In this document: positions 1-64,000 of the stretch, one piece after another
Numbering within the stretch: the first letter of the stretch is position 1
How the letters are laid out: each line of letters begins with the position of its first letter
NCBI RefSeq assembly: GCF_005082825.1
Contig: NZ_CP034882.1
Coordinates: 581,851 to 645,850 of the forward strand
Direction of reading: 5' to 3'
Length of the DNA stretch: 64,000 nucleotides
From: Buchnera aphidicola (Brevicoryne brassicae)
GTDB taxonomy: Bacteria; Pseudomonadota; Gammaproteobacteria; Enterobacterales; Enterobacteriaceae
Translations under genes and position numbers: made by a program
The notes under the pieces: generated by a model
The model's input: only the letters and a program-made list of their open reading frames with translations
Told to the model about the DNA's origin: nothing
The model's database searches: none

Positions 1-79
1 CAACGTCATTAAATTTATCTGCATCAAGACTAGAACCGATTCCAAAAGAATCTAAAACAATCAAAAAAACTCGTTTCAT
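1..79 (-). CDS. deoB: Phosphopentomutase, N-terminal fragment at the window edge
   Basis: Partial gene running off the left edge; only about 26 codons are visible. The reverse strand starts with an ATG at 79 and encodes MKRVFLIVLDSFGIGSS, matching the start of E. coli DeoB, including the metal-binding Asp of VLDSFGIG. DeoB interconverts ribose-1-phosphate and ribose-5-phosphate (and the deoxy forms) in nucleoside salvage. It lies just downstream of prfC on the same strand. The identification rests on this short but distinctive motif. Confidence 0.85.
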   Translation of the reverse strand, partial: MKRVFLIVLDSFGIGSSLDADKFNDV

Positions 80-116
80 TATCAAATATCCAAAAATTAA
101 TAAAAAATAATTGTGT

Positions 117-1733
117 TTATCTTTTTAAAATATTATCAACTTGCTCTCTTGTTTTATCGAAGATAATATCAGAATACTCACTCATTACTATATTTAAATT
201 AGCAATAGTAGGGGCTAAATATATTAAACTATTAGAAGTATCATATGCTAAATATGCACTATTGTTCTTTTTAAAAGAATATATGCTACAAGGATTTTTA
301 GACCTAATCCATCGAGCAAGAATAATGTTCACTTGTTCACATATTGCATCTATATGATATTCTATTTTTAAACGTTCAATAACAACATCAAATTGTAATA
401 TTCCAATAGCGCCTAAAATTAAATTATTATTATTAATAGGACGAAATACTTGTATAGCTCCTTCTTCTGATAATTGTGTTAAACCTTTTATTAATTGTTT
501 TTGCTTAAGAGGATTTTTTAAAAAAATTCGACGATATATTTCTGGAGCAAAACTAGGTATACCAATAAATTTAATATCTTCTCCTTCAGTAAACGTATCT
601 CCAATTTTAATGGTTCCATGATTATGAAATCCTATAACATCACCAGGATAAGCTTTATCTATTGATAATCTATCTCCAGCTAAAAAAGAAAAAGCATCAG
701 AAACAATAATATTTTTTTTTATTCGTACATGCCTTAATCTCATTCCTTTTGTATATTGTCCTGAAACAATTCTAACAAAAGCTATACGATCACGATGTTT
801 TAAATCCATATTAGCTTGAATTTTAAAAACAAAACCAGTAAATTTTTTTTCTTGAGGATATACTTTACGTGTATGACTTTTACGAGATAAAGGAGAAGGT
901 CCCCATGTTATTAAACTAGTTAACAAATGATCAATTCCAAAATTACCGAGGGCACTACCAAAAAAAACAGGTGTTAAAACGCCTTTTAAAAAATTTTTTT
1001 TATCAAATTCAGGATATACATTAATAATTAAATCTAATTCTTCACGCAAATGATTAGCTAATTCAATTCCAATATCGTTATCTAATAAAACATCAGATAA
1101 ACTATAAAAAACTTGACTATTTAATAAACATTTATTTTCAAATGTTTTTTTTTTATATAAATAAATTAATTTTTTATGGATATGATATATTCCTTTAAAA
1201 TTCTTTCCACAACTAATAGGCCAGGTAACAGGAGTGCAGTTTAATTGGATTTTTTTTTCAATTTCATCTAAAATATTTATTGGTTCTTGACTATCACGAT
1301 CTAACTTATTAATAAATGTAATAATAGGGGTATTATGCATTCGCGTAACATCTATTAATTTTTTTGTCTGTTCTTCAATACCTTTAGCAGCATCAATAAC
1401 AACTAGACAACAGTCTACAGCTGTAAGAATACGATATGTATCTTCTGAAAAATCTTGATGGCCTGGAGTATCTAATAAATTTATTAAAACATTTTTATAT
1501 ATGAATTGCATAACAGAAGTAGTAACAGAAATTCCACGTTTTTTTTCAATATCCATCCAATCTGATTTAGCATATTTTTTATTCCCCCTTCCTTTGACTA
1601 TTCCAGATGTATGGATGACCTTTCCAAACAATAACATTTTTTCAGTGATAGTAGTTTTTCCAGCATCAGGATGAGAAATAATAGCAAAAGTTCTTCTTTT
1701 GCTTAATTCCTGTTCATGATTTGAATTGAACAT
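117..1733 (-). CDS. prfC: Peptide chain release factor 3 (RF3)
   Basis: GTPase that recycles RF1/RF2 from the ribosome after termination. The 538 residues are close to the E. coli length of 529. Translational GTPase motifs are intact: G1 SHPDAGKT at residues 20-27, G3 DTPGH at 88-92 and G4 NKLD at 142-145, followed by the EF-Tu-like domain 2 and the RF3 C-terminal domain. The ATG start lies a few residues before the conserved [17 protein letters not shown] segment. It is followed closely on the same strand by deoB. Confidence 0.97.
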
Positions 1734-2091
1734 AATATATACATACTCATTGTAGAAAATAGTATAGAAAAAATCATCTAATTAAGATTTTTAAAAAATT
1801 ATTTTTTAAAAAACTTTATGCTTTTAGTTATTTTGATTTGTTTAAAAAAAACAGTAATATTGTAAATAGTTGCAATCTAAATGTCATATTCATGTTAATA
1901 AAAATAACTTAATTGATCGTTTAATAAAATTTTTTAATTTAAAATACTTTATATAATTCTAAATAATTTTATACTATTCTAATCTTGTACTTAATTTAAA
2001 AAAATAAATTTAAATTTTTTTATTTAAAATCTACTTTTTATATTCAAGTATTTACAATTTCATTTAAAAAAACAACAAAAAGAATCGATCA
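1734..2091. other. Divergent intergenic region prfC/ansA
   Basis: A 358-base A/T-rich spacer between two divergently transcribed genes, so promoters for both should lie here. I see no ORF, RNA gene or convincing repeat. A box pair TTGATT (1833-1838), 16-base spacer, TAATAT (1855-1860) on the plus strand could serve ansA, but such matches are expected by chance in DNA this AT-rich. Confidence 0.5.
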
Positions 2092-3105
2092 ATGAAGAAG
2101 AAATTTATATATATTGCATATACAGGTGGAACTATTGGTATGCAAAAATCAAAATATGGATACGTTCCAATTTCTGGATATCTTCAAAAACAACTTATTA
2201 AAATGCCAGAGTTTCATAAAAAAGAAATACCATATTTTACTATAAAAGAATATCAGCCATTGATTGATTCTTCTAATATGACACCAAGAAAATGGCAAAT
2301 TATTGCCAATGACATTGGAAGAAATTATTATAAATATGACGGATTTGTTATTTTGCATGGAACAGATACAATGGCATATACAGCTTCCGCTTTATCGTTT
2401 ATATTAGAAAATTTAGAAAAGCCAGTAATCATAACAGGCTCTCAAATTCCTCTATCAGAAGTGCGTTCTGATGGTCGTCAAAACTTATTAAACTCTCTAT
2501 TAATAGCTGCAAACTATCCTATTAACGAAGTTACTCTATTTTTTAATCATAGATTGTATAGAGGAAATAGAACAACAAAATCACATGCAGATGGTTTTGA
2601 TGCTTTTTCTTCTCCTAATTTAGAACCATTATTAGAAGTAGGAATAAAAATTCGTTATTTTCATAAAGAAAAAATAAAAAAAAAACCAAAAAAGTTAAGA
2701 ATTTATCAAATAACACCTCAACCTATTAGTATCATTACTATTTATCCGGGAATGTCCGCAAAGGTTGTAAGAAATTTTTTACTTTATCCAATCAAAGCGA
2801 TGATCTTGTGTACTTATGGTGTAGGAAATGCGCCTCAAAATAGAGATTTTTTAAAAGAATTACATTTAGCGCGTAAAAAACACATTATTATTATTAATTT
2901 AACGCAATGTATATCAGGAAGAGTTAATATGAACGGATATGCAACAGGCAATTCTCTTATAAAAGTTGGAGTAATTAGTGGTTATGACCTTACTGTAGAA
3001 GCAGCTTTAACCAAATTGCATTTTTTATTAAGTCAAAACATTTCAAGGAAAAAAATTTGTCTTGAAATGCAAAACAATTTACGTGGTGAATTAACACCTT
3101 TTTGA
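2092..3105 (+). CDS. ansA: Cytoplasmic L-asparaginase I
   Basis: Hydrolyses asparagine to aspartate and ammonia in the cytoplasm. At 337 residues it matches E. coli AnsA nearly end to end. The first catalytic Thr motif YTGGTIG is at residues 10-16 and the second, HGTDT, at 89-93; the C-terminal NLRGELTP is also conserved. There is no signal peptide, which fits type I rather than periplasmic type II. In a host where asparagine is an abundant import, this enzyme could feed the aspartate-derived amino acids; that role is an inference. Confidence 0.96.
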   Translation: MKKKFIYIAYTGGTIGMQKSKYGYVPISGYLQKQLIKMPEFHKKEIPYFTIKEYQPLIDSSNMTPRKWQIIANDIGRNYYKYDGFVILHGTDTMAYTASALSFILENLEKPVIITGSQIPLSEVRSDGRQNLLNSLLIAANYPINEVTLFFNHRLYRGNRTTKSHADGFDAFSSPNLEPLLEVGIKIRYFHKEKIKKKPKKLRIYQITPQPISIITIYPGMSAKVVRNFLLYPIKAMILCTYGVGNAPQNRDFLKELHLARKKHIIIINLTQCISGRVNMNGYATGNSLIKVGVISGYDLTVEAALTKLHFLLSQNISRKKICLEMQNNLRGELTPF

Positions 3106-3107
3106 TA

Positions 3108-3137
3108 TTTTATTAATTCTTAATCACGTTAATAAAA
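3108..3137. terminator. Inverted repeat between convergent ansA and nfuA
   Basis: Nine-base perfect inverted repeat: TTTTATTAA at 3108-3116 and TTAATAAAA at 3129-3137, with a 12-base loop. The right arm includes the nfuA stop codon. Its position between convergent genes suggests a bidirectional 3' end signal. The arms are pure A/T, so the hairpin is weak and may be chance. Confidence 0.3.
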
Positions 3138-3710
3138 TGAATGCTGTCCATGTAAATGCTCTGTACCATCATATACTTTTTTAATTTCAGGAAAAGAAGC
3201 TAATAATTTTTTTTCCACCGTTTCTTTTAAAGTCATTCCTATCATCGAGCATCCATTACAACCACCACTAAATTGTATAATAGCAGTTCCATTTTTTTGA
3301 TTGATTTTAATTAAATTAACTTTTCCTCCATGCATTGATAACTGAGGATTAATTTCCATATTTAAAAAATATTTAACTCTATCTTCTAATAAATAACTAT
3401 TTTTATTTAAAATATTACATTTAGCATATGGAGCTTTAAAAGTTAATTGAGAACCAAGTTTATCATAAACGAGATCTATTTCAGAATTTTTTAAATAAGC
3501 AATAATATTCTTATCAATATAAATAAAAAATTGATTATATTTTAATTGAATATCTGATTCTTCTACTTCACTTTTTAAACAATATGCTACTCCACATTCT
3601 GCACTGGGTGTGCCAGGATTGATAATAAAAACACGTATTTGAGTTCCTGGAGGCTCTTTTGATAAGAGTGATCTAAAATAATTTTGAGCGTTTTCAGAAA
3701 CAGTAATCAT
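3129..3710 (-). CDS. nfuA: Fe-S cluster carrier protein NfuA
   Basis: Carries and delivers 4Fe-4S clusters to apo-enzymes. The 193 residues (E. coli 191) comprise a degenerate A-type N-terminal domain followed by a C-terminal NifU-like domain with the cluster motif GGCNGCSM, whose cysteines are residues 151 and 154. It lies beside bioH as in E. coli, where gntX stands between them; gntX is absent here. It complements the isc cluster at the right end of the window. Confidence 0.96.
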
Positions 3711-3858
3711 AAGTATAATTGTAATAAATATATGTTAATTTAAATAATTTTACTAACTTATTAAAAAAAAAACAAGAAACTTTAGAAAAAAATAAATTTT
3801 ATTTTTTGTTTTTAATATAATTATAAAAATTATTATAGAAAATAAAAAAAGAGAAAAA

Positions 3859-4629
3859 ATGAAAAGTTTTTACTGGAATACCATAGGAGAGGGGAAAATA
3901 AATGTTATTCTTCTTAGTGGATGGGGATTACATTCAAAAATATGGTTTTTTATTATTAAAAAATTTCAATTGTTTTTTAAATTTTATTTAATTGACTTAC
4001 CTGGATTCGGTAAGAATAGGATGTTACATCCTATGAAGATAGATTGCATAATTAAAATTTTATATTACTATATGCCAAAAAATTCTATTTGGATGGGATG
4101 GTCTATGGGCGGATTAATTGCTAGCAAATTTGCATTATCTTATCCAAAAGAAACCTTAGCTGTAATCAGCGTTGCTTCTTCTCCATGCTTTATAGAAAAA
4201 AAAGATTGGCCAGGAATAAAAAAAGATATAGCTGAACGTTTTTATCTAGATTTAAAAAAAGATTACTATAAGACAATAAATGACTTTTTAAACTTACAAA
4301 CAATAAATTTAAATCCATACGTACAAGATTTAATAATTTTAAAAAAAATATTATTTTCTGAAATGAAACCAAGTATAAGTTTCTTAAAAAATGGCTTAGA
4401 AATCATTTCTTCTATAGATTTACGTTCAGATATAGTTTTTCTTAAAGTTCCTTTACTACGTATATACGGTGGATTAGATAATTTAGTACCGAAAAACATA
4501 GCAAAAATACTTGATAAAAAATGGCCAAAAACTAATTCTATAATTATTAAAAAAGCCGCTCATATTCCATTTGTTTCACACAAAAAAGAATTTTGTTTCA
4601 TATTATGGAATTTTCTAAATTCATTTTAA
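3859..4629 (+). CDS. bioH: Pimeloyl-[acyl-carrier protein] methyl ester esterase
   Basis: Alpha/beta hydrolase that removes the methyl group from pimeloyl-ACP methyl ester at the end of pimelate synthesis for biotin. The 256 residues match the E. coli length, and the catalytic triad is visible at the same positions: Ser82 in GWSMGG, Asp207 in YGGLDN and His235 in AAHIPF. It is next to nfuA, as in E. coli. The rest of the biotin pathway is not in this window. Confidence 0.93.
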   Translation: MKSFYWNTIGEGKINVILLSGWGLHSKIWFFIIKKFQLFFKFYLIDLPGFGKNRMLHPMKIDCIIKILYYYMPKNSIWMGWSMGGLIASKFALSYPKETLAVISVASSPCFIEKKDWPGIKKDIAERFYLDLKKDYYKTINDFLNLQTINLNPYVQDLIILKKILFSEMKPSISFLKNGLEIISSIDLRSDIVFLKVPLLRIYGGLDNLVPKNIAKILDKKWPKTNSIIIKKAAHIPFVSHKKEFCFILWNFLNSF

Positions 4630-4638
4630 AAAAAATAT

Positions 4639-4659
4639 AGCCCCAAAAAAAATGGGGCT
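4639..4659. terminator. Hairpin terminator between convergent bioH and ssb
   Basis: Seven-base GC-containing stem AGCCCCA (4639-4645) and TGGGGCT (4653-4659) with an all-A loop of seven bases. On the plus strand it is followed by TTTAATAGTCTTT; on the minus strand the hairpin is followed by an A/T-rich stretch. It is by far the most GC-rich palindrome of any spacer here, and it lies 10 bases after bioH and 33 before the end of ssb, so it may serve both. Confidence 0.7.
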
Positions 4660-4691
4660 TTAATAGTCTTTAATTTGTATAAGATATTGTT

Positions 4692-5207
4692 TTAAAAGGG
4701 GATTTCATCATCAAAATCTATTTCGGAAGAAGAATTAATTGAGTCTTTATTTGATTTATATTTTTCAGATATATTTTCAAAATCTACTTTTTCTGTTTTC
4801 TTTATTTTGGGTGAAACAATATTTTTATCATTTGTTGAAATTGCTTGTAAATTAGAATTGCGACTTCCTAACATTTGCATTGTACCACCAATATTTACAA
4901 CTATTTCTGTAGTATAACGCTCAAGACCATTTTGGTCTTGCCACTTTCTAGTTTGCAAAGATCCTTCAATATATACTTGAGAACCTTTTCTAAGATATTC
5001 ACCAGCAATTTCAGCTAATTTACCAAATAATACTATTCGATGCCATTCTGTTTTTTCTTTATTTTCTCCAGTGTTTTTATCTTTCCAATTTTCTGAAGTT
5101 GCTAATGTCATATTTACAACTGCATTACCATTAGGCATATAGCGAACTTCTGGATCTTGTCCTAAATGTCCAATAAGAATTACTTTGTTAACACCTCTAC
5201 TCGCCAT
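4692..5207 (-). CDS. ssb: Single-stranded DNA-binding protein
   Basis: Coats single-stranded DNA in replication, repair and recombination. The start is taken at MASRGVNK (5207), which aligns with E. coli and has a GGAG ribosome site six bases upstream; an in-frame ATG four codons earlier is less likely. It has 171 residues: an N-terminal OB fold (about 1-112), a polar variable linker, and the acidic tip DFDDEIPF that recruits partner proteins. E. coli uvrA, normally divergent from ssb, is absent. Confidence 0.97.
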
Positions 5208-5762
5208 AAAAAACTCCATTTTTAAAATTAATAAAAATAATATTTTTTGTATATAAATTATAATTATACATGCTAAATATTTTATTTAGTATGATCAAAT
5301 TTATAAAAGTGCTATATTATTTTTTAAAATTTTAAAAGAATTATAATTTCATTATTTATTTTTTTAATATAAATTTATCAATAGCATCAACATATAAAAA
5401 ATATTATAAATATTAGATAAAATTATAACTAATTTAAAGATTAAAAACCCTTCTAAAATAATTTATTGAAATAAATTTATTTATTACTATTCTTACAAAA
5501 CAAAAAACATAATAAAATAAAAAACTAAATATTTTTTAAAAAATTATAAAATATTAAAAAAATTTAATAATTAAAAATATTATTTTTTAAAAAAAATAAT
5601 ATGAGTAAAATATTTTGTGAAAGATTAAATATTATTAATACACATTTGACAATGTTTTAAATTGATATTTAAAAAAAAATCAAAAAGGACACAAATAGAT
5701 CAGTTCATAAATGATGTATTATTGCAATATTACGATATAATTTCATATTGATTCACTAAATA
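5208..5762. other. Long divergent spacer ssb/dnaB
   Basis: About 555 bases, the longest gene-free stretch in the window and almost pure A/T. It must carry the promoters of ssb and dnaB. A perfect -35-like TTGACA is at 5646-5651 (plus strand) with a TTTAAA 16 bases further on, about 100 bases upstream of dnaB; this is suggestive only. I could not recognise any gene remnant, although E. coli neighbours such as uvrA and alr are missing and may have decayed here. Confidence 0.5.
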
Positions 5763-5780
5763 ATGGTATATGCAATAAAT

Positions 5781-7160
5781 ATGGCTAAAAATAAATTATA
5801 TTTACATCAAATTAATAGATTAAAAATTCCACCGCATTCTTTAGAAGCAGAACAATCTGTATTAGGTGGTTTAATGTTAGATAATGAACAATGGGATACA
5901 GTTTCAGAACATGTAGTTGCTGATGATTTTTTTAGTAAACCCCATCGTTTAATATTTCAAGAAATGCAACAACTTCTTGATTTAGGATATCCAATTGATT
6001 TGATTACTCTATCTGAATCTTTAGAACAAAAAGGTAAGCTAGAAAGTGTAGGTAGATTTTCTTATTTGGCTGAACTATCAAAAAACACTCCCAGTACAGC
6101 TAATATTACTGCATATGCAGATATAGTTCGAGAACGTGCAATAGTAAGAGAAATGATATTAGTAGCTAATAAAATAGCTAATGCTGGATATGATACACAA
6201 GGTAGAAAAAGCGAAGAATTATTAGATTACGCAGAGTCAAGTGTTTTTAAAATTGCAGAAAAACGTTTTAAAAAAGATTCAGGTCCAAAAAATGTAGAAC
6301 AAATTCTTGATGAAACTGTTGCTAGTATTGAAAAATTATTTTTATCACCTCATGATGGAGTAACAGGAATTAATACAGGGTATCAAGATTTAAATAAAAA
6401 AACATCTGGATTACAACGTTCTGAACTAATTATTATTGCAGCAAGGCCTTCAATGGGAAAAACAACGTTTGCAATGAACTTGTGTGAAAATGCTGCTATG
6501 CTTTACGATAAACCTGTGCTTATTTTTAGTTTAGAAATGCCTGGAGAACAGATTATGATGCGTATGTTAGCATCTTTGTCTAGAGTAAATCAAGCACGAA
6601 TTCGTACTGGACAATTAAATGATGAAGACTGGGCACGCATGTCTGGTACAATTAATGTACTGCTTAAAAAAAAGAACATTTACATTGATGATTCTTCAGC
6701 ATTAACTCCAAGTGAAGTCCGTTCAAGAGCACGTAGAATTTATCGAGAAAATAATGGATTAACTTTAATTATGGTAGATTATTTACAACTTATGAGAGTA
6801 CCCTCTTTATCAGAAAATCGTACCCTGGAGATCGCAGAAATATCTAGAACTTTAAAAGCATTAGCAAAGGAGCTTCAAGTTCCAGTAATAGCATTATCAC
6901 AACTTAATCGATCTTTAGAGCAAAGATCAGATAAAAGACCAGTAAATTCAGATTTACGTGAATCAGGTTCTTTAGAACAAGATGCAGATTTAATAATGTT
7001 TATATATCGTGATGAAATTTACAATGAAAATAGTGATTTTAAAGGAATAGCAGAAATAATAATAGGGAAACAAAGAAATGGTCCAATAGGAACAGTATGT
7101 TTGACGTTTAATGGACATTGGTCTAGGTTTGACAATTATTCAGGTGCTAAATATGATTAA
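5781..7160 (+). CDS. dnaB: Replicative DNA helicase DnaB
   Basis: Hexameric 5'-3' helicase of the replication fork. The protein follows E. coli DnaB closely: an N-terminal domain beginning IPPHSLEAEQS, then a RecA-type ATPase with Walker A ARPSMGKTT (residues 221-229 from this start), Walker B MVDYLQLM and the arginine-rich C-terminal region ending WSRFDNY. I start at MAKNK (459 residues) because it aligns with E. coli; an in-frame ATG six codons earlier, at 5763, is possible. Neither has a clear ribosome site. Confidence 0.96.
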   Translation: MAKNKLYLHQINRLKIPPHSLEAEQSVLGGLMLDNEQWDTVSEHVVADDFFSKPHRLIFQEMQQLLDLGYPIDLITLSESLEQKGKLESVGRFSYLAELSKNTPSTANITAYADIVRERAIVREMILVANKIANAGYDTQGRKSEELLDYAESSVFKIAEKRFKKDSGPKNVEQILDETVASIEKLFLSPHDGVTGINTGYQDLNKKTSGLQRSELIIIAARPSMGKTTFAMNLCENAAMLYDKPVLIFSLEMPGEQIMMRMLASLSRVNQARIRTGQLNDEDWARMSGTINVLLKKKNIYIDDSSALTPSEVRSRARRIYRENNGLTLIMVDYLQLMRVPSLSENRTLEIAEISRTLKALAKELQVPVIALSQLNRSLEQRSDKRPVNSDLRESGSLEQDADLIMFIYRDEIYNENSDFKGIAEIIIGKQRNGPIGTVCLTFNGHWSRFDNYSGAKYD

Positions 7161-7407
7161 TTTTTAAAAAACATTTTAATAATTTTTTAAATTATTAAAA
7201 AACAACAATTATCAAAAAATATTTTTTTAATTATTTAGCAATAAAAAATTTTACAAAAATAAGTTTTTAAATATATTTAAAATATATTAATAAAATAATT
7301 AAAATAATATTATTTTAGTTTTGAATATATAAGTATATAAAATATTTAAATTAAACAAAAAACACCATCTATTTAAAAATGTTTTTTCAAATCATAAGAT
7401 TAAATAA

Positions 7408-8397
7408 ATGTATAAAAAAATCAAACTTAAAGTTGGAATACTAATGGATTCTATTGAATCTATTAATATTAAAAAAGATTCGAGTTTTGCTATTCTTCTA
7501 GAATCTCAAAAAAGAAATCATCTAATTCATTATATGGAAATGAATGATCTTTACTTACAGAATGGTCATCCATATGCAAGGGTTCGTTTAATTAAATTAG
7601 AAAAGAACATAAAAAAATGGCATAAAGTCATTGATGAAAAAAATATTTCATTAAATACATTAGATGTTATTTTAATGAGAAAAGATCCTCCATTCGATAC
7701 AGAATTTATTTATTCAACATATATATTAGAACGTGCAGAAAACGCAGGGGTGTTAATTATTAATAAACCTCAAAGTTTAAGAGATTGTAATGAAAAAATT
7801 TTTATATCCTGGTTTTCTGAATTAACTCCCGATACTTTAGTAACAAGAAATTCTTCTAAAATACGTCAATTTTGGAAAAAACATCAAGATGTTATAATTA
7901 AACCATTAGATGGAATGGGAGGTGCTAATATATTTCGTATTAAAAAAAATGATCCTAATTTCGCAGTCATTGTTGAAACTTTGACACATTATGAAAAAAA
8001 TTTTTGTATGGTTCAAGCCTATTTACCAAAAATTAATCTTGGTGATAAAAGAGTTTTAATTGTTAATGGAAATCCGATACCATGGTGCTTAGCTAGGATT
8101 CCACAAATTGGTGAAACAAGAGCTAATTTAGCTGTTGGAGGAAAAGGGAAAATACAATTACTCAGTCAAACTGATTGGGAAATAGCTAATCATTTAGCTC
8201 CAATTTTAAAAAGAAAAGGTTTAATTTTTGTTGGATTAGATATAATAGGTGATAAATTAACTGAAATTAATGTTACAAGTCCAACAGGAATTTGTGAAAT
8301 TGAATCAGAAAAAAATATTTCTATTACTAGTATTTTACTAGATTATATCGAAAAAGAAATACAACAGAGATCGAAAAATGATAGTAATTGCATTTGA
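7408..8397 (+). CDS. gshB: Glutathione synthetase
   Basis: Joins gamma-glutamylcysteine and glycine, using ATP, to make glutathione. It has 329 residues (E. coli about 316) with the GshB N-terminal domain (INIKKDSSFA, RKDPPFDTEFIY) and an ATP-grasp domain (KPLDGMGGA, FVGLDIIGD, TEINVTSP). The segment after TSPT reads GICEIE where E. coli has CIREIE, a local change near the active site. Its last 20 bases overlap ruvX, so the two are translated from one message. Confidence 0.96.
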   Translation: MYKKIKLKVGILMDSIESINIKKDSSFAILLESQKRNHLIHYMEMNDLYLQNGHPYARVRLIKLEKNIKKWHKVIDEKNISLNTLDVILMRKDPPFDTEFIYSTYILERAENAGVLIINKPQSLRDCNEKIFISWFSELTPDTLVTRNSSKIRQFWKKHQDVIIKPLDGMGGANIFRIKKNDPNFAVIVETLTHYEKNFCMVQAYLPKINLGDKRVLIVNGNPIPWCLARIPQIGETRANLAVGGKGKIQLLSQTDWEIANHLAPILKRKGLIFVGLDIIGDKLTEINVTSPTGICEIESEKNISITSILLDYIEKEIQQRSKNDSNCI

Positions 8398-8797
8398 TTT
8401 TGGTATAAAAAACATAGGAATAGCAGTGGGAGAAAATATTACCAAGAAAGGCAGACCTTTAAGGGTTTTAAATGCACATAACGGAATACCAAATTGGAAT
8501 ACTGTAAAAAATTTATTAAAATATTGGAAACCTAAATTTTTGATTGTTGGTCTTCCACTCAATATAAATGGTACTAAACAAAATATAACAAAAAAAACAG
8601 AAAAATTTGCTTGCTTATTAAAAAATAAATTTAATATTTTAGTAAAAATGCATGATGAACGTTTAACTACTATAGAAGCCAGATCGGTAATATTTCAAAA
8701 AGGAGGTTTTAAACAACTAAAAAAAATCAATATTCATTCTCTTTCAGCTGTAATTATATTGGAAAGTTGGTTAGATCAAAATACACTTGAAATTTAA
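8378..8797 (+). CDS. ruvX: Putative pre-16S rRNA nuclease (YqgF/RuvX)
   Basis: RNase H-fold protein linked to 5' end processing of 16S rRNA. It has 139 residues, as in E. coli. The N-terminal catalytic Asp is in AFDFGIKNIGIAVG (residues 5-18) and the later acidic motif in MHDERLTT. It overlaps the gshB end by 20 bases, the same order as in E. coli (gshB-yqgE-yqgF) except that yqgE is missing. Confidence 0.93.
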   Translation: MIVIAFDFGIKNIGIAVGENITKKGRPLRVLNAHNGIPNWNTVKNLLKYWKPKFLIVGLPLNINGTKQNITKKTEKFACLLKNKFNILVKMHDERLTTIEARSVIFQKGGFKQLKKINIHSLSAVIILESWLDQNTLEI

Positions 8798-8826
8798 TCA
8801 TTTTAAAAACAAGAAAAAATAAAAAT

Positions 8827-9506
8827 ATGAAAAATATAAGTTATAATTATAAAAATTTAAAAAAAAAATACAGAATTTTGTTAAAAACAATAATATCTCT
8901 ACAAAAAAAATAAGAATTATTACAGTTACTAAAAATCAAAATATTGATATCATTGAACAATCAATATTATTAGGAATTAAAGAGTTCGGAGAAAATTATG
9001 CAAAAGAAGGTGTTTGCAAAATACAAAAATTACAAAAATACAAAAATATTATTTGGCATTTTATTGGTAAAATACAATCTAATAAAACTAAAATAGTTGC
9101 TCAAAATTTTGATTGGTGTCAAACAATTAATACAGAAAAAATTGCACTCTTATTAAATCAATATAGACCAAAAAATCTACTTCCCATTAACGTTTTAATT
9201 CAGATTAACGTTTCTAAAGAACCAAATAAAAATGGTATTAATATAAACGAATATCAAAAATTAGCAAAAGTAATTTCTTTAATGCCTAATCTTAATTTAC
9301 GAGGAATTATGGCTATGCCTGAAATAAAAAAAAATATTATTGATAATAACATTCAATATAAAAAAATAAAAATTATATTTAATCAATTAAAAAGAAAATA
9401 TGCATCAGTAGACACTTTGTCATTAGGAACAAGTTTTGATATAAAAAAATCTTTACTTGCTGAAAGCAATATGATAAGAATTGGTCGTAATATTTTTAAT
9501 AAATAA
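8827..9506 (+). pseudogene. yggS: PLP homeostasis protein YggS, frame interrupted at an A8 tract
   Basis: Pyridoxal-phosphate-binding protein that buffers vitamin B6 and amino-acid pools. Translation from ATG 8827 reads 28 codons and stops at TAA 8911-8913, immediately after an A8 run (8903-8910). One more A restores a continuous 226-residue protein matching E. coli YggS throughout (FGENYAKEG, WHFIGKIQSNK, TIDTLSLG-like and RIGRNIF segments). Beyond the tract the frame has no other defect. The PLP lysine sits in the early ITVTKNQ segment just after the break. It could be a fresh pseudogene, a slippage-rescued gene or a base-count error. Confidence 0.85.
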
Positions 9507-9543
9507 AATATTTTTATCAAAATTCATTAAAAAAAGTATTCCT

Positions 9544-10674
9544 ATGTTTAAATTATCTCCTATTAGTTTATATATTCATATTCCTTGGTGTTTAAAAAAA
9601 TGTGGGTACTGTGATTTTCATTCATATGTCAGTCCAGAAATTATTCCTGAGAAAAAGTATATTGAAAATTTATTAAAAGACTTTGAAAAAGATTTACATC
9701 TTATAAAAAATAGAAAAATAAATACTATTTTTATCGGTGGAGGAACACCTAGTTTATTAAAAAATAAATCAATAAAAAGATTAATTTATGGTATTAAAGA
9801 AAGATATTTTGTTTCTCAAAATGCAGAAATTACTATAGAAGCAAATCCTAAAACAATAGAATGCAAACGTTTTGTTCATTATAAAAATTCTGGAATTAAT
9901 CGTTTTTCTTTAGGTGTTCAAACATTTGATTCAGATTTACTAAAAAAAATAGAACGCACATACGATTTAGATGAATGTATAAATGCAATTAAAGAATTGA
10001 AAAAGGTAAGTCAAAATATTAATTTAGATTTAATGTATGGTTTACCTGATCAAACTTTAGAAAATTCTTTACTAGACTTGAAATATGCTATTGGATATAA
10101 TCCGTCTCATATCTCATGGTATCAGTTAACTATAGAACCTAATACTATATTTTATTCAAAAAAACTAAACATCCCTAATGATGAAATAATTTTCGAAATG
10201 TTCTCTAAAGGAGATAAGTTACTAAGAAAATCAGGATATAAAAAATATGAAATCTCTTCGTATGCAAAACATGATTACCAGTGCCAGCACAATCTTAATT
10301 ATTGGAATTTTGGCGATTACATAGGAATAGGTTGCGGAGCTCATGGTAAAATTACTCAAAAAAATGGTAAAATCATTAGAACGTTTAAAAACAAAAATAT
10401 AAAAAATTTTTTAAATGGAAATTATTTGAATTCTGTAAATACTGTTTCTGAAGAAGACATAGTTTTTGAATATTTTATGAATACTTTTAGGTTATATAAA
10501 CCTATTTTAAAAAAAGATTTTAGAAAAAAAACTCATATAAATGAAATTAATATAAAAAAAAGAATTCAAAAAGCAATAAATAATGGATTTTTAATTAATA
10601 CAACAGATTATTGGAATACAACAAAAAAAGGTAAATTTTTTTTGAATTCACTACTAAAAATCTTTTTAAAATAA
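9544..10674 (+). CDS. hemW: Radical SAM protein HemW
   Basis: HemN-like radical SAM protein, regarded as a heme chaperone rather than coproporphyrinogen oxidase. I start at MFKLSPISLYIHIPW (9544), which aligns with E. coli MVKLPPLSLYIHIPW; the open frame extends upstream but overlaps yggS. It has 376 residues (E. coli 378). The 4Fe-4S motif CLKKCGYC uses Cys16, Cys20 and Cys23, followed by GGGTPS and the conserved YQCQHNLNYW. It follows yggS as in E. coli. Confidence 0.94.
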   Translation: MFKLSPISLYIHIPWCLKKCGYCDFHSYVSPEIIPEKKYIENLLKDFEKDLHLIKNRKINTIFIGGGTPSLLKNKSIKRLIYGIKERYFVSQNAEITIEANPKTIECKRFVHYKNSGINRFSLGVQTFDSDLLKKIERTYDLDECINAIKELKKVSQNINLDLMYGLPDQTLENSLLDLKYAIGYNPSHISWYQLTIEPNTIFYSKKLNIPNDEIIFEMFSKGDKLLRKSGYKKYEISSYAKHDYQCQHNLNYWNFGDYIGIGCGAHGKITQKNGKIIRTFKNKNIKNFLNGNYLNSVNTVSEEDIVFEYFMNTFRLYKPILKKDFRKKTHINEINIKKRIQKAINNGFLINTTDYWNTTKKGKFFLNSLLKIFLK

Positions 10675-10684
10675 ATTAAATATA

Positions 10685-11407
10685 CTATGATATTTTTAAT
10701 TGAAACATTAAATCAAAAACACGATCACCACGAAGATGTGCCTTTTTTTCAAAATCAGTTATTATACGAGATACAGGACGTATAACAAAATCATTCGTCT
10801 TTGATAAATTTTCATAATCATCGATACAGTTAATTCTATCTAATATGTAAAAAGCATATTCTTCAGAATCCGTCACAATATGTAATATACCATTAAATAT
10901 TAGCTTTTTAGCAAGAACCTTTAAAAAATCACTTTGTAAAATCCTTCGTTTTTTATGACGTTTTTTATTCCAAGGATCTGGAAAAAAAATTTGTACAGTT
11001 AATAAAGTGTGATCTAAAATCATAATATTAATAACTTCAATCGCATCATAATAAATTATTTTTAAGTTTTTAAGTTTATAAATATAAGCTAAATTTAAGC
11101 ACGATCCTATTCCTGATTTATATACTTCTATCCCTAGAAAATTTTTATCAGGAAAATTCATTGCAGTTTGAACTAAAGATCTTCCTGAACCAAACCCAAT
11201 TTCTAATATAACTGGATCAGAACTATTAAATATAGAAGAAAAATTTAATGGTTCTAGGCAAAAATCAATTCCAATTAACGGCCAATATCTTTTAATTGCA
11301 TTTAATTGAGATGTAGTAATACGACCTTTACGACATACAAAACTTCGAATTTTACGTAAAAAAATACCATTATGGTCATATTTAGGTGTCAAAATATTAT
11401 TTTTCAT
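10685..11407 (-). CDS. trmB: tRNA (guanine-N7-)-methyltransferase
   Basis: Methylates G46 in the variable loop of tRNAs with S-adenosylmethionine. The 240 residues match E. coli TrmB (239). The SAM-binding loop is LEIGFGSGRSL, and the substrate-side motif FPDPWNKKRHKKRRI is fully conserved. It is convergent with hemW (10-base gap) and divergent from mutY, the yggH-mutY arrangement of E. coli. Confidence 0.96.
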   Translation of the reverse strand: MKNNILTPKYDHNGIFLRKIRSFVCRKGRITTSQLNAIKRYWPLIGIDFCLEPLNFSSIFNSSDPVILEIGFGSGRSLVQTAMNFPDKNFLGIEVYKSGIGSCLNLAYIYKLKNLKIIYYDAIEVINIMILDHTLLTVQIFFPDPWNKKRHKKRRILQSDFLKVLAKKLIFNGILHIVTDSEEYAFYILDRINCIDDYENLSKTNDFVIRPVSRIITDFEKKAHLRGDRVFDLMFQLKIS

Positions 11408-11510
11408 ATTTAGTTGCTAATTTAGTTTAAATCAAAAATTTTTAATAATTTATTCGTATAAAATTGAATATATTCTTTAAATTTTTTATAAAAAATGGTT
11501 GCTTATTATA

Positions 11511-12572
11511 ATGACAATATATTCTTTTTCCCAATTAGTTCTAAACTGGTACCATTTTTATGGCAGAAAAGATTTACCATGGCAAAAAAACAAAACATTA
11601 TACATAGTTTGGATATCTGAAATAATGTTACAACAAACTACAGTAAAATCTGTTATCCCATATTTTGAAAAATTCATATTAAATTTTCCAAACATAAAAA
11701 CCTTAAGTAATGCTAAATTAGACGAAGTTTTACATTTATGGAGCGGTTTAGGATACTATAATAGAGCAAGAAACATTCATAAATCAGCTCAAATCATTCA
11801 AATAAAACATAATGGGATATTTCCTAATCAATTTATAGAAGTCATTAAACTACCGGGAATAGGAAAATCTACAGCAGGAGCTATTTTATCTTTATCACTA
11901 AATTTTTTTTATTCTATTTTAGATGGAAATGTAAAAAGAATTTTAATTCGTTACTATGGTATTATAGGCTCTTTAAAAGATAGAACAACAGAAAAAAAAT
12001 TATGGGATATCATAGAGTATATTACTCCAATACATAATAGTGCTAAATTCAATCAAGCCATGATGGACTTAGGTTCATTAATCTGTATACGTGGAAAAGC
12101 AAAATGTAATATTTGTCCATTAAATCAAAAATGCGTTGCATATATAGAACAAAAATGGGAAAAATACCCTTTAAAACACATCAAAAAAAAAACTCCTAAA
12201 ATAATATCTTGGTTTGTTTTAATTAAATTTAAAAATAATTTTTGGATAGAAAAAAATACCAAAAAAAACATTTGGAGAGATTTGTTTTGTTTTCCAAGTT
12301 TTGATAGTCAAAAAAAAGCATTAATCTGGTCAAAAGAAAAAAAAATAAATTTAAATAAAAGAAAAAAGATGATATCATTTTTTCATCAATTTAGTCATTT
12401 TATTTTACATATTCATCCAATTTTATTTGAATTATCATCTATTTTAGAAATTCATGAAAAAGATAAAATGGGTCTTTGGTATGATTTAAACAATCCTCAA
12501 CATATAGGATTACCTCGACCTGTAAAAAAAATACTTGAAAGTTTTAAAAAAGATATTTTTTTAAGGGGATAA
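11511..12572 (+). CDS. mutY: Adenine DNA glycosylase MutY
   Basis: Removes adenine mispaired with 8-oxoguanine or G. Starting at MTIYSF (11511) gives 353 residues (E. coli 350); an upstream TTG in frame is not needed. Catalytic Glu37 (SEIMLQQT) and Asp138 (ILDGNVKR) are in place, the helix-hairpin-helix LPGIGKSTAG is intact, and the Fe-S cysteines are 192, 199, 202 and 208, the same as in E. coli. A degenerate C-terminal Nudix-like domain is present. It is followed 6 bases later by yggX. Confidence 0.97.
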   Translation: MTIYSFSQLVLNWYHFYGRKDLPWQKNKTLYIVWISEIMLQQTTVKSVIPYFEKFILNFPNIKTLSNAKLDEVLHLWSGLGYYNRARNIHKSAQIIQIKHNGIFPNQFIEVIKLPGIGKSTAGAILSLSLNFFYSILDGNVKRILIRYYGIIGSLKDRTTEKKLWDIIEYITPIHNSAKFNQAMMDLGSLICIRGKAKCNICPLNQKCVAYIEQKWEKYPLKHIKKKTPKIISWFVLIKFKNNFWIEKNTKKNIWRDLFCFPSFDSQKKALIWSKEKKINLNKRKKMISFFHQFSHFILHIHPILFELSSILEIHEKDKMGLWYDLNNPQHIGLPRPVKKILESFKKDIFLRG

Positions 12573-12578
12573 TAAAAA

Positions 12579-12824
12579 ATGCCTCGTATAATTTTTTGTA
12601 CGTTTTTAGAAAAAAAATCTGAAGGTCAAGATTATCAATCGTATCCTGGTGAATTAGGAAAAAAAATATATAATCAAATCTCTAAAACAGCATGGAAGCA
12701 ATGGATTATAAAACAAACTATTTTAATAAATGAGAAAAAACTCAATATGTGTAATATTAATGACCAAGAAGAAATAGAAAAACAAATGAAATTATTTTTA
12801 TTTAAAAAAACTGAAAAAATATAA
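12579..12824 (+). CDS. yggX: Probable Fe(II)-trafficking protein YggX
   Basis: Small protein implicated in iron handling and protection of Fe-S proteins. It has 81 residues (E. coli 91); the conserved N-terminal Cys is in [12 protein letters not shown] and the core [21 protein letters not shown] is present. It is spaced 6 bases from mutY, the conserved mutY-yggX operon; the product may help keep the MutY cluster intact (inference). Confidence 0.94.
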
Positions 12825-12918
12825 GATTATTTATAATAACTATTGTGAGTAATTTTTAAAAATTAAAAAACACTTTATCTTAAAATAATACTTTTTACTT
12901 TATAAAAAAAATCATACA

Positions 12919-13695
12919 GTGCTAATATTTGATTCAGGAGTAGGTGGTTTATCTATATTAAAATATATAAAAAAAAAACTACCAAACATACATTATGTAT
13001 ATGTATTAGATAATGAATTTTTTCCTTATGGAAACAAAAAAAAACTTTTTATTATCGAGAGAAGTATTAACATAATTAATATAGTAAAAAAAATTTATCC
13101 TATTCAGATAGTTTTAATTGCATGTAATACAGCAAGTACTGCTAGTTTATCTATCTTAAGAAAAAAATTTAATTTTCCTATTATTGGCGTTCTACCTGAT
13201 ATTCACACAGCTAAAAAAATTACAAAAAATAACATTATTGGTTTAATAGCTACTAAAGCAACTATTAATTCTTCTTATATCAAAAAAATAATACAAAAAA
13301 AATCTTTTAATAAAGTAATTAAAATTATAGCCACAAATAAATTAGCATTAATAGCTGAAAAAAAAATCAGAGGTATTAAAGTTGAAAAAATAGAATTACA
13401 AAATATTTTTCAACCATGGATTAATCTTGCAGTACAGCCAGATACAATTATATTAGGCTGTACTCATTTTTTATTATTAAAAAAAGAAATTCAAAACATT
13501 TTACATCCATCTGTTTATTTTATCGACTCAAAAAAAATAATTATATCTAAAATTAAGAAAATTTTTTATAAAACAAAAATTGATCAAAAAATAATAAAAA
13601 ATATTTTTTTCTATTCAAAAAATAATAAAAAATTACAAGAATTGCTATTTTTTTTACAAGAATACAATTTTAATATAAAAAAAAAATTAATTTAA
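12919..13695 (+). CDS. murI: Glutamate racemase
   Basis: Makes D-glutamate for peptidoglycan. The frame begins at GTG 12919, directly before the first strand (LIFDSGVGG); upstream the frame is open to a stop at 12886 without an ATG, and no ATG exists between yggX and this point. Catalytic cysteines are Cys69 (ACNTAS) and Cys181 (GCTHF), and Asp5 is conserved. The 258 residues lack the disordered N-terminus of the 285-residue E. coli enzyme. The last 9 bases overlap the end of convergent sbcB. The start is uncertain; the identity is not. Confidence 0.93.
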   Translation: MLIFDSGVGGLSILKYIKKKLPNIHYVYVLDNEFFPYGNKKKLFIIERSINIINIVKKIYPIQIVLIACNTASTASLSILRKKFNFPIIGVLPDIHTAKKITKNNIIGLIATKATINSSYIKKIIQKKSFNKVIKIIATNKLALIAEKKIRGIKVEKIELQNIFQPWINLAVQPDTIILGCTHFLLLKKEIQNILHPSVYFIDSKKIIISKIKKIFYKTKIDQKIIKNIFFYSKNNKKLQELLFFLQEYNFNIKKKLI

Positions 13696-15126
13696 ATTAA
13701 AATTTTGATAAAATAATTTTTTATATTTTTGAAAAGTATAAACTAATATACTATTTAGTAAAATAATATTCTTTTTATTAAGAGAATTCTGTTTTAATAA
13801 ATCTTTAATTTTATCTATATATTCGTTTAAAACACTTGGTTTTAAAACATTTAAACAATATTTAAACCATAATTTTTTCTCATTTTTATTTAATGTCTCT
13901 AAAAAATTTCGAGCTCGATAACGAAAAAATAATGTTTTTAAACGAATATCATGAAAATTACAATTAATTTTTTTTAATAAAAACGGTGAAGTATTTCTAA
14001 TAATTTCTATAATTTTTTTATCATGTACATCAAAAAACGCATTATAAATTTGTAAATCTACATTTGACGAAATACTAAAATCATTTTTTTTAGAAAAAAT
14101 AACTTTTATTTTTTCAAAAAAATTACTATTTTTTTTTAAAAAATTAATTTTACTATTATATAAAAAAACATCTAAATCAAGTCGACGATAATCTTCAACT
14201 CGTATAGATTGAATCGGTGCTAACATTGGACAACGATTAAGATGCAATAAAACTATTCCTAAATTAAATAAATTTTTGATAAAATTATTATCAAAAGATA
14301 TTTTTTGACATAAAAGAATTAATCTTTCAACATCTTTAAACAAATCAATAGCAATTAGTACATTACTATTATTTTTATGCCATGCTATAGGTAATATACA
14401 GCTTAGATTGTAACGAACAGCACCAAAATGATTAGAAATATAAACAATTGGCTCAAATTTTTTTAAATTGATTAATTTATATAACTCTTTTTTATTTCTA
14501 TTTCTGAAAAAAAAGCTAAATAATTTAGGTTGCATTTTTTTAATCAATTTTGTTATTGCGATAGTTGCATATACATCCGCCATAGCATCATGTGCATTTA
14601 AATGAACAATATTATTTATTTTAGTTAAATCTGAAAGTTTAAAACTAACTAGACCTAAATTATTTTTAGGCCATTTTATACCTTTAGGTCTCAAAGCATA
14701 ACATGCTCTTAATAAAGGTAATATATCCCAACGAGAATTTCCATTCTTCCAACACCATTCATAGGGATCAAAAAAATTTCTATAAAATATATTTCTTGTA
14801 ATTTCATCATCAAAATTAATGTTATTATAACCAACAATGCACGTATTTGATTGTTTAAAAATATTGAATATTTTTTTAGAAAAAATATATTCATTAGTTC
14901 CATGTTTTTGTGTATATTGAGGAGTTATACGTGTAATTAAAACAGAACAAGGATCAGGTAAATAATCATCTGAAGAATAACAATAAAAACATTGTGGATC
15001 TTCAATAACATTAAAATCCGTATCTGTTCTAATGCAAGCAAATTGAGCTGGCTTATCTAAAGATGTATGTATTCCAAAAGTTTCATAATCATAAAATAAA
15101 AATGTAGAAGTTTTTTTTAAAGACAT
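13687..15126 (-). CDS. sbcB: Exodeoxyribonuclease I
   Basis: 3'-5' single-strand DNA exonuclease of the DEDDh family. It has 479 residues (E. coli 475). Exo motifs are visible: YDYETFG near residues 12-18, VGYNNINFDDEI, and NAHDAMADVYAT carrying the catalytic His and Asp, followed by the SH3-like and helical C-terminal domains. It is convergent with murI and divergent from tmaR, which is also close to sbcB in E. coli. Confidence 0.95.
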   Translation of the reverse strand: MSLKKTSTFLFYDYETFGIHTSLDKPAQFACIRTDTDFNVIEDPQCFYCYSSDDYLPDPCSVLITRITPQYTQKHGTNEYIFSKKIFNIFKQSNTCIVGYNNINFDDEITRNIFYRNFFDPYEWCWKNGNSRWDILPLLRACYALRPKGIKWPKNNLGLVSFKLSDLTKINNIVHLNAHDAMADVYATIAITKLIKKMQPKLFSFFFRNRNKKELYKLINLKKFEPIVYISNHFGAVRYNLSCILPIAWHKNNSNVLIAIDLFKDVERLILLCQKISFDNNFIKNLFNLGIVLLHLNRCPMLAPIQSIRVEDYRRLDLDVFLYNSKINFLKKNSNFFEKIKVIFSKKNDFSISSNVDLQIYNAFFDVHDKKIIEIIRNTSPFLLKKINCNFHDIRLKTLFFRYRARNFLETLNKNEKKLWFKYCLNVLKPSVLNEYIDKIKDLLKQNSLNKKNIILLNSILVYTFQKYKKLFYQNFNLN

Positions 15127-15230
15127 AATTTTTTTAAAATTTAATAATTAAATAAAACATGTTAAACTTTTAACATTTTGATATTTTTCAAAAAATTAAA
15201 AATTAAACATAAATAAAAGGCTTTTTAAAA

Positions 15231-15539
15231 ATGTCAGACACAAAAAAATCATTTAAAAATGTATTAGAATTCGTTCATAAATTTAGAAGAAAAAATAAAA
15301 TCAAGAGAGAGATATCTGACATTGAAAAAAAAATTAGAGACAATCAAAAAAGAATATTACTTTTAGATAATCTTAGTCAATATATTACATCAGATATGAA
15401 TTATGAAGAAATTAAAAAGATAATTTTTATGATGAAAAACGATTACGAAGATAGAGTCGATGACTACATTGTGAAAAGTGCAGAACTTTCTAAAGAAAAA
15501 AGAAACTTATCAAGAGAACTAAAACTAATTATTAATTAA
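15231..15539 (+). CDS. tmaR: PTS-organising protein TmaR (YeeX, DUF496)
   Basis: A 102-residue, highly charged, wholly helical coiled-coil protein matching E. coli YeeX (109 residues) through segments such as [11 protein letters not shown] and LLDNLSQYI. In E. coli TmaR places the PTS enzyme EI at the cell pole and controls its activity. Retention beside a mannitol PTS (mtlA, about 14 kb away) in a strongly reduced genome suggests it still matters for PTS control; this is inference. The ATG start is preceded by AAAAGG. Confidence 0.88.
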
Positions 15540-15546
15540 ATTTTTT

Positions 15547-15619
15547 CTCCCCTGACTGGATTCGAACCAGTGACATACGGATTAACAGTCCGCCGTTCTG
15601 CCAACTGAACTACAGAGGA
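15547..15619 (-). tRNA. asn tRNA: tRNA-Asn (GTT)
   Basis: Reverse strand folds into a 73-base cloverleaf nearly identical to E. coli tRNA-Asn, anticodon GTT in the loop CTGTTAA. The acceptor stem TCCTCTG pairs with CAGGGGA (one G-U) and the discriminator is G. The CCA end is not encoded. Confidence 0.95.
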
Positions 15620-15753
15620 ATTTAATAATATATATCAAAATTTTATCCATCTGTCAAATATATATATTTTTTTTTTTAAAAAACATGAAATTTTAAAAAG
15701 AACTCTAGATTATTAGAAAAAATTGATTTATAGTATAAAGATAGAAAAAATAT

Positions 15754-15829
15754 GGCCCTTTAGCTCAGTGGTAAGAGCAGGCGACTCATAATCGCTTGGT
15801 CGCTGGTTCAAATCCAGCAAGGGCCACCA
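15754..15829 (+). tRNA. ile tRNA: tRNA-Ile2 (CAT anticodon, lysidine type)
   Basis: A 76-base cloverleaf with encoded CCA. The anticodon is CAT, but the body (GGCCCTTTAGCTCAGTGG, GCGACTCATAATCGC) matches E. coli ileX/ileY rather than elongator or initiator tRNA-Met. It should therefore read AUA codons after TilS converts C34 to lysidine. Automatic annotation may call it tRNA-Met. Confidence 0.9.
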
Positions 15830-15957
15830 ATAAAAAATTACTGCTTTTTTTATAAAATTTTCTAATAAAAATTATCATAATTTTTAATATCAACTAAAAT
15901 GTTGATATTTTTTAAAATATTATTTTGAATTTTATGATAAATTAGGATTTAATTTTT

Positions 15958-16605
15958 ATGCACTGGAAAAAACAATTTATTGACTTTTGTTTTAAAAAAA
16001 AAGCTTTAAAATTTGGAACATTTACACTAAAATCAGGACGTTGCAGTCCTTATTTTTTTAACTCAGGTCTATTATCTAACGGTAAAGACATTGTCAAAAT
16101 TGGTTTATTTTACGCTCATTCTATAATAGACTCAAAAATAGAATTTGACGTTTTATTTGGTCCAGCATATAAAGGTATTCCTATCGCTGTAGCAACCTCC
16201 ATAGCATTAAAAAATTACTATAATTTAAATATTCCATATACTTTTAATAGAAAAGAAAAAAAAACATATGGAGAAAAGGGCAATTTAGTAGGCAATATAA
16301 TTCAAAACAAGAAAATTATTATTTTAGATGATGTAATAACATCAGGAACTGCAATACATCATTCTATTAAAATTCTTGAAGAACAAAACGCACATATATC
16401 TTCTATATTTGTACTTCTAGATAGAAAAGAAAAAGGGAAAAGAGATTTATATAACGTGAATTATCTCAGTAACAAAAAAAGTTATAAAATTATTTCAATA
16501 ATTACAATTAAAGATTTAATTAATTATTTACTAGAAGATAAAAAATTAAAAAAACATGTACCAGAATTAGAAAAATATCGTCAAAAATATGGTCTTAATG
16601 AATAA
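15958..16605 (+). CDS. pyrE: Orotate phosphoribosyltransferase
   Basis: Joins orotate and PRPP to make OMP in pyrimidine synthesis. It has 215 residues (E. coli 213). The type I PRTase PRPP loop IIILDDVITSGTA is intact, as are the N-terminal FTLKSGRCSPYFFN and the flexible-loop region RKEKKTYGEKG. It is convergent with dut; in E. coli the two are separated by slmA, which is missing here. Confidence 0.97.
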   Translation: MHWKKQFIDFCFKKKALKFGTFTLKSGRCSPYFFNSGLLSNGKDIVKIGLFYAHSIIDSKIEFDVLFGPAYKGIPIAVATSIALKNYYNLNIPYTFNRKEKKTYGEKGNLVGNIIQNKKIIILDDVITSGTAIHHSIKILEEQNAHISSIFVLLDRKEKGKRDLYNVNYLSNKKSYKIISIITIKDLINYLLEDKKLKKHVPELEKYRQKYGLNE

Positions 16606-16630
16606 ATATAAAAAATAACATAAAACATAT

Positions 16631-17086
16631 TTAAAAAGTTCCAGAATGTCCAAAACCTTTTTCAGCACGTATGGTTTTATCAAAATTTTTTACTAAAGAA
16701 AAATTTGGTCTAATAACTGGAATAAATATTATTTGCGCTATCCTATCATTAGGATTTATATAAAAAATTTTTTTACTACGATTCCAAAGGGATATCATTA
16801 ATTGACCTTGATAATCAGAATCAATTAAACCTACTAGATTACCCAGAACAATTCCTTTTTTATGACCTAATCCAGAACGAGGTAAAATCAGTGCTGTTAT
16901 ATTAGGATTTTTGATGTATATTGCTATACCAGTTGAAACTAAGATAGTCTTTTCAGGTTTTAACTTAATTTTTTCTTCTAAACAAGCTCGAAGATCTAAA
17001 CCAGATGATCCTGAAGTTGCATATGTTGGTAGTAAAAATTTTTTTTCAATACTTAAATCCATAATTTGTATTTCAATATTATTCAT
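16631..17086 (-). CDS. dut: dUTP diphosphatase
   Basis: Hydrolyses dUTP to dUMP and pyrophosphate, keeping uracil out of DNA. The 151 residues equal the E. coli length. Trimeric dUTPase motifs are present in order: the SSGLDLRA motif, [21 protein letters not shown] with the catalytic Asp, the DRIAQIIF motif, and the C-terminal GFGHSGTF arm. Confidence 0.97.
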
Positions 17087-17132
17087 AATAAAATTCTTTC
17101 TTGATTAGTAAAAACAATTTTTGATTAAAACA

Positions 17133-17903
17133 TTATATTGACAATGCACAAAAACCAGAATTAATAAAAGAAGAACAAGAAGATAATGAATAGTTTAAAT
17201 CATCGCCTGTCCACGTCTTTACTGTTCCACCCGCAGCAGTAACAATAGCTTGACCTGCAGCAGTATCCCAAATATGGGTTTTCCCAAATCTTGGGTAAAT
17301 TTGTGCAGTACCTTCTGCAATTAAACAAAATTTTAGAGAAGAACCCATTTTTTTTAATTTATAATTTTTTATTTTTTTTAAATAATTGTTTAATTCTTTA
17401 TCAGGATGTGAACGACTAGTAATTAATAATGGTGTGTTCTTTTCTGAATAAGAAACGCTAATTTTTTCTTTTACACCTGGTTTGATTTCTTTCCAAGCGT
17501 TGTTATTAAAAGAAGAGTATAAAATGTTTGAAAAAGGAGCATATATCACTCCTAATACAGGAATTCCATTTTTAATTAAACTAATATTTACTGTAAATTC
17601 ACCATTTTTTTTCAAAAATTCTTTAGTTCCATCTAAAGGATCAATCAACCAATAATCTTTCCAAAAACGATAAATATCAAAATTATGTGATTCTTCTTCG
17701 GAAATGATTGGAAAATTAGGATTTATTTGTATAAGTCCTTCTTTAATTATGTTATTAGCTTCACGATCAACATTAGTTATAGGAGTTTTATCCGATTTAT
17801 AAGAAATATTTATAGATTTTTGAGAGTTATAAAATTTCATAATTACACTTCCTGTGTAACGCGCTAACTTACAAACTTTTTCTAACATTATACTTTTACA
17901 CAT
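17133..17903 (-). CDS. cysQ: 3'(2'),5'-bisphosphate nucleotidase CysQ
   Basis: Removes the 3' phosphate of PAP formed during sulfate assimilation. It has 256 residues from this ATG; E. coli CysQ aligns from the internal Met6 (MLEKVCKLAR), so a start at 17888 is equally possible. Metal-binding motifs of the inositol monophosphatase family are intact: SEEES, DPLDGTKEF and WDTAAGQAI. Presence fits a symbiont that reduces sulfate for cysteine. Confidence 0.95.
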   Translation of the reverse strand: MCKSIMLEKVCKLARYTGSVIMKFYNSQKSINISYKSDKTPITNVDREANNIIKEGLIQINPNFPIISEEESHNFDIYRFWKDYWLIDPLDGTKEFLKKNGEFTVNISLIKNGIPVLGVIYAPFSNILYSSFNNNAWKEIKPGVKEKISVSYSEKNTPLLITSRSHPDKELNNYLKKIKNYKLKKMGSSLKFCLIAEGTAQIYPRFGKTHIWDTAAGQAIVTAAGGTVKTWTGDDLNYSLSSCSSFINSGFCALSI

Positions 17904-17939
17904 CTTTAATAGTAATAAGAAATAAAAATTTCTAAAAAT

Positions 17940-18392
17940 TTAATTTTTTGAAATAACATTAACTATAAAATCAATACATATTTCGTTATGTGGTTGAAAT
18001 ATTACTTTATGTTCTCCGACTTTGCGCAATAAACCATTCGGTAGACGAATTTCTTTTTTATTTAATTTAATACCTAAAGACATCATTTCTTTTATTATAT
18101 TTCTAATACCTACAGAACCAAATATTTTACCTTCTTTACCCACTTTAGAAAAAATTGTTATAGCTTTTATTTTTTTTATTTTGTCAGCACGTGACTGTGC
18201 TGTAAGAAATTTATTAATATTTTCTTGTTCTAATGCAACACGTTGAGCCTCAAAAGATTCGATATTTTTTTTATGAGCTAAAATAGCTTTACCTTTTGGA
18301 ATCAAAAAGTTTCTTGCATAACCAGATTTAACATGAATAACTGAACCAGTATTACCTAATTTATGAATTGTTTCTAAAAGAATTATTTCCAT
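17940..18392 (-). CDS. rplI: 50S ribosomal protein L9
   Basis: 150 residues (E. coli 149). The N-terminal RNA-binding domain starts MEIILLETIHKLGNTG and contains the GYARNFLIPKGKA loop; a long connecting helix and the C-terminal domain follow. It is the last gene of the rpsF-rpsR-rplI operon. Confidence 0.97.
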   Translation of the reverse strand: MEIILLETIHKLGNTGSVIHVKSGYARNFLIPKGKAILAHKKNIESFEAQRVALEQENINKFLTAQSRADKIKKIKAITIFSKVGKEGKIFGSVGIRNIIKEMMSLGIKLNKKEIRLPNGLLRKVGEHKVIFQPHNEICIDFIVNVISKN

Positions 18393-18434
18393 TATTTAAT
18401 CTCATATATTATTACACATAAATAAATTTATTAT

Positions 18435-18743
<309 letters not shown>

Positions 18744-18758
18744 TTAAAAAAATTAAAT

Positions 18759-19106
18759 TTAAATTTGTTTTTTTTCTTTTTTTTCATCTTTTAATTTAAT
18801 AATAGGTGAAGGCTCGGTTATTGCTTTTTTCATACATATAATCATATTCCGAAGAACTATAGTATTAAAACGAAATTCTGTTTCTAAGAAATTAATAGCT
18901 TTAGAAGTAACTTCAATGTTCATTAAAACATAGTGTGCTTTTTGTAATTTATTAATAGAATAAGATAATTGACGTCTGCCCCAATCTTCTAAACGATGTA
19001 TAATACCTGAATGATTATCAATAATTTTTTTATATTTTTCAATTAACACTGGAACTTTTTCACTGTGATCGGGATGAATCATAAAAATAATTTCATAATG
19101 ACGCAT
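18759..19106 (-). CDS. rpsF: 30S ribosomal protein S6
   Basis: 115 residues, shorter than the 131-residue E. coli protein because the acidic, glutamylated C-terminal tail is replaced by a short lysine-rich end ([10 protein letters not shown]). The core [16 protein letters not shown], the [12 protein letters not shown] segment and the S18-binding face are conserved. First gene of its operon, with a strong AAAGGAG ribosome site and a hairpin just upstream (see leader feature). Confidence 0.97.
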
Positions 19107-19135
19107 AAAAAGATATGCTCCTTTTGGTTTTTTTA

Positions 19136-19174
19136 GCTTCCTTATGAGGTAATTATAGATATTTTCAAGGAAGC
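19136..19174 (-). promoter_or_regulatory. Candidate leader hairpin of the rpsF operon
   Basis: On the minus strand, GCTTCCTT and AAGGAAGC form a perfect 8-base stem with a 23-base loop, ending about 30 bases before the rpsF start and just upstream of its AAAGGAG ribosome site. Leaders of rpsF mRNAs in many bacteria bind the S6:S18 complex and repress the operon. Position fits; I did not verify the conserved binding motif, so the function is inferred. Confidence 0.5.
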
Positions 19175-19276
19175 AAGGAACTTTTTTAAGTTTATAGATA
19201 ATTTTATTACATATGGTATTTTAGTTTAATAAAAAAATCAATGAAATTTCATTGTTAAAATAAAAACGCATAAGAA

Positions 19277-21466
19277 TTATATCAAAGATAATTCTATTTT
19301 ACGTTCATTTAAATTGACAGATATAACTTTTACTTTTAGTGTATCACCAAGACAATAAGTGTTTTTTTTAGATTTTCCAATTAATTTAAATCCTAAGGCA
19401 TCAAAATAATAATAATCATCATGTAAAGATGCTATATGAACTAATCCCTCAATAAAAAAGTGATTTAAACGAACGAAAAATCCGAAAGAAGTGACATTAG
19501 AGATTACACCTGTCAGTATATTACCTATTTTTTTATGCATAAAATCACATTTCAACCAATCTACTACATCTCGAGTTGCTTCATCAGCACGTCTTTCAGT
19601 CATAGAACAATGAACACCTATTTTTTTTATTTCATTTATACCGTATGCATAAGTATTAGAAGTATTGTATTTACTAAAGGAAATATTTTCGTTGTTTTTT
19701 GATAATAAATATTTTATAACTCTATGTAAAATAAGATCAGGATAGCGTCGAATAGGTGAAGTAAAATGAACATAACTAGATAAAGACAAACCAAAATGCC
19801 CACAATTATCTGGAGAATATACAGCTTGTTTCATAGAACGTAATAAAATTATTTGAATCATTTCGTATTCAGGACGTTTGGAAATATTTTTTAATAAATT
19901 TGCATAATGAATGGATTCTGGATTTTCTCCTCCTGATAAAGTTAATCCTAGTTCTTTCAAAAATAAACGAAAACTAGCAACATTATCTTTTTTTGGACGA
20001 TCATGATTACGAAATAAGACGGGATATTTATATTTTTCTACAAAAGATGCAGAAGCTGTATTAGCTAATATCATACATGATTCAATGAATTTATGCACAT
20101 CATTTCGAATGTTTTGAGAAATATGTTTAATTTTTAAGTTAGAATCTAAAAGAAATTTTGGCTCTATATTTTCAAAATAAATACCTTTCCTAGAAAAATT
20201 ATATTTATTTAAAGTTTTTTGTAAATATGATAAATTTTCAATGTCTTTTAAAAATTTTTTATACTTAAAACGTAAAAAAGTATCACCATTCCAAATTTTA
20301 AAAATTTCATTATATGTAAATCGTCCATGAGAAGATATAACAGCTTCATAATGTTTATAGCTAATTAACTCTCCTTTTTTAGATAAATTCATTTCACATA
20401 TTAAACAAAAACGTTCTTTATAAGGTTTTAAAGAACATAAATCTGTAGAAATTTTTTCTGGTAACATAGGTATAACTAATGAAGGAAAATATATAGATGT
20501 ACCGCGTTCTAATGCTTCTTTATCTAAAGCAGTATCAGGTTTAATATAATAACTTACATCTGCAACTGCTACCCATAAATTCCATCCTTCTTCTAAATCT
20601 GTTTTTTTTTCACAAAAAACCGCATCATCAAAATCACGAGCGTCTTCATCGTCAATAGTGAAAAAAGGAAGATGTCTTAAATCTATTCGATTTTTTAAAT
20701 CAAATGGATTTATTTTATCAGTAATTTTACATAATTGGTTTTCAACTTCTTTAGACCACAACGAAGGAATAGAATGAGTACGTAGTGCTATATCAATAGC
20801 TAAACTAGTGCCCATTTCTTTTCCAAGAATTTCTACTATTAATCCTTGTATTCTGTTTTTTCTTATAAAATGTTGTTTTAATTTTACAACTACAATAGAT
20901 CCTATAGAAATATTCTCTTTAATAGATGAAAGGACAAAAATCTTAAAATTAAAACGAGTGTCATTCGGAATCACAATTTTTTTTTCATGATGAATATAAT
21001 ATCTACCAACAATTAATACATTATTAGGTTGTAATATTTTTAAAAATCTAGCAGAACTTCGTCTTTTTCTATCAGAATTTACTATATGAGCTAAAATAAT
21101 ATCTCCGTGAATACATAATTTCATTTGTTCTGAAGAAAGCCAAAGATCTTCTTTTAATGTTTCTGTTCTAAGAAAACCATAACCATCTCTATGACCTATT
21201 ACTTTTCCTTTAACAACTTTTAAATTTTCAGGAGTAATGTAAAAACGGTTTTTAGTATATATAACTTGACCATCTCGTTCCATTGCTCTTAATCGTCGAC
21301 GTAATGCTTTTTTTTCTTCTTGATTATTGATACCAAATTTCTTTTCTAAATGTTTTTGACTTATTAAATTTTTGCATTTTTTAAGACATGAAGAGATGTA
21401 TTCTCGACTTGGAATAGGGTTTTTATATTTACTGGCTTCTCTTTTTTGGTAGGGATCTACTACCAT
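19277..21466 (-). CDS. rnr: Ribonuclease R, lacking the lysine-rich tail
   Basis: 3'-5' exoribonuclease that degrades structured RNA. Order: winged-helix-like N-terminus (VDPYQKREASKYKNPIPSRE), cold-shock domains, RNB catalytic domain (DIDDEDARDFDDAV-like acidic cluster, HFTSPIRRYPDLILHR) and an S1 domain. It ends at ERKIELSLI, exactly where the S1 domain ends in E. coli, so the lysine-rich C-terminal tail of roughly 80-90 residues is absent (729 against 813 residues). Confidence 0.96.
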   Translation of the reverse strand: MVVDPYQKREASKYKNPIPSREYISSCLKKCKNLISQKHLEKKFGINNQEEKKALRRRLRAMERDGQVIYTKNRFYITPENLKVVKGKVIGHRDGYGFLRTETLKEDLWLSSEQMKLCIHGDIILAHIVNSDRKRRSSARFLKILQPNNVLIVGRYYIHHEKKIVIPNDTRFNFKIFVLSSIKENISIGSIVVVKLKQHFIRKNRIQGLIVEILGKEMGTSLAIDIALRTHSIPSLWSKEVENQLCKITDKINPFDLKNRIDLRHLPFFTIDDEDARDFDDAVFCEKKTDLEEGWNLWVAVADVSYYIKPDTALDKEALERGTSIYFPSLVIPMLPEKISTDLCSLKPYKERFCLICEMNLSKKGELISYKHYEAVISSHGRFTYNEIFKIWNGDTFLRFKYKKFLKDIENLSYLQKTLNKYNFSRKGIYFENIEPKFLLDSNLKIKHISQNIRNDVHKFIESCMILANTASASFVEKYKYPVLFRNHDRPKKDNVASFRLFLKELGLTLSGGENPESIHYANLLKNISKRPEYEMIQIILLRSMKQAVYSPDNCGHFGLSLSSYVHFTSPIRRYPDLILHRVIKYLLSKNNENISFSKYNTSNTYAYGINEIKKIGVHCSMTERRADEATRDVVDWLKCDFMHKKIGNILTGVISNVTSFGFFVRLNHFFIEGLVHIASLHDDYYYFDALGFKLIGKSKKNTYCLGDTLKVKVISVNLNERKIELSLI

Positions 21467-21623
21467 ATTTACTTCTCCATTTATATTATTTTATAATATA
21501 TATAAATTATAGTTAATAATTTTTTTAAACATGCTCTTATATTTTTATAGAATTATTTCTAATTTTTCAAAAATCAAACATCTTATATTTTTAGAGTAAA
21601 ATGGTTTCAAAATTTATCTTTTA

Positions 21624-22928
<1,305 letters not shown>

Positions 22929-22965
22929 CTACTATTTTTAAAATCTTTACGTTTATAAGAATATT

Positions 22966-23898
22966 TTATTCAATTTTAATCATTTTATTTATATATTTAA
23001 AAAATTTACCATCTGGTTGAATCAACATAATATTACCATCATTTTTAAAACTATTTTCATAAGCACGTAAACTACGAATAAAAAAATAAAAATAAGGTTC
23101 TTTATTATAATTTTGTGCAAATAATCTCGTTACAATAGCTTCTCCTTCACCTTTAATCATTAATGCTTCTTTTTGTGCTTCTGCTAATATTATAGAAACT
23201 TTATAATCTGCAGCTGCACGTATTTTTTCAGCTTTTTCTTGTCCTTGAGAGCGTTGACTTCTAGCTACAGCTTCTCTTTCTGCTCTCATACGATTATATA
23301 TCGCATCAGATACTTCGATAGGTAAATTAATTTGCTTAATGCGAACATCTACAACTTGTATTCCTAATGCATTCATACTATTAACATTAATTGACGATTC
23401 TTTTTCTAAATGTATAGTTCCTTTATTTAAGGTGTTAAGAACATCTTTTGTTAATCTTCCTCTAGAATCAGTAACAATTTCTTTTACATTAAGACAACCT
23501 ATTTCAGAACGTAAACGATCACTAAATTTTCTTTTTAATAAGACTTCAGCTTGAAATATATCACCTCCTCCTGTAGCAAGATAATAACGACTGAAATCAT
23601 TAATACGCCATTTAATATAAGAATCAACAATTAGATCTTTTTTTTCTTTTGTAACAAAACGATCAGCTTGATTATCCATAGTATGAATCCGTCCATCTAA
23701 CATTTTAACTGTTTCTAGAAATGGAAATTTAAAATGTAATCCAGGATTATATACTACAGTTTTTTGTTCATTATTACGTAAAACCTTACCAAATTTTAAA
23801 ACAATACCACGCTCTCCTTCTTTAACAATAAAAAAAGAAGAAGAAATAAAGAAAAATAATATACTTAATAGACAAATAACAGCTTTATTCATATTCAT
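22966..23898 (-). CDS. hflC: HflC, modulator of FtsH protease
   Basis: Inner-membrane SPFH/band-7 protein forming the HflKC cage around FtsH. It has 310 residues: one N-terminal membrane helix (about residues 5-22), then the SPFH domain (FIVKEGERGIVLKFGKVLR) and a long helical region rich in Ala and Glu. The ATG at 23898 overlaps the hflK stop in an ATGA arrangement, indicating coupled translation. Confidence 0.95.
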   Translation of the reverse strand: MNMNKAVICLLSILFFFISSSFFIVKEGERGIVLKFGKVLRNNEQKTVVYNPGLHFKFPFLETVKMLDGRIHTMDNQADRFVTKEKKDLIVDSYIKWRINDFSRYYLATGGGDIFQAEVLLKRKFSDRLRSEIGCLNVKEIVTDSRGRLTKDVLNTLNKGTIHLEKESSINVNSMNALGIQVVDVRIKQINLPIEVSDAIYNRMRAEREAVARSQRSQGQEKAEKIRAAADYKVSIILAEAQKEALMIKGEGEAIVTRLFAQNYNKEPYFYFFIRSLRAYENSFKNDGNIMLIQPDGKFFKYINKMIKIE

Positions 23899-25127
23899 TC
23901 TCTCTCTGGATTTTTCACATGACTTCGTATTGCATTAATACGACGTTGTTCTAAAATATTTTTAGGAGATAATGAAGAAAAATAATTAATATTTTTATCT
24001 TCTTTAGAAGAACGAGAATAATTTTTGCTAAAATTAACATTGTTTGTAAAGTTTTTATCAACTGATTTTTTATTAGAAAAAAATTTATCTAAAGACAGAA
24101 AAAACATTGAATTACTTTTTTTATCAATAAATATTTTTCTATTTTTACTTAATAATCTTTCCATTGATTCTATATAAAGACGTTTCAAAGTTATTTTTTT
24201 AGCTATTCTATATTCAGGTAAAATTTTAGCAAAACGAGCGACTTCTCCTTCAGCCTCTAAAATTATACGTGATGAATACGCTCGTGCTTCTTCTAAAATT
24301 CTTTGTGCTTGACCATGAGCTTTCGGTTGAACTTCATTTGAATATGCCTCAGCTTCACGTACATATTGTTCACGATTTTCACGTGCTGCTATTGCATCAT
24401 CAAAAGATGTTTTTACTTCTTCTGGAGGTCTAGCTGTTTGAAAGTTAACATCTAATATCGTTATCCCCATTTGATATGGCTTAATTGTTTCTTCAATTTC
24501 TCTTTGAGTATCACTACGTACTAAAGTACGTCCCTCTGTTAACACTCGATCCATAGTTGAACGACCAATTACACCACGTAATGCACTATCTGTTGCTTGA
24601 CGTAAACTATCATCAGGGTATAAAACAGAAAACAAATAGTCAGAAGGGTTAGTTATTTTATATTGTACATTCATTTCTACATGAACTACATTTTCATCTG
24701 AAGTTAACATTATCCCTGATGTTGCTAATTCCCTTACAGTTTCAACGTTTACAGCTTTTACTTCGTTGATAAAAACAGGTCTCCAATTTAATCCTGGTTC
24801 GACTAAATGACTAAATTTTCCAAAACTTGTAACAACGCCACGTTCAGTTTCTTTAATAGTATAAAACCCACTAAAACACCAAACAAAAAAACTGATAAAA
24901 ATTATTATTAAAAAAGGATGTAAATTTTTTTTTGGTGTATTTGAGGAATAAGTTGTTTTAGTAATAATATTTTTCATATTATAGAAAAAACTTTTTATAT
25001 CTGATACACTTTTTTTTTCAGTTAATTGTTTTCCATTGTTATCACTTGAACAGCTTTTTTTGTCATCTTTTTTATCCCCCCAAGGATCAAATTCAGGTTT
25101 TTTATCATTTGGTTTATTCCAGGCCAT
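23895..25127 (-). CDS. hflK: HflK, modulator of FtsH protease
   Basis: Partner of HflC. Started at MAWNKPNDKKPEFDPWG (25127; 410 residues), which aligns with E. coli and has GAGG six bases upstream. A hydrophilic N-terminal arm is followed by one membrane helix (around residues 73-92) and the SPFH domain (GFYTIKETERGVVTSFGKFSHLVEPGLNW). E. coli hfq and hflX, which lie between miaA and hflK, are missing; only 166 bases remain there. Confidence 0.95.
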   Translation of the reverse strand: MAWNKPNDKKPEFDPWGDKKDDKKSCSSDNNGKQLTEKKSVSDIKSFFYNMKNIITKTTYSSNTPKKNLHPFLIIIFISFFVWCFSGFYTIKETERGVVTSFGKFSHLVEPGLNWRPVFINEVKAVNVETVRELATSGIMLTSDENVVHVEMNVQYKITNPSDYLFSVLYPDDSLRQATDSALRGVIGRSTMDRVLTEGRTLVRSDTQREIEETIKPYQMGITILDVNFQTARPPEEVKTSFDDAIAARENREQYVREAEAYSNEVQPKAHGQAQRILEEARAYSSRIILEAEGEVARFAKILPEYRIAKKITLKRLYIESMERLLSKNRKIFIDKKSNSMFFLSLDKFFSNKKSVDKNFTNNVNFSKNYSRSSKEDKNINYFSSLSPKNILEQRRINAIRSHVKNPERE

Positions 25128-25293
25128 CTTATGCCTCATTTATTAATTTTATTACTTAAATAACTTAAAAAATAGTCAAATTTATTTACAATAAAATTCA
25201 TAAAAAACACAAATACAGAAAATACATAGTATGTTTTATAAGAATAAAAATCTATTTTTTCTAAATATTTTTATTGTATTCTTTTGTCTATTT

Positions 25294-26234
25294 TTAATTT
25301 TTTTCAAGTATATATAATAATTGTTTAATTAAAACATCATTATTAGAACTATATGACAATTTATTAAGATTTTTCCATTTTTTTAGCCATGTTAATTGAT
25401 GTTTAGCAAGTTTTTTTGTAGCATAAATAATTTTATCAAGCATTTCCTTATGATTAATTTTATATTCAAGATATTCCCACATTTGACGATATCCTATACA
25501 TCTAATAGATGGTAAATTTATATGTAAATCTCCTCTAAAAAATAACAATTCTACTTCTTCTTGAAAACCTAGCATCAACATTTTCTTTATACGCAATTCA
25601 ATACGATTATTTAACCATTCTTTACTTGGAGGTATAATTGCAAATTGAAAAATAGTATATGGTAATTTATGGTTATTATTTTTTTTTAATTCTGTTAAAT
25701 TTTTACCGGAAAGATAAAACACTTCTAAAGCTCTTAATAATCTTTGAATGTCATTTTTATGAATTCGATTAGCAGAAGTAGGATCTATTAATTCTAATTG
25801 TTTATGCAAAATTTTTTTTTGATTGTTTAATAAATATTCACGAATTTTAATATTAGACGGTGGTAAAATAGATAATCCATTTAATAATACATTATAATAA
25901 AACATGGTTCCACCAACAAGACAAGGTATTTTCCCTAATTTAACAATATCATTAATTTCTTTTAGTACGTCACTATAAAATTCTGCAACTGAATAATTTT
26001 CAATTGGATCTTTAATATTTAATAGACGATGAGGATGATTTGATAAATCAGAAAGACTTGGTTTTGCTGTTCCAATATCCATATTACGATAAATCAAAGC
26101 AGAATCTACACTAATTAATTCTATTGGCAAATACTCTCTAAGAGAAATAGCAAATTGAGTTTTTCCAGATGCTGTTGGTCCCATTAAAAAAAGTACTATG
26201 GGTTTTTTTTTTTATTTTTTTTGTGAAAATTCAT
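25294..26234 (-). CDS. miaA: tRNA dimethylallyltransferase MiaA, N-terminus interrupted at a poly(A) tract
   Basis: Adds the isopentenyl group to A37 of tRNAs reading UNN codons. The uninterrupted frame runs from MGPTASGKT (26184; 296 residues) to 25294. The natural start is probably ATG 26234, overlapping the mutL stop as ATGA; from there the frame crosses A8 and A11 runs and stops after 12 codons. One extra A in the A11 run (plus-strand T11, 26203-26213) gives MNFHKKNKKKKPIVLFLMGP, resembling the E. coli start. Without it, translation would have to begin at the P-loop, losing the first beta strand. Core motifs (SVDSALIYR, VGGTMFY) are intact. Confidence 0.9.
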
Positions 26235-27886
26235 ATTTTTAACATACATAATGCTGAATTAATATTTATTTTTTGTAATAATCTAGGCGGAGGATTTTTT
26301 AATAAAAAAGGACAATAATATTGCATTTGCAACAATACTGAAATTCCATCAGTATAATTCCAATTTTTTAATTCTATAAAAAGATTAATATAAAACCAAT
26401 TAATTATATCTGAAATTGATACTCTTCTTTTGACGAATAAAAATTTAAAAAACTTTGATATCGTTATATCAATGTTTTTATTCATAAAACACACTGGAAT
26501 AAATTTTAAAATAACATAATTTTTCTTAAAAATTAAATAGAATCCAAAGAGTAATAATTCTTCTTGATGATTTAATAAAATTGAATACTCTTTAAATATC
26601 AAATTGATTTTAATATTAGCTAAAAAATATTTAGGTATTTTTTTTTCTTTTATATCAATTTTTAATTGATATTTTTTAATTATCGCTTGAGCTAAGGGAA
26701 ATGAAATAAGCGAAAAATTATCATACTGATGAATTAAACCATAATACTTGCGCACAACGATTAACAAGCGCTGAAAAGAACAATCATATTTTTTAAAAAA
26801 ACTATCAAATGTAATATTTTTTTCTTTTTTTTTGATATTTTTTTTTGAAAAAGATAAAGATGTTATTTTTAATAAATATTTATTTTGATTTTTTTTTAAA
26901 TTATGTAAAATACTGTTATAAATAAACGTATATATTATATCAAATTTATTGAATACAATTTCATTTTTTGTAGGATGAATATTTATATCAATTTCATTAG
27001 ATGGGACTGTTAAATATAAAACAAATGAAACATATTTATTTCCTACTATTTCTTTATAAGCAGAACAAACAGCATTCACGATAAGATTATTACGAATATA
27101 GCGATTATTAACATAACAATATTGAATTTTTTTTAAATTATTAAAATATCGAGGATATGATATCCATCCAAATAGCATAATATTATATATTTTTGATTTT
27201 ATCTCTAATAATTCATTGATATTGATTTTATTTAAAAACACATCTTTCAATCTATCAATTTTATTATTTGAGTTTTTCAAAGCATTATATTGTACAATTA
27301 TTTTTTTGTTATGTTTTAGAGAAAAATTTATATGAAAATGTGATAAAGCAATTTTTTTAATTACTTCAAAAATTTTTAAAAATTCTAATTTTTGATTTTG
27401 TATAAATTTTAGTTTAACAGGTATATTATAAAATAAATTTTCTACTAAAACAGTAGTTCCTTGAGGGTGCGCTATTGGTTGTAAAACTATTTTACTATCA
27501 ATAAAACCTTCTGAATATATTTTCCAAGCAACATTATTTGGTCTATTAGAAGAAATTAAAGTAAATCTTGAAACTGCTTTAATACTAGCTAACGCTTCAC
27601 CTCGAAATCCAAAAGTGTTAATTGAATCTAAATCAGATAATGAATTAATTTTACTAGTAGCATGACGAGTAATCGCAAGTAATAATTCTTTTTGATCAAT
27701 ACCAAAACCATCATCGTTCAAAAAAATAGATTTAAAACCATTTTGTTCAATTTCAATATTAATATTTTTTGCATTTGCATCTATACTATTTTCGATAATT
27801 TCTTTAATAACAGACGCTGGTCGATCAATTACTTCTCCGGCAGAAATTTGAGATGATAAATCGGATGACAATATACGAATAGGCAT
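26231..27886 (-). CDS. mutL: DNA mismatch repair protein MutL
   Basis: GHKL ATPase linking mismatch recognition to strand cleavage. It has 551 residues (E. coli 615). N-terminal motifs: IAAGEVIDRP-type (SAGEVIDRPASVIKEIIENSIDA), DDGFGI, HATSKI and GFRGEALASI. The C-terminal dimerisation domain is shorter and lysine/isoleucine-rich. The stop overlaps the presumed miaA start. Confidence 0.96.
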   Translation of the reverse strand: MPIRILSSDLSSQISAGEVIDRPASVIKEIIENSIDANAKNINIEIEQNGFKSIFLNDDGFGIDQKELLLAITRHATSKINSLSDLDSINTFGFRGEALASIKAVSRFTLISSNRPNNVAWKIYSEGFIDSKIVLQPIAHPQGTTVLVENLFYNIPVKLKFIQNQKLEFLKIFEVIKKIALSHFHINFSLKHNKKIIVQYNALKNSNNKIDRLKDVFLNKININELLEIKSKIYNIMLFGWISYPRYFNNLKKIQYCYVNNRYIRNNLIVNAVCSAYKEIVGNKYVSFVLYLTVPSNEIDINIHPTKNEIVFNKFDIIYTFIYNSILHNLKKNQNKYLLKITSLSFSKKNIKKKEKNITFDSFFKKYDCSFQRLLIVVRKYYGLIHQYDNFSLISFPLAQAIIKKYQLKIDIKEKKIPKYFLANIKINLIFKEYSILLNHQEELLLFGFYLIFKKNYVILKFIPVCFMNKNIDITISKFFKFLFVKRRVSISDIINWFYINLFIELKNWNYTDGISVLLQMQYYCPFLLKNPPPRLLQKININSALCMLKI

Positions 27887-27959
27887 TATCTTATTCTCTA
27901 ATTTAGTTCAATAAATTATTGAAGAAAAAATAATATTGTCTTACAATTATTTTATATAA

Positions 27960-29126
27960 TTATGAATGTGTTTTTAAAATAGAATTATATTCTGAAACAA
28001 TTAAATGGGATTCTTTACTGTTTATAGATAAACCACAAATATCTAATAAAGTTTTTTTAATACCTTGGTTTTTTATTAAAGAAGAAATTTTTATTGATTC
28101 TAGATCATTTTCGTTATAATAACAAAATGCTGACGCAATACCCTTTGCTAAATTAAAATAAGATAATCCGTATTTAATACATCCTAAAAGAGGTTCGACT
28201 AAACGTTCTTCTCGTCTTAATTTTTGTAATGGATTTCGCGCTATACGTAAAAGATTATCTGACAAAAAGGGATTTTCAAAACGACAAAAAATCTTCTCTA
28301 TATAAGAAAAGTGATCGTTTGAATTAAAATTATAATGTTTTATTAAAAAATTTCCACTTTCTTGCATGGCTGATTTAACAATAAAACGTATTTTTTCATC
28401 TAAGATAGCTTCATGTATTGTTTTATATTTTTTTATCCAACCTAAATATGCAGCTATAGCATGTCCAGTATTTAATGTAAACAATTTCCTTACTATAAAA
28501 GGATCTAAATTATTACTCAAATTCATATTAGTAATTATTGGAACTTCACCTTTAAACTGATTACAATTTACAATCCATTCTTGAAAGTCTTCAGCAATGA
28601 TAAATAAAGAACTTTTCTTTTTATTTATTACTGAAGAAGGTATGATTGTATCAATACTACAATCTACAAAGCCAATATATTTATTTACATACATATGGTA
28701 TTTTTCAGGTAATTTATCTAGCACGTTTTTTTTTAAAACTGAGCTTGCTTTTATTTTATTTTCACAAGCGATAATATTTAAGGGTTTTATTGACTGGATA
28801 TTAAATTTTAATATTATTCCATTACAAATTAAAGATGCAATTTTATCTAATGCAGAAGGACCTACAGCAGTTGTAATCAAATCAACCAAAGTCATTATTT
28901 TTATAATTTTAGGATCACTAGAATTTATAGCACTAATACCTTTAACATCAAAAATACTATCTTGATCTTTACTAACTGTTCTAACAAAATAATGTTTACT
29001 ATCATTAATAGTATCTATTACATCTTGATTAATATCAGAAAAAATTATATTAAAATTTGATTCTGATAATATTTTTCCAATAAATCCAAGACCAATGTTT
29101 CCAGCTCCAAAATGAAGTGCTTTCAT
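27960..29126 (-). CDS. mtlD: Mannitol-1-phosphate 5-dehydrogenase
   Basis: Oxidises mannitol-1-phosphate, delivered by MtlA, to fructose-6-phosphate with NAD. I start at MKALHFGAGNIG (29126; 388 residues), which aligns with E. coli and has GGAA 8 bases upstream; the ATG three codons earlier lies right at that site. The Rossmann motif GAGNIGLGFIGK is followed by IACEN, GFVDC and KLFTLNTGHAI. Fifty bases downstream of mtlA; the regulator mtlR is absent. Confidence 0.97.
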   Translation of the reverse strand: MKALHFGAGNIGLGFIGKILSESNFNIIFSDINQDVIDTINDSKHYFVRTVSKDQDSIFDVKGISAINSSDPKIIKIMTLVDLITTAVGPSALDKIASLICNGIILKFNIQSIKPLNIIACENKIKASSVLKKNVLDKLPEKYHMYVNKYIGFVDCSIDTIIPSSVINKKKSSLFIIAEDFQEWIVNCNQFKGEVPIITNMNLSNNLDPFIVRKLFTLNTGHAIAAYLGWIKKYKTIHEAILDEKIRFIVKSAMQESGNFLIKHYNFNSNDHFSYIEKIFCRFENPFLSDNLLRIARNPLQKLRREERLVEPLLGCIKYGLSYFNLAKGIASAFCYYNENDLESIKISSLIKNQGIKKTLLDICGLSINSKESHLIVSEYNSILKTHS

Positions 29127-29176
29127 ATTAGACATTCCAAAAAAAATGTTTTATTTAGAAAAAATCATACTCGAAT

Positions 29177-31099
29177 TTATTCAACATTTAAAAGTGACAA
29201 TACTGTTTTTACATCACTGGTTTTAGATAATATTTTAATGGTATCTTTATTATCTAAGGCATTTGTAATATTACTCACTACCATAATATGTTCATCGTTT
29301 TTAGCTGCAATTCCAATTACAAGATAAGCGATATCATTTACGTCTTCTCCAAAATGAACTCCTTTAGGAAATTGACAAAAAACTATTCCTGTCTTTAAGA
29401 CAGATTCTTTTCCTTTAATAGTGCCATGTGGAAGAGCTATTGATTCACCTAACCAAGTTGAAGATATTTTTTCTCTTTCTAACATCGAATTAATATAATC
29501 AAATGTAACATAACCTTGTTTTACTAAATTTTTGCCAACTATATTAATAGCTTCTTCTTTAGTATCTGCATATTGATTAAGTAAAATATTTTGTTCACTT
29601 AATCGAAATAAATTATGAGATTTTTTTTCATAATTTGTATTTTTTTTATTATTTTTATCCAGGGAATTAATATCATTTCTTTGTAAAGAAATTAGGTTTT
29701 CTATTAATTTTTTTACTAAATTATCATAAAAACTATTATTAAGAAAGTTTTTTAAAGAAATATGCTGAGCATTAGGCGCATATTTTTTTGCACGATCAGT
29801 TAAATTTTGATGTGTAATTACCAAATCTGCATTATGAGGTAATACATTAATTGCCATGTTTATTACAGAAATATGATTTAAATGAGCAAGTTTTATTTTT
29901 TTACGAAGAATACTTGCACCCATTGCACTAGAACCCATTCCAGCATCACAAGCAACTATAATTGTTTTTATTCTACTAAAACATCTAGATTTAATATTAT
30001 TAAATGGATCTTTTTTTGATATTTTTGTATCAATTAAATTTTCATCTTGTTTTAATATTTTTTTATTATTTTTATTAACTTCATAAAAATTGCATTTTAA
30101 TAATAAAGATGCAGTAATAAAAGAAACTATAAAAGAACAAAAAACAGCACTAATATTAACCAAATAAAAACCTTTAGGAGTCATTGCTAAAATAGATAAA
30201 ACTGAACCTGGTGATATTGCAGAAATCAAACCACCATTAAAAAAAACTAACATAAAAACACCTGTCATACCACCCATGATAAGAGAAATAATTAACTTGG
30301 GTTTAATTAGTACATAAGGAAAATAAATTTCATGAACTCCTCCTAAAAATTCAATTATTGCCGCTCCTCCTGAAGATCTAGATAAACTTCCTTTTCCAAA
30401 AAAAAACCACGCTATTAATACACCTAATCCTGGACCAGGGTTAGATTCTATCAAAAAAAATATAGATTTATGATTTTCTGAAGTATCTTGAATACCTAAT
30501 GGTGAAAAAATTCCATGATTAATTGCATTATTTAAAAAAAATACTTTAGCCGGTTCTATAATAATAGATGTAAGAGGTAATAAGTTATAAAATAATATTA
30601 ATTTTATTAAACTAGATAAAATATGAGAAATCCATTCAATAAATGGACCAATAGTAAAAAATGAAATAATAGCTAATAAAATTCCAAATATAGCAATAGA
30701 GAAATTATTAACTAACATTTCAAAACCATTTTTTATTTTATTTTCTATTTTTTTATCAAAATATTTGATAGTCCATCCGCCTAGTGGTCCAGCAATCATT
30801 GCTCCTAATAACATTGGCATATCAGTACTTGTAATTACCCCAATGGTCGTTATACTGCCTACTAATCCACCTCTATCATTAGAAATTAAACGACCCCCAG
30901 TATATCCAATCAAAATAGGTAAAAGATAAAAAATCACAGGTGATATTAACTGCTCTAAAGCCTTATTAGGCTGCCATCCTAAAGGTATAAACAAGGCAGT
31001 CATAATTCCCCATGTAATAAAAATACTTATATTAGGCATTATCATATTACTTAAAAATTGACCAAGATTTTGTATTTTTGATTTAATTGATGTAAACAT
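29177..31099 (-). CDS. mtlA: Mannitol-specific PTS enzyme IICBA
   Basis: Imports and phosphorylates mannitol. Started at [13 protein letters not shown] (31099; about 640 residues, E. coli 637); an in-frame ATG seven codons upstream is possible. The IIC membrane domain has multiple hydrophobic helices and [11 protein letters not shown]-type and GIFSPLG motifs; IIB has the phosphocysteine in [13 protein letters not shown] has the phosphohistidine in ALPHGTIKG. All three domains are intact, so it should work with general PTS proteins encoded elsewhere. Confidence 0.97.
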
Positions 31100-31281
31100 A
31101 ATAAACCACGCATATTCCATAAAATTAAAATTTTAAAATAACTTTTAAATAAAATATTAATAATTAAATTTAATACTTTTTTAAAAAAAGTTAGATTTTT
31201 AATAAATATATACATCATTATAAATTTTTCTAATTAATTTTTTATTTTATAACAATTTAATAATTCAAATTGTTAAAATAT

Positions 31282-32934
31282 TTACTTCGTAAAAGATTTA
31301 TAAAAATCAATAAGTCCTTCAGTAGAAGAATCATAACACTTTTGTGTTATATTATTATTTAAATAATTATAAATATCTTGAGATAATTTTTTTCCTATTT
31401 CCACGCCCCATTGATCGAAACTAAAAATATTTAATATATAACCTTGAATAAAAATTTTATGTTCATATAAAGCGATTAATGCACCTAAATTATAAGGATT
31501 AATTTTTCGAACTAAAATCGAATTTGTAGGTTGATTTCCTTGACATATTTTAAAAGATAAAATTTTTTTTATATCATGAGGACTTATCTTAGATGAAATT
31601 AATTCATTCAATAAAGTATTTCTAGAATTACCAAAAGCTAATGCTTGTGTTTGAGCAAAAAAATTAGAAATTAATTTTAAATGATGGTTAGCAATATTAT
31701 TATGTGAAAAAACTGGAGCAATGAAGTCACAAGGAATTAATTTGGTACCTTGATGTATTAATTGATAGAATGCATGCTGACCATTAGTTCCAGGTTCTCC
31801 CCAAATAATAGGACCAGTTTGATAAGATATTTTATCTCCTTTTCTATTAACTGATTTACCATTAGATTCCATATTAGATTGTTGAAAATAAGCAGAAAAA
31901 CGATGCATATACTGATCATATGGCAATATAGCTTCTGTTTCAGAACCAAAAAAATTACCATACCAAATACTTATTAAAGCTAATAATATTGGAATATTTT
32001 TATTATTATCCGTATTGTAAAAATGATTATCCATAGCATGAGCGCCGTCTAAAAATTTTGTAAAATTATCAAATCCAATTGATAACATAATTGATAATCC
32101 TACTGAAGACCACAGTGAAAAACGTCCTCCAACCCAATCCCAAAATTTAAAAATATTATTAATATTAATTCCAAAATCTAAAGCATTTTTTACATTAGCT
32201 GATAAAGCAAAAAAATGTTTGTTTAAAATATTTGTATTTTTTGAAAAATTTAAAAACCATTTTTTTACACTAAGAGCATTTGTTATGGTTTCATCTGTTG
32301 TAAAAGTTTTAGAAGCTATTAAAAAAATTGTTTTTTCAGGATTTATTTTTTTTAAAACTTCCGTAATATGTGTTCCATCTATATTCGAAACAAAATGCAT
32401 ATTTAAATGATTTTTATATGGACGTAATGCTTCGGTAACCATGTATGGCCCTAAATCAGATCCACCTATACCAATATTGACAACATCAGAAATCGTTTTA
32501 CCAGTATAACCTTTCCATGTTCCATTAATAACAAGATTTGAAAAATTTTTCATTTTTTCAAGTACAGTATTAATTTCTAACATAATATTACAATTATTTA
32601 TTATAATAGGATTATTAGTTCTATTACGAAGTGCAACATGTAATACAGAACGATTTTCTGTCTGATTGATTTTAGCTCCAGAAAACATTAGTTGTATCGC
32701 TAATTTAACATCAGTTTCTTTAGCTAAACTTAATAAGTACATTAAAGTGTCATCATTAATACGATTTTTTGAAAAATCAATTAATATTTCATTTTCAAAT
32801 GAAATTGAAAATTTTTTAAATCGATTAGGATCTCTTAAAAAAAGATCTTTTAGATGAACATGTTTTATTTTCTTAAAATGATCACTTAAATCTTGATAAG
32901 ATTTAGTTTCATTAAAATTAATATTTTTCATCAT
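31282..32934 (-). CDS. pgi: Glucose-6-phosphate isomerase
   Basis: Interconverts glucose-6-phosphate and fructose-6-phosphate. The 550 residues are colinear with E. coli Pgi (549), including [11 protein letters not shown], the catalytic region [17 protein letters not shown] and [10 protein letters not shown]. Tandem ATGs at 32934 and 32931; GGAG lies 8 bases before the first. It sits upstream of the mtl genes on the same strand, so mannitol-derived fructose-6-phosphate can reach the pentose pathway. Confidence 0.97.
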
Positions 32935-33145
32935 AAAACTTACTCCTATAATTTAAAAATATAATTTTATATAAAACATCACTACATATGTTAATAAAAA
33001 CATTATTAAATATACTTTTTACTAAATTTTATAAAAAATATTTTTTAATTAAAAAAAATAATTTTTTAAAATACTTATATAATTAATTTATGGTATAAAT
33101 AAATAATTCTATTTTTTAATAATATTTGAATAACATATAAAGCAT

Positions 33146-33693
33146 ATGAAAATCAATAAAAAAAATCTTATTTGGATCGATTTAGAAATGACTGGACTTA
33201 ATCCTAAAATACACCGTATCATTGAAATTGCTACATTAATTACGGATGTTAACTTAAATATCATTTCAGAGGGGCCAGTAATTCCTATATATCAAAAAAA
33301 AAACATATTTTATTAATGGATGAATGGAATTTTATAACTCATAAAAAAAATGGATTAATAAAACGTGTTCAAGATAGTTTATATAACGAACATCGAGCAG
33401 AGTTTGAAACTTTACTTTTTTTAAAACAATGGGTGCCTATTAAAGCATCTCCAATGTGCGGAAATAGTATTGCTCAAGATCGTAGATTTTTATTTAAATA
33501 TATGCCAAAACTAGAAAATTATTTTCACTATAGATATATAGATGTGAGTACTTTAAAAGAATTAATTTATCGTTGGAAATGCAAAAATCAAACTAACTTT
33601 AAAAAAAGAAATAATCATACAGCATTAGAAGATATTCGTGAGTCTGTTATGGAATTAAAATTTTATAAAAAACATTTTTTTAAGTTTTCATAA
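33146..33693 (+). pseudogene. orn: Oligoribonuclease, frame interrupted at an A10 tract
   Basis: DEDDh exonuclease that degrades two-base RNA remnants; essential in E. coli. From ATG 33146 the frame encodes [14 protein letters not shown] and breaks at an A10 run (33294-33303), stopping at 33314-33316. Adding one A joins it in frame to MDEWNFITH and on to 33693, giving 182 residues (E. coli 181). After the break [24 protein letters not shown] and [10 protein letters not shown], with the remaining catalytic residues, are perfect. Essentiality and the lack of other damage argue for rescue by slippage or a base-count error rather than loss. Confidence 0.9.
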
Positions 33694-33775
33694 AAAATAT
33701 TTTTGAAAAAGAAAGCTTGAAAAATATATTTTATATCTATAAAATATATTTGATCACATATCAATTAAAAAATTT

Positions 33776-33851
33776 GCGGGAATAGCTCAGTCGGTAGAGC
33801 ACAACCTTGCCAAGGTTGGGGTCGCGAGTTCAAATCTCGTTTCCCGCTCCA
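33776..33851 (+). tRNA. gly tRNA: tRNA-Gly (GCC)
   Basis: A 76-base cloverleaf with encoded CCA, nearly identical to E. coli glyV: GCGGGAATAGCTCAG start, anticodon loop TTGCCAA, T loop TTCAAAT. It follows orn, as the glyVXY cluster follows orn in E. coli, but only one copy is kept. Confidence 0.96.
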
Positions 33852-33977
33852 TTTAGATTTTAAAAAATTTTGTTCTAATAATTCATTTATAAATAAACTA
33901 ACTTTTTTAATATAAAAAATATTTTTCTGATAAAATTTCAAAAATGTTTTTAATAAAAAATTTAAAGGAAAACATAT

Positions 33978-34927
33978 ATGATTTTTTACTCATCCTATAA
34001 ATGGATGATATTTTTTATTTTTTCGTTTATCTTTCAAGTTCAAATTAATCAAAATAAATATTTAAAAAAAAATATTTTAAAGAAAAAAAAGTATTTTTTT
34101 TAAAAAATTTAATTGAACCAAAACACACAAAAAAAGTAATTAAAATATCTCAATCTTTCAAAGAAATACATAAAAAAATAAAAATTTTTAAAAAAAAACA
34201 AAAAATTTTCAGCAGTAGTTCAATTTCATCAAAAAAAATTACTATCCTAATAGACGCCGGACATGGAGGACAAGATCCAGGAGCAATTGGACACAAAGGA
34301 CTTCAAGAAAAAAAAGTTAATATTGCGATAGCACTTCAACTGAAAAAACTACTAGATAATGATACAATGTTTCGTACACTTCTAACACGTAATAATGACT
34401 CTTATCTTTCACTAAAAAAAAGAAGACAATTTTTAAAAAAAAATCAGGTAAATTTATTAATATCGATTCATGTAGATTCCTCCAAAAAAAAATACGTATC
34501 AGGAGCATCTTTATGGATAATTTCCAATAGTAGAATGAACCGTGAAATTAATAATTATGTAAAAAGTAAAAATTCAAATATGTGTTTTTCTCAAACTATT
34601 CAAAATATTTTTAATGAAAATAAAAATGATCTATTTTTAAAAAAAACTATTCTGGATTTGCAATTTAATAACTTACAAAAAATAGAATTTGACTTGTCTA
34701 AATATATATTTGAGCAATTCAAAAAAAAGATAAAATTACATAGAATACAATTAAATTATGCTAGTTTAGGGATATTAACTTGTATAAGCATGCCTTCCAT
34801 ATTAATTGAAACAGGTTTTATCACTAATTTTTTAGAAGAACAAAAATTGAGTACAACTTATTATCAAAATAAAATTGCTAATGCTATTTATTTATCTTTA
34901 AAAAATTATTTTTTACATAAATTTTAA
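33978..34927 (+). pseudogene. amiB: N-acetylmuramoyl-L-alanine amidase AmiB, frame interrupted in the N-terminal region
   Basis: Periplasmic amidase that splits septal peptidoglycan. ATG 33978 has a good AAGGA site and encodes a signal-peptide-like hydrophobic start (MIFYSSYKWMIFFIFSFIF), then stops at 34101-34103. The amidase_3 domain lies in the next frame from about 34082: IDAGHGGQDPGAIG (zinc His), ILIETGFITN (catalytic Glu) and an intact C-terminus. Candidate slip sites are A9 (34064-34072), A8 (34083-34090) or T8 (34094-34101); one added base gives 316 residues. E. coli AmiB has 445, so the AMIN domain was already lost. Confidence 0.87.
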
Positions 34928-34977
34928 GCATTAATAAAAAATTTTTAAAATATATAAATTTTTTAAAAATAATTTTT

Positions 34978-35013
34978 TTTAAGCATCTAAATACACAATC
35001 TAAGATGCTTAAA
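34978..35013. repeat. Inverted repeat between convergent amiB and rpmE
   Basis: Perfect 11-base arms TTTAAGCATCT (34978-34988) and AGATGCTTAAA (35003-35013) around a 14-base loop, in the spacer between two convergent genes. Neither strand has a U-tract after the stem, so it is not a classical intrinsic terminator; it may form a stable 3' end for both messages. Confidence 0.5.
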
Positions 35014-35044
35014 CTAAACAAAGAAAAATTTTCTTAATTATCAA

Positions 35045-35254
35045 TTATTTTTTATTAAAATTAAAACGTTTTTTAAATCTTTCAACACGACCTCCAGTAT
35101 CAATAACTCTTTGTTTTCCTGTATAAAATGGATGACATTTTGCACATATATCTAAATTTATATTTTGATTGATAGTAGAAAAAATTTCAATTTTATTTCC
35201 ACAAGAACAAGTAGCAATTATCTTAGAATAATGAGGATGAATTTTTTTTTTCAT
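35045..35254 (-). CDS. rpmE: 50S ribosomal protein L31 (zinc-binding form)
   Basis: 69 residues (E. coli 70). Zinc-type cysteines are all present: Cys16, Cys18, Cys37 and Cys40, with the conserved [25 protein letters not shown]. In E. coli rpmE is followed by priA, cytR and ftsN; here only the ftsN-like gene remains before hslV. Confidence 0.97.
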
Positions 35255-35343
35255 AAGAAAACTCCTTAAATAACAAAAACATATTTATTATGTTATACAA
35301 ATAATAATATATTAATACCAAAAAATCAGCTATTTTATAAAAA

Positions 35344-35596
35344 ATGATGTATAAAAAATATATGTATTATAATAAACACAAAATTGATTCTTTATATTTT
35401 AAAAAAAAAAAAAAAAAAATACGTATATATTATACTAATATTAATAGTTATTTTTTTAAATTTTTTTAATATGAATCGAAAAAATATTTCTAAAGAAAAA
35501 AGTACACGTTTTATAGAAAAAAACAAAAATACTAATATAGTACCTCCTCAGCCAAAAGAAAAATGGAAATACATTCAAAAATTAAAACATTTATAA
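35344..35596 (+). CDS. ftsN: Miniature FtsN-like division protein (no SPOR domain)
   Basis: A short basic cytoplasmic start, one hydrophobic helix (IILILIVIFLNFF), then about 40 polar residues. The C-terminal VPPQPKEKWKYIQKLKHL aligns with E. coli FtsN LPPKPEERWRYIKELESR (residues 75-92), keeping the W83, Y85 and L89 equivalents of its essential segment. It sits directly upstream of hslVU, the place of ftsN in E. coli. The glutamine-rich linker and SPOR domain are absent. The intact frame starts at TTG 35384 (70 residues); ATG 35344 would give 83 residues if the A19 run (35401-35419) is read as A18. Neither start has a clear ribosome site. Confidence 0.75.
35401..35419 (+). repeat. A19 homopolymer inside the ftsN-like gene
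   Basis: Nineteen consecutive adenines, the longest homopolymer I noticed in the window, encoding the lysine-rich stretch just before the membrane helix. Polymerase slippage here would mix all three frames downstream. Confidence 0.9.
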
Positions 35597-35620
35597 AAAA
35601 TGTCTAGTTTTTAAAAACTG

Positions 35621-35648
35621 GTTGAATTAAATAAATAATATTTCATAT
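35621..35648 (+). promoter_or_regulatory. Possible heat-shock (sigma32-type) promoter for hslVU
   Basis: GTTGAAT (35621-35627), a 13-base spacer, then TTTCATAT (35641-35648), compared with the sigma32 consensus CTTGAAA, 13-15 bases, CCCCATNT. It lies about 150 bases before hslV, which is a sigma32 operon in E. coli. The AT-rich background makes this weaker than the ibpA match. Confidence 0.35.
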
Positions 35649-35798
35649 AATGAAAAAATTTTGTTTTAAATTATTTTTTAAAAAGTATTAAAGCAATAAC
35701 TATAAAAAAAGTAATTTTACTTATAAAAAGTAAATTATATTTTATATATAATATATTTTTATACAATAAAAAAACGTTATGTTGAAGAGGCTTTTCTT

Positions 35799-36329
35799 GT
35801 GACGACAATATTAAGTGTAAGATTAAAAAATAAAGTAGTGATCGGAGGTGATGGACAAGCAACTTTAGGCAATACGATTATGAAAAGTAATGTTAAAAAG
35901 ATCAGATCCCTTTATCATGAAAAAGTAATTGCTGGTTTTGCAGGAGGGACCGCAGATGCTTTCACTTTATTTGAAATGTTTGAAAAAAAATTAGCTTTAT
36001 ATCAAGGCCAACTACAACGTGCTGCAATTGAATTAGCAAAAGATTGGCGATCTGATAGAATGTTGAGAAAATTAGAGGCTTTATTAGCAGTTGCTGATAA
36101 AGAAACTTCATTGATAATTACAGGTAATGGAGATGTAATTCAACCTGAAGATGATCTAATAGCTATAGGATCAGGTGGTTCTTATGCTCAATCTTCTGCT
36201 CGTGCATTAATAAATAATACAGATTTGAACGCAAATCAAATTGTAGAAAAATCATTAACTATTGCTGCAAATATTTGTATTTATACAAATCATACTTTTA
36301 CTATAAAAGAACTATTTTCAGAAAAATAA
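35799..36329 (+). CDS. hslV: ATP-dependent protease subunit HslV
   Basis: Peptidase of the HslVU (ClpQY) protease, a proteasome-like threonine protease. It has 176 residues and starts with GTG (35799), with GAGG upstream. The catalytic Thr is residue 2 (MTTILSV), exposed after Met removal; [23 protein letters not shown] and AIGSGGSYA are conserved. Eleven bases separate it from hslU. Confidence 0.97.
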
Positions 36330-36340
36330 GGATTATCTTT

Positions 36341-37672
36341 ATGTCTTCAATGACTCCTCCTCAAATTGTTTCTGAACTTGACAAATTTATTATTGGTCAA
36401 GAAAAAGCAAAAAGAGCTGTATCTATTGCACTAAGAAATCGTTGGCGTCGTATGCAATTAAATAATGAACTTCGCCATGAAATAACTCCTAAAAATATTT
36501 TAATGATTGGACCTACTGGAGTAGGTAAAACAGAAATTGCTAGACGTTTAGCTAAATTAGCTGATTCTCCTTTTATTAAAGTAGAAGCGACAAAATTTAC
36601 TGAAGTAGGATATGTTGGAAAAGAAGTTGATTCAATTATTCGAGATTTAACTGATGCAGCAATAAAAATGATTCGAATCAAAAACATTGAAAAAAACAAA
36701 ATTCGAGTTGAAGAAATAGTCGAAGAAAAAATATTAGATGTTCTCGTACCTACTCCTAAAAAAAACTGGTCTGAAAAAGAAAAAAATGAAAGCCTCTTAA
36801 ATACTATTCAAACATTTAGAAAAAAATTAAGAGAAGGTCTGTTAGATGAAAAAGAAATAGAAATAAATGTGCTAACAACCAGTATGGGTATTGAAATAAT
36901 GGCTCCTCCAGGAATGGAAGAATTAACTAGTCAATTGCAATCTCTTTTTCAAAACTTAGGAGGACAGAAAAAAAATAATAGAAGATTAAAAATTAAAGAT
37001 GCTATTATATTATTAACAGAAGAAGAAGCTGCTAAATTAATTAATCAAGAAGAAATTAAAAAAGAAGCTATTCATGCAGTAGAACAAAATGGAATAGTTT
37101 TTATTGATGAAATCGATAAAATATGTAAACGAGGAGACTCTTCAGGTCCAGATATTTCTCGAGAAGGTGTTCAAAGAGATTTACTTCCATTAGTTGAGGG
37201 TTGTACTGTGTCTACTAAACATGGGATGGTTAAAACAGATCATATCTTATTTATTGCATCTGGAGCATTTCAAACTTCTACTCCTTCTGACTTAATTCCT
37301 GAATTACAAGGACGTCTTCCAATCAAAGTTGAATTACAAGCCCTCACTATTGATGATTTCGAAAAAATTTTAACCGAACCTACTGCTTCAATTACTGCGC
37401 AATATAAAGCACTTATGGAAACAGAAGGTGTTCATATTAATTTTACAAAAGAAGGCATACGTAATATTGCAGAAGCGGCTTGGAAAGTGAATGAATCTAT
37501 GGAGAATATTGGAGCTCGTCGATTACATACGATTCTAGAAAAATTAATGGAAGATATATCTTTTAACGCTACTGAAAATAAAGGTAATACAATTGAAATT
37601 AACTCTAACTATGTTGGACAACATTTAGATCAATTAATATCTAATGAAGATCTAAGTCGTTTTATTTTATAA
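36341..37672 (+). CDS. hslU: ATP-dependent protease ATPase subunit HslU
   Basis: AAA+ unfoldase feeding HslV. Started at [20 protein letters not shown] (36341), giving 443 residues, exactly the E. coli length; the longer open frame overlaps hslV and does not align. Walker A GPTGVGKT is at residues 57-64, Walker B is VFIDEIDKI, and the C-terminal tail DLSRFIL that docks into HslV is intact. Confidence 0.97.
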
Positions 37673-37780
37673 TTTATTTTTAAAATGTTGATTCAATATT
37701 ATAATAACTACATAAAAAAAATAAATATTATTTGTATAATAAAAAAAATTTAAATTATTTAAAATTAATTAATAATTACT

Positions 37781-37809
37781 ATTGAAAAAAAAAAAATAAG
37801 ACCTTATAT
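37781..37809 (+). promoter_or_regulatory. Heat-shock (sigma32-type) promoter of ibpA with an A12 spacer run
   Basis: ATTGAAA (37781-37787), a 14-base spacer, and CCTTATAT (37802-37809) closely fit the sigma32 consensus, about 70 bases before ibpA. The -35 box and spacer share a run of 12 adenines (37785-37796), so spacer length is set by a homopolymer. A one-base deletion in the homopolymer of the Buchnera ibpA promoter is known to abolish heat induction and alter pea aphid heat tolerance. Confidence 0.6.
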
Positions 37810-37881
37810 GAAAAAAAGAAAGTTTCTTAAATTTGTTAGAACTATATAAAAATTAAAATTTTTTAAAAAAAGGAGCTTTTT

Positions 37882-38364
37882 ATGTCTTATCGTTCTCTTT
37901 CATTTATTCCAAATTTTAATGGTCATAATGTTTTTTCAAATAGATTTAATCAAATTGATAAGATGTTTAGTACATTAACAGGAGAAAAACCAATATCTGA
38001 TACCCCAGCATATAACATTTGTCAAATAAATGAAGTAGAATACCAATTAACAATTAGCATTCCTGGATATGAAGAAAAAGAACTAGATATTTCTGTACAT
38101 AATAACCAACTATCTATTCAAGGAAAAAAAGAAAATCAAGTAGAAAATAATAAAAAAGAAAGCATAAAATGGTTGCACAAGGGAATAATTTTTAATAACT
38201 TTTCTTTAAGTTTTAATTTAGATCATAAAATAAAAGTTAAAAAAGCAGAGTTATCTTTAGGTTTACTAAAATTAAATTTTGAATGTAATGTTCCAGAAGA
38301 AGAAAAACCTAAAAAAATTTCTATTAATATTCCAGACGATACAAAAAAAATTGATAAAAGATAA
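37882..38364 (+). CDS. ibpA: Small heat shock protein IbpA
   Basis: Holdase chaperone that binds unfolding proteins. It has 160 residues (E. coli 137), with an alpha-crystallin domain from about residue 45 (YNICQINEVEYQLTISIPGY) to 140 and a C-terminal IXI-like NIPDD tail. It starts MSYRSLSFIPNFNG with a strong AGGAG site. Only one of the E. coli pair ibpA/ibpB is present here. Likely under heat-shock control (see promoter). Confidence 0.95.
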   Translation: MSYRSLSFIPNFNGHNVFSNRFNQIDKMFSTLTGEKPISDTPAYNICQINEVEYQLTISIPGYEEKELDISVHNNQLSIQGKKENQVENNKKESIKWLHKGIIFNNFSLSFNLDHKIKVKKAELSLGLLKLNFECNVPEEEKPKKISINIPDDTKKIDKR

Positions 38365-38398
38365 CATTAAAAAAAATAAAAAAATTGATTTAAATAAA

Positions 38399-38434
38399 AA
38401 CCATTGTACTTAAATAAAACAAAGTACAATGGTT
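38399..38434 (+). terminator. Hairpin after ibpA
   Basis: Perfect 13-base arms AACCATTGTACTT (38399-38411) and AAGTACAATGGTT (38422-38434) with a 10-base loop, 35 bases after ibpA and 34 before fpr. The stem is far better than chance in this sequence, but it is followed by a run of A rather than U, so it may protect or define the 3' end instead of acting as a classical terminator. Confidence 0.6.
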
Positions 38435-38467
38435 AAAAAAATAGTCATTGATTGTTGAGAATAAAAT

Positions 38468-39223
38468 ATGAATCCATGGATTAATGCTAAAGTTTTAAAA
38501 ATAAAAAAATGGAGCAATCATTTATTTACTCTTATTTTAAAAGCCTCTATAGCACCTTTTTATGCAGGACAATTTACTAAATTAGCTTTATATGATGAAG
38601 CTAATAAAAAAAAAATACAACGAGCATATTCATATCTAAATTCACCTAATGAAAAAAACTTGGAAATATATATTGTTCGTGTATTAAACGGAAAATTGAG
38701 CAATATGTTATATAATCTTCAATCTGGTGATAAAGTTTTGATTAAGAAAAATTCATTCGGATTTTTTACTATAGATGAAATACCAGATTGTGAAACGTTA
38801 TGGATGTTTGCTACAGGAACCGGAATAGGACCATATTGTTCAATTTTAAAAGAAGAAAAAAATATTATTAATAGATTTGATCATATTGTATTAATACATG
38901 CAGTACGGTATCAAAATGAATTAGTTTATCTTCCTTTAATGCAGAAACTTTATGAACAATATAAAGGAAAATTAAAAATTCAAACAATTATTAGTAGAGA
39001 AGAAAATAGAAATTCTTTGACTGGTAGAATTCCCTTTCTATTAAATAACCAAAAACTAGAAAAAAAAATTGGTTTATCAATTAATCCTCAAACTTCACAT
39101 GTTATGTTATGTGGTAATCCTTTAATGGTTAAAGATACATATCATTTTTTAAAAAATAATAGAAATATGATAAAACATTTACGTCGTAAAAAAGGGAATA
39201 TTACAATGGAAAATTATTGGTAA
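38468..39223 (+). CDS. fpr: Ferredoxin/flavodoxin-NADP reductase
   Basis: FAD enzyme passing electrons between NADPH and ferredoxin or flavodoxin. It has 251 residues (E. coli 248). The FAD motif is RAYSYLNSP, the NADP region [13 protein letters not shown], and the C-terminal [15 protein letters not shown] is conserved. Likely electron source for Fdx of the isc cluster and other reductive steps (known role of the family). Confidence 0.96.
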
Positions 39224-39239
39224 AAATTATTATCTCTTT

Positions 39240-40216
39240 TTAACAACGATCTAATGAAAAAGACATTATTTTACTAATACTTTTTTCGTTTAAAATTAAC
39301 ATAATTAATCGATCTAAACCTATTGCAACTCCCGAACAACGGGGCAAACCAGAAGATAATGCTTGAAGAAAAAAACAATCTATTTTTTGCGTAGGAATAT
39401 TTATGGACAAACGTTTTTTATTATCTTCAATAAAACGTCTTTTTTGTTTGCTAAAACTTGTAAGTTCATAAAAACCATTCCCTAATTCTATTCCTTTAAA
39501 AAAAAATTCGAATCTTTCTGAAATACGAGAATCTTTTGAATTAATAGCAGCAAGACATGCTTGTTCTGCAGGAAAATGATAAACAAACAAAGGTCTTTTT
39601 TTTCCTAATCGAGGTTCTATTTTTAATGTGAAAAGCAATTGTATTAATTTATTTAAATCATCTTCAAAATCAGTCAAATGATCTAATTTTAGTTTTTTAG
39701 ATATTTTACGTAATTCTAATAAATTAGTATTTAATGGATCTATGTTTAAGAATTTTATAAATATATCTTGATAAGAAATTTTATCTGATTTATGACAATT
39801 TAAAATAATTTGAAGAAATTCATCTATTTCTTTGATAAAATTTTTCATAGAACAAAAAGGTTGGTACCATTCTAAAATAGTAAATTCTGGATTATGATAA
39901 CGACCTAATTCTTCATTTCTAAAACAATGACAAATTTGATATATAGGTCCACTTTTTGCAGCTAACAAACGTTTCATATGATATTCTGGACTAGTAACTA
40001 ACCATAGTTTTAATTTTTTAATATGATCAAACGAAAGAAAATCTGTTTTAAAAGATGTTAAGTGTACATCAGTAACAGTTGAACGAGATAAAATTGGTGT
40101 TTCTACCTCCATAATTTTTTTTTGTAAAAAAAATAAACGAATATTAGAAATAATTTGTGATCTTTTAATCAAATTCTTAATTGAAGCATTAGGTTTCCAA
40201 AAATTTTTTTTTTCAT
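39240..40216 (-). CDS. epmA: EF-P lysine lysyltransferase EpmA, start interrupted at an A10 tract
   Basis: Class II lysyl-tRNA-synthetase-like enzyme that attaches beta-lysine to elongation factor P. Motif 2 (FRNEELGRYHNPEFTILEWY) and motif 3 (GVAIGLDRLIML) are intact. The frame is clean from about 40172 but has no ATG there, only TTG. ATG 40216 leads into A10 (plus-strand T10, 40204-40213) and stops; one more A gives MKKKNFWKPNASIKNLIKRS, matching E. coli WQPSASIPNLLKRA, and a total of 325 residues, the E. coli length. Confidence 0.9.
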
Positions 40217-40319
40217 ATTAATTCTCTTAAAAATCAGTCATTTAAAAATAAATTTTTTCTCTTAGAGAAGATTATATATTGAAAATAAAACTCAAATAAT
40301 ATTACATATAAATAAAAAT

Positions 40320-40817
40320 ATGAATAAAACTGCAATATATCCTGGCACTTTCGATCCAATTACTTATGGACATTTAGATATTATAACAAGAGCTACAAAA
40401 ATATTTGATAATGTAATTATTGCAATTTCTGATAATTTAAAAAAAAAACCAATCTTTAATCTAAAAGAACGAATAGAATTAACTCAAAGTGCTACTTTAC
40501 ATCTTAAAAATATAAAAAAAATACTTGGATTTAATAATCTTCTTGCAAATCTAGCAAAGCAAGAAAATACTAATATTTTAATTAGAGGAGTACGTACAAT
40601 ATTTGATTTTGATTATGAAATAAAATTAGCTGCTATTAATAAACAAATTTATCCAGATTTAGATAGTATCTTTTTACTTTCTTCTAAAGAAGTTTCTTTT
40701 ATATCTTCATCTTTTGTTAAAGAAATTGCAAAATATAGGGGAGATACAAAACCATATCTTCCGAAAGAAGTTCATTTTGCATTGTTAAAAAAACTTAATA
40801 ATATTACCATAAAATAA
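40320..40817 (+). CDS. coaD: Phosphopantetheine adenylyltransferase
   Basis: Fourth step of coenzyme A synthesis: ATP plus 4'-phosphopantetheine to dephospho-CoA. It has 165 residues (E. coli 159). The nucleotidyltransferase motif is YPGTFDPITYGHLD with His18, and the second motif is ISSSFVKEIA. No neighbouring lipopolysaccharide gene (waaA in E. coli) is present. Confidence 0.96.
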   Translation: MNKTAIYPGTFDPITYGHLDIITRATKIFDNVIIAISDNLKKKPIFNLKERIELTQSATLHLKNIKKILGFNNLLANLAKQENTNILIRGVRTIFDFDYEIKLAAINKQIYPDLDSIFLLSSKEVSFISSSFVKEIAKYRGDTKPYLPKEVHFALLKKLNNITIK

Positions 40818-40848
40818 AATTTGTTATTAGTTTTATTTAAAAAAATAT

Positions 40849-40876
40849 AATAGGGACATATTAAATATGCCCTATT
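40849..40876 (+). terminator. Hairpin after coaD
   Basis: Imperfect stem AATAGGGACATA / TATGCCCTATT (one bulged base) with a five-base loop, 32 bases after coaD and in the convergent spacer with the orphan gene. Only weak U content follows. Probable shared 3' end signal. Confidence 0.5.
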
Positions 40877-40932
40877 ATTCAATGAATAATTATTTATTTT
40901 ATTTAAAAAAATATTAGTATTTTATTTATTTT

Positions 40933-42401
40933 TTATTTTATAAAATGTGAATATTTAATTATTGGTAAAGCATTTGGATAAATAATTATGGTTGCACGTA
41001 CTCCTAAAGATTTATATTTTTTAATATAATTTTGATTTTTTATGTTTAAATCAGACAAATTAGTTGCAACTAACTTAATTCCACCATCATTTAAATTGTC
41101 TATTTTATAAATGTTTTTTGAATTTTTTATCTGATATTGATCGATTTCTGGATGTTCGGAAATTAATTGAAGATAAGATCGATATAAAAACTTTTGATTT
41201 GCATATGTAGCAATTAATTTTTGAGAATTTATATCAGGTATTATCTTTTTAAAATCTTGTATCATTTTTTCTCGATTACTAGAAAAAATTAAATTTTTAT
41301 TTACAATAAAAAGAGATGAATTAAGATCATTCATAAATTTTTTATCCAGATCTTGAGAAAATTTTGAATTTTCATAATATTCTTGAAAACGCTTAATTGT
41401 ATTTGTGATATTTTTCAATGAATTTAACTGATCTGAAACTTTCCATGAACTATTATCAAAAGCAAAATCTTCATAATAAGACTGTTGAACACTTTTATTC
41501 ATTCTTTCTCTAAAATTATTATCAGTTTGTGAAATATTTTTCCTACCTTCCAAATCAAAATTTTCATCTAATCTCATAGAATTGTAAAAACTATCTTGAT
41601 TATTTTTTTTTGGTGTAATAGTAAGTAGATCTGGAAAAGAACTTTGATATTGAGGATGTTTTGGATTGTTATTTAATTTATTAACAATTTTTATTTTTCC
41701 TTGACGTCGAATTTTATCCATGATTGCTCTCATAAAAACTTTTGAAGATTCAATAGTTCTTTTAAGTTCTTCGACGTGTTCAGATAAAGGAATCATAGTT
41801 CCATTTCTTGAACTAGGTCCTAGATCTTTGTCTGAAAAAAATATTTTTTGGATTGTTTTTCCATTAAAAAGTTTTATTGTTTCTTTTTTTACAGTTTTAT
41901 AAGTTTCTATTACTGTATTTTTGATTTCATTTAAAATATCATGAGTTATTTTTATAAGATTAAAATTTAAAAACTTTTTATCAAAAAATTTTATTTTATT
42001 ATTGAAGAAATATGAAGGGGGGTTGTTAAGAATTTTTTTTTCATTGATACATTATTAATAAGTTCATTATTATTTAAATTTATAATATTTTTAGTATTAT
42101 TTTCTAAAGAAATAAAATTTTGTATATCATATTTTTCAAATATATTCTTTTCTGTTTGTTTTTTTAACATTTCTAATAAAAATAAAGATTTTTCACATAC
42201 ATTTTCTATATTTACAAGATATTTTTTATCTTTAAATACATTTAATTCTTTAGTATTATTTTTTATAGTAGAATAATTTTTGAATTTATTTATATCTCTT
42301 TCTTTTTCTAATGATTTTTTATTAGAATTTTGATAAATTTTGTTTGTTTTAATTAGAGATTTTTTTCTTATTATATCTATATTGAAAAAATTAGATGACA
42401 T
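40933..42401 (-). pseudogene. Unrecognised orphan gene, probably one ~489-residue protein split at an A9 tract
   Basis: I do not recognise a family. The upstream frame starts at ATG 42401 (AAGGA upstream) and ends at 41991; the downstream frame covers 41796-40933 but is open back to 42052. In their overlap lies an A9 run (plus-strand T9, 42033-42041); one more A joins them into a single frame. The product is Asn/Lys/Ser-rich and mostly helical, with no signal peptide or membrane segment; the C-terminal part has a hydrophobic strand-like LGVRATIIIYPNALPII. Buchnera genomes are known to hold a few orphan genes (some called yba); I cannot confirm which this is. Divergent from rsmJ. Confidence 0.6.
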
Positions 42402-42563
42402 AATATTTTTATCCTTTTTATAAATTTATATAAAAAAATTCATATCTTAAATTATTTTTATATATTTTTTACATATAAAATACGTAAAAAAATTATCAAT
42501 TTATATTTTAAATATATTTTTAAAAAAGTCAATTATTAATTGTTAAAAGAGAAAAGGTAGAAA

Positions 42564-43304
42564 ATGAAAATACATTTATTATTTAAATTCCACAATCAAA
42601 GATTGTATGATTTAATCAATTCATTTGATATAAAACATGATGAAAATTCCTCTATATCTTTAATAATAAATTCTAATTCATTAGAATTATATAACCGTCA
42701 GTATCCTAAACAAAAACCTATCAAAGTTGATTTTACTTCAAATAAAAATAATTATAGATGTTATTCTGTTAGAAAAAAAAATGAAATTTTATCTAAAGCT
42801 GTAGGAATAAAAAATTCTTATTATCCTTTTGTTTTAGATGCGACAGCAGGATTAGGAAATGATGCTTTTATACTTTCTTTTTTAGGTTGTAAAGTCGTTA
42901 TGATAGAACGTCATCCAATAATTGCTGCTTTATTAAAAGATGGATTGCAAAGAGCATATGAAGATAAAAAAATAGGAAATTGGTTAAAAAAACGATTACA
43001 TCTAATTTTTAATGATAGTTGTGATATGTTAAAAATACCTTTTTTAAAACCAGATGTTATTTATTTAGATCCCATGTATCCTATTCGAAAAAAAATGTCT
43101 TTACCAAAAAAAAACATGCAAATTTTTAGGAAATTAATAGGACAAGATTATGATTCTAAAAATTTATTGAAAATTTCTAGAAAATTAGCAAAAAAAAGAA
43201 TTGTTGTTAAACGTCCTTGTTATGCAAAACCTTTATCTAAAGATAAAATAAATTTTGTAATTATGGGTAAAAAACATCGTTTTGATATATATAGTCCTCT
43301 TTAA
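42564..43304 (+). CDS. rsmJ: 16S rRNA (guanine1516-N2)-methyltransferase
   Basis: Methylates G1516 of 16S rRNA. It has 246 residues (E. coli 250). The poorly conserved N-terminal part is followed by strong matches: AVGIKNSYYPFVLDATAGLG (SAM-binding), VIYLDPMYP (NPPY-like catalytic motif), RIVVKRP and KKHRFDIY. An AAGGT ribosome site precedes the ATG. Close to pitA, as in E. coli, with the genes between them lost. Confidence 0.92.
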   Translation: MKIHLLFKFHNQRLYDLINSFDIKHDENSSISLIINSNSLELYNRQYPKQKPIKVDFTSNKNNYRCYSVRKKNEILSKAVGIKNSYYPFVLDATAGLGNDAFILSFLGCKVVMIERHPIIAALLKDGLQRAYEDKKIGNWLKKRLHLIFNDSCDMLKIPFLKPDVIYLDPMYPIRKKMSLPKKNMQIFRKLIGQDYDSKNLLKISRKLAKKRIVVKRPCYAKPLSKDKINFVIMGKKHRFDIYSPL

Positions 43305-43376
43305 AAAAAACAGGAGTACATATATTTGATACATACCCCTAATTTAAAATACTATAAAAATTCTACGATTTAAAAT

Positions 43377-44852
43377 TTAAATTAAAAACAATGCTATCCA
43401 ATATAAAAAACCAGATAATAAAATTGAAATAGGTAAAGTTAACAACCATGCTAATGCAATATTTTTAATAGTCTTAATTTGAATACCATCACCATCAATT
43501 AACATTGTACCTGCTACAGAAGATGATAAAATATGTGTAGTCGAGACAGGTATTCCTGTATAACTTGCTATTCCAATTGAAAATGAAGCTGTTACTTGTG
43601 CTGACATAGCCTGTGCATATGTCATTTGTTTTTTTCCTATTTTTTCACCGATAGTAATTACTATACGTTTCCAACCTATCATTGTTCCTATTGATAAGGA
43701 CAATGCAACAACTAATATAATCCAAATTGGTGCATATTCAATTGTTTGAAGTATATTTTTTTTGCTTTTTATTAAAAAAGATCTATCTTGAGAATTCACA
43801 TCAAAAGTAGTTATTGTTTGATCAATTAAATCAGAAATACATAATAAAAAATGACGCAATTGTAATCTTTTTTCTACATCTAATCTGTGATAATTAGAAA
43901 TATTTTGTAATAAAATTTTAGTTTTTTTGATATTTTCGATAATGTTATAAACATGAGAATAATTAATTGATGTATCAATTACTTTTTTATTTTCATTTTT
44001 TTTAAATATATTTTTAGAATTTTCTAAATAATATTTTTCTAATTGATTAATAGTATTTTGTGTGCAAATAATTTCGTTTTTATTAGCATTTAAATTTATT
44101 AAAAAAGACGAAGGTACAATTCCTATAAGAACAAGCATTATTAAACCAATACCTTTTTGTCCATCATTTGCACCATGAGCATAACTTACTCCAATAGATG
44201 ATACAATTAATGCTAAACGTATTAAAAATGGTGGCTTTTTTTTTCCATCTATCTTTTCACGTTCTAGTGGTGTCATATGAATTCGATAGAAATTTTTATT
44301 AAAATTGTTTACATAATATCGTAATAAAAAAATTAAACCTCCTGCTATTATTAATCCTATAATTGGAGAAAACACAAGAGATAAAAAAATACTTTTCATT
44401 TTAGGAATATTAAGTGCATTTATTAAAGACGAGTCTGTTACTATTGCATTAGTTAATCCTATTCCAATAATCGCTCCAATAAGAGAATGTGAACTAGATG
44501 CAGGCAAACAAAAATACCATGTAGATAAATTCCACATTATAGCTGCTAATAAAATAGAAAAAACCATAGCAAGTGCATTTTTTGACGTACTATTTAATAG
44601 CAAATCATTTGGTAATAAATGTACAATTGCATAAGCAACAGTCAAACCTCCTAGCATCACACCTAAAAAATTAAATATACCAGACATTATAACTGCAACA
44701 TTAGAAGACATTGCTCGAGTATAAATTAAAGTTGACACTGCGTTTGCTGTATCGTGAAAACCATTAATAGCTTCATAAAATAGAACAAAAAATAAAGCTA
44801 AAAAAACAAATAAACTATGATTCAAATCAGAATAAGAAAATAAATATAGCAT
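43377..44852 (-). CDS. pitA: Low-affinity inorganic phosphate transporter
   Basis: Inner-membrane PHO4-family symporter for metal-phosphate. It has 491 residues (E. coli 499). The two inverted PHO4 repeats are visible: GFHDTANAVSTLIYT near the N-terminus and SYAHGANDGQKG in the middle, joined by a charged cytoplasmic loop, with about ten membrane helices. No Pst system is visible here, so this may be the main phosphate route (inference). Confidence 0.95.
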   Translation of the reverse strand: MLYLFSYSDLNHSLFVFLALFFVLFYEAINGFHDTANAVSTLIYTRAMSSNVAVIMSGIFNFLGVMLGGLTVAYAIVHLLPNDLLLNSTSKNALAMVFSILLAAIMWNLSTWYFCLPASSSHSLIGAIIGIGLTNAIVTDSSLINALNIPKMKSIFLSLVFSPIIGLIIAGGLIFLLRYYVNNFNKNFYRIHMTPLEREKIDGKKKPPFLIRLALIVSSIGVSYAHGANDGQKGIGLIMLVLIGIVPSSFLINLNANKNEIICTQNTINQLEKYYLENSKNIFKKNENKKVIDTSINYSHVYNIIENIKKTKILLQNISNYHRLDVEKRLQLRHFLLCISDLIDQTITTFDVNSQDRSFLIKSKKNILQTIEYAPIWIILVVALSLSIGTMIGWKRIVITIGEKIGKKQMTYAQAMSAQVTASFSIGIASYTGIPVSTTHILSSSVAGTMLIDGDGIQIKTIKNIALAWLLTLPISILLSGFLYWIALFLI

Positions 44853-44982
44853 AATCTTTAAGCCATTTTGATGAATTGAACTAAGTTTATTATCTGTGAG
44901 AAACTATGTTTAAGGAAAGTAAAATATGAATTTTATTTATAAAAATATTATTTTTAATGTTTTTATAAAAATATGATTTTTT

Positions 44983-46206
44983 TCATAAATTTTTATTTTT
45001 TTTTAGTTTAAAAGATAAAAAAATTGCTAACAATAACATTGTTATTATAAACATTAAAATTCCATACCATTTAAAATGGAACCAAAAAAAACCACCAAAC
45101 GTACCGAATACACTTGAACCTAAATAGTAAAAAAATAAATATAAAGAAGTAGCTTGAACTTTTGCAGTCTTTGTATAAGAACTAATCCAACTGCTAGCAA
45201 TTGAATGTGATGCAAAAAAACCACTAGAGAAAATTATTAAACCTAAAATTATTATAAATAAGTTATCACATTGTGTAATAAATACGCCTGTTACCATTAA
45301 ACATAAAGACACTATAAGAATATTATTTCGACAATATTTTTTAATTAAAATACCAGCTTTAGGAGAACTATATACTCCAGTTAAATAAATAGTTGACAAC
45401 AATCCTATGCTAGATTGATAAAGCAAAAATGGTTCTAAAATTAAACGATAACCAATATAATTAAAGATAGTAACAAAACTACCCATGAGTATAAAACCTA
45501 TTAAAAAAAGAATAAATAATTCTGGTTTTTTTAATTGCAAATAAAAACGGTTTAAAAAACTATAAAAATTAATAGAAATAGAACAAAAATTTTTAGATTG
45601 AGGTAAAAAATATAAAAAAAAACAAGAAGATATTAAAGAAAAAAATCCAATAATAACCAATGAAATATTCCATGAAAATTTTTCAGCTAAAATACTGCTT
45701 AAAAGTCTTCCTGAACATCCACCTATAGTATTTCCGCTAATGTATAGTCCCATGCAAAAAGATAAAGAACTAGGGTGTATTTCTTCACTAATATATGTCA
45801 TTGCTACTGCCACAACACCGCTTAAAGCTAAACCTGTTAAAGCACGAAATAAAATAATAGTCGTCCAACTAGTCATCATTGAACATATTATTGTTAATAT
45901 TGCTGCTATAAATAAAGAAGCAGACATAATTAATTTTCTACCGACTACATCCGATAAAGGTCCAGTAAATAGCATTCCTAAAGCCATCATTCCAGTTGCT
46001 GCAGATAAAGATAAGCTACTTTCTGCAGGAGTTAAATAAAATTGTTTAGAAAATACTGGTAAAATAGATTGTACACAGTATAAAATCGAAAAAGTAGAAA
46101 AACCACCTGAAAAAAGAGCTAAAATAACTTGATTAAATTTTTTTGTATTTTTTTTTATGTATTGTTTTTTTTTTGAAAATTCTTGTTTTTCTTTTAATAA
46201 AATCAA
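44983..46206 (-). CDS. ynfM: MFS transporter of the YnfM type
   Basis: Twelve-helix major facilitator of 407 residues. Long identities with E. coli YnfM: LFSGGFSTF, LFTGPLSDVVGRK (MFS signature), TYISEEIHPS, MGLYISGNTIGG and GSFVTIFNYIGYRL. The frame starts with TTG 46206, supported by an AAGGAG site 7 bases upstream. Its substrate is unknown; in a symbiont with few transporters it is a candidate exporter of nutrients to the host, which is inference. Upstream of pitA on the same strand. Confidence 0.9.
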   Translation of the reverse strand: MILLKEKQEFSKKKQYIKKNTKKFNQVILALFSGGFSTFSILYCVQSILPVFSKQFYLTPAESSLSLSAATGMMALGMLFTGPLSDVVGRKLIMSASLFIAAILTIICSMMTSWTTIILFRALTGLALSGVVAVAMTYISEEIHPSSLSFCMGLYISGNTIGGCSGRLLSSILAEKFSWNISLVIIGFFSLISSCFFLYFLPQSKNFCSISINFYSFLNRFYLQLKKPELFILFLIGFILMGSFVTIFNYIGYRLILEPFLLYQSSIGLLSTIYLTGVYSSPKAGILIKKYCRNNILIVSLCLMVTGVFITQCDNLFIIILGLIIFSSGFFASHSIASSWISSYTKTAKVQATSLYLFFYYLGSSVFGTFGGFFWFHFKWYGILMFIITMLLLAIFLSFKLKKNKNL

Positions 46207-46236
46207 AATATAACTCCTTTTTTAGCTAAAATAATT

Positions 46237-47091
46237 TTATAAATATATATAGCCATCGTAAACATGTTTTGCAGGTCCTGTCATATAAAGAGAATGTCCA
46301 AGACCTTTCCAGGTTATAATTAATTTTCCACCTAATAAATCTACTTCAACAGTATCAGAAAGTAAGTTTTGTACAATACCTACAGCTACTGCAGCACAAG
46401 CACCACTACCACAAGAATATGTTTCACCTACATCACGTTCATATACTCTTAATTTGATATTTTTTTTATTGATGATTTCCATAAATCCTACATTAATTCC
46501 TTTTGGAAATATAACATTTCTTTCTATATATTTACCAAGTGTATTTACAGGAGCATGTTTAATAGTTTGAACTTTAATAATACAATGAGGATTACCAATA
46601 GATACAATACTGCATATTAAACTTTCTTTAAAAAGTTTTATTGAAAAATTGTCATATGAAATATTTTTTAATAAAGTAAAATTTTGAAGTGTAAAATCAG
46701 GTTTATTCATATTAACTTTAATCATATTATTAGATATTAATTCAATAATTAAGCTTCTTTTTTTCGTACTAACAAAAATCTTTTTTTTACTAGTTAGATT
46801 TTTTAATAATAAAAAAAGACCAAAACATCGTGCACCATTACCACATTGTTCAACTTCATTTCCATTTGAATTAAAAATTCGATAATTAAAATCAAATAGA
46901 GGATTATTTGATTTTTCTACAAGTAATAATTGATCAAAACCAATTCCAGTATATCGATCAGATAGTTTCTTTATTATTGATGATGATAAGAGAAAATCTT
47001 GATTGATGCAATTAACAACCATAAAATCATTTCCTAAACCATGCATTTTAGAAAAGTAAATTTTTTTTTTATTTTTAAAATATGAAATCAT
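46237..47091 (-). CDS. dapF: Diaminopimelate epimerase
   Basis: Converts LL- to meso-diaminopimelate for lysine and peptidoglycan. It has 284 residues (E. coli 274), the extra length being an N-terminal [12 protein letters not shown] before [10 protein letters not shown]; an AGGA site supports this start. Catalytic cysteines are Cys83 (CGNGARC) and Cys227 (CGSGAC). The extension contains an in-frame A10 run, showing that such runs are not always out of frame. Linked to cyaY and hemCD as in E. coli. Confidence 0.97.
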
Positions 47092-47274
47092 TTTATGTCC
47101 TATTTAATTATTTAATATTTTTTTAAAAAATATATTTATTTATGAAATTTAATTCATCAAAAATTAAGTAATATTAAAATTATACTAAAAATAAGATTAT
47201 ATAAAATACATTAATCTAATTATTTTTATCTTTTAAATTTGTTATAATATAGATAAAATTTAAGGAAATAAAAA

Positions 47275-47619
47275 ATGAAAATACCAGATATAAGTAAAAA
47301 AGATAATTTTTATATTTTAGTAAATAATTTATTTTTGCAAATAGAAGATACTTTAAACCTGTATGATAATGAAATTGATATAGATTATCAGATTCAGGAT
47401 TATGTAATGACTATTACTTTTCAAAATAAAAGTTTAATAATTATTAACAAACAAGAATCATTGCAACAAATTTGGTTAGCTACAACAATAAATGGATATC
47501 ATTTTAATTACAAAAAAAATAAATGGATTTGTAATCGTAGTAATAAAAATTTTTGGGAGATATTTGAAAATGCATTTTTTGTTCAATCAAATAAAAAAAT
47601 TATTTTTAATAAAAAATAA
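47275..47619 (+). CDS. cyaY: Iron-sulfur cluster assembly regulator CyaY (frataxin)
   Basis: Frataxin-like protein that binds IscS and iron and tunes cluster assembly. It has 114 residues (E. coli 106). The acidic first helix is partly kept ([21 protein letters not shown]), and the core [14 protein letters not shown] plus a C-terminal helix follow. An AAGGA site precedes the ATG. Divergent from dapF, the E. coli neighbour. Confidence 0.9.
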
Positions 47620-47725
47620 TTTCATTTTTATATATAAAAAAAACATAATAAAGTTTTTTTTATATTTAAAATTTAAAAATTAAAAATTTTAAGTAGAAAA
47701 TTATAAAAAACGCATCTATATTAAC

Positions 47726-48682
47726 ATGAATTTTGATATGCAAAATAAAACATTAAGAATTGCTACTAGAAAAAGCCCCCTAGCCTTACAGCAAACTAAA
47801 TATGTTCAAAAAAAAATACTATCTTTATATCCAGATTTAAATATAAAATTAGTACCTATTGTTACTCATGGAGATAATATTTTAAATAAATCTCTTTCAA
47901 AAATTGGAGGAAAAGGATTATTTATAAAAGAATTAGAAATTGCACTTCTTGAAAACAAAGCTGATATTGCAATTCATTCTATGAAAGACCTTCCAGTAAA
48001 TATTACAAAAGAACTATGTTTAGTTAGTATATGCAAAAGAGGAAATCCTTTAGATACATTAGTGTCTAATAATTATAAATCAATTAATCAATTACCTAAA
48101 GGAGCAATAGTTGGTACATCAAGTTTAAGAAGACAATGTCAATTAATCACTCATAGACCTGATTTAATTATCTCTCCTTTAAGAGGGAATGTAGAAACAA
48201 GAATAGCAAAGTTAGATCAAGGGAAATACGATGCAATTATTCTCGCTACTGAAGGATTAAATAGATTAAGTTTACAACATCGAATTACTCAAATTATACC
48301 TGCTGAATTATCTCTTCCTTCATGTGGACAAGGTGCAATTGGAATTCAATCAAGAATACATGATAAAAAAGTAATATTTTTTTTATCTCGTCTTAATCAT
48401 ATAAATACTTTTATTGAAATAAATGCAGAAAGAGCATTTTGTAGAAAATTAAATGCAGGATGTCAAATTCCTATAGGCAGTTATGCTATTATAAAAGAAA
48501 ATAAAATTTGGTTAAGAGGAGTAATAGGTTCACCTAATGGTAAAACTATATTAAAAGGAGAAAGAATAGGTTGGTATAATACAGGAGAAAAAATGGGGTA
48601 TGAACTTGCTGAAGAATTATTAAACAATGGAGCTAAAAATATTCTTAATAATCTACATTTGAAACAATCGTATTATATATAA
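47726..48682 (+). CDS. hemC: Porphobilinogen deaminase
   Basis: Polymerises four porphobilinogens to hydroxymethylbilane. It has 318 residues (E. coli 313); Met5 (47738) is an alternative start. [32 protein letters not shown] and the dipyrromethane-cofactor Cys246 (GCQIPIGSY) are intact. With HemD it makes uroporphyrinogen III; in a sulfate-reducing symbiont the likely product is siroheme (inference). Confidence 0.97.
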
Positions 48683-48690
48683 AAATACTT

Positions 48691-49448
48691 ATGAAAATAC
48701 TAGTAATGCGACCTTCTCCTGAAGGAGAAGATTTGGTAAATAATTTAAAAAAAATAGGCATACATGCTTGGCATTTTTCTTTTTTTGATTTTTATTCTAG
48801 TACTAGTTTAATAAACTTATCAAATAAAGTTAATGATTTATATGAATCAAATATAATTATTATTTTTTCTAAAAAATCTATTTATTATACAAATTTATAT
48901 TTAAAAAATCATAATTTACAATGGCCTTTTGATGCAGAATATTATACTGTAGGTCAAAGTACGGCTCTTTCTCTTTACAAACATGTAAAAAAAAAATTAT
49001 TTTTCCCAAAAAACAAGAAGATAGTGAAAATTTATTAATTCTATTACATAAATATTTGTTAAAAAAGCACAAAATAGTTTTATTACAAGGCGAAAATGGA
49101 CGTAAATTGGTAGAAAAAAACTTAAAAAAAAAAGGTTTTAATGTTTCTACTATAGAATGTTATAAGCGAATTTTAAAAAATTTAAATATCGAAAAAGAAG
49201 AAAAATTATGGTGTTTATATAAAATAAATACTTTAGTAGTAACCAGTAGCGAAATTTTATATCACATAAAAAACATCATTTGTAGTATTAATGAAAATAA
49301 TTGGCTATTAACATGTAAAATTTTTGTAATTAGTAGAAGATTGTTTAAAATAGCGAAAATTTTAGGATGGAAAGATATAGTAATTTCAAATTGTGCTAGT
49401 AATGAATGTTTGATAAAGGTAATTAAAAAAGAAAAATTTGGTAATTAG
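48691..49448 (+). pseudogene. hemD: Uroporphyrinogen-III synthase, frame interrupted near an A10 tract
   Basis: Closes and isomerises hydroxymethylbilane. The first frame (48691-49038) begins KILVMRPSPEGEDL, the expected start, and stops shortly after an A10 run (48987-48996). The second frame reads on from there through VLLQGENGRK to 49448. One added A restores a 252-residue protein (E. coli 246) with no other defect. Eight bases after hemC, so the pair is one operon. HemD is divergent even among intact enzymes, so the identification leans on context. Confidence 0.85.
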
Positions 49449-49454
49449 TTTTTT

Positions 49455-49528
49455 TCGGCGAAAGAGGATTTGAACCTCTGACCTACTGGTCCCAAACCAG
49501 TTGCGCTACCAAGCTGCGCTATTCGCCG
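49455..49528 (-). tRNA. pro tRNA: tRNA-Pro (TGG)
   Basis: Reverse strand gives a 74-base cloverleaf matching E. coli proM: CGGCGAATAGCGCAGCTTGG, anticodon loop TTTGGGA with TGG. CCA is not encoded. Part of the argX-hisR-leuT-proM cluster of E. coli, here without leuT. It ends only 6 bases past hemD on the other strand. Confidence 0.96.
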
Positions 49529-49560
49529 TTTTTAAAATGTATAATTTTTATATTTTTTTG

Positions 49561-49634
49561 GGTGGCTAATGGGATTTGAACCCATGACCTCTGGAATCAC
49601 AATCCAGAGCTCTACCGACTGAGCTATAGCCACC
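49561..49634 (-). tRNA. his tRNA: tRNA-His (GTG)
   Basis: A 74-base cloverleaf on the reverse strand including the encoded G at position -1 that pairs with discriminator C73, the hallmark of tRNA-His. Anticodon loop TTGTGAT. CCA is not encoded. Second member of the Arg-His-Pro cluster. Confidence 0.96.
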
Positions 49635-49671
49635 AATAATAAAAAAATTTTTATATTTATTTTTATAAAAG

Positions 49672-49745
49672 TGCGCTCGACAGGATTTGAACCTGACACC
49701 TCTACCTTCGGAGGGTAGCGCTCTATCCAAATGAGCTACGAGCGC
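49672..49745 (-). tRNA. arg tRNA: tRNA-Arg (CCG)
   Basis: A 74-base cloverleaf on the reverse strand: GCGCTCGTAGCTCATTTGG, anticodon loop CTCCGAA with CCG, T arm GGTTCAAAT. CCA is not encoded. First in the cluster by transcription order, corresponding to argX of E. coli. Confidence 0.95.
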
Positions 49746-49836
49746 ATTCGAATAAAGATAAATTAGATTTTATGATTAATTATCTTTAATGTCCAGCTTT
49801 TTTTTATAAAATCTAAATAACAAAACATTAAAGTAT

Positions 49837-51096
49837 TTATGAACGTTTCATCATATCAAAAAATTCATCATTAGTTTTAGTCATAGAGAGTTTATTAAGC
49901 AAAAATTCCATTGCATCTATTTCACTCATAGGATGAATAATTTTTCTTAAAATCCACATTTTTTGCAATTCGTCAGGTAAAGTTAATAATTCTTCTTTTC
50001 GAGTGCCAGAACGATTATAATCAATAGCTGGAAAAACACGTTTTTCGGCAATTTTTCTAGATAGTGGTAATTCCATATTTCCAGTTCCTTTGAATTCTTC
50101 ATAGATAACTTCATCCATTTTTGAACCTGTATCGACTAATGCTGTTGCAATAATTGTCAAACTTCCTCCTTCTTCTACATTACGTGCGGCACCAAAAAAA
50201 CGTTTAGGTCTATGTAATGCGTTAGCATCAACACCTCCTGTTAAGACTTTTCCTGATGCAGGTACTACTGTATTATAAGCTCGAGCTAATCGAGTAATTG
50301 AATCTAATAAAATAATGACATCTTTTTTATGTTCTACTAATCTTTTTGCTTTTTCAATAACCATTTCAGCAACTTGAACATGTCTTGATGCAGGTTCATC
50401 AAAAGTGGAGGCAACTACTTCTCCTTTAACTAATCTTTGCATTTCAGTAACTTCTTCTGGTCTCTCGTCAATTAACAAAACCATTAAAACACAGTCTGGA
50501 TGATTATAAGCAATGCTTTGAGCTATATTTTGAAGTAATATTGTTTTTCCAGCTTTTGGAGGTGCTACAATTAGTCCTCTTTGGCCTCTGCCAATAGGAG
50601 ATGCTAAATCTAATACTCTTGCTGTTAAATCTTCAGTTGAACCATTCCCGCGTTCCATTCTTAATCGAGAATTAGCGTGTAATGGAGTTAAGTTTTCAAA
50701 TAAAATTTTACTTCTTGCGTTTTCAGGTTTATCATAATTTACTTCATTAACTTTAAGTAAAGCAAAATATCTTTCCCCTTCTTTTGGTGGTCTTATCTTC
50801 CCAGAAATAGTATCACCTGTACGTAAATTAAATCTACGTATTTGACTCGGTGAAACATATATATCGTCAGGGCCAGCTAAATAAGAACTATCAGCAGAAC
50901 GTAGGAAACCAAATCCATCTTGTAGTATTTCTAAAACACCGTCTCCAAATATATCTTCTCCACTTTTTGCATGTTGTTTAAGGATGGCAAAAATAATATC
51001 TTGTTTACGCATACGCGCTAAATTTTCCAACCCCATTTTTTCACCAAGAGTAATTAATTCAGAAACTGGCATATTTTTAAGTGCGGTAAGGTTCAT
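49837..51096 (-). CDS. rho: Transcription termination factor Rho
   Basis: Hexameric RNA-DNA helicase that ends transcription. The 419 residues equal the E. coli length. RNA-binding N-terminal domain ([22 protein letters not shown]), P-loop APPKAGKT, Q-loop and R-loop regions ([22 protein letters not shown]) all look intact. Retention is interesting because several 3' hairpins in this window lack U-tracts. Confidence 0.98.
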
Positions 51097-51236
51097 AATG
51101 GTGGGTTCTTAGTAAAATCGGGGTAAATCTTAAAATAAAAATTATTACATAATTTTGAAATTTATTCGTTTTTTATAATAAATTCTAAATAAAATTAAGT
51201 TTTTTTGATGTTTTTAACTAATTGTTTTTGATATTT

Positions 51237-51563
51237 TTAATGAATGTATTCATTTAAAAATTCTTTAAGTTGTAATTTAGAAATGGCTCCTACTTTAGTT
51301 GCGAGAACTTCACCATTACGAAATAACAATAATGTAGGAATACTTCGAATGGAATATACTGGAGCAATATCAGGGTGTTTTTCTATATTTAACTTTCCAA
51401 CAATAATTTTATCAGAATATTCTTCTGATATTTCATTTAAAATAGGTGCTAAAATTTTACAAGGATTACACCATTCAGCCCAAAAGTCAACTAAGATAAA
51501 ATCTTTCGATTTTAAAACTTTTTCTGAAAAATTTTGATCAGTTAATTCAATTATTTTATTCAT
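51237..51563 (-). CDS. trxA: Thioredoxin 1 with CNPC active site
   Basis: Disulfide reductase supplying electrons to ribonucleotide reductase and PAPS reductase. Started at [12 protein letters not shown] (51563; 108 residues, E. coli 109); the frame extends six codons to a TTG that does not align. The active site is WCNPC (Cys32, Asn33, Cys35), where the canonical thioredoxin has WCGPC. The cis-Pro segment [11 protein letters not shown] is intact. Beside rho as in E. coli; rhlB and gppA are missing. Confidence 0.95.
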
Positions 51564-51712
51564 TTTTATGTTTTTACTCAAAATTAAGAAATTTCACAAA
51601 AAATTAATTTTAAATTTTTATAATTTAAAAAATATATAATATGATTATATCATTTTTATTTTTTTTTTAAACTAAAATTAAAAATTTTATCTAAAATTAT
51701 TTTTTTAATTTG

Positions 51713-53713
51713 TTAATTTTTTTTGAAATTAAAAATTTTTAATTTTTTGTTTTCTTTTTTTAAAGATTTTTCTACAAAAATACTTTTATCCCATTTTAAA
51801 TCTTCTTGAGGTAATTCAAATAAAAACCTACTAGGTAACATATCTAAAATTTGTCCATATTGATTTCTTGTCGAACAATAAGTAAAAAATAATTGTTTTT
51901 GAGCTCTGGTTATTCCTACGTAAGTTAATCGTCTTTCTTCTTCTATATTATTATCATTAATACTTTTATGATTAGGTAAAACTCCTTCACACATACCAAT
52001 CATAAAAACTGAAGGAAATTCTAAACCTTTAGAAGCATGCAAAGTCATTAATTGTACTTGATTTTTTTCTGAGTCTTTTTTAGTATTTTGTTCTACCATA
52101 TCACGTAGTGTCATACGTGCAATAATTTTTGATAAACTCATAGGTTTTTCTAATTCATCACCTTTAATCATATTTTTTATCCATGTCGATAAAGTATGAA
52201 TATTGTTTATACTATCTTTTACCTTTTTTGGCTCCTTTATAATTTTAGATAACCATGTTTCATATTCAATTTCATTAATAATTTTATCTAAAATTATAGA
52301 TGGTTTTAAAAAAGATAATTTAATAAAACTTTCTATTAAAAGAATAAAATTTTTTATTTTATCAAAAGTTTTTTTGTTTAAAAAATTTTTTAATTCAATA
52401 TCGTTACTTGCTTCATAAAGACTCTTATTTTTTTTATTGGCCCAATTTTCTATTTTTTTTAATGTAATAATACCTATTTTTCGAGAAGGCACATTTATAA
52501 TTCTCATGAATGCAGAATTATCATTTTTGTTGATAATAATTCGAAGATAACTTAATAAATCTTTAATTTCCGGATGAGAAAAAAATGAAGAATTTTTTGA
52601 AATATTGTATGGAATATTTTCTTTTATTAATACTTTTTCAAGGATTCTAGATTGATAATTGCCTCGATATAAAATAGCATAATCTTGATATTTCACTGAT
52701 TTTTTAGAACATTGTAGTAAAATTTTTTTCGCTATTTTTTTTGCTTCATTTTCTTCATTTTCAGCTATTATAACTTTTATAAAGTTTCCATATTGTAATT
52801 GAGAAAAAAGGTTTTTTTGTAAAAAATGTATATTATTAGAAATAAGACTATTTGCAGCTTTTAGTATTCTACCTGAAGATCGATAATTATGTTCCATTTT
52901 TATAATTTTTAAATCAGGAAAATCTTTTTTTAATAAAAAAATATTTTTAGGATTTGCTCCTCTCCATGAATAAATAGACTGATCATCATCTCCAACTAAT
53001 GTAAAATTAGAATTAATATCAGTAAGTACTTTTATAAATTCATACTGACTATTGTTCGTATCTTGATATTCATCAACTAATAAATAAGAAATTTTATTTT
53101 GCCAACGATTTTTGATTTCTTTGTTTTTTTTTAACAAAATTGTCGGTATACAAATTAAATCGTCAAAATCTAAAATATTTGATTTATAAAGATAAGTGTT
53201 ATATTTATCATAGATATCTGAAAAATATTTTTCTGAATTTGATTTTGCTAATAATTTAACTTCTAAAGGGGTAAAAAATTTATTTTTCCAATAAGAAATC
53301 ATAAAATTTATTTTTTTTAATAATTTTAAATCATTTTTTACTTGTTTATCACATATTTTTTTTAGTAGCATAATTTGATCTTTTTCATCAAATAGGGTGA
53401 AATTAGCATTAAATTTTAATGAATTAATTTCTTGTTTGATAATTTTTAATCCTAATGAATGAAAAGTAGAGATAATCATATTTTTTATTTTTGCAACATC
53501 TAAATATTCTGAAAGACGAATTCGCATTTCATATGCTGCTTTATTAGTAAAGGTTACAGCTGCAATATTATCAGGTGTATATTGACAATAATTAATCAAA
53601 TAAATTATCTTATTTACAATAACTTTTGTTTTTCCGGAACCAGCCCCTGCTAAAATTAAACAGGGACCATTAATAAATTTAATAGCATTTTTTTGAGCAA
53701 AATTAAGGGTCAT
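51713..53713 (-). CDS. rep: ATP-dependent DNA helicase Rep
   Basis: SF1A 3'-5' helicase that clears proteins ahead of the replication fork. It has 666 residues (E. coli 673). Motif I LAGAGSGKT is at residues 21-29, and motifs DEYQDTN, GDDDQSIYSWRGA, HNYRSS, TLHASKGLEF and VGITRAQ are all present. The last ~20 residues that contact DnaB in E. coli are lysine-rich here (KKENKKLKIFNFKK). Confidence 0.96.
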   Translation of the reverse strand: MTLNFAQKNAIKFINGPCLILAGAGSGKTKVIVNKIIYLINYCQYTPDNIAAVTFTNKAAYEMRIRLSEYLDVAKIKNMIISTFHSLGLKIIKQEINSLKFNANFTLFDEKDQIMLLKKICDKQVKNDLKLLKKINFMISYWKNKFFTPLEVKLLAKSNSEKYFSDIYDKYNTYLYKSNILDFDDLICIPTILLKKNKEIKNRWQNKISYLLVDEYQDTNNSQYEFIKVLTDINSNFTLVGDDDQSIYSWRGANPKNIFLLKKDFPDLKIIKMEHNYRSSGRILKAANSLISNNIHFLQKNLFSQLQYGNFIKVIIAENEENEAKKIAKKILLQCSKKSVKYQDYAILYRGNYQSRILEKVLIKENIPYNISKNSSFFSHPEIKDLLSYLRIIINKNDNSAFMRIINVPSRKIGIITLKKIENWANKKNKSLYEASNDIELKNFLNKKTFDKIKNFILLIESFIKLSFLKPSIILDKIINEIEYETWLSKIIKEPKKVKDSINNIHTLSTWIKNMIKGDELEKPMSLSKIIARMTLRDMVEQNTKKDSEKNQVQLMTLHASKGLEFPSVFMIGMCEGVLPNHKSINDNNIEEERRLTYVGITRAQKQLFFTYCSTRNQYGQILDMLPSRFLFELPQEDLKWDKSIFVEKSLKKENKKLKIFNFKKN

Positions 53714-53782
53714 AAAAATATCAATAGTTTTAAATTAATAAAATATATATTATTAAATATCTTTAAATAAAAAAAGAATTTT

Positions 53783-55255
53783 TTATTGAGCAACACTAAT
53801 TGTTTTCATTTTTTTCATATAAGATCTGAGCTTTCGTCCAATAACTTCGATTGGATGATTGTGAATCATTTCATTAATTTTTTGTAATTCAATGTTATTT
53901 ACAGATTTTTCAGATAACGAACAACCGAGGTCAGTGTCTTCAAGAGTTGTCGCAAAATTTTTTAAAATAGGATATGCTGATTCAGAAAAAAGATAACTAC
54001 CATATTCAGCAGTATCTGAAATTACCATATTCATTTCATATAATTTTTTTCTTGCAATTGTATTGGCTATTAAAGGTAATTCATGTAGTGATTCGTAATA
54101 AGCGGATTCTTCCATTATGCCTGATTCTATCATTTTTTCAAAAGATAACTCAATACCAGCTTTTAATATTGCTACCATCAATATTCCATGATCATAGTAT
54201 TCTTGTTCTGATATTTTTTGATCATAATAAGGAGCTTGTTCAAAAGATGAATTCTTTATTTTCTTTCTCCAATCTAATAAATTTTTATCTTTATTTCTCC
54301 AATCTTTCATCATTTCTATAGAAAAATAGCCTGAAATAATATCATCCATATGTTTTTGAAATAGTTCTGATAACATTTTTTTAACTGTTTGGGAAAGATG
54401 AAAAGCTCTAATTTTTGATGCATTAGATAACCGATCCATCATTAAAGTAATACCACCATGTTTAAGGGATTCTGTAATAGTTTCCCATCCATACTGTATT
54501 AATTTACCCGCATAGGATGGATCATATTTATTTAAAATTAATTTTTCATAACATACTAATGATGCAGTTTGAAGCATACCACATAAAATTGTCTGTTCAC
54601 CCATAAGATCTGATTTTACTTCAGCTACAAATGATGACTCAAGAACACCTGCACGATGTCCTCCAGTAGAAAAAGCCCAAGCTTTAGCAATTTCTAATCC
54701 TATACTGTGAGGATCATTTTCATCATGTACAGCAATTAATGTAGGCACTCCAAACCCTCTTTTATATTCTTCTCTTACCTCTGTTCCTGGACATTTTGGA
54801 GCGACCATGATTACAGTAATATCTTTTCTTATTTTTTCTCCTTTTTCTACAATATTAAAACCATGTGAATAACCTAAACATGAATCTTTTTTCATTAATT
54901 TTTGGAGTTCTCTTACAACACTAGAATGTTGTTTGTCAGGAGTTAAATTAATTACTAAATCAGCACTTGGTATAAGAGAGTCATAATCACCTATTAAAAA
55001 ATTATTTTCTATAGCATTTGTCCAGGATTGATTTTTTCTTAAAATACTATCTTTTTTTAAGGCATAAGAAATATTTAATCCTGCATCTCTCATGTTTAAT
55101 CCTTGATTTAAACCTTGAGATCCACATCCTACAATAACTATTTTTTTATTTTTTAATATATCATTTTTTTTACTAAATTCTTCTTTTTCCATAAAACGAC
55201 ATTTTTTTATTTGGTTAATTTTTTGACTAAAAGTTAACATATTAAAATAATTCAT
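53783..55255 (-). CDS. ilvC: Ketol-acid reductoisomerase (class II)
   Basis: NADPH- and Mg-dependent second step of isoleucine and valine synthesis. It has 490 residues (E. coli 491), the long class II form with a duplicated helical domain. The Rossmann motif [30 protein letters not shown] and metal ligands in [14 protein letters not shown] and [14 protein letters not shown] are present. Thirty-two bases after ilvD, forming an ilvDC operon; regulator ilvY and ilvA are absent here. Its product feeds amino acids to the host. Confidence 0.98.
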
Positions 55256-55287
55256 TGATAAATATTCTCCTGATGTTTTAAAAATTT

Positions 55288-57141
55288 TTAAATATTAGAT
55301 AATTTTTTTTGATTTCTAACAGCTCCTTTATCTGCACTTGTAGCAAAAAAAGCATATGTTTTTAATGCAGATGATACATATCTTTTTCGATTATAAGGTT
55401 TATAGGATAAATGCCCCTTGGATTCTTCTTGTAAAATACGTCTAGATAGTTCTTTTTCTGTAATATCTAAATTAATTATTCTTTTAGTAATATTAATATT
55501 AATTATATCACCATTTTTCACTAAAGCTATTATACCCTTGTTTGCAGCTTCAGGTGAAACATGTCCTATAGAAAGTCCTGAAGTACCACCTGAAAAGCGA
55601 CCATCAGTAATTAATGCACATGTTTTGTCTAAATTCATTGATTTTAAATATGTAGTTGGATACAACATTTCTTGCATTCCTGGACCACCTTTAGGACCTT
55701 CATAACGAATAATAACAATGTCACCTGGAATGATTTTTTTATTCAAAATTGCATCAACAGCATCTTCTTGACTTTCATATACTTTGGCATTTCCAGAAAA
55801 AATATAGTTTTCTTTATTTATTCCAGCGGTTTTTATTATACAACCATTTTTTGCTAAATTTCCATATAAAACAGCTAATCCTCCATCTTGGCTATAAGCG
55901 TTTTTACAAGAACGAATACAACCATTTTTACGATCATAATCTAATTCTGACCATCTACATTGTTGAGAATATGGTTTTATTGTACGAATTCCACCAGGCT
56001 TAGCTTTAAACATTTTGATAATGTCAGGATTTTTTGTTAAAATAATATCATATTCATTTAATGTTTCTTCTAAATTTAGTTGTAATATGTTTTGTGTGTT
56101 TTTATTCAACAGATTAATACGATTTAATTCTCCTAAAATTCCCATTACACCACCTGCTCGATGAACATCTTCTACATGATATAAAGCAGTGCTTGGTGAA
56201 ACTTTACAAATATGCGGTATTTTTTTAGATAGAGTATTAATATCAGACATTTTAAAGTCTACTTTTGCTTCTTGAGCTGCTGCTAATAGATGTAAAATCG
56301 TATTAGTTGAACCACCCATTGCAATATCTAATATCATTGCATTTTGAAAAGACTCTTTATTTGCAATATTTCTAGGTAAAACTTTTTTATTATTTTTTTT
56401 ATAATATTCTTCAGTAATTTTAACGATAGTTTGAGCTGATTTTATAAATAAATTTTTACGATCAACATGAGTTGCTAAAAGCGTACCATTACCAGGTAAA
56501 GATAAACCTATAGCTTCTGTTAAACAATTCATGGAATTAGCTGTAAACATTCCCGAACAAGATCCACATGTAGGACATGCTGAAAGTTCAATTTTCTTAA
56601 TAAAATCTTCTGATTCATTAGGGTTTCCTCCTGTCATAATAGCATCCACTAAATCAATTTTTATTTCTTTTTTGTCTTTTTGTATTTTACCTGCCTCCAT
56701 AGGACCACCTGAAATAAAAACAGACGGTATATTTAATCTCAACGACGCCATAAGCATACCTGGAGTAATTTTATCGCAATTAGATATGCAAATTATGGCA
56801 TCAGCACAGTGTGCATTAACTACATATTCTATAGAATCCGCGATTAATTCACGTGAAGGTAAAGAATACAACATTCCAGAATGTCCCATAGCTATTCCAT
56901 CATCTATTGCTATAGTGTTAAATTCTTTTGGAACACCACCTGATTTTTGAATTTCTTTAGCTATAAGTTTACCTACTTCTTGTAAATGAATATGTCCTGG
57001 TACAAATTGTGAAAAGGAATTTACTACTGCAATAATTGGTTTTTCAAAATCTTCATCATTCATACCTGTAGCACGCCATAGTGATCTTGCTCCAGACATA
57101 TTTCTACCATGTGTAGTTTTAAAAGAACGATATTTAGGCAT
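55288..57141 (-). CDS. ilvD: Dihydroxy-acid dehydratase
   Basis: Fe-S enzyme for the third common step of isoleucine and valine synthesis. It has 617 residues (E. coli 616). Cluster cysteines lie in SNCDKITPG and [45 protein letters not shown] and [15 protein letters not shown] are conserved. The 240-base upstream spacer shows no leader peptide or attenuator that I can recognise. Confidence 0.98.
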
Positions 57142-57383
57142 TTTATAAGAAACTCCAAAGGATAATTTTTTAAGATTTTTGTTTTGATAAATGCACTTCT
57201 ATAAATTTTTTCATATTTATAGTAAATTATATTTCTATTAATAAAATTTTTAATTGAAATAAACGATAGAATTTTTTTAGACATTTATGCAAAAAATTGC
57301 AGGAATTATATTTTTAGTATAATTAAGTATAGAAATTGATTTAATTTTTTATTTAGATGAAAAATAATCAAATGGTGAGATTT

Positions 57384-57460
57384 TGGCAGGGGTGGAAGGA
57401 TTTGAACCTACAACTTTCGGTTTTGGAGACCGATGCTCTACCAAATTGAACTACACCCCT
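57384..57460 (-). tRNA. trp tRNA: tRNA-Trp (CCA)
   Basis: Reverse strand gives a cloverleaf starting AGGGGTGTAGTTCAATTTGG, with anticodon loop CTCCAAA and an encoded CCA end (77 bases). The D loop has one base more than E. coli tRNA-Trp. In E. coli trpT lies near the ilv-rep-trx region too. Confidence 0.95.
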
Positions 57461-57636
57461 AAGTGACATTGTAAATTTAAAAGTAATTATATTATTATTA
57501 ATAATAAAAGTCTAGTGGGTATTTTGTATATTTTAAAATAGTAAATTTCAATCATTTTTAGATCTAAAATTTTATTACAATGATAGAATATTTATTCTAA
57601 TAAATTCTAAATGTTATTTGAAGGTAAATTTTTGTT

Positions 57637-58851
57637 ATGAAAAATCCAATTTATTTAGACTATGCTGCAACTACTCCAGTAGAATATCAAGTTGCAAAAA
57701 AAATGATGAATTATTTAACAATAGATGGAATATTTGGAAATTCTGCTTCTCGATCTCATAAATTTGGTTGGAATGCAGAAGAAATTGTTGATATTGCTCG
57801 AAATCAAATATCCGAATTTATTGGTGCAGACTCTCGTGAAATTGTTTTTACTTCAGGTGCAACTGAAGCAAATAATTTAGCTATAAAGGGTATAGCTTTG
57901 TTTCATAAAAATAAGGGTAAGCATATTATTACTAGTAAGACAGAACATAAATCTGTTTTAGATACTTGTAGATATCTTGAAACTCAAGGATTTGACTTAA
58001 CTTATCTTACTCCTAAAAATAATGGTATTATAGATTTAAATTATTTAAAAAAGAATATAAGAAAAGATACTATTCTTGTTTCTATAATGCATGTAAATAA
58101 TGAAATTGGTATTATTCAAGATATAAAAAATATATCAAAAATTTGTCGAGAAAATGGTATTTTTTTTCATGTAGATGCTACTCAAGGTGTTGGTAAGATT
58201 CCTATTGATTTAAAAAAATTATATATAGATTTAATGTCTTTTTCTGCTCATAAAGTTTATGGACCGAAGGGAATCGGTGGTTTATATGTACGCCGTAAAC
58301 CACGTGTTCGTTTATTAGCTTCAATACATGGAGGTGGTCATGAAAGAGGAATGCGTTCTGGTACTTTACCTGTTCATCAAATTGTAGGAATGGCAGAAGC
58401 ATTTATTTTAGCAAAAAGAAAAATACATGATGATTTTATACGTTTAACACACTTGAGAAATTTACTTTGGAATGGAATTAAAAACATTGAAGAAGTATAC
58501 TTGAATAGTGATTTAAAACAAGGAGTACCTCATATTTTAAATGTTAGTTTTAATTATGTTGAAGGTGAATCTTTAATTATGTCACTTAAAGATCTAGCAA
58601 TTTCTTCTGGTTCTGCCTGTACATCTGCCAGTTTAGAACCATCTTATGTTTTAAAAGCTTTAGGGATAAAAGATGAATTAGCTCATAGTTCTATTCGTTT
58701 TTCCATTGGACGATTTACGACAGAAGAAGAAATTCAACATACAATAAAATTAGTTCATCAATCTATTTATAAATTACGTGAACTTTCACCTTTATGGGAA
58801 ATGTTTAAATCTGGAGTTGATTTAAATAGTATAGAATGGGATCATAATTAA
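57637..58851 (+). CDS. iscS: Cysteine desulfurase IscS
   Basis: PLP enzyme that takes sulfur from cysteine for Fe-S clusters and tRNA thiolation. The 404 residues equal the E. coli length and align without gaps. The PLP lysine is Lys206 ([10 protein letters not shown]) and the persulfide cysteine is Cys328 ([12 protein letters not shown]). First gene of the isc operon; the regulator iscR is missing upstream and iscA downstream. Confidence 0.98.
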
Positions 58852-58881
58852 AAAAATTAAAATAAATTAAGGTAATTAAAA

Positions 58882-59262
58882 ATGGCTTATAGTAAAAAAG
58901 TAATGGATCACTATGAAAATCCGCGAAATGTTGGATCTTTTTCTAACACTGATAAAAATGTAGGAAGTGGGTTAGTAGGTGCACCGGCTTGCGGTGATGT
59001 AATGAAATTACAAATTAAAGTTAATGACAATGATATTATTGAAGATGCTTGTTTTAAAACATATGGTTGTGGTTCAGCAATAGCCTCAAGTTCATTAGTA
59101 ACCGAATGGATTAAAGGAAAATCAATAAAAGAAGCTGAAACCATTAAAAATACTAGTATAGTAGAAGAATTAGAACTTCCACCAGTAAAAATTCATTGTT
59201 CTATTCTAGCAGAAGATGCTATTAAAGCGGCTATTGCTGATTATAAAAACAAAAAGAAATAA
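58882..59262 (+). CDS. iscU: Fe-S cluster scaffold IscU
   Basis: Builds the nascent 2Fe-2S cluster. It has 126 residues (E. coli 128). Cluster cysteines are Cys37 (APACGD), Cys63 (TYGCGSA) and Cys106 (IHCSIL), and the LPPVK motif recognised by HscA is at residues 99-103. Followed by an 11-base hairpin before hscB where E. coli has iscA. Confidence 0.98.
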   Translation: MAYSKKVMDHYENPRNVGSFSNTDKNVGSGLVGAPACGDVMKLQIKVNDNDIIEDACFKTYGCGSAIASSSLVTEWIKGKSIKEAETIKNTSIVEELELPPVKIHCSILAEDAIKAAIADYKNKKK

Positions 59263-59273
59263 TTTGATTTTAT

Positions 59274-59300
59274 TGTTGAAAGAATATTTTTCTTTCAACA
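59274..59300 (+). repeat. 11-base hairpin between iscU and hscB
   Basis: Perfect stem TGTTGAAAGAA (59274-59284) and TTCTTTCAACA (59290-59300) with a five-base loop TATTT, 12 bases after iscU and about 50 before hscB. No U-tract follows. Its place inside the operon suggests a processing or stability element that sets the ratio of IscS/IscU to the chaperone genes, or a scar of the iscA deletion. Confidence 0.6.
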
Positions 59301-59351
59301 TGTAATTTATAATATAACGTTTTTACTTAGTGAGAACAATTTAGGTGATCA

Positions 59352-59876
59352 ATGAATTATTTTATATTATTTAATCTACCAAAGAAATTTAAAATTAATA
59401 AAGAATTACTTTCTCAAAATTTTTATAAATTACAGTTACAATTTCACCCTGATTTATTTATAAATGATTCTTTATCTAAAAAAAAAGTAATTTTAGAAAA
59501 ATCCATTCAAATTAATAAAGGTTATAAAATTTTAAAGAATTTTTTAAGTAGAGCAATATATCTTCTTTCTTTGCATGGTTTTAAAATAAAAAACCAAAAA
59601 TTTTTTTCAGAAAATCATGGTTTTTTAGAAAAATATTTTTCTTTATATGAAGAATTAGATAATTTAAAAAAAAATAATTTCGATGAAACATTATTAAATA
59701 ATTTATTGAAAAAAATATCAAAAAGAATTCAAAAATATAAAGAAGAGATTGAATTAGAATTTGAGAAAAAAAATTTTGAAAAAGTGTCTATAGTTATAGA
59801 AAAATTATTATTTTTTGAAAAAATGAGAATGAATTTAAAAAAAGAACAAAATAGCTTTAAAACAGATATAAAATAA
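59352..59876 (+). CDS. hscB: Co-chaperone HscB
   Basis: J-domain protein that delivers IscU to HscA and stimulates its ATPase. It has 174 residues (E. coli 171). The HPD motif is at residues 32-34 (FHPDLF), with a C-terminal three-helix IscU-binding domain (ENHGFLEKYFSLYEELD). The C-terminus is unusually lysine/glutamate-rich. Thirteen bases separate it from hscA. Confidence 0.95.
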   Translation: MNYFILFNLPKKFKINKELLSQNFYKLQLQFHPDLFINDSLSKKKVILEKSIQINKGYKILKNFLSRAIYLLSLHGFKIKNQKFFSENHGFLEKYFSLYEELDNLKKNNFDETLLNNLLKKISKRIQKYKEEIELEFEKKNFEKVSIVIEKLLFFEKMRMNLKKEQNSFKTDIK

Positions 59877-59889
59877 GGGATTATAAAAA

Positions 59890-61428
59890 ATGACTTTTTT
59901 AATAAAAAAATATAAAAAAAAAATATTTTTAGGTATTGATCTTGGTACTACATATTCTTTGGCTGCAACAGTAACAAAAAGAGGTCCTATTTTATTACCA
60001 GATAAAGAAAATCGTTACTTATTACCATCAGTTGTTCATTATAAACATAATAGTATAACGGTAGGTTGGAATGCTTTGGAAAATTTTATTAAAGATCCTG
60101 AAAATACAATTTGTTCTGTAAAACGTCTACTTGGTCGTTCTATTGAATTTATTAGACAAGAATTTCCAAATCTACCATATCTTATACAAAAAGAAATTAA
60201 TGGAGGAATATTATTTCATACAAATGCAGGTCTTGTTACTCCTGTTGATGTTTCTAGCGAAATATTAAAATCCTTAAAAAAAAGGAGTTTTTCATTTTTT
60301 AATAAAGAAATAGATGCAAGTATTATTACAGTTCCAGCATATTTTAATAATTTTCAAAGAGAAGCAACTAAAAAAGCTGCTCTTCTTGCAAAAATTAATT
60401 TAATAAGATTGTTAAATGAACCTACAGCTGCAGCTATAGCTTATGGTTTAGAAGCACATAAGACAGGTATTATCATTGTATATGATTTAGGAGGTGGTAC
60501 ATTTGATGTTTCTATATTAAAATTAAATAAAGGAATATTTGAAGTATTAGGTACTAGTGGTGATTCTAATTTAGGTGGTGATGATTTTGATTTTGCTTTA
60601 GCAAGTTATATTTATAAAAAGTCAAATTTGTCTAATAACAGTAATAATTTTTTTCAATCATCATTGCTTAAAATAGCAAGAGAAACTAAGTTAAAATTAA
60701 CTAAATATGATAAAGTTAAAGTTCATTTTTTTAATTGGATTGGTTACATTACTCGTGATGAATTTAATTCAATAATTATCAATTTTATTAAAAAAACTTT
60801 ATCTATTTGTTCTAATCTTCTTGAAGAAGTTGATTTATCTATTGAAAAAATTAGTGAAGTTATAATGGTTGGCGGTTCTACTCGTGTTCCATTAGTTTAT
60901 AAAAAAGTTTCTTCTTTTTTTAAAAAAAATCCCTTAAATTCTATTAATCCAGATAAAGTTGTAGCTATAGGTGCTGCAATTCAGGCAAATATGCTTGTTA
61001 ATAACACTGTAAAAAATAAAATATTATTGTTAGACGTTATACCCCTTTCATTAGGTATTGAAGTTATGGGTGGTTTTGTAGAAAAAATTATTTTTAAAAA
61101 TAGTTCAATTCCTATTTCAAAAACTAAAGAATTTACAACTTACAAAGATAATCAAACATCTATATTAATTCATGTCTTACAAGGAGAAAGCGAGTTTTCA
61201 AAAGATTGTATTACTCTATCTCGTTTTGTTTTGAAAAAAATTAAACCTCAAAAAGCAGGATCAATTCGTATTTTAGTTACATTTCAAATTGATACTGATG
61301 GGTTAATTAATATAAAAGTATCAGAAAAAAATGGAGATCAAGATAAAATTATTCAAATTGATAGTAACATTTTCCTTCAAGAAGTAAATATTACTAAAAT
61401 AATGAAAGATTCTTCAAAAAAACTCTGA
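59890..61428 (+). CDS. hscA: Hsp70-type chaperone HscA, truncated lid
   Basis: Specialised Hsp70 that releases clusters from IscU. The nucleotide-binding domain (GIDLGTTYSLAA, DLGGGTFDVSIL, VGGSTRVP) and the beta-sandwich substrate domain (after linker LLLDVIPLSLGIEVMGG) are present. The protein ends at KIMKDSSKKL, residue 512, where the E. coli protein (616) continues with the helical lid, so about 100 residues are missing. The 225 bases after the stop show no readable lid remnant in any frame. Confidence 0.95.
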   Translation: MTFLIKKYKKKIFLGIDLGTTYSLAATVTKRGPILLPDKENRYLLPSVVHYKHNSITVGWNALENFIKDPENTICSVKRLLGRSIEFIRQEFPNLPYLIQKEINGGILFHTNAGLVTPVDVSSEILKSLKKRSFSFFNKEIDASIITVPAYFNNFQREATKKAALLAKINLIRLLNEPTAAAIAYGLEAHKTGIIIVYDLGGGTFDVSILKLNKGIFEVLGTSGDSNLGGDDFDFALASYIYKKSNLSNNSNNFFQSSLLKIARETKLKLTKYDKVKVHFFNWIGYITRDEFNSIIINFIKKTLSICSNLLEEVDLSIEKISEVIMVGGSTRVPLVYKKVSSFFKKNPLNSINPDKVVAIGAAIQANMLVNNTVKNKILLLDVIPLSLGIEVMGGFVEKIIFKNSSIPISKTKEFTTYKDNQTSILIHVLQGESEFSKDCITLSRFVLKKIKPQKAGSIRILVTFQIDTDGLINIKVSEKNGDQDKIIQIDSNIFLQEVNITKIMKDSSKKL

Positions 61429-61653
61429 AATTTTTGTTTTAAAAAAAGTAAAAATAAATTTTATGTTTTTTAACATTTCAAAGAACAAAAAAGATAAAAA
61501 AATTATAAAAATATATTAATTAAAAGAATTGTTTTTAAATTTAAACTTAGTTTAAAAATTTTTTTAAAAAATAAGTAAAATTGTTTTATGTCATAACTTA
61601 TACTATTATTGATTTTCATTTAAATTAAAATATTTTAAAAAGAGAATAGATAA

Positions 61654-61989
61654 ATGCCTAAAATTTTATTTTTACCTCATAAAATTATATTACCAGAAGG
61701 CGCCGAGTGTTCTGGACAAAAGGGTGAAACAATATTAAATGTTGCATTAAGAAATAATATTAAATTAGAACATGCATGTGAAAAATCATGTGCATGTAGT
61801 ACGTGTCATTGTATAATAAGAAAAGGTTTTTTTTCTCTTTCAGGATGGTCTGAAAAAGAAGATGATATTTTAGATAAAGCCTGGGGTCTTGAATCTGAAA
61901 GTCGTTTAAGTTGTCAAGCAATTATTGGAAATATTGATCTTGAGGTAGAAATACCCTTATATACTGTTAATTATGTTAGAGAATGTTGA
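61654..61989 (+). CDS. fdx: 2Fe-2S ferredoxin (Isc type)
   Basis: Electron donor for cluster assembly. It has 111 residues, as in E. coli. Cluster ligands Cys42, Cys48 and Cys51 ([10 protein letters not shown]) and Cys87 (RLSCQA) are present, plus the extra Cys46. Last gene of the operon; E. coli iscX is absent. It ends 5 bases from convergent der. Confidence 0.97.
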
Positions 61990-61994
61990 TTTTT

Positions 61995-63344
61995 TTATTT
62001 TTTAACATAAGGATTAATATTATCTTTAAATTGTATTTGTATAGGTGTTCCTTTTATATCAAGATTATTGTGAAAAAAATTAATTAAATATCGTTTATAA
62101 GGTAAAGATAAATATTTAACTTGATTCCCATGTATAATAATTTTAGGTGGATTAGAACTACCTAAATGTGCATATTTTAGTTTTATTCGACGTCCTTTGA
62201 TGATTGGTGGTTGGTGTTTTTTAGTAGCTTCTTGCATAATTTTTATAAGTTTTGATGTACTAATTTTTTTATTAGAGTTTTCATATGCTTCTTTTATTGA
62301 TTTAAATAGTTTTAAAATACCTATTTTATGTAATGCAGATATAAAATGTATTTTTGAAAAATAAAGAAATTTTAATTTATTATTAATAATTTCTTTGATT
62401 TTTTTTCTTTCATAAGAATTTAATAAATCCCATTTATTAATAACAATCACAATACCCTTTCCTGATCTTATAATAAAATCAGCTAGCAGTAGATCTTGAT
62501 TACATATTTTATTATTTGCATCTATTATTAATAATATTACATTCGATTTTTCAATTGTTTGTAATGTTTTAATTATTGAAATTTTTTCAAAATTATTAGT
62601 TTTCTTGTTTTTTTTAGATGCACCTGCGGTGTCAACTAAAATATAATTTTGATTATTATATTTTATCGGAGTTGATATACTATCTAATGTAGTTCCTGGT
62701 ATATTGCATGTAATCATTCTTTCTTTTTTTAGAAATGCGTTTATTAAAGTAGATTTTCCAGCATTCGGACGACCAATAAAAGCTATTTTTATAATTGATT
62801 TTTGTGTTTCTTTATTTGATTTTACTAAATCTTCTTTTTGGTCTGTTGAATTTATCCAGGGAATTAAATATTTTTTAATCAGGGTATTAATTTTTTGATT
62901 ATGACTAGCAGATATTTTGTGAATTTTTTCAATTCCTAAAGAGTAAAATTCATTAATTTTAGAAAAATCATTAATCCCATCTATTTTATTAATAATAAGA
63001 ATTGTTTTTTTCTTGTATTGTCTAATATTATTAATAATGTCTATTTCTTGTGGCATTAATCCATCACGTGCACTTACTATAAATAGAATTAAATTTGATT
63101 CTTTTATTGCTTCTATTGTTTGTTTTTGTGCTTTTTTTTCTATTTCAGTTAAATTAATGTCTAAACCTGCTGTATCGATTAAAATTATTTTTCTGTTTTC
63201 TTCTAATAAGCAATATCCATATTGTCTATCTCTAGTGATTCCTGAATAATTTCCTACTAATGCGTTTCTAGTTTTTGTTAATATATTAAATAAAGTAGAT
63301 TTTCCTACATTAGTGCGTCCAATTAATGCAATGATAGGTATCAT
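61995..63344 (-). CDS. der: Ribosome assembly GTPase Der (EngA)
   Basis: GTPase with tandem G domains needed for 50S assembly. It has 449 residues (E. coli 490). First G domain: GRTNVGKST, DTAGLD, NKID; second: GRPNAGKSTLINAF, DTAGASKK, NKWD; then the KH-like domain (HLGSSNPPKIIIHG). The acidic linker of E. coli is shortened, accounting for the length. bamB, which separates yfgM from der in E. coli, is lost. Confidence 0.97.
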   Translation of the reverse strand: MIPIIALIGRTNVGKSTLFNILTKTRNALVGNYSGITRDRQYGYCLLEENRKIILIDTAGLDINLTEIEKKAQKQTIEAIKESNLILFIVSARDGLMPQEIDIINNIRQYKKKTILIINKIDGINDFSKINEFYSLGIEKIHKISASHNQKINTLIKKYLIPWINSTDQKEDLVKSNKETQKSIIKIAFIGRPNAGKSTLINAFLKKERMITCNIPGTTLDSISTPIKYNNQNYILVDTAGASKKNKKTNNFEKISIIKTLQTIEKSNVILLIIDANNKICNQDLLLADFIIRSGKGIVIVINKWDLLNSYERKKIKEIINNKLKFLYFSKIHFISALHKIGILKLFKSIKEAYENSNKKISTSKLIKIMQEATKKHQPPIIKGRRIKLKYAHLGSSNPPKIIIHGNQVKYLSLPYKRYLINFFHNNLDIKGTPIQIQFKDNINPYVKK

Positions 63345-63400
63345 TTTTAATTTATACTCTTTTTAATTGAAATATATTATATTTTTATATTGCATGTATT

Positions 63401-63973
63401 TTATTTTAATTCATTAATTTTCATTTTAATAATTTCTTTAGATGCATTAGACAATTCTATTGATAAACTTTTTTTCCAACATTTTAATGCTTCCTTTTTT
63501 TTGTTTTGTTTAACAAAAATATCACCTTTTATATTTTCAATTATATTTATCCAATTCTTGTTTTTCATAGTTTTGAGGATATTTAATGCTAATTCATATT
63601 CGTTTTTTTGTATTTTTATTTTAACCATTCTTAATTTTAAAATGTTCTTTAAGTTTTCCTCATTTGTATATTTTAAGCAATTACTCAATTCGATAAAAGC
63701 TTTATCTAAATCATTATTTAAAATAAGTTTTTTTGCTAAAAACATACTATTAAATGTTTCATAGAAATTATTCTTTTTCAGAATAATATTTTTGTTTTTA
63801 TTTAAATTTTCAAATTTTTCGAACTTTATTTTTTCTTTTATTTCATTATATTTTAGTGTTTTTTTGTTAGTTTGATAACTGGCGTTAAAATCTTTTTTAA
63901 ACAATAAAAAAATACTTAAAATAAGAAAGATGATAATAAAAATGATGATGTATTTTTTAGATTTTTTAATCAT
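63401..63973 (-). CDS. yfgM: Periplasmic chaperone-like membrane protein YfgM
   Basis: Inner-membrane protein linked to the Sec translocon and PpiD in E. coli. It has 190 residues (E. coli 206): a short basic N-terminus, one membrane helix (about residues 7-25) and a TPR-like periplasmic domain whose C-terminal half matches best (KLRMVKIKIQKNEYELALNIL, GDIFVKQNKKKEALKCW, KMKINELK). The middle is lysine/asparagine-rich and divergent. An AAAGAGA ribosome site lies near the window edge; hisS should follow outside. Confidence 0.88.
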   Translation of the reverse strand: MIKKSKKYIIIFIIIFLILSIFLLFKKDFNASYQTNKKTLKYNEIKEKIKFEKFENLNKNKNIILKKNNFYETFNSMFLAKKLILNNDLDKAFIELSNCLKYTNEENLKNILKLRMVKIKIQKNEYELALNILKTMKNKNWINIIENIKGDIFVKQNKKKEALKCWKKSLSIELSNASKEIIKMKINELK

Positions 63974-64000
63974 ATTTAATCTCTTTGGATTTTAATAATA

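Follow-up and report, generated by a model that had tools for sequence, protein, structure and literature searches.

A probable shortened FtsN orthologue and a possible FtsQ-free module of septal activation in Buchnera aphidicola

Investigating a stretch of 64,000 nucleotides from Buchnera aphidicola (Brevicoryne brassicae), in the following called the window, we observed between rpmE and hslVU a short gene which we hold with good confidence to be orthologous to ftsN but to consist only of a start module, a membrane helix, a linker and the essential domain, and whose product (mini-FtsN) would switch on FtsWI. In the same assembly, the first 3,500 bases of the second contig match a plasmid of the Brevicoryne brassicae Buchnera with 99.9% identity over 98%, compared with 81-85% for the records listed next. 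The original prediction, namely that selection has pared FtsN down to its essential domain, is supported by homology, synteny, strict retention of the residues W, Y and L, selection acting on the segment and the lack of a SPOR domain. We give an even chance to a wider proposal derived from the sequences: mini-FtsN would form part of a minimal septal activation module working without FtsQ, in which FtsN, FtsL and FtsB are cut to their activation segments and a Lys at FtsL position 88 biases the module towards the ON state; mini-FtsN would be lost along with its docking site or with a change of FtsB E56, and expression of the trigger would depend on slippage in many strains.

The open frame of mini-FtsN (35384..35596, forward strand) begins with TTG, encodes 70 amino acids and stops with TAA at 35594-35596. 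According to the ORF listing and the letters themselves, its C-terminal end is VPPQPKEKWKYIQKLKHL (35540..35593, forward strand), which corresponds to residues 75-92 of E. coli FtsN and retains W83, Y85 and L89; these are Trp61, Tyr63 and Leu67 of the 70 residues, exactly as had been claimed. This segment is preceded by a variable periplasmic linker (35468..35539, forward strand) and by a presumed single membrane helix, YVYIILILIVIFLNFF (35420..35467, forward strand), read from the sequence and visible by eye as an N-terminal hydrophobic stretch in the alignment of the Buchnera homologues. Syntenic markers are rpmE (ribosomal protein L31; 35045..35254, reverse strand), hslV (35799..36329, forward strand) and the frame at 36341..37672 (forward strand; ATG at 36341, the listed frame beginning at the upstream TTG 36275), which we take from its sequence to be hslU. 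The position between rpmE and hslV/hslU agrees with the ftsN position upstream of hslVU proposed originally and matches E. coli MG1655, in which ftsN lies directly upstream of hslVU and is separated from rpmE by cytR and priA. Using our own handles for genomes (G) and loci (L), the rpmE-hslV gap was delimited at 28 of 30 Buchnera loci (the rpmE pattern failed in L023 and L024, which were not delimited), and L034 has the same arrangement. The motif W.Y...L alone is not rare, with six matches in the window against a mean of 5.8 in shuffles; the fuller motif P.P...W.Y[IVL]..L is present a single time and did not appear at all when the whole window was dinucleotide-shuffled 200 times. Scanning 35200-35830 for promoters and terminators yielded nothing exceeding shuffles.

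The 36 genomes of the genus comprise 31 with mini-FtsN (L001-L030 and L034), three (G004, G018 and G024) without a legible copy in the rpmE-hslV gap, as well as G003 and G029, which were left out of the mini-FtsN reading; because of the three relatives without a legible copy, mini-FtsN cannot be regarded as indispensable. All 31 genes, found beforehand by similarity and cut out with the pattern W.Y[IV]..L..L-stop, which dropped none of them, share a common end position. In E. coli, the essential domain of FtsN is given as L75-Q93 (PMC8998562, PMC10390529); the Buchnera protein spans the equivalents of 75-92 and has its stop at the equivalent of 93. W83, Y85, L89 and the final L are invariant in all 31 homologues, with synonymous variation at invariant positions (TAT/TAC for Tyr, TTA/CTA for Leu), and positions 75, 76, 79, 80 and 86 show one or two exceptions each to the commonest residue. 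The alignment across Buchnera genomes, suggested as a check in the original prediction, bore the expectation out: besides W, Y and L being kept in 31/31, dN/dS was 0.081 in the segment versus 0.534 in the aligned linker (helix region 0.383; Nei-Gojobori, 45 close pairs). In the Buchnera of Pemphigus obesinymphae (L113), the one record named Buchnera among the best 80 of 543 in a named-genome HslV scan that may omit close kin of the window, no mini-FtsN motif was found between rpmE and hslV; this Buchnera has been reported to be without the peptidoglycan pathway (PMC9116674).

The gene had initially been placed at 35344..35596. The frame and its end at 35596 stand, but the start at 35344 lies in another frame and the span crosses a break in a run of 19 A (35401..35419, forward strand). 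Immediately 5' of this run, which is a candidate slippage site and has counterparts in A runs of the homologues, a conserved cytoplasmic start module, MYYNKHKIDSLYF (35362..35400, forward strand), is encoded in a frame differing from that of the rest of the gene, so that its ATG at 35362 and the earlier same-frame ATG at 35344 are joined to the remainder only via a frame change. In 13 of the 31 genes an in-frame ATG yields 79-84 codons (an earlier ATG in L020 yields 90), whereas the other 18, the window's included, have no in-frame ATG yielding at least 75 codons; seven of these split genes possess a later in-frame ATG, 27-52 codons ahead of the stop. In relatives such as L009, L018 and L020, the start module (MY...NKI.S.YF) and the remainder of the gene share one frame. 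The longest A run ranges from 6 to 19 in split genes and from 8 to 13 in intact ones (Mann-Whitney P 0.03, ignoring phylogeny), as determined over a fixed stretch, just beyond which L014 has a run of 17 A. Since 18 of the 31 homologues are without an intact start frame, we only infer that a mini-FtsN product is made in the window's strain; in genomes with a split frame, RNA polymerase slippage at the poly-A run, or another start, would supply it. An assembly error in the long A runs of these loci is conceivable as well. A broken Buchnera gene corrected by transcriptional slippage, as cited in PMC3164680, likewise combines a frame change at a homopolymer with a possible correction in the mRNA, but for that gene the correction has been published, whereas the rescue of mini-FtsN is our own inference. 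In a Buchnera transcriptome study, none of the transcription errors was found to restore a frame (PMC5574713).

A start frame that is not intact in 18 genes, and the lack of a legible copy in three genomes, could also be explained by a decaying ftsN pseudogene, in which the segment lingers by chance, the poly-A break marks a dead gene and the lineage losses represent the end of decay. We consider this unlikely: besides the low dN/dS, the invariant W, Y, L and final L and the one end position in all 31 homologues, 10 of the 18 split genes still have a start module that can be read in a different frame, and the segment ratio over all pairs is 0.223 for the 18 split genes versus 0.219 for the 13 intact ones, therefore constraint is not visibly relaxed by the frame break. 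A plain pseudogene was rejected on account of this purifying selection on the segment, which is equally strong whether or not the gene is split.

If mini-FtsN is made, its mode of action might be deduced from E. coli, for which a model places FtsN L75-P79 on the FtsI head and W83-L89 between FtsL (residues 86 and 90) and FtsI (residues 86 and 168), with FtsN position 84 pairing with FtsL E87 (PMC10390529). Position 84 is K or R in 27 of the 31 homologues and FtsL E87 is retained in 34/34 Buchnera motifs. A short fragment of the essential domain suffices for division of E. coli when overexpressed (PMC9525312), and FtsN 1-119 has been cited as sufficient (PMC5013485). As in the E. coli model, the mini-FtsN segment would be expected to dock on the FtsL AWI region and on the FtsI neck; in the simplest reading the docked protein would switch FtsWI on. 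Without a SPOR domain, its recruitment would depend on the FtsL/FtsI contacts and the start module. The residue D5 of E. coli FtsN, important for midcell localization through FtsA (PMC9525312), cannot be clearly matched to a residue of the Buchnera start module, which in the homologue alignment is conserved but different; a KDY[VI] start is retained by the FtsN of many other symbionts.

The partner proteins FtsI and FtsB were each found in 35 of the 36 genomes and are both missing in G024. FtsL was sought beside ftsI (loci read: L073-L102 and L193-L197), and 33 of the 35 ftsI-bearing genomes have its motif WRNLI[IL]EK[NY], which spans the AWI residues R82, N83, L84, L86 and E87 (PMC7733951); the exceptions are G004 and G018. 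In 33/33 cases the FtsL stop follows 16-27 codons past the W of the motif, i.e. after the equivalent of residue 96-107, mostly 97-100, whereas E. coli FtsL extends to residue 121. FtsB frames end at about residue 66-79, 5-18 residues past the control region (counted by hand in the 34 genomes with a legible control region). In E. coli, FtsL strand 115-118 and FtsB strand 83-88 join FtsQ (PMC10076392), and the Buchnera FtsB ends lie before the latter strand. FtsQ itself was found in none of the 36 genomes at E <= 0.1 with the E. coli protein as query, a search run with no positive control; it is given as 0% in Buchnera by PMC10591338 as well. Loss of the FtsL tail is not harmless in E. coli, since cutting FtsL at 90 or 100 caused a more severe growth defect than cutting at 114 (PMC10076392). 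In several Buchnera genomes ftsL is split at an A run, between the helix/coil part and the WRNLIIEKN part, similar to mini-FtsN.

At FtsL position 88, all 34 Buchnera with a legible motif have K, whereas E is found in 27 of 28 legible FtsL of other genera (35 genomes searched, resulting in 30 loci), the exception being K in G215. The superfission substitution E88K in E. coli FtsL lowers the dependence on FtsN (PMC7733951), and a model has FtsB R70 in contact with FtsL E88, in a region regarded as inhibitory (PMC10390529); by hand count, the frame stops ahead of residue 70 in 20 of the 34 Buchnera FtsB. FtsL K88 may favour the ON state. Taken together, the early stops of FtsL and FtsB, the missing FtsQ, K88 and the partner defects described below suggest an activation module that is minimal and works without FtsQ: FtsL and FtsB would have come to do without their FtsQ-binding tails, and FtsN without SPOR, leaving FtsL-FtsB-FtsWI-mini-FtsN.

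The three genomes without mini-FtsN show defects in its presumed partners. G024, besides its missing FtsI and FtsB, has only a chance-level match to FtsL (E 0.018, inside a 559-codon frame). The other two, G004 and G018, still have FtsI. In G004 the AWI motif occurs in no frame and FtsB is interrupted before the control region; G018 carries a diverged FtsL motif, WRELMIEKN, and R at FtsB position 56, where 32 of the 35 ftsB genomes have E or D (the others being G018, the interrupted G004 and G013). In E. coli, changing FtsB E56 to A, V, K or G bypasses FtsN (PMC8998562); G013, however, combines FtsB N56 with a retained mini-FtsN, counter to the co-loss pattern. Of the 35 ftsI-bearing genomes, 30 entered the comparison of FtsI residues: Y168 is Y in 29 and L in G004, and V86 is V in 27, I in two and L in G018. 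Since G004 has unique changes at 7 of 192 otherwise conserved FtsI columns, the chance for one named column is about 0.04; G018 and G003 have 7 such changes each and G029 has 6. In a tree of HslV/HslU (375 residues; support under 80 in 17 of 33 inner branches) G004 falls among mini-FtsN-retaining genomes, and the best tree takes three changes to explain the losses, while counting only well-supported branches still takes two or more. Fisher's test of mini-FtsN against partner co-loss resulted in 1.7e-4 (31 retained, three lost, without G003 and G029), a value computed post hoc and ignoring phylogeny, for a pattern that was noticed after looking and rests on three genomes. G003 and G029 both retain the AWI motif of FtsL.

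These data also bear on the possibility of a peptide that is produced and does derive from FtsN, but acts mainly on a class A synthase (PBP1b) instead of FtsWI. The E. coli segment was indeed shown to interact with and activate PBP1b in vitro, and it did not bind FtsW, FtsI or FtsBLQ (PMC8998562), which speaks against the docking described above. Nevertheless, pbp1A/B is listed for only 66% of 38 Aphidinae Buchnera (PMC10591338), compared with mini-FtsN in 31 of the 36 genomes here, and retention of mini-FtsN tracks the FtsL motif and FtsI; PBP1b as main target therefore appears rather improbable to us.

Concerning the identity of the gene, a genus search with its last 54 codons matched 32 of 36 genomes at E <= 1, of which 31 contain the true gene; the match in G004 (E 0.03) is a chance similarity at another place in the genome and was discarded. 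NCBIfam FtsN models match all four mini-FtsN proteins tried, with E values between 6e-6 and 3e-3 and the matched part lying inside positions 14-92 of profiles 299 or 319 long, and are the best match in three; with the window's own protein, a polymerase model unrelated to FtsN scores slightly better (0.0013 vs 0.0014). The equivalog cut-offs were not reached (17-26 bits for the four proteins, compared to 107.65 for TIGR02223 and 525 for NF008179), which is expected because mini-FtsN amounts to about a quarter of the protein, and a Pfam search gave no match above cut-off for mini-FtsN. A profile built from Buchnera alone (13 of the 31 sequences, no E. coli row) found as top whole-genome match a frame of ftsN size, 296-347 aa, in 10/10 free-living relatives (E 9e-9 to 3e-7); in one of these (G213) the matched 336-aa frame also bears a SPOR domain. 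Aligned by hhalign with E. coli FtsN, the Buchnera profile covered residues 53-91 with 96% probability and E 2.7e-9. A named-genome scan with the mini-FtsN profile produced 26 stretches fitting a pattern, none of which was confirmed. An unrelated small membrane protein or an hslV leader peptide with an FtsN-like end by chance, for which the short, AT-rich sequence, the NCBIfam scores far under the curated cut-offs, the polymerase model and the Pfam result might speak, is hardly credible and was rejected in view of the synteny with E. coli ftsN, the 10/10 profile matches, the hhalign result and the truncated FtsN of various lengths that lie mostly upstream of hslV in other symbionts.

The putative Buchnera ftsN product shares with E. 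coli FtsN its gene position, a presumed membrane helix and the LPPKPxExWxYIxxLE segment with W83, Y85 and L89; the E. coli protein, however, has 319 residues with a long linker and a SPOR domain, whereas the Buchnera protein stops at the position of residue 93. A search for SPOR (PF05036) gave no match in the window's own genome, as originally proposed, and none in 3/3 further genomes of the genus; the same search was positive in 6 of 14 control genomes, E. coli included, and in 6/6 controls with full-length FtsN. A SPOR domain elsewhere in the genome was rejected on this basis. Because no SPOR domain was found, we call mini-FtsN a putative truncated orthologue rather than a full FtsN.

Shortened FtsN is not restricted to Buchnera. 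A family-wide search matched 304 of 392 genomes (of the 88 without a match, most among the 20 listed measure 0.6 Mb or less), from which 27 genomes of 0.5-2.0 Mb were hand-picked as a sample of other symbionts, leaving out G113, G114 and G152 (matches of 1.6-1.8 Mb). In 17 of the 27, belonging to 14 genus labels, some of which may be further Buchnera lineages, the FtsN frame ends 2-88 residues past L89; of the remaining genomes, five have a full-length FtsN and five are without the motif by the pattern used. An HslV motif follows 92-634 bases downstream of the truncated FtsN in 14 of the 17. Five of the 17 end at most six residues past L89. Among named genomes, FtsN ends three residues past it, as in Buchnera, in Candidatus Gullanella endobia (L168, whose protein is identical to that of L042) and in Serratia symbiotica PERIS-14S (L140), while S. 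symbiotica SCifornacula (L190) retains an FtsN frame of 276 codons. From these sequences the recurrent truncation near the end of the essential domain looks convergent. Eleven of the 17 genomes lack SPOR; the other six (G073, G135, G316, G183, G215 and G165) carry it in a different protein and offer a useful contrast to Buchnera.

The idea of a pared FtsN is not new, since the same kind of truncation was published in 2016 for Serratia symbiotica SCc and STs, with most such shortenings said to be common in small genomes (PMC5013485). As in Buchnera, most of the protein has been lost in an insect endosymbiont; however, that account concerns another symbiont and, in the part available, draws no link to a truncation of FtsL or FtsB and does not name the FtsN of Buchnera (PMC5013485). 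For Buchnera, a 2023 review gives ftsN as present in 0% of 38 Aphidinae strains, states that the obligate intracellular bacteria it covers, Buchnera included, encode no homologue of FtsN, and infers that septal wall synthesis is switched on by alternative mechanisms (PMC10591338), and the Buchnera wall has been stated not to appear generally to support division (PMC9116674). The portions of the literature covered by our searches contained no description of mini-FtsN or of a matching FtsL/FtsB truncation in Buchnera. New here, as read from the genomes, are the early stops of FtsL and FtsB, the failure to find FtsQ, FtsL K88 and the apparent co-loss of partners in genomes without mini-FtsN. If mini-FtsN is real, the gap left by the review for ftsN in Buchnera closes: the ancestral trigger would have been kept and cut almost exactly to the essential stretch defined in E. 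coli, as if evolution, in Buchnera as well as several other lineages of symbionts, had redone the deletion experiment. The early stops of FtsL and FtsB and the co-loss at residue level would then provide a natural test of the key contacts in FtsWI activation and of the dispensability of FtsQ.

Two further genes of the window deserve mention. Amidases of E. coli produce denuded glycans, the ligand of SPOR, and upstream of rpmE the window contains an amiB amidase domain in a single frame (34241..34927, forward strand; positions 194-418 of the 445 of the AmiB profile). A short ATG frame at 33978-34103 stops in A-rich sequence ahead of it, and the start of amiB (33978-34927), too, may be split or lost. 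Further upstream, the adjoining frames 33146-33316 and 33316-33693 look like one gene spread over two frames, perhaps that of oligoribonuclease.
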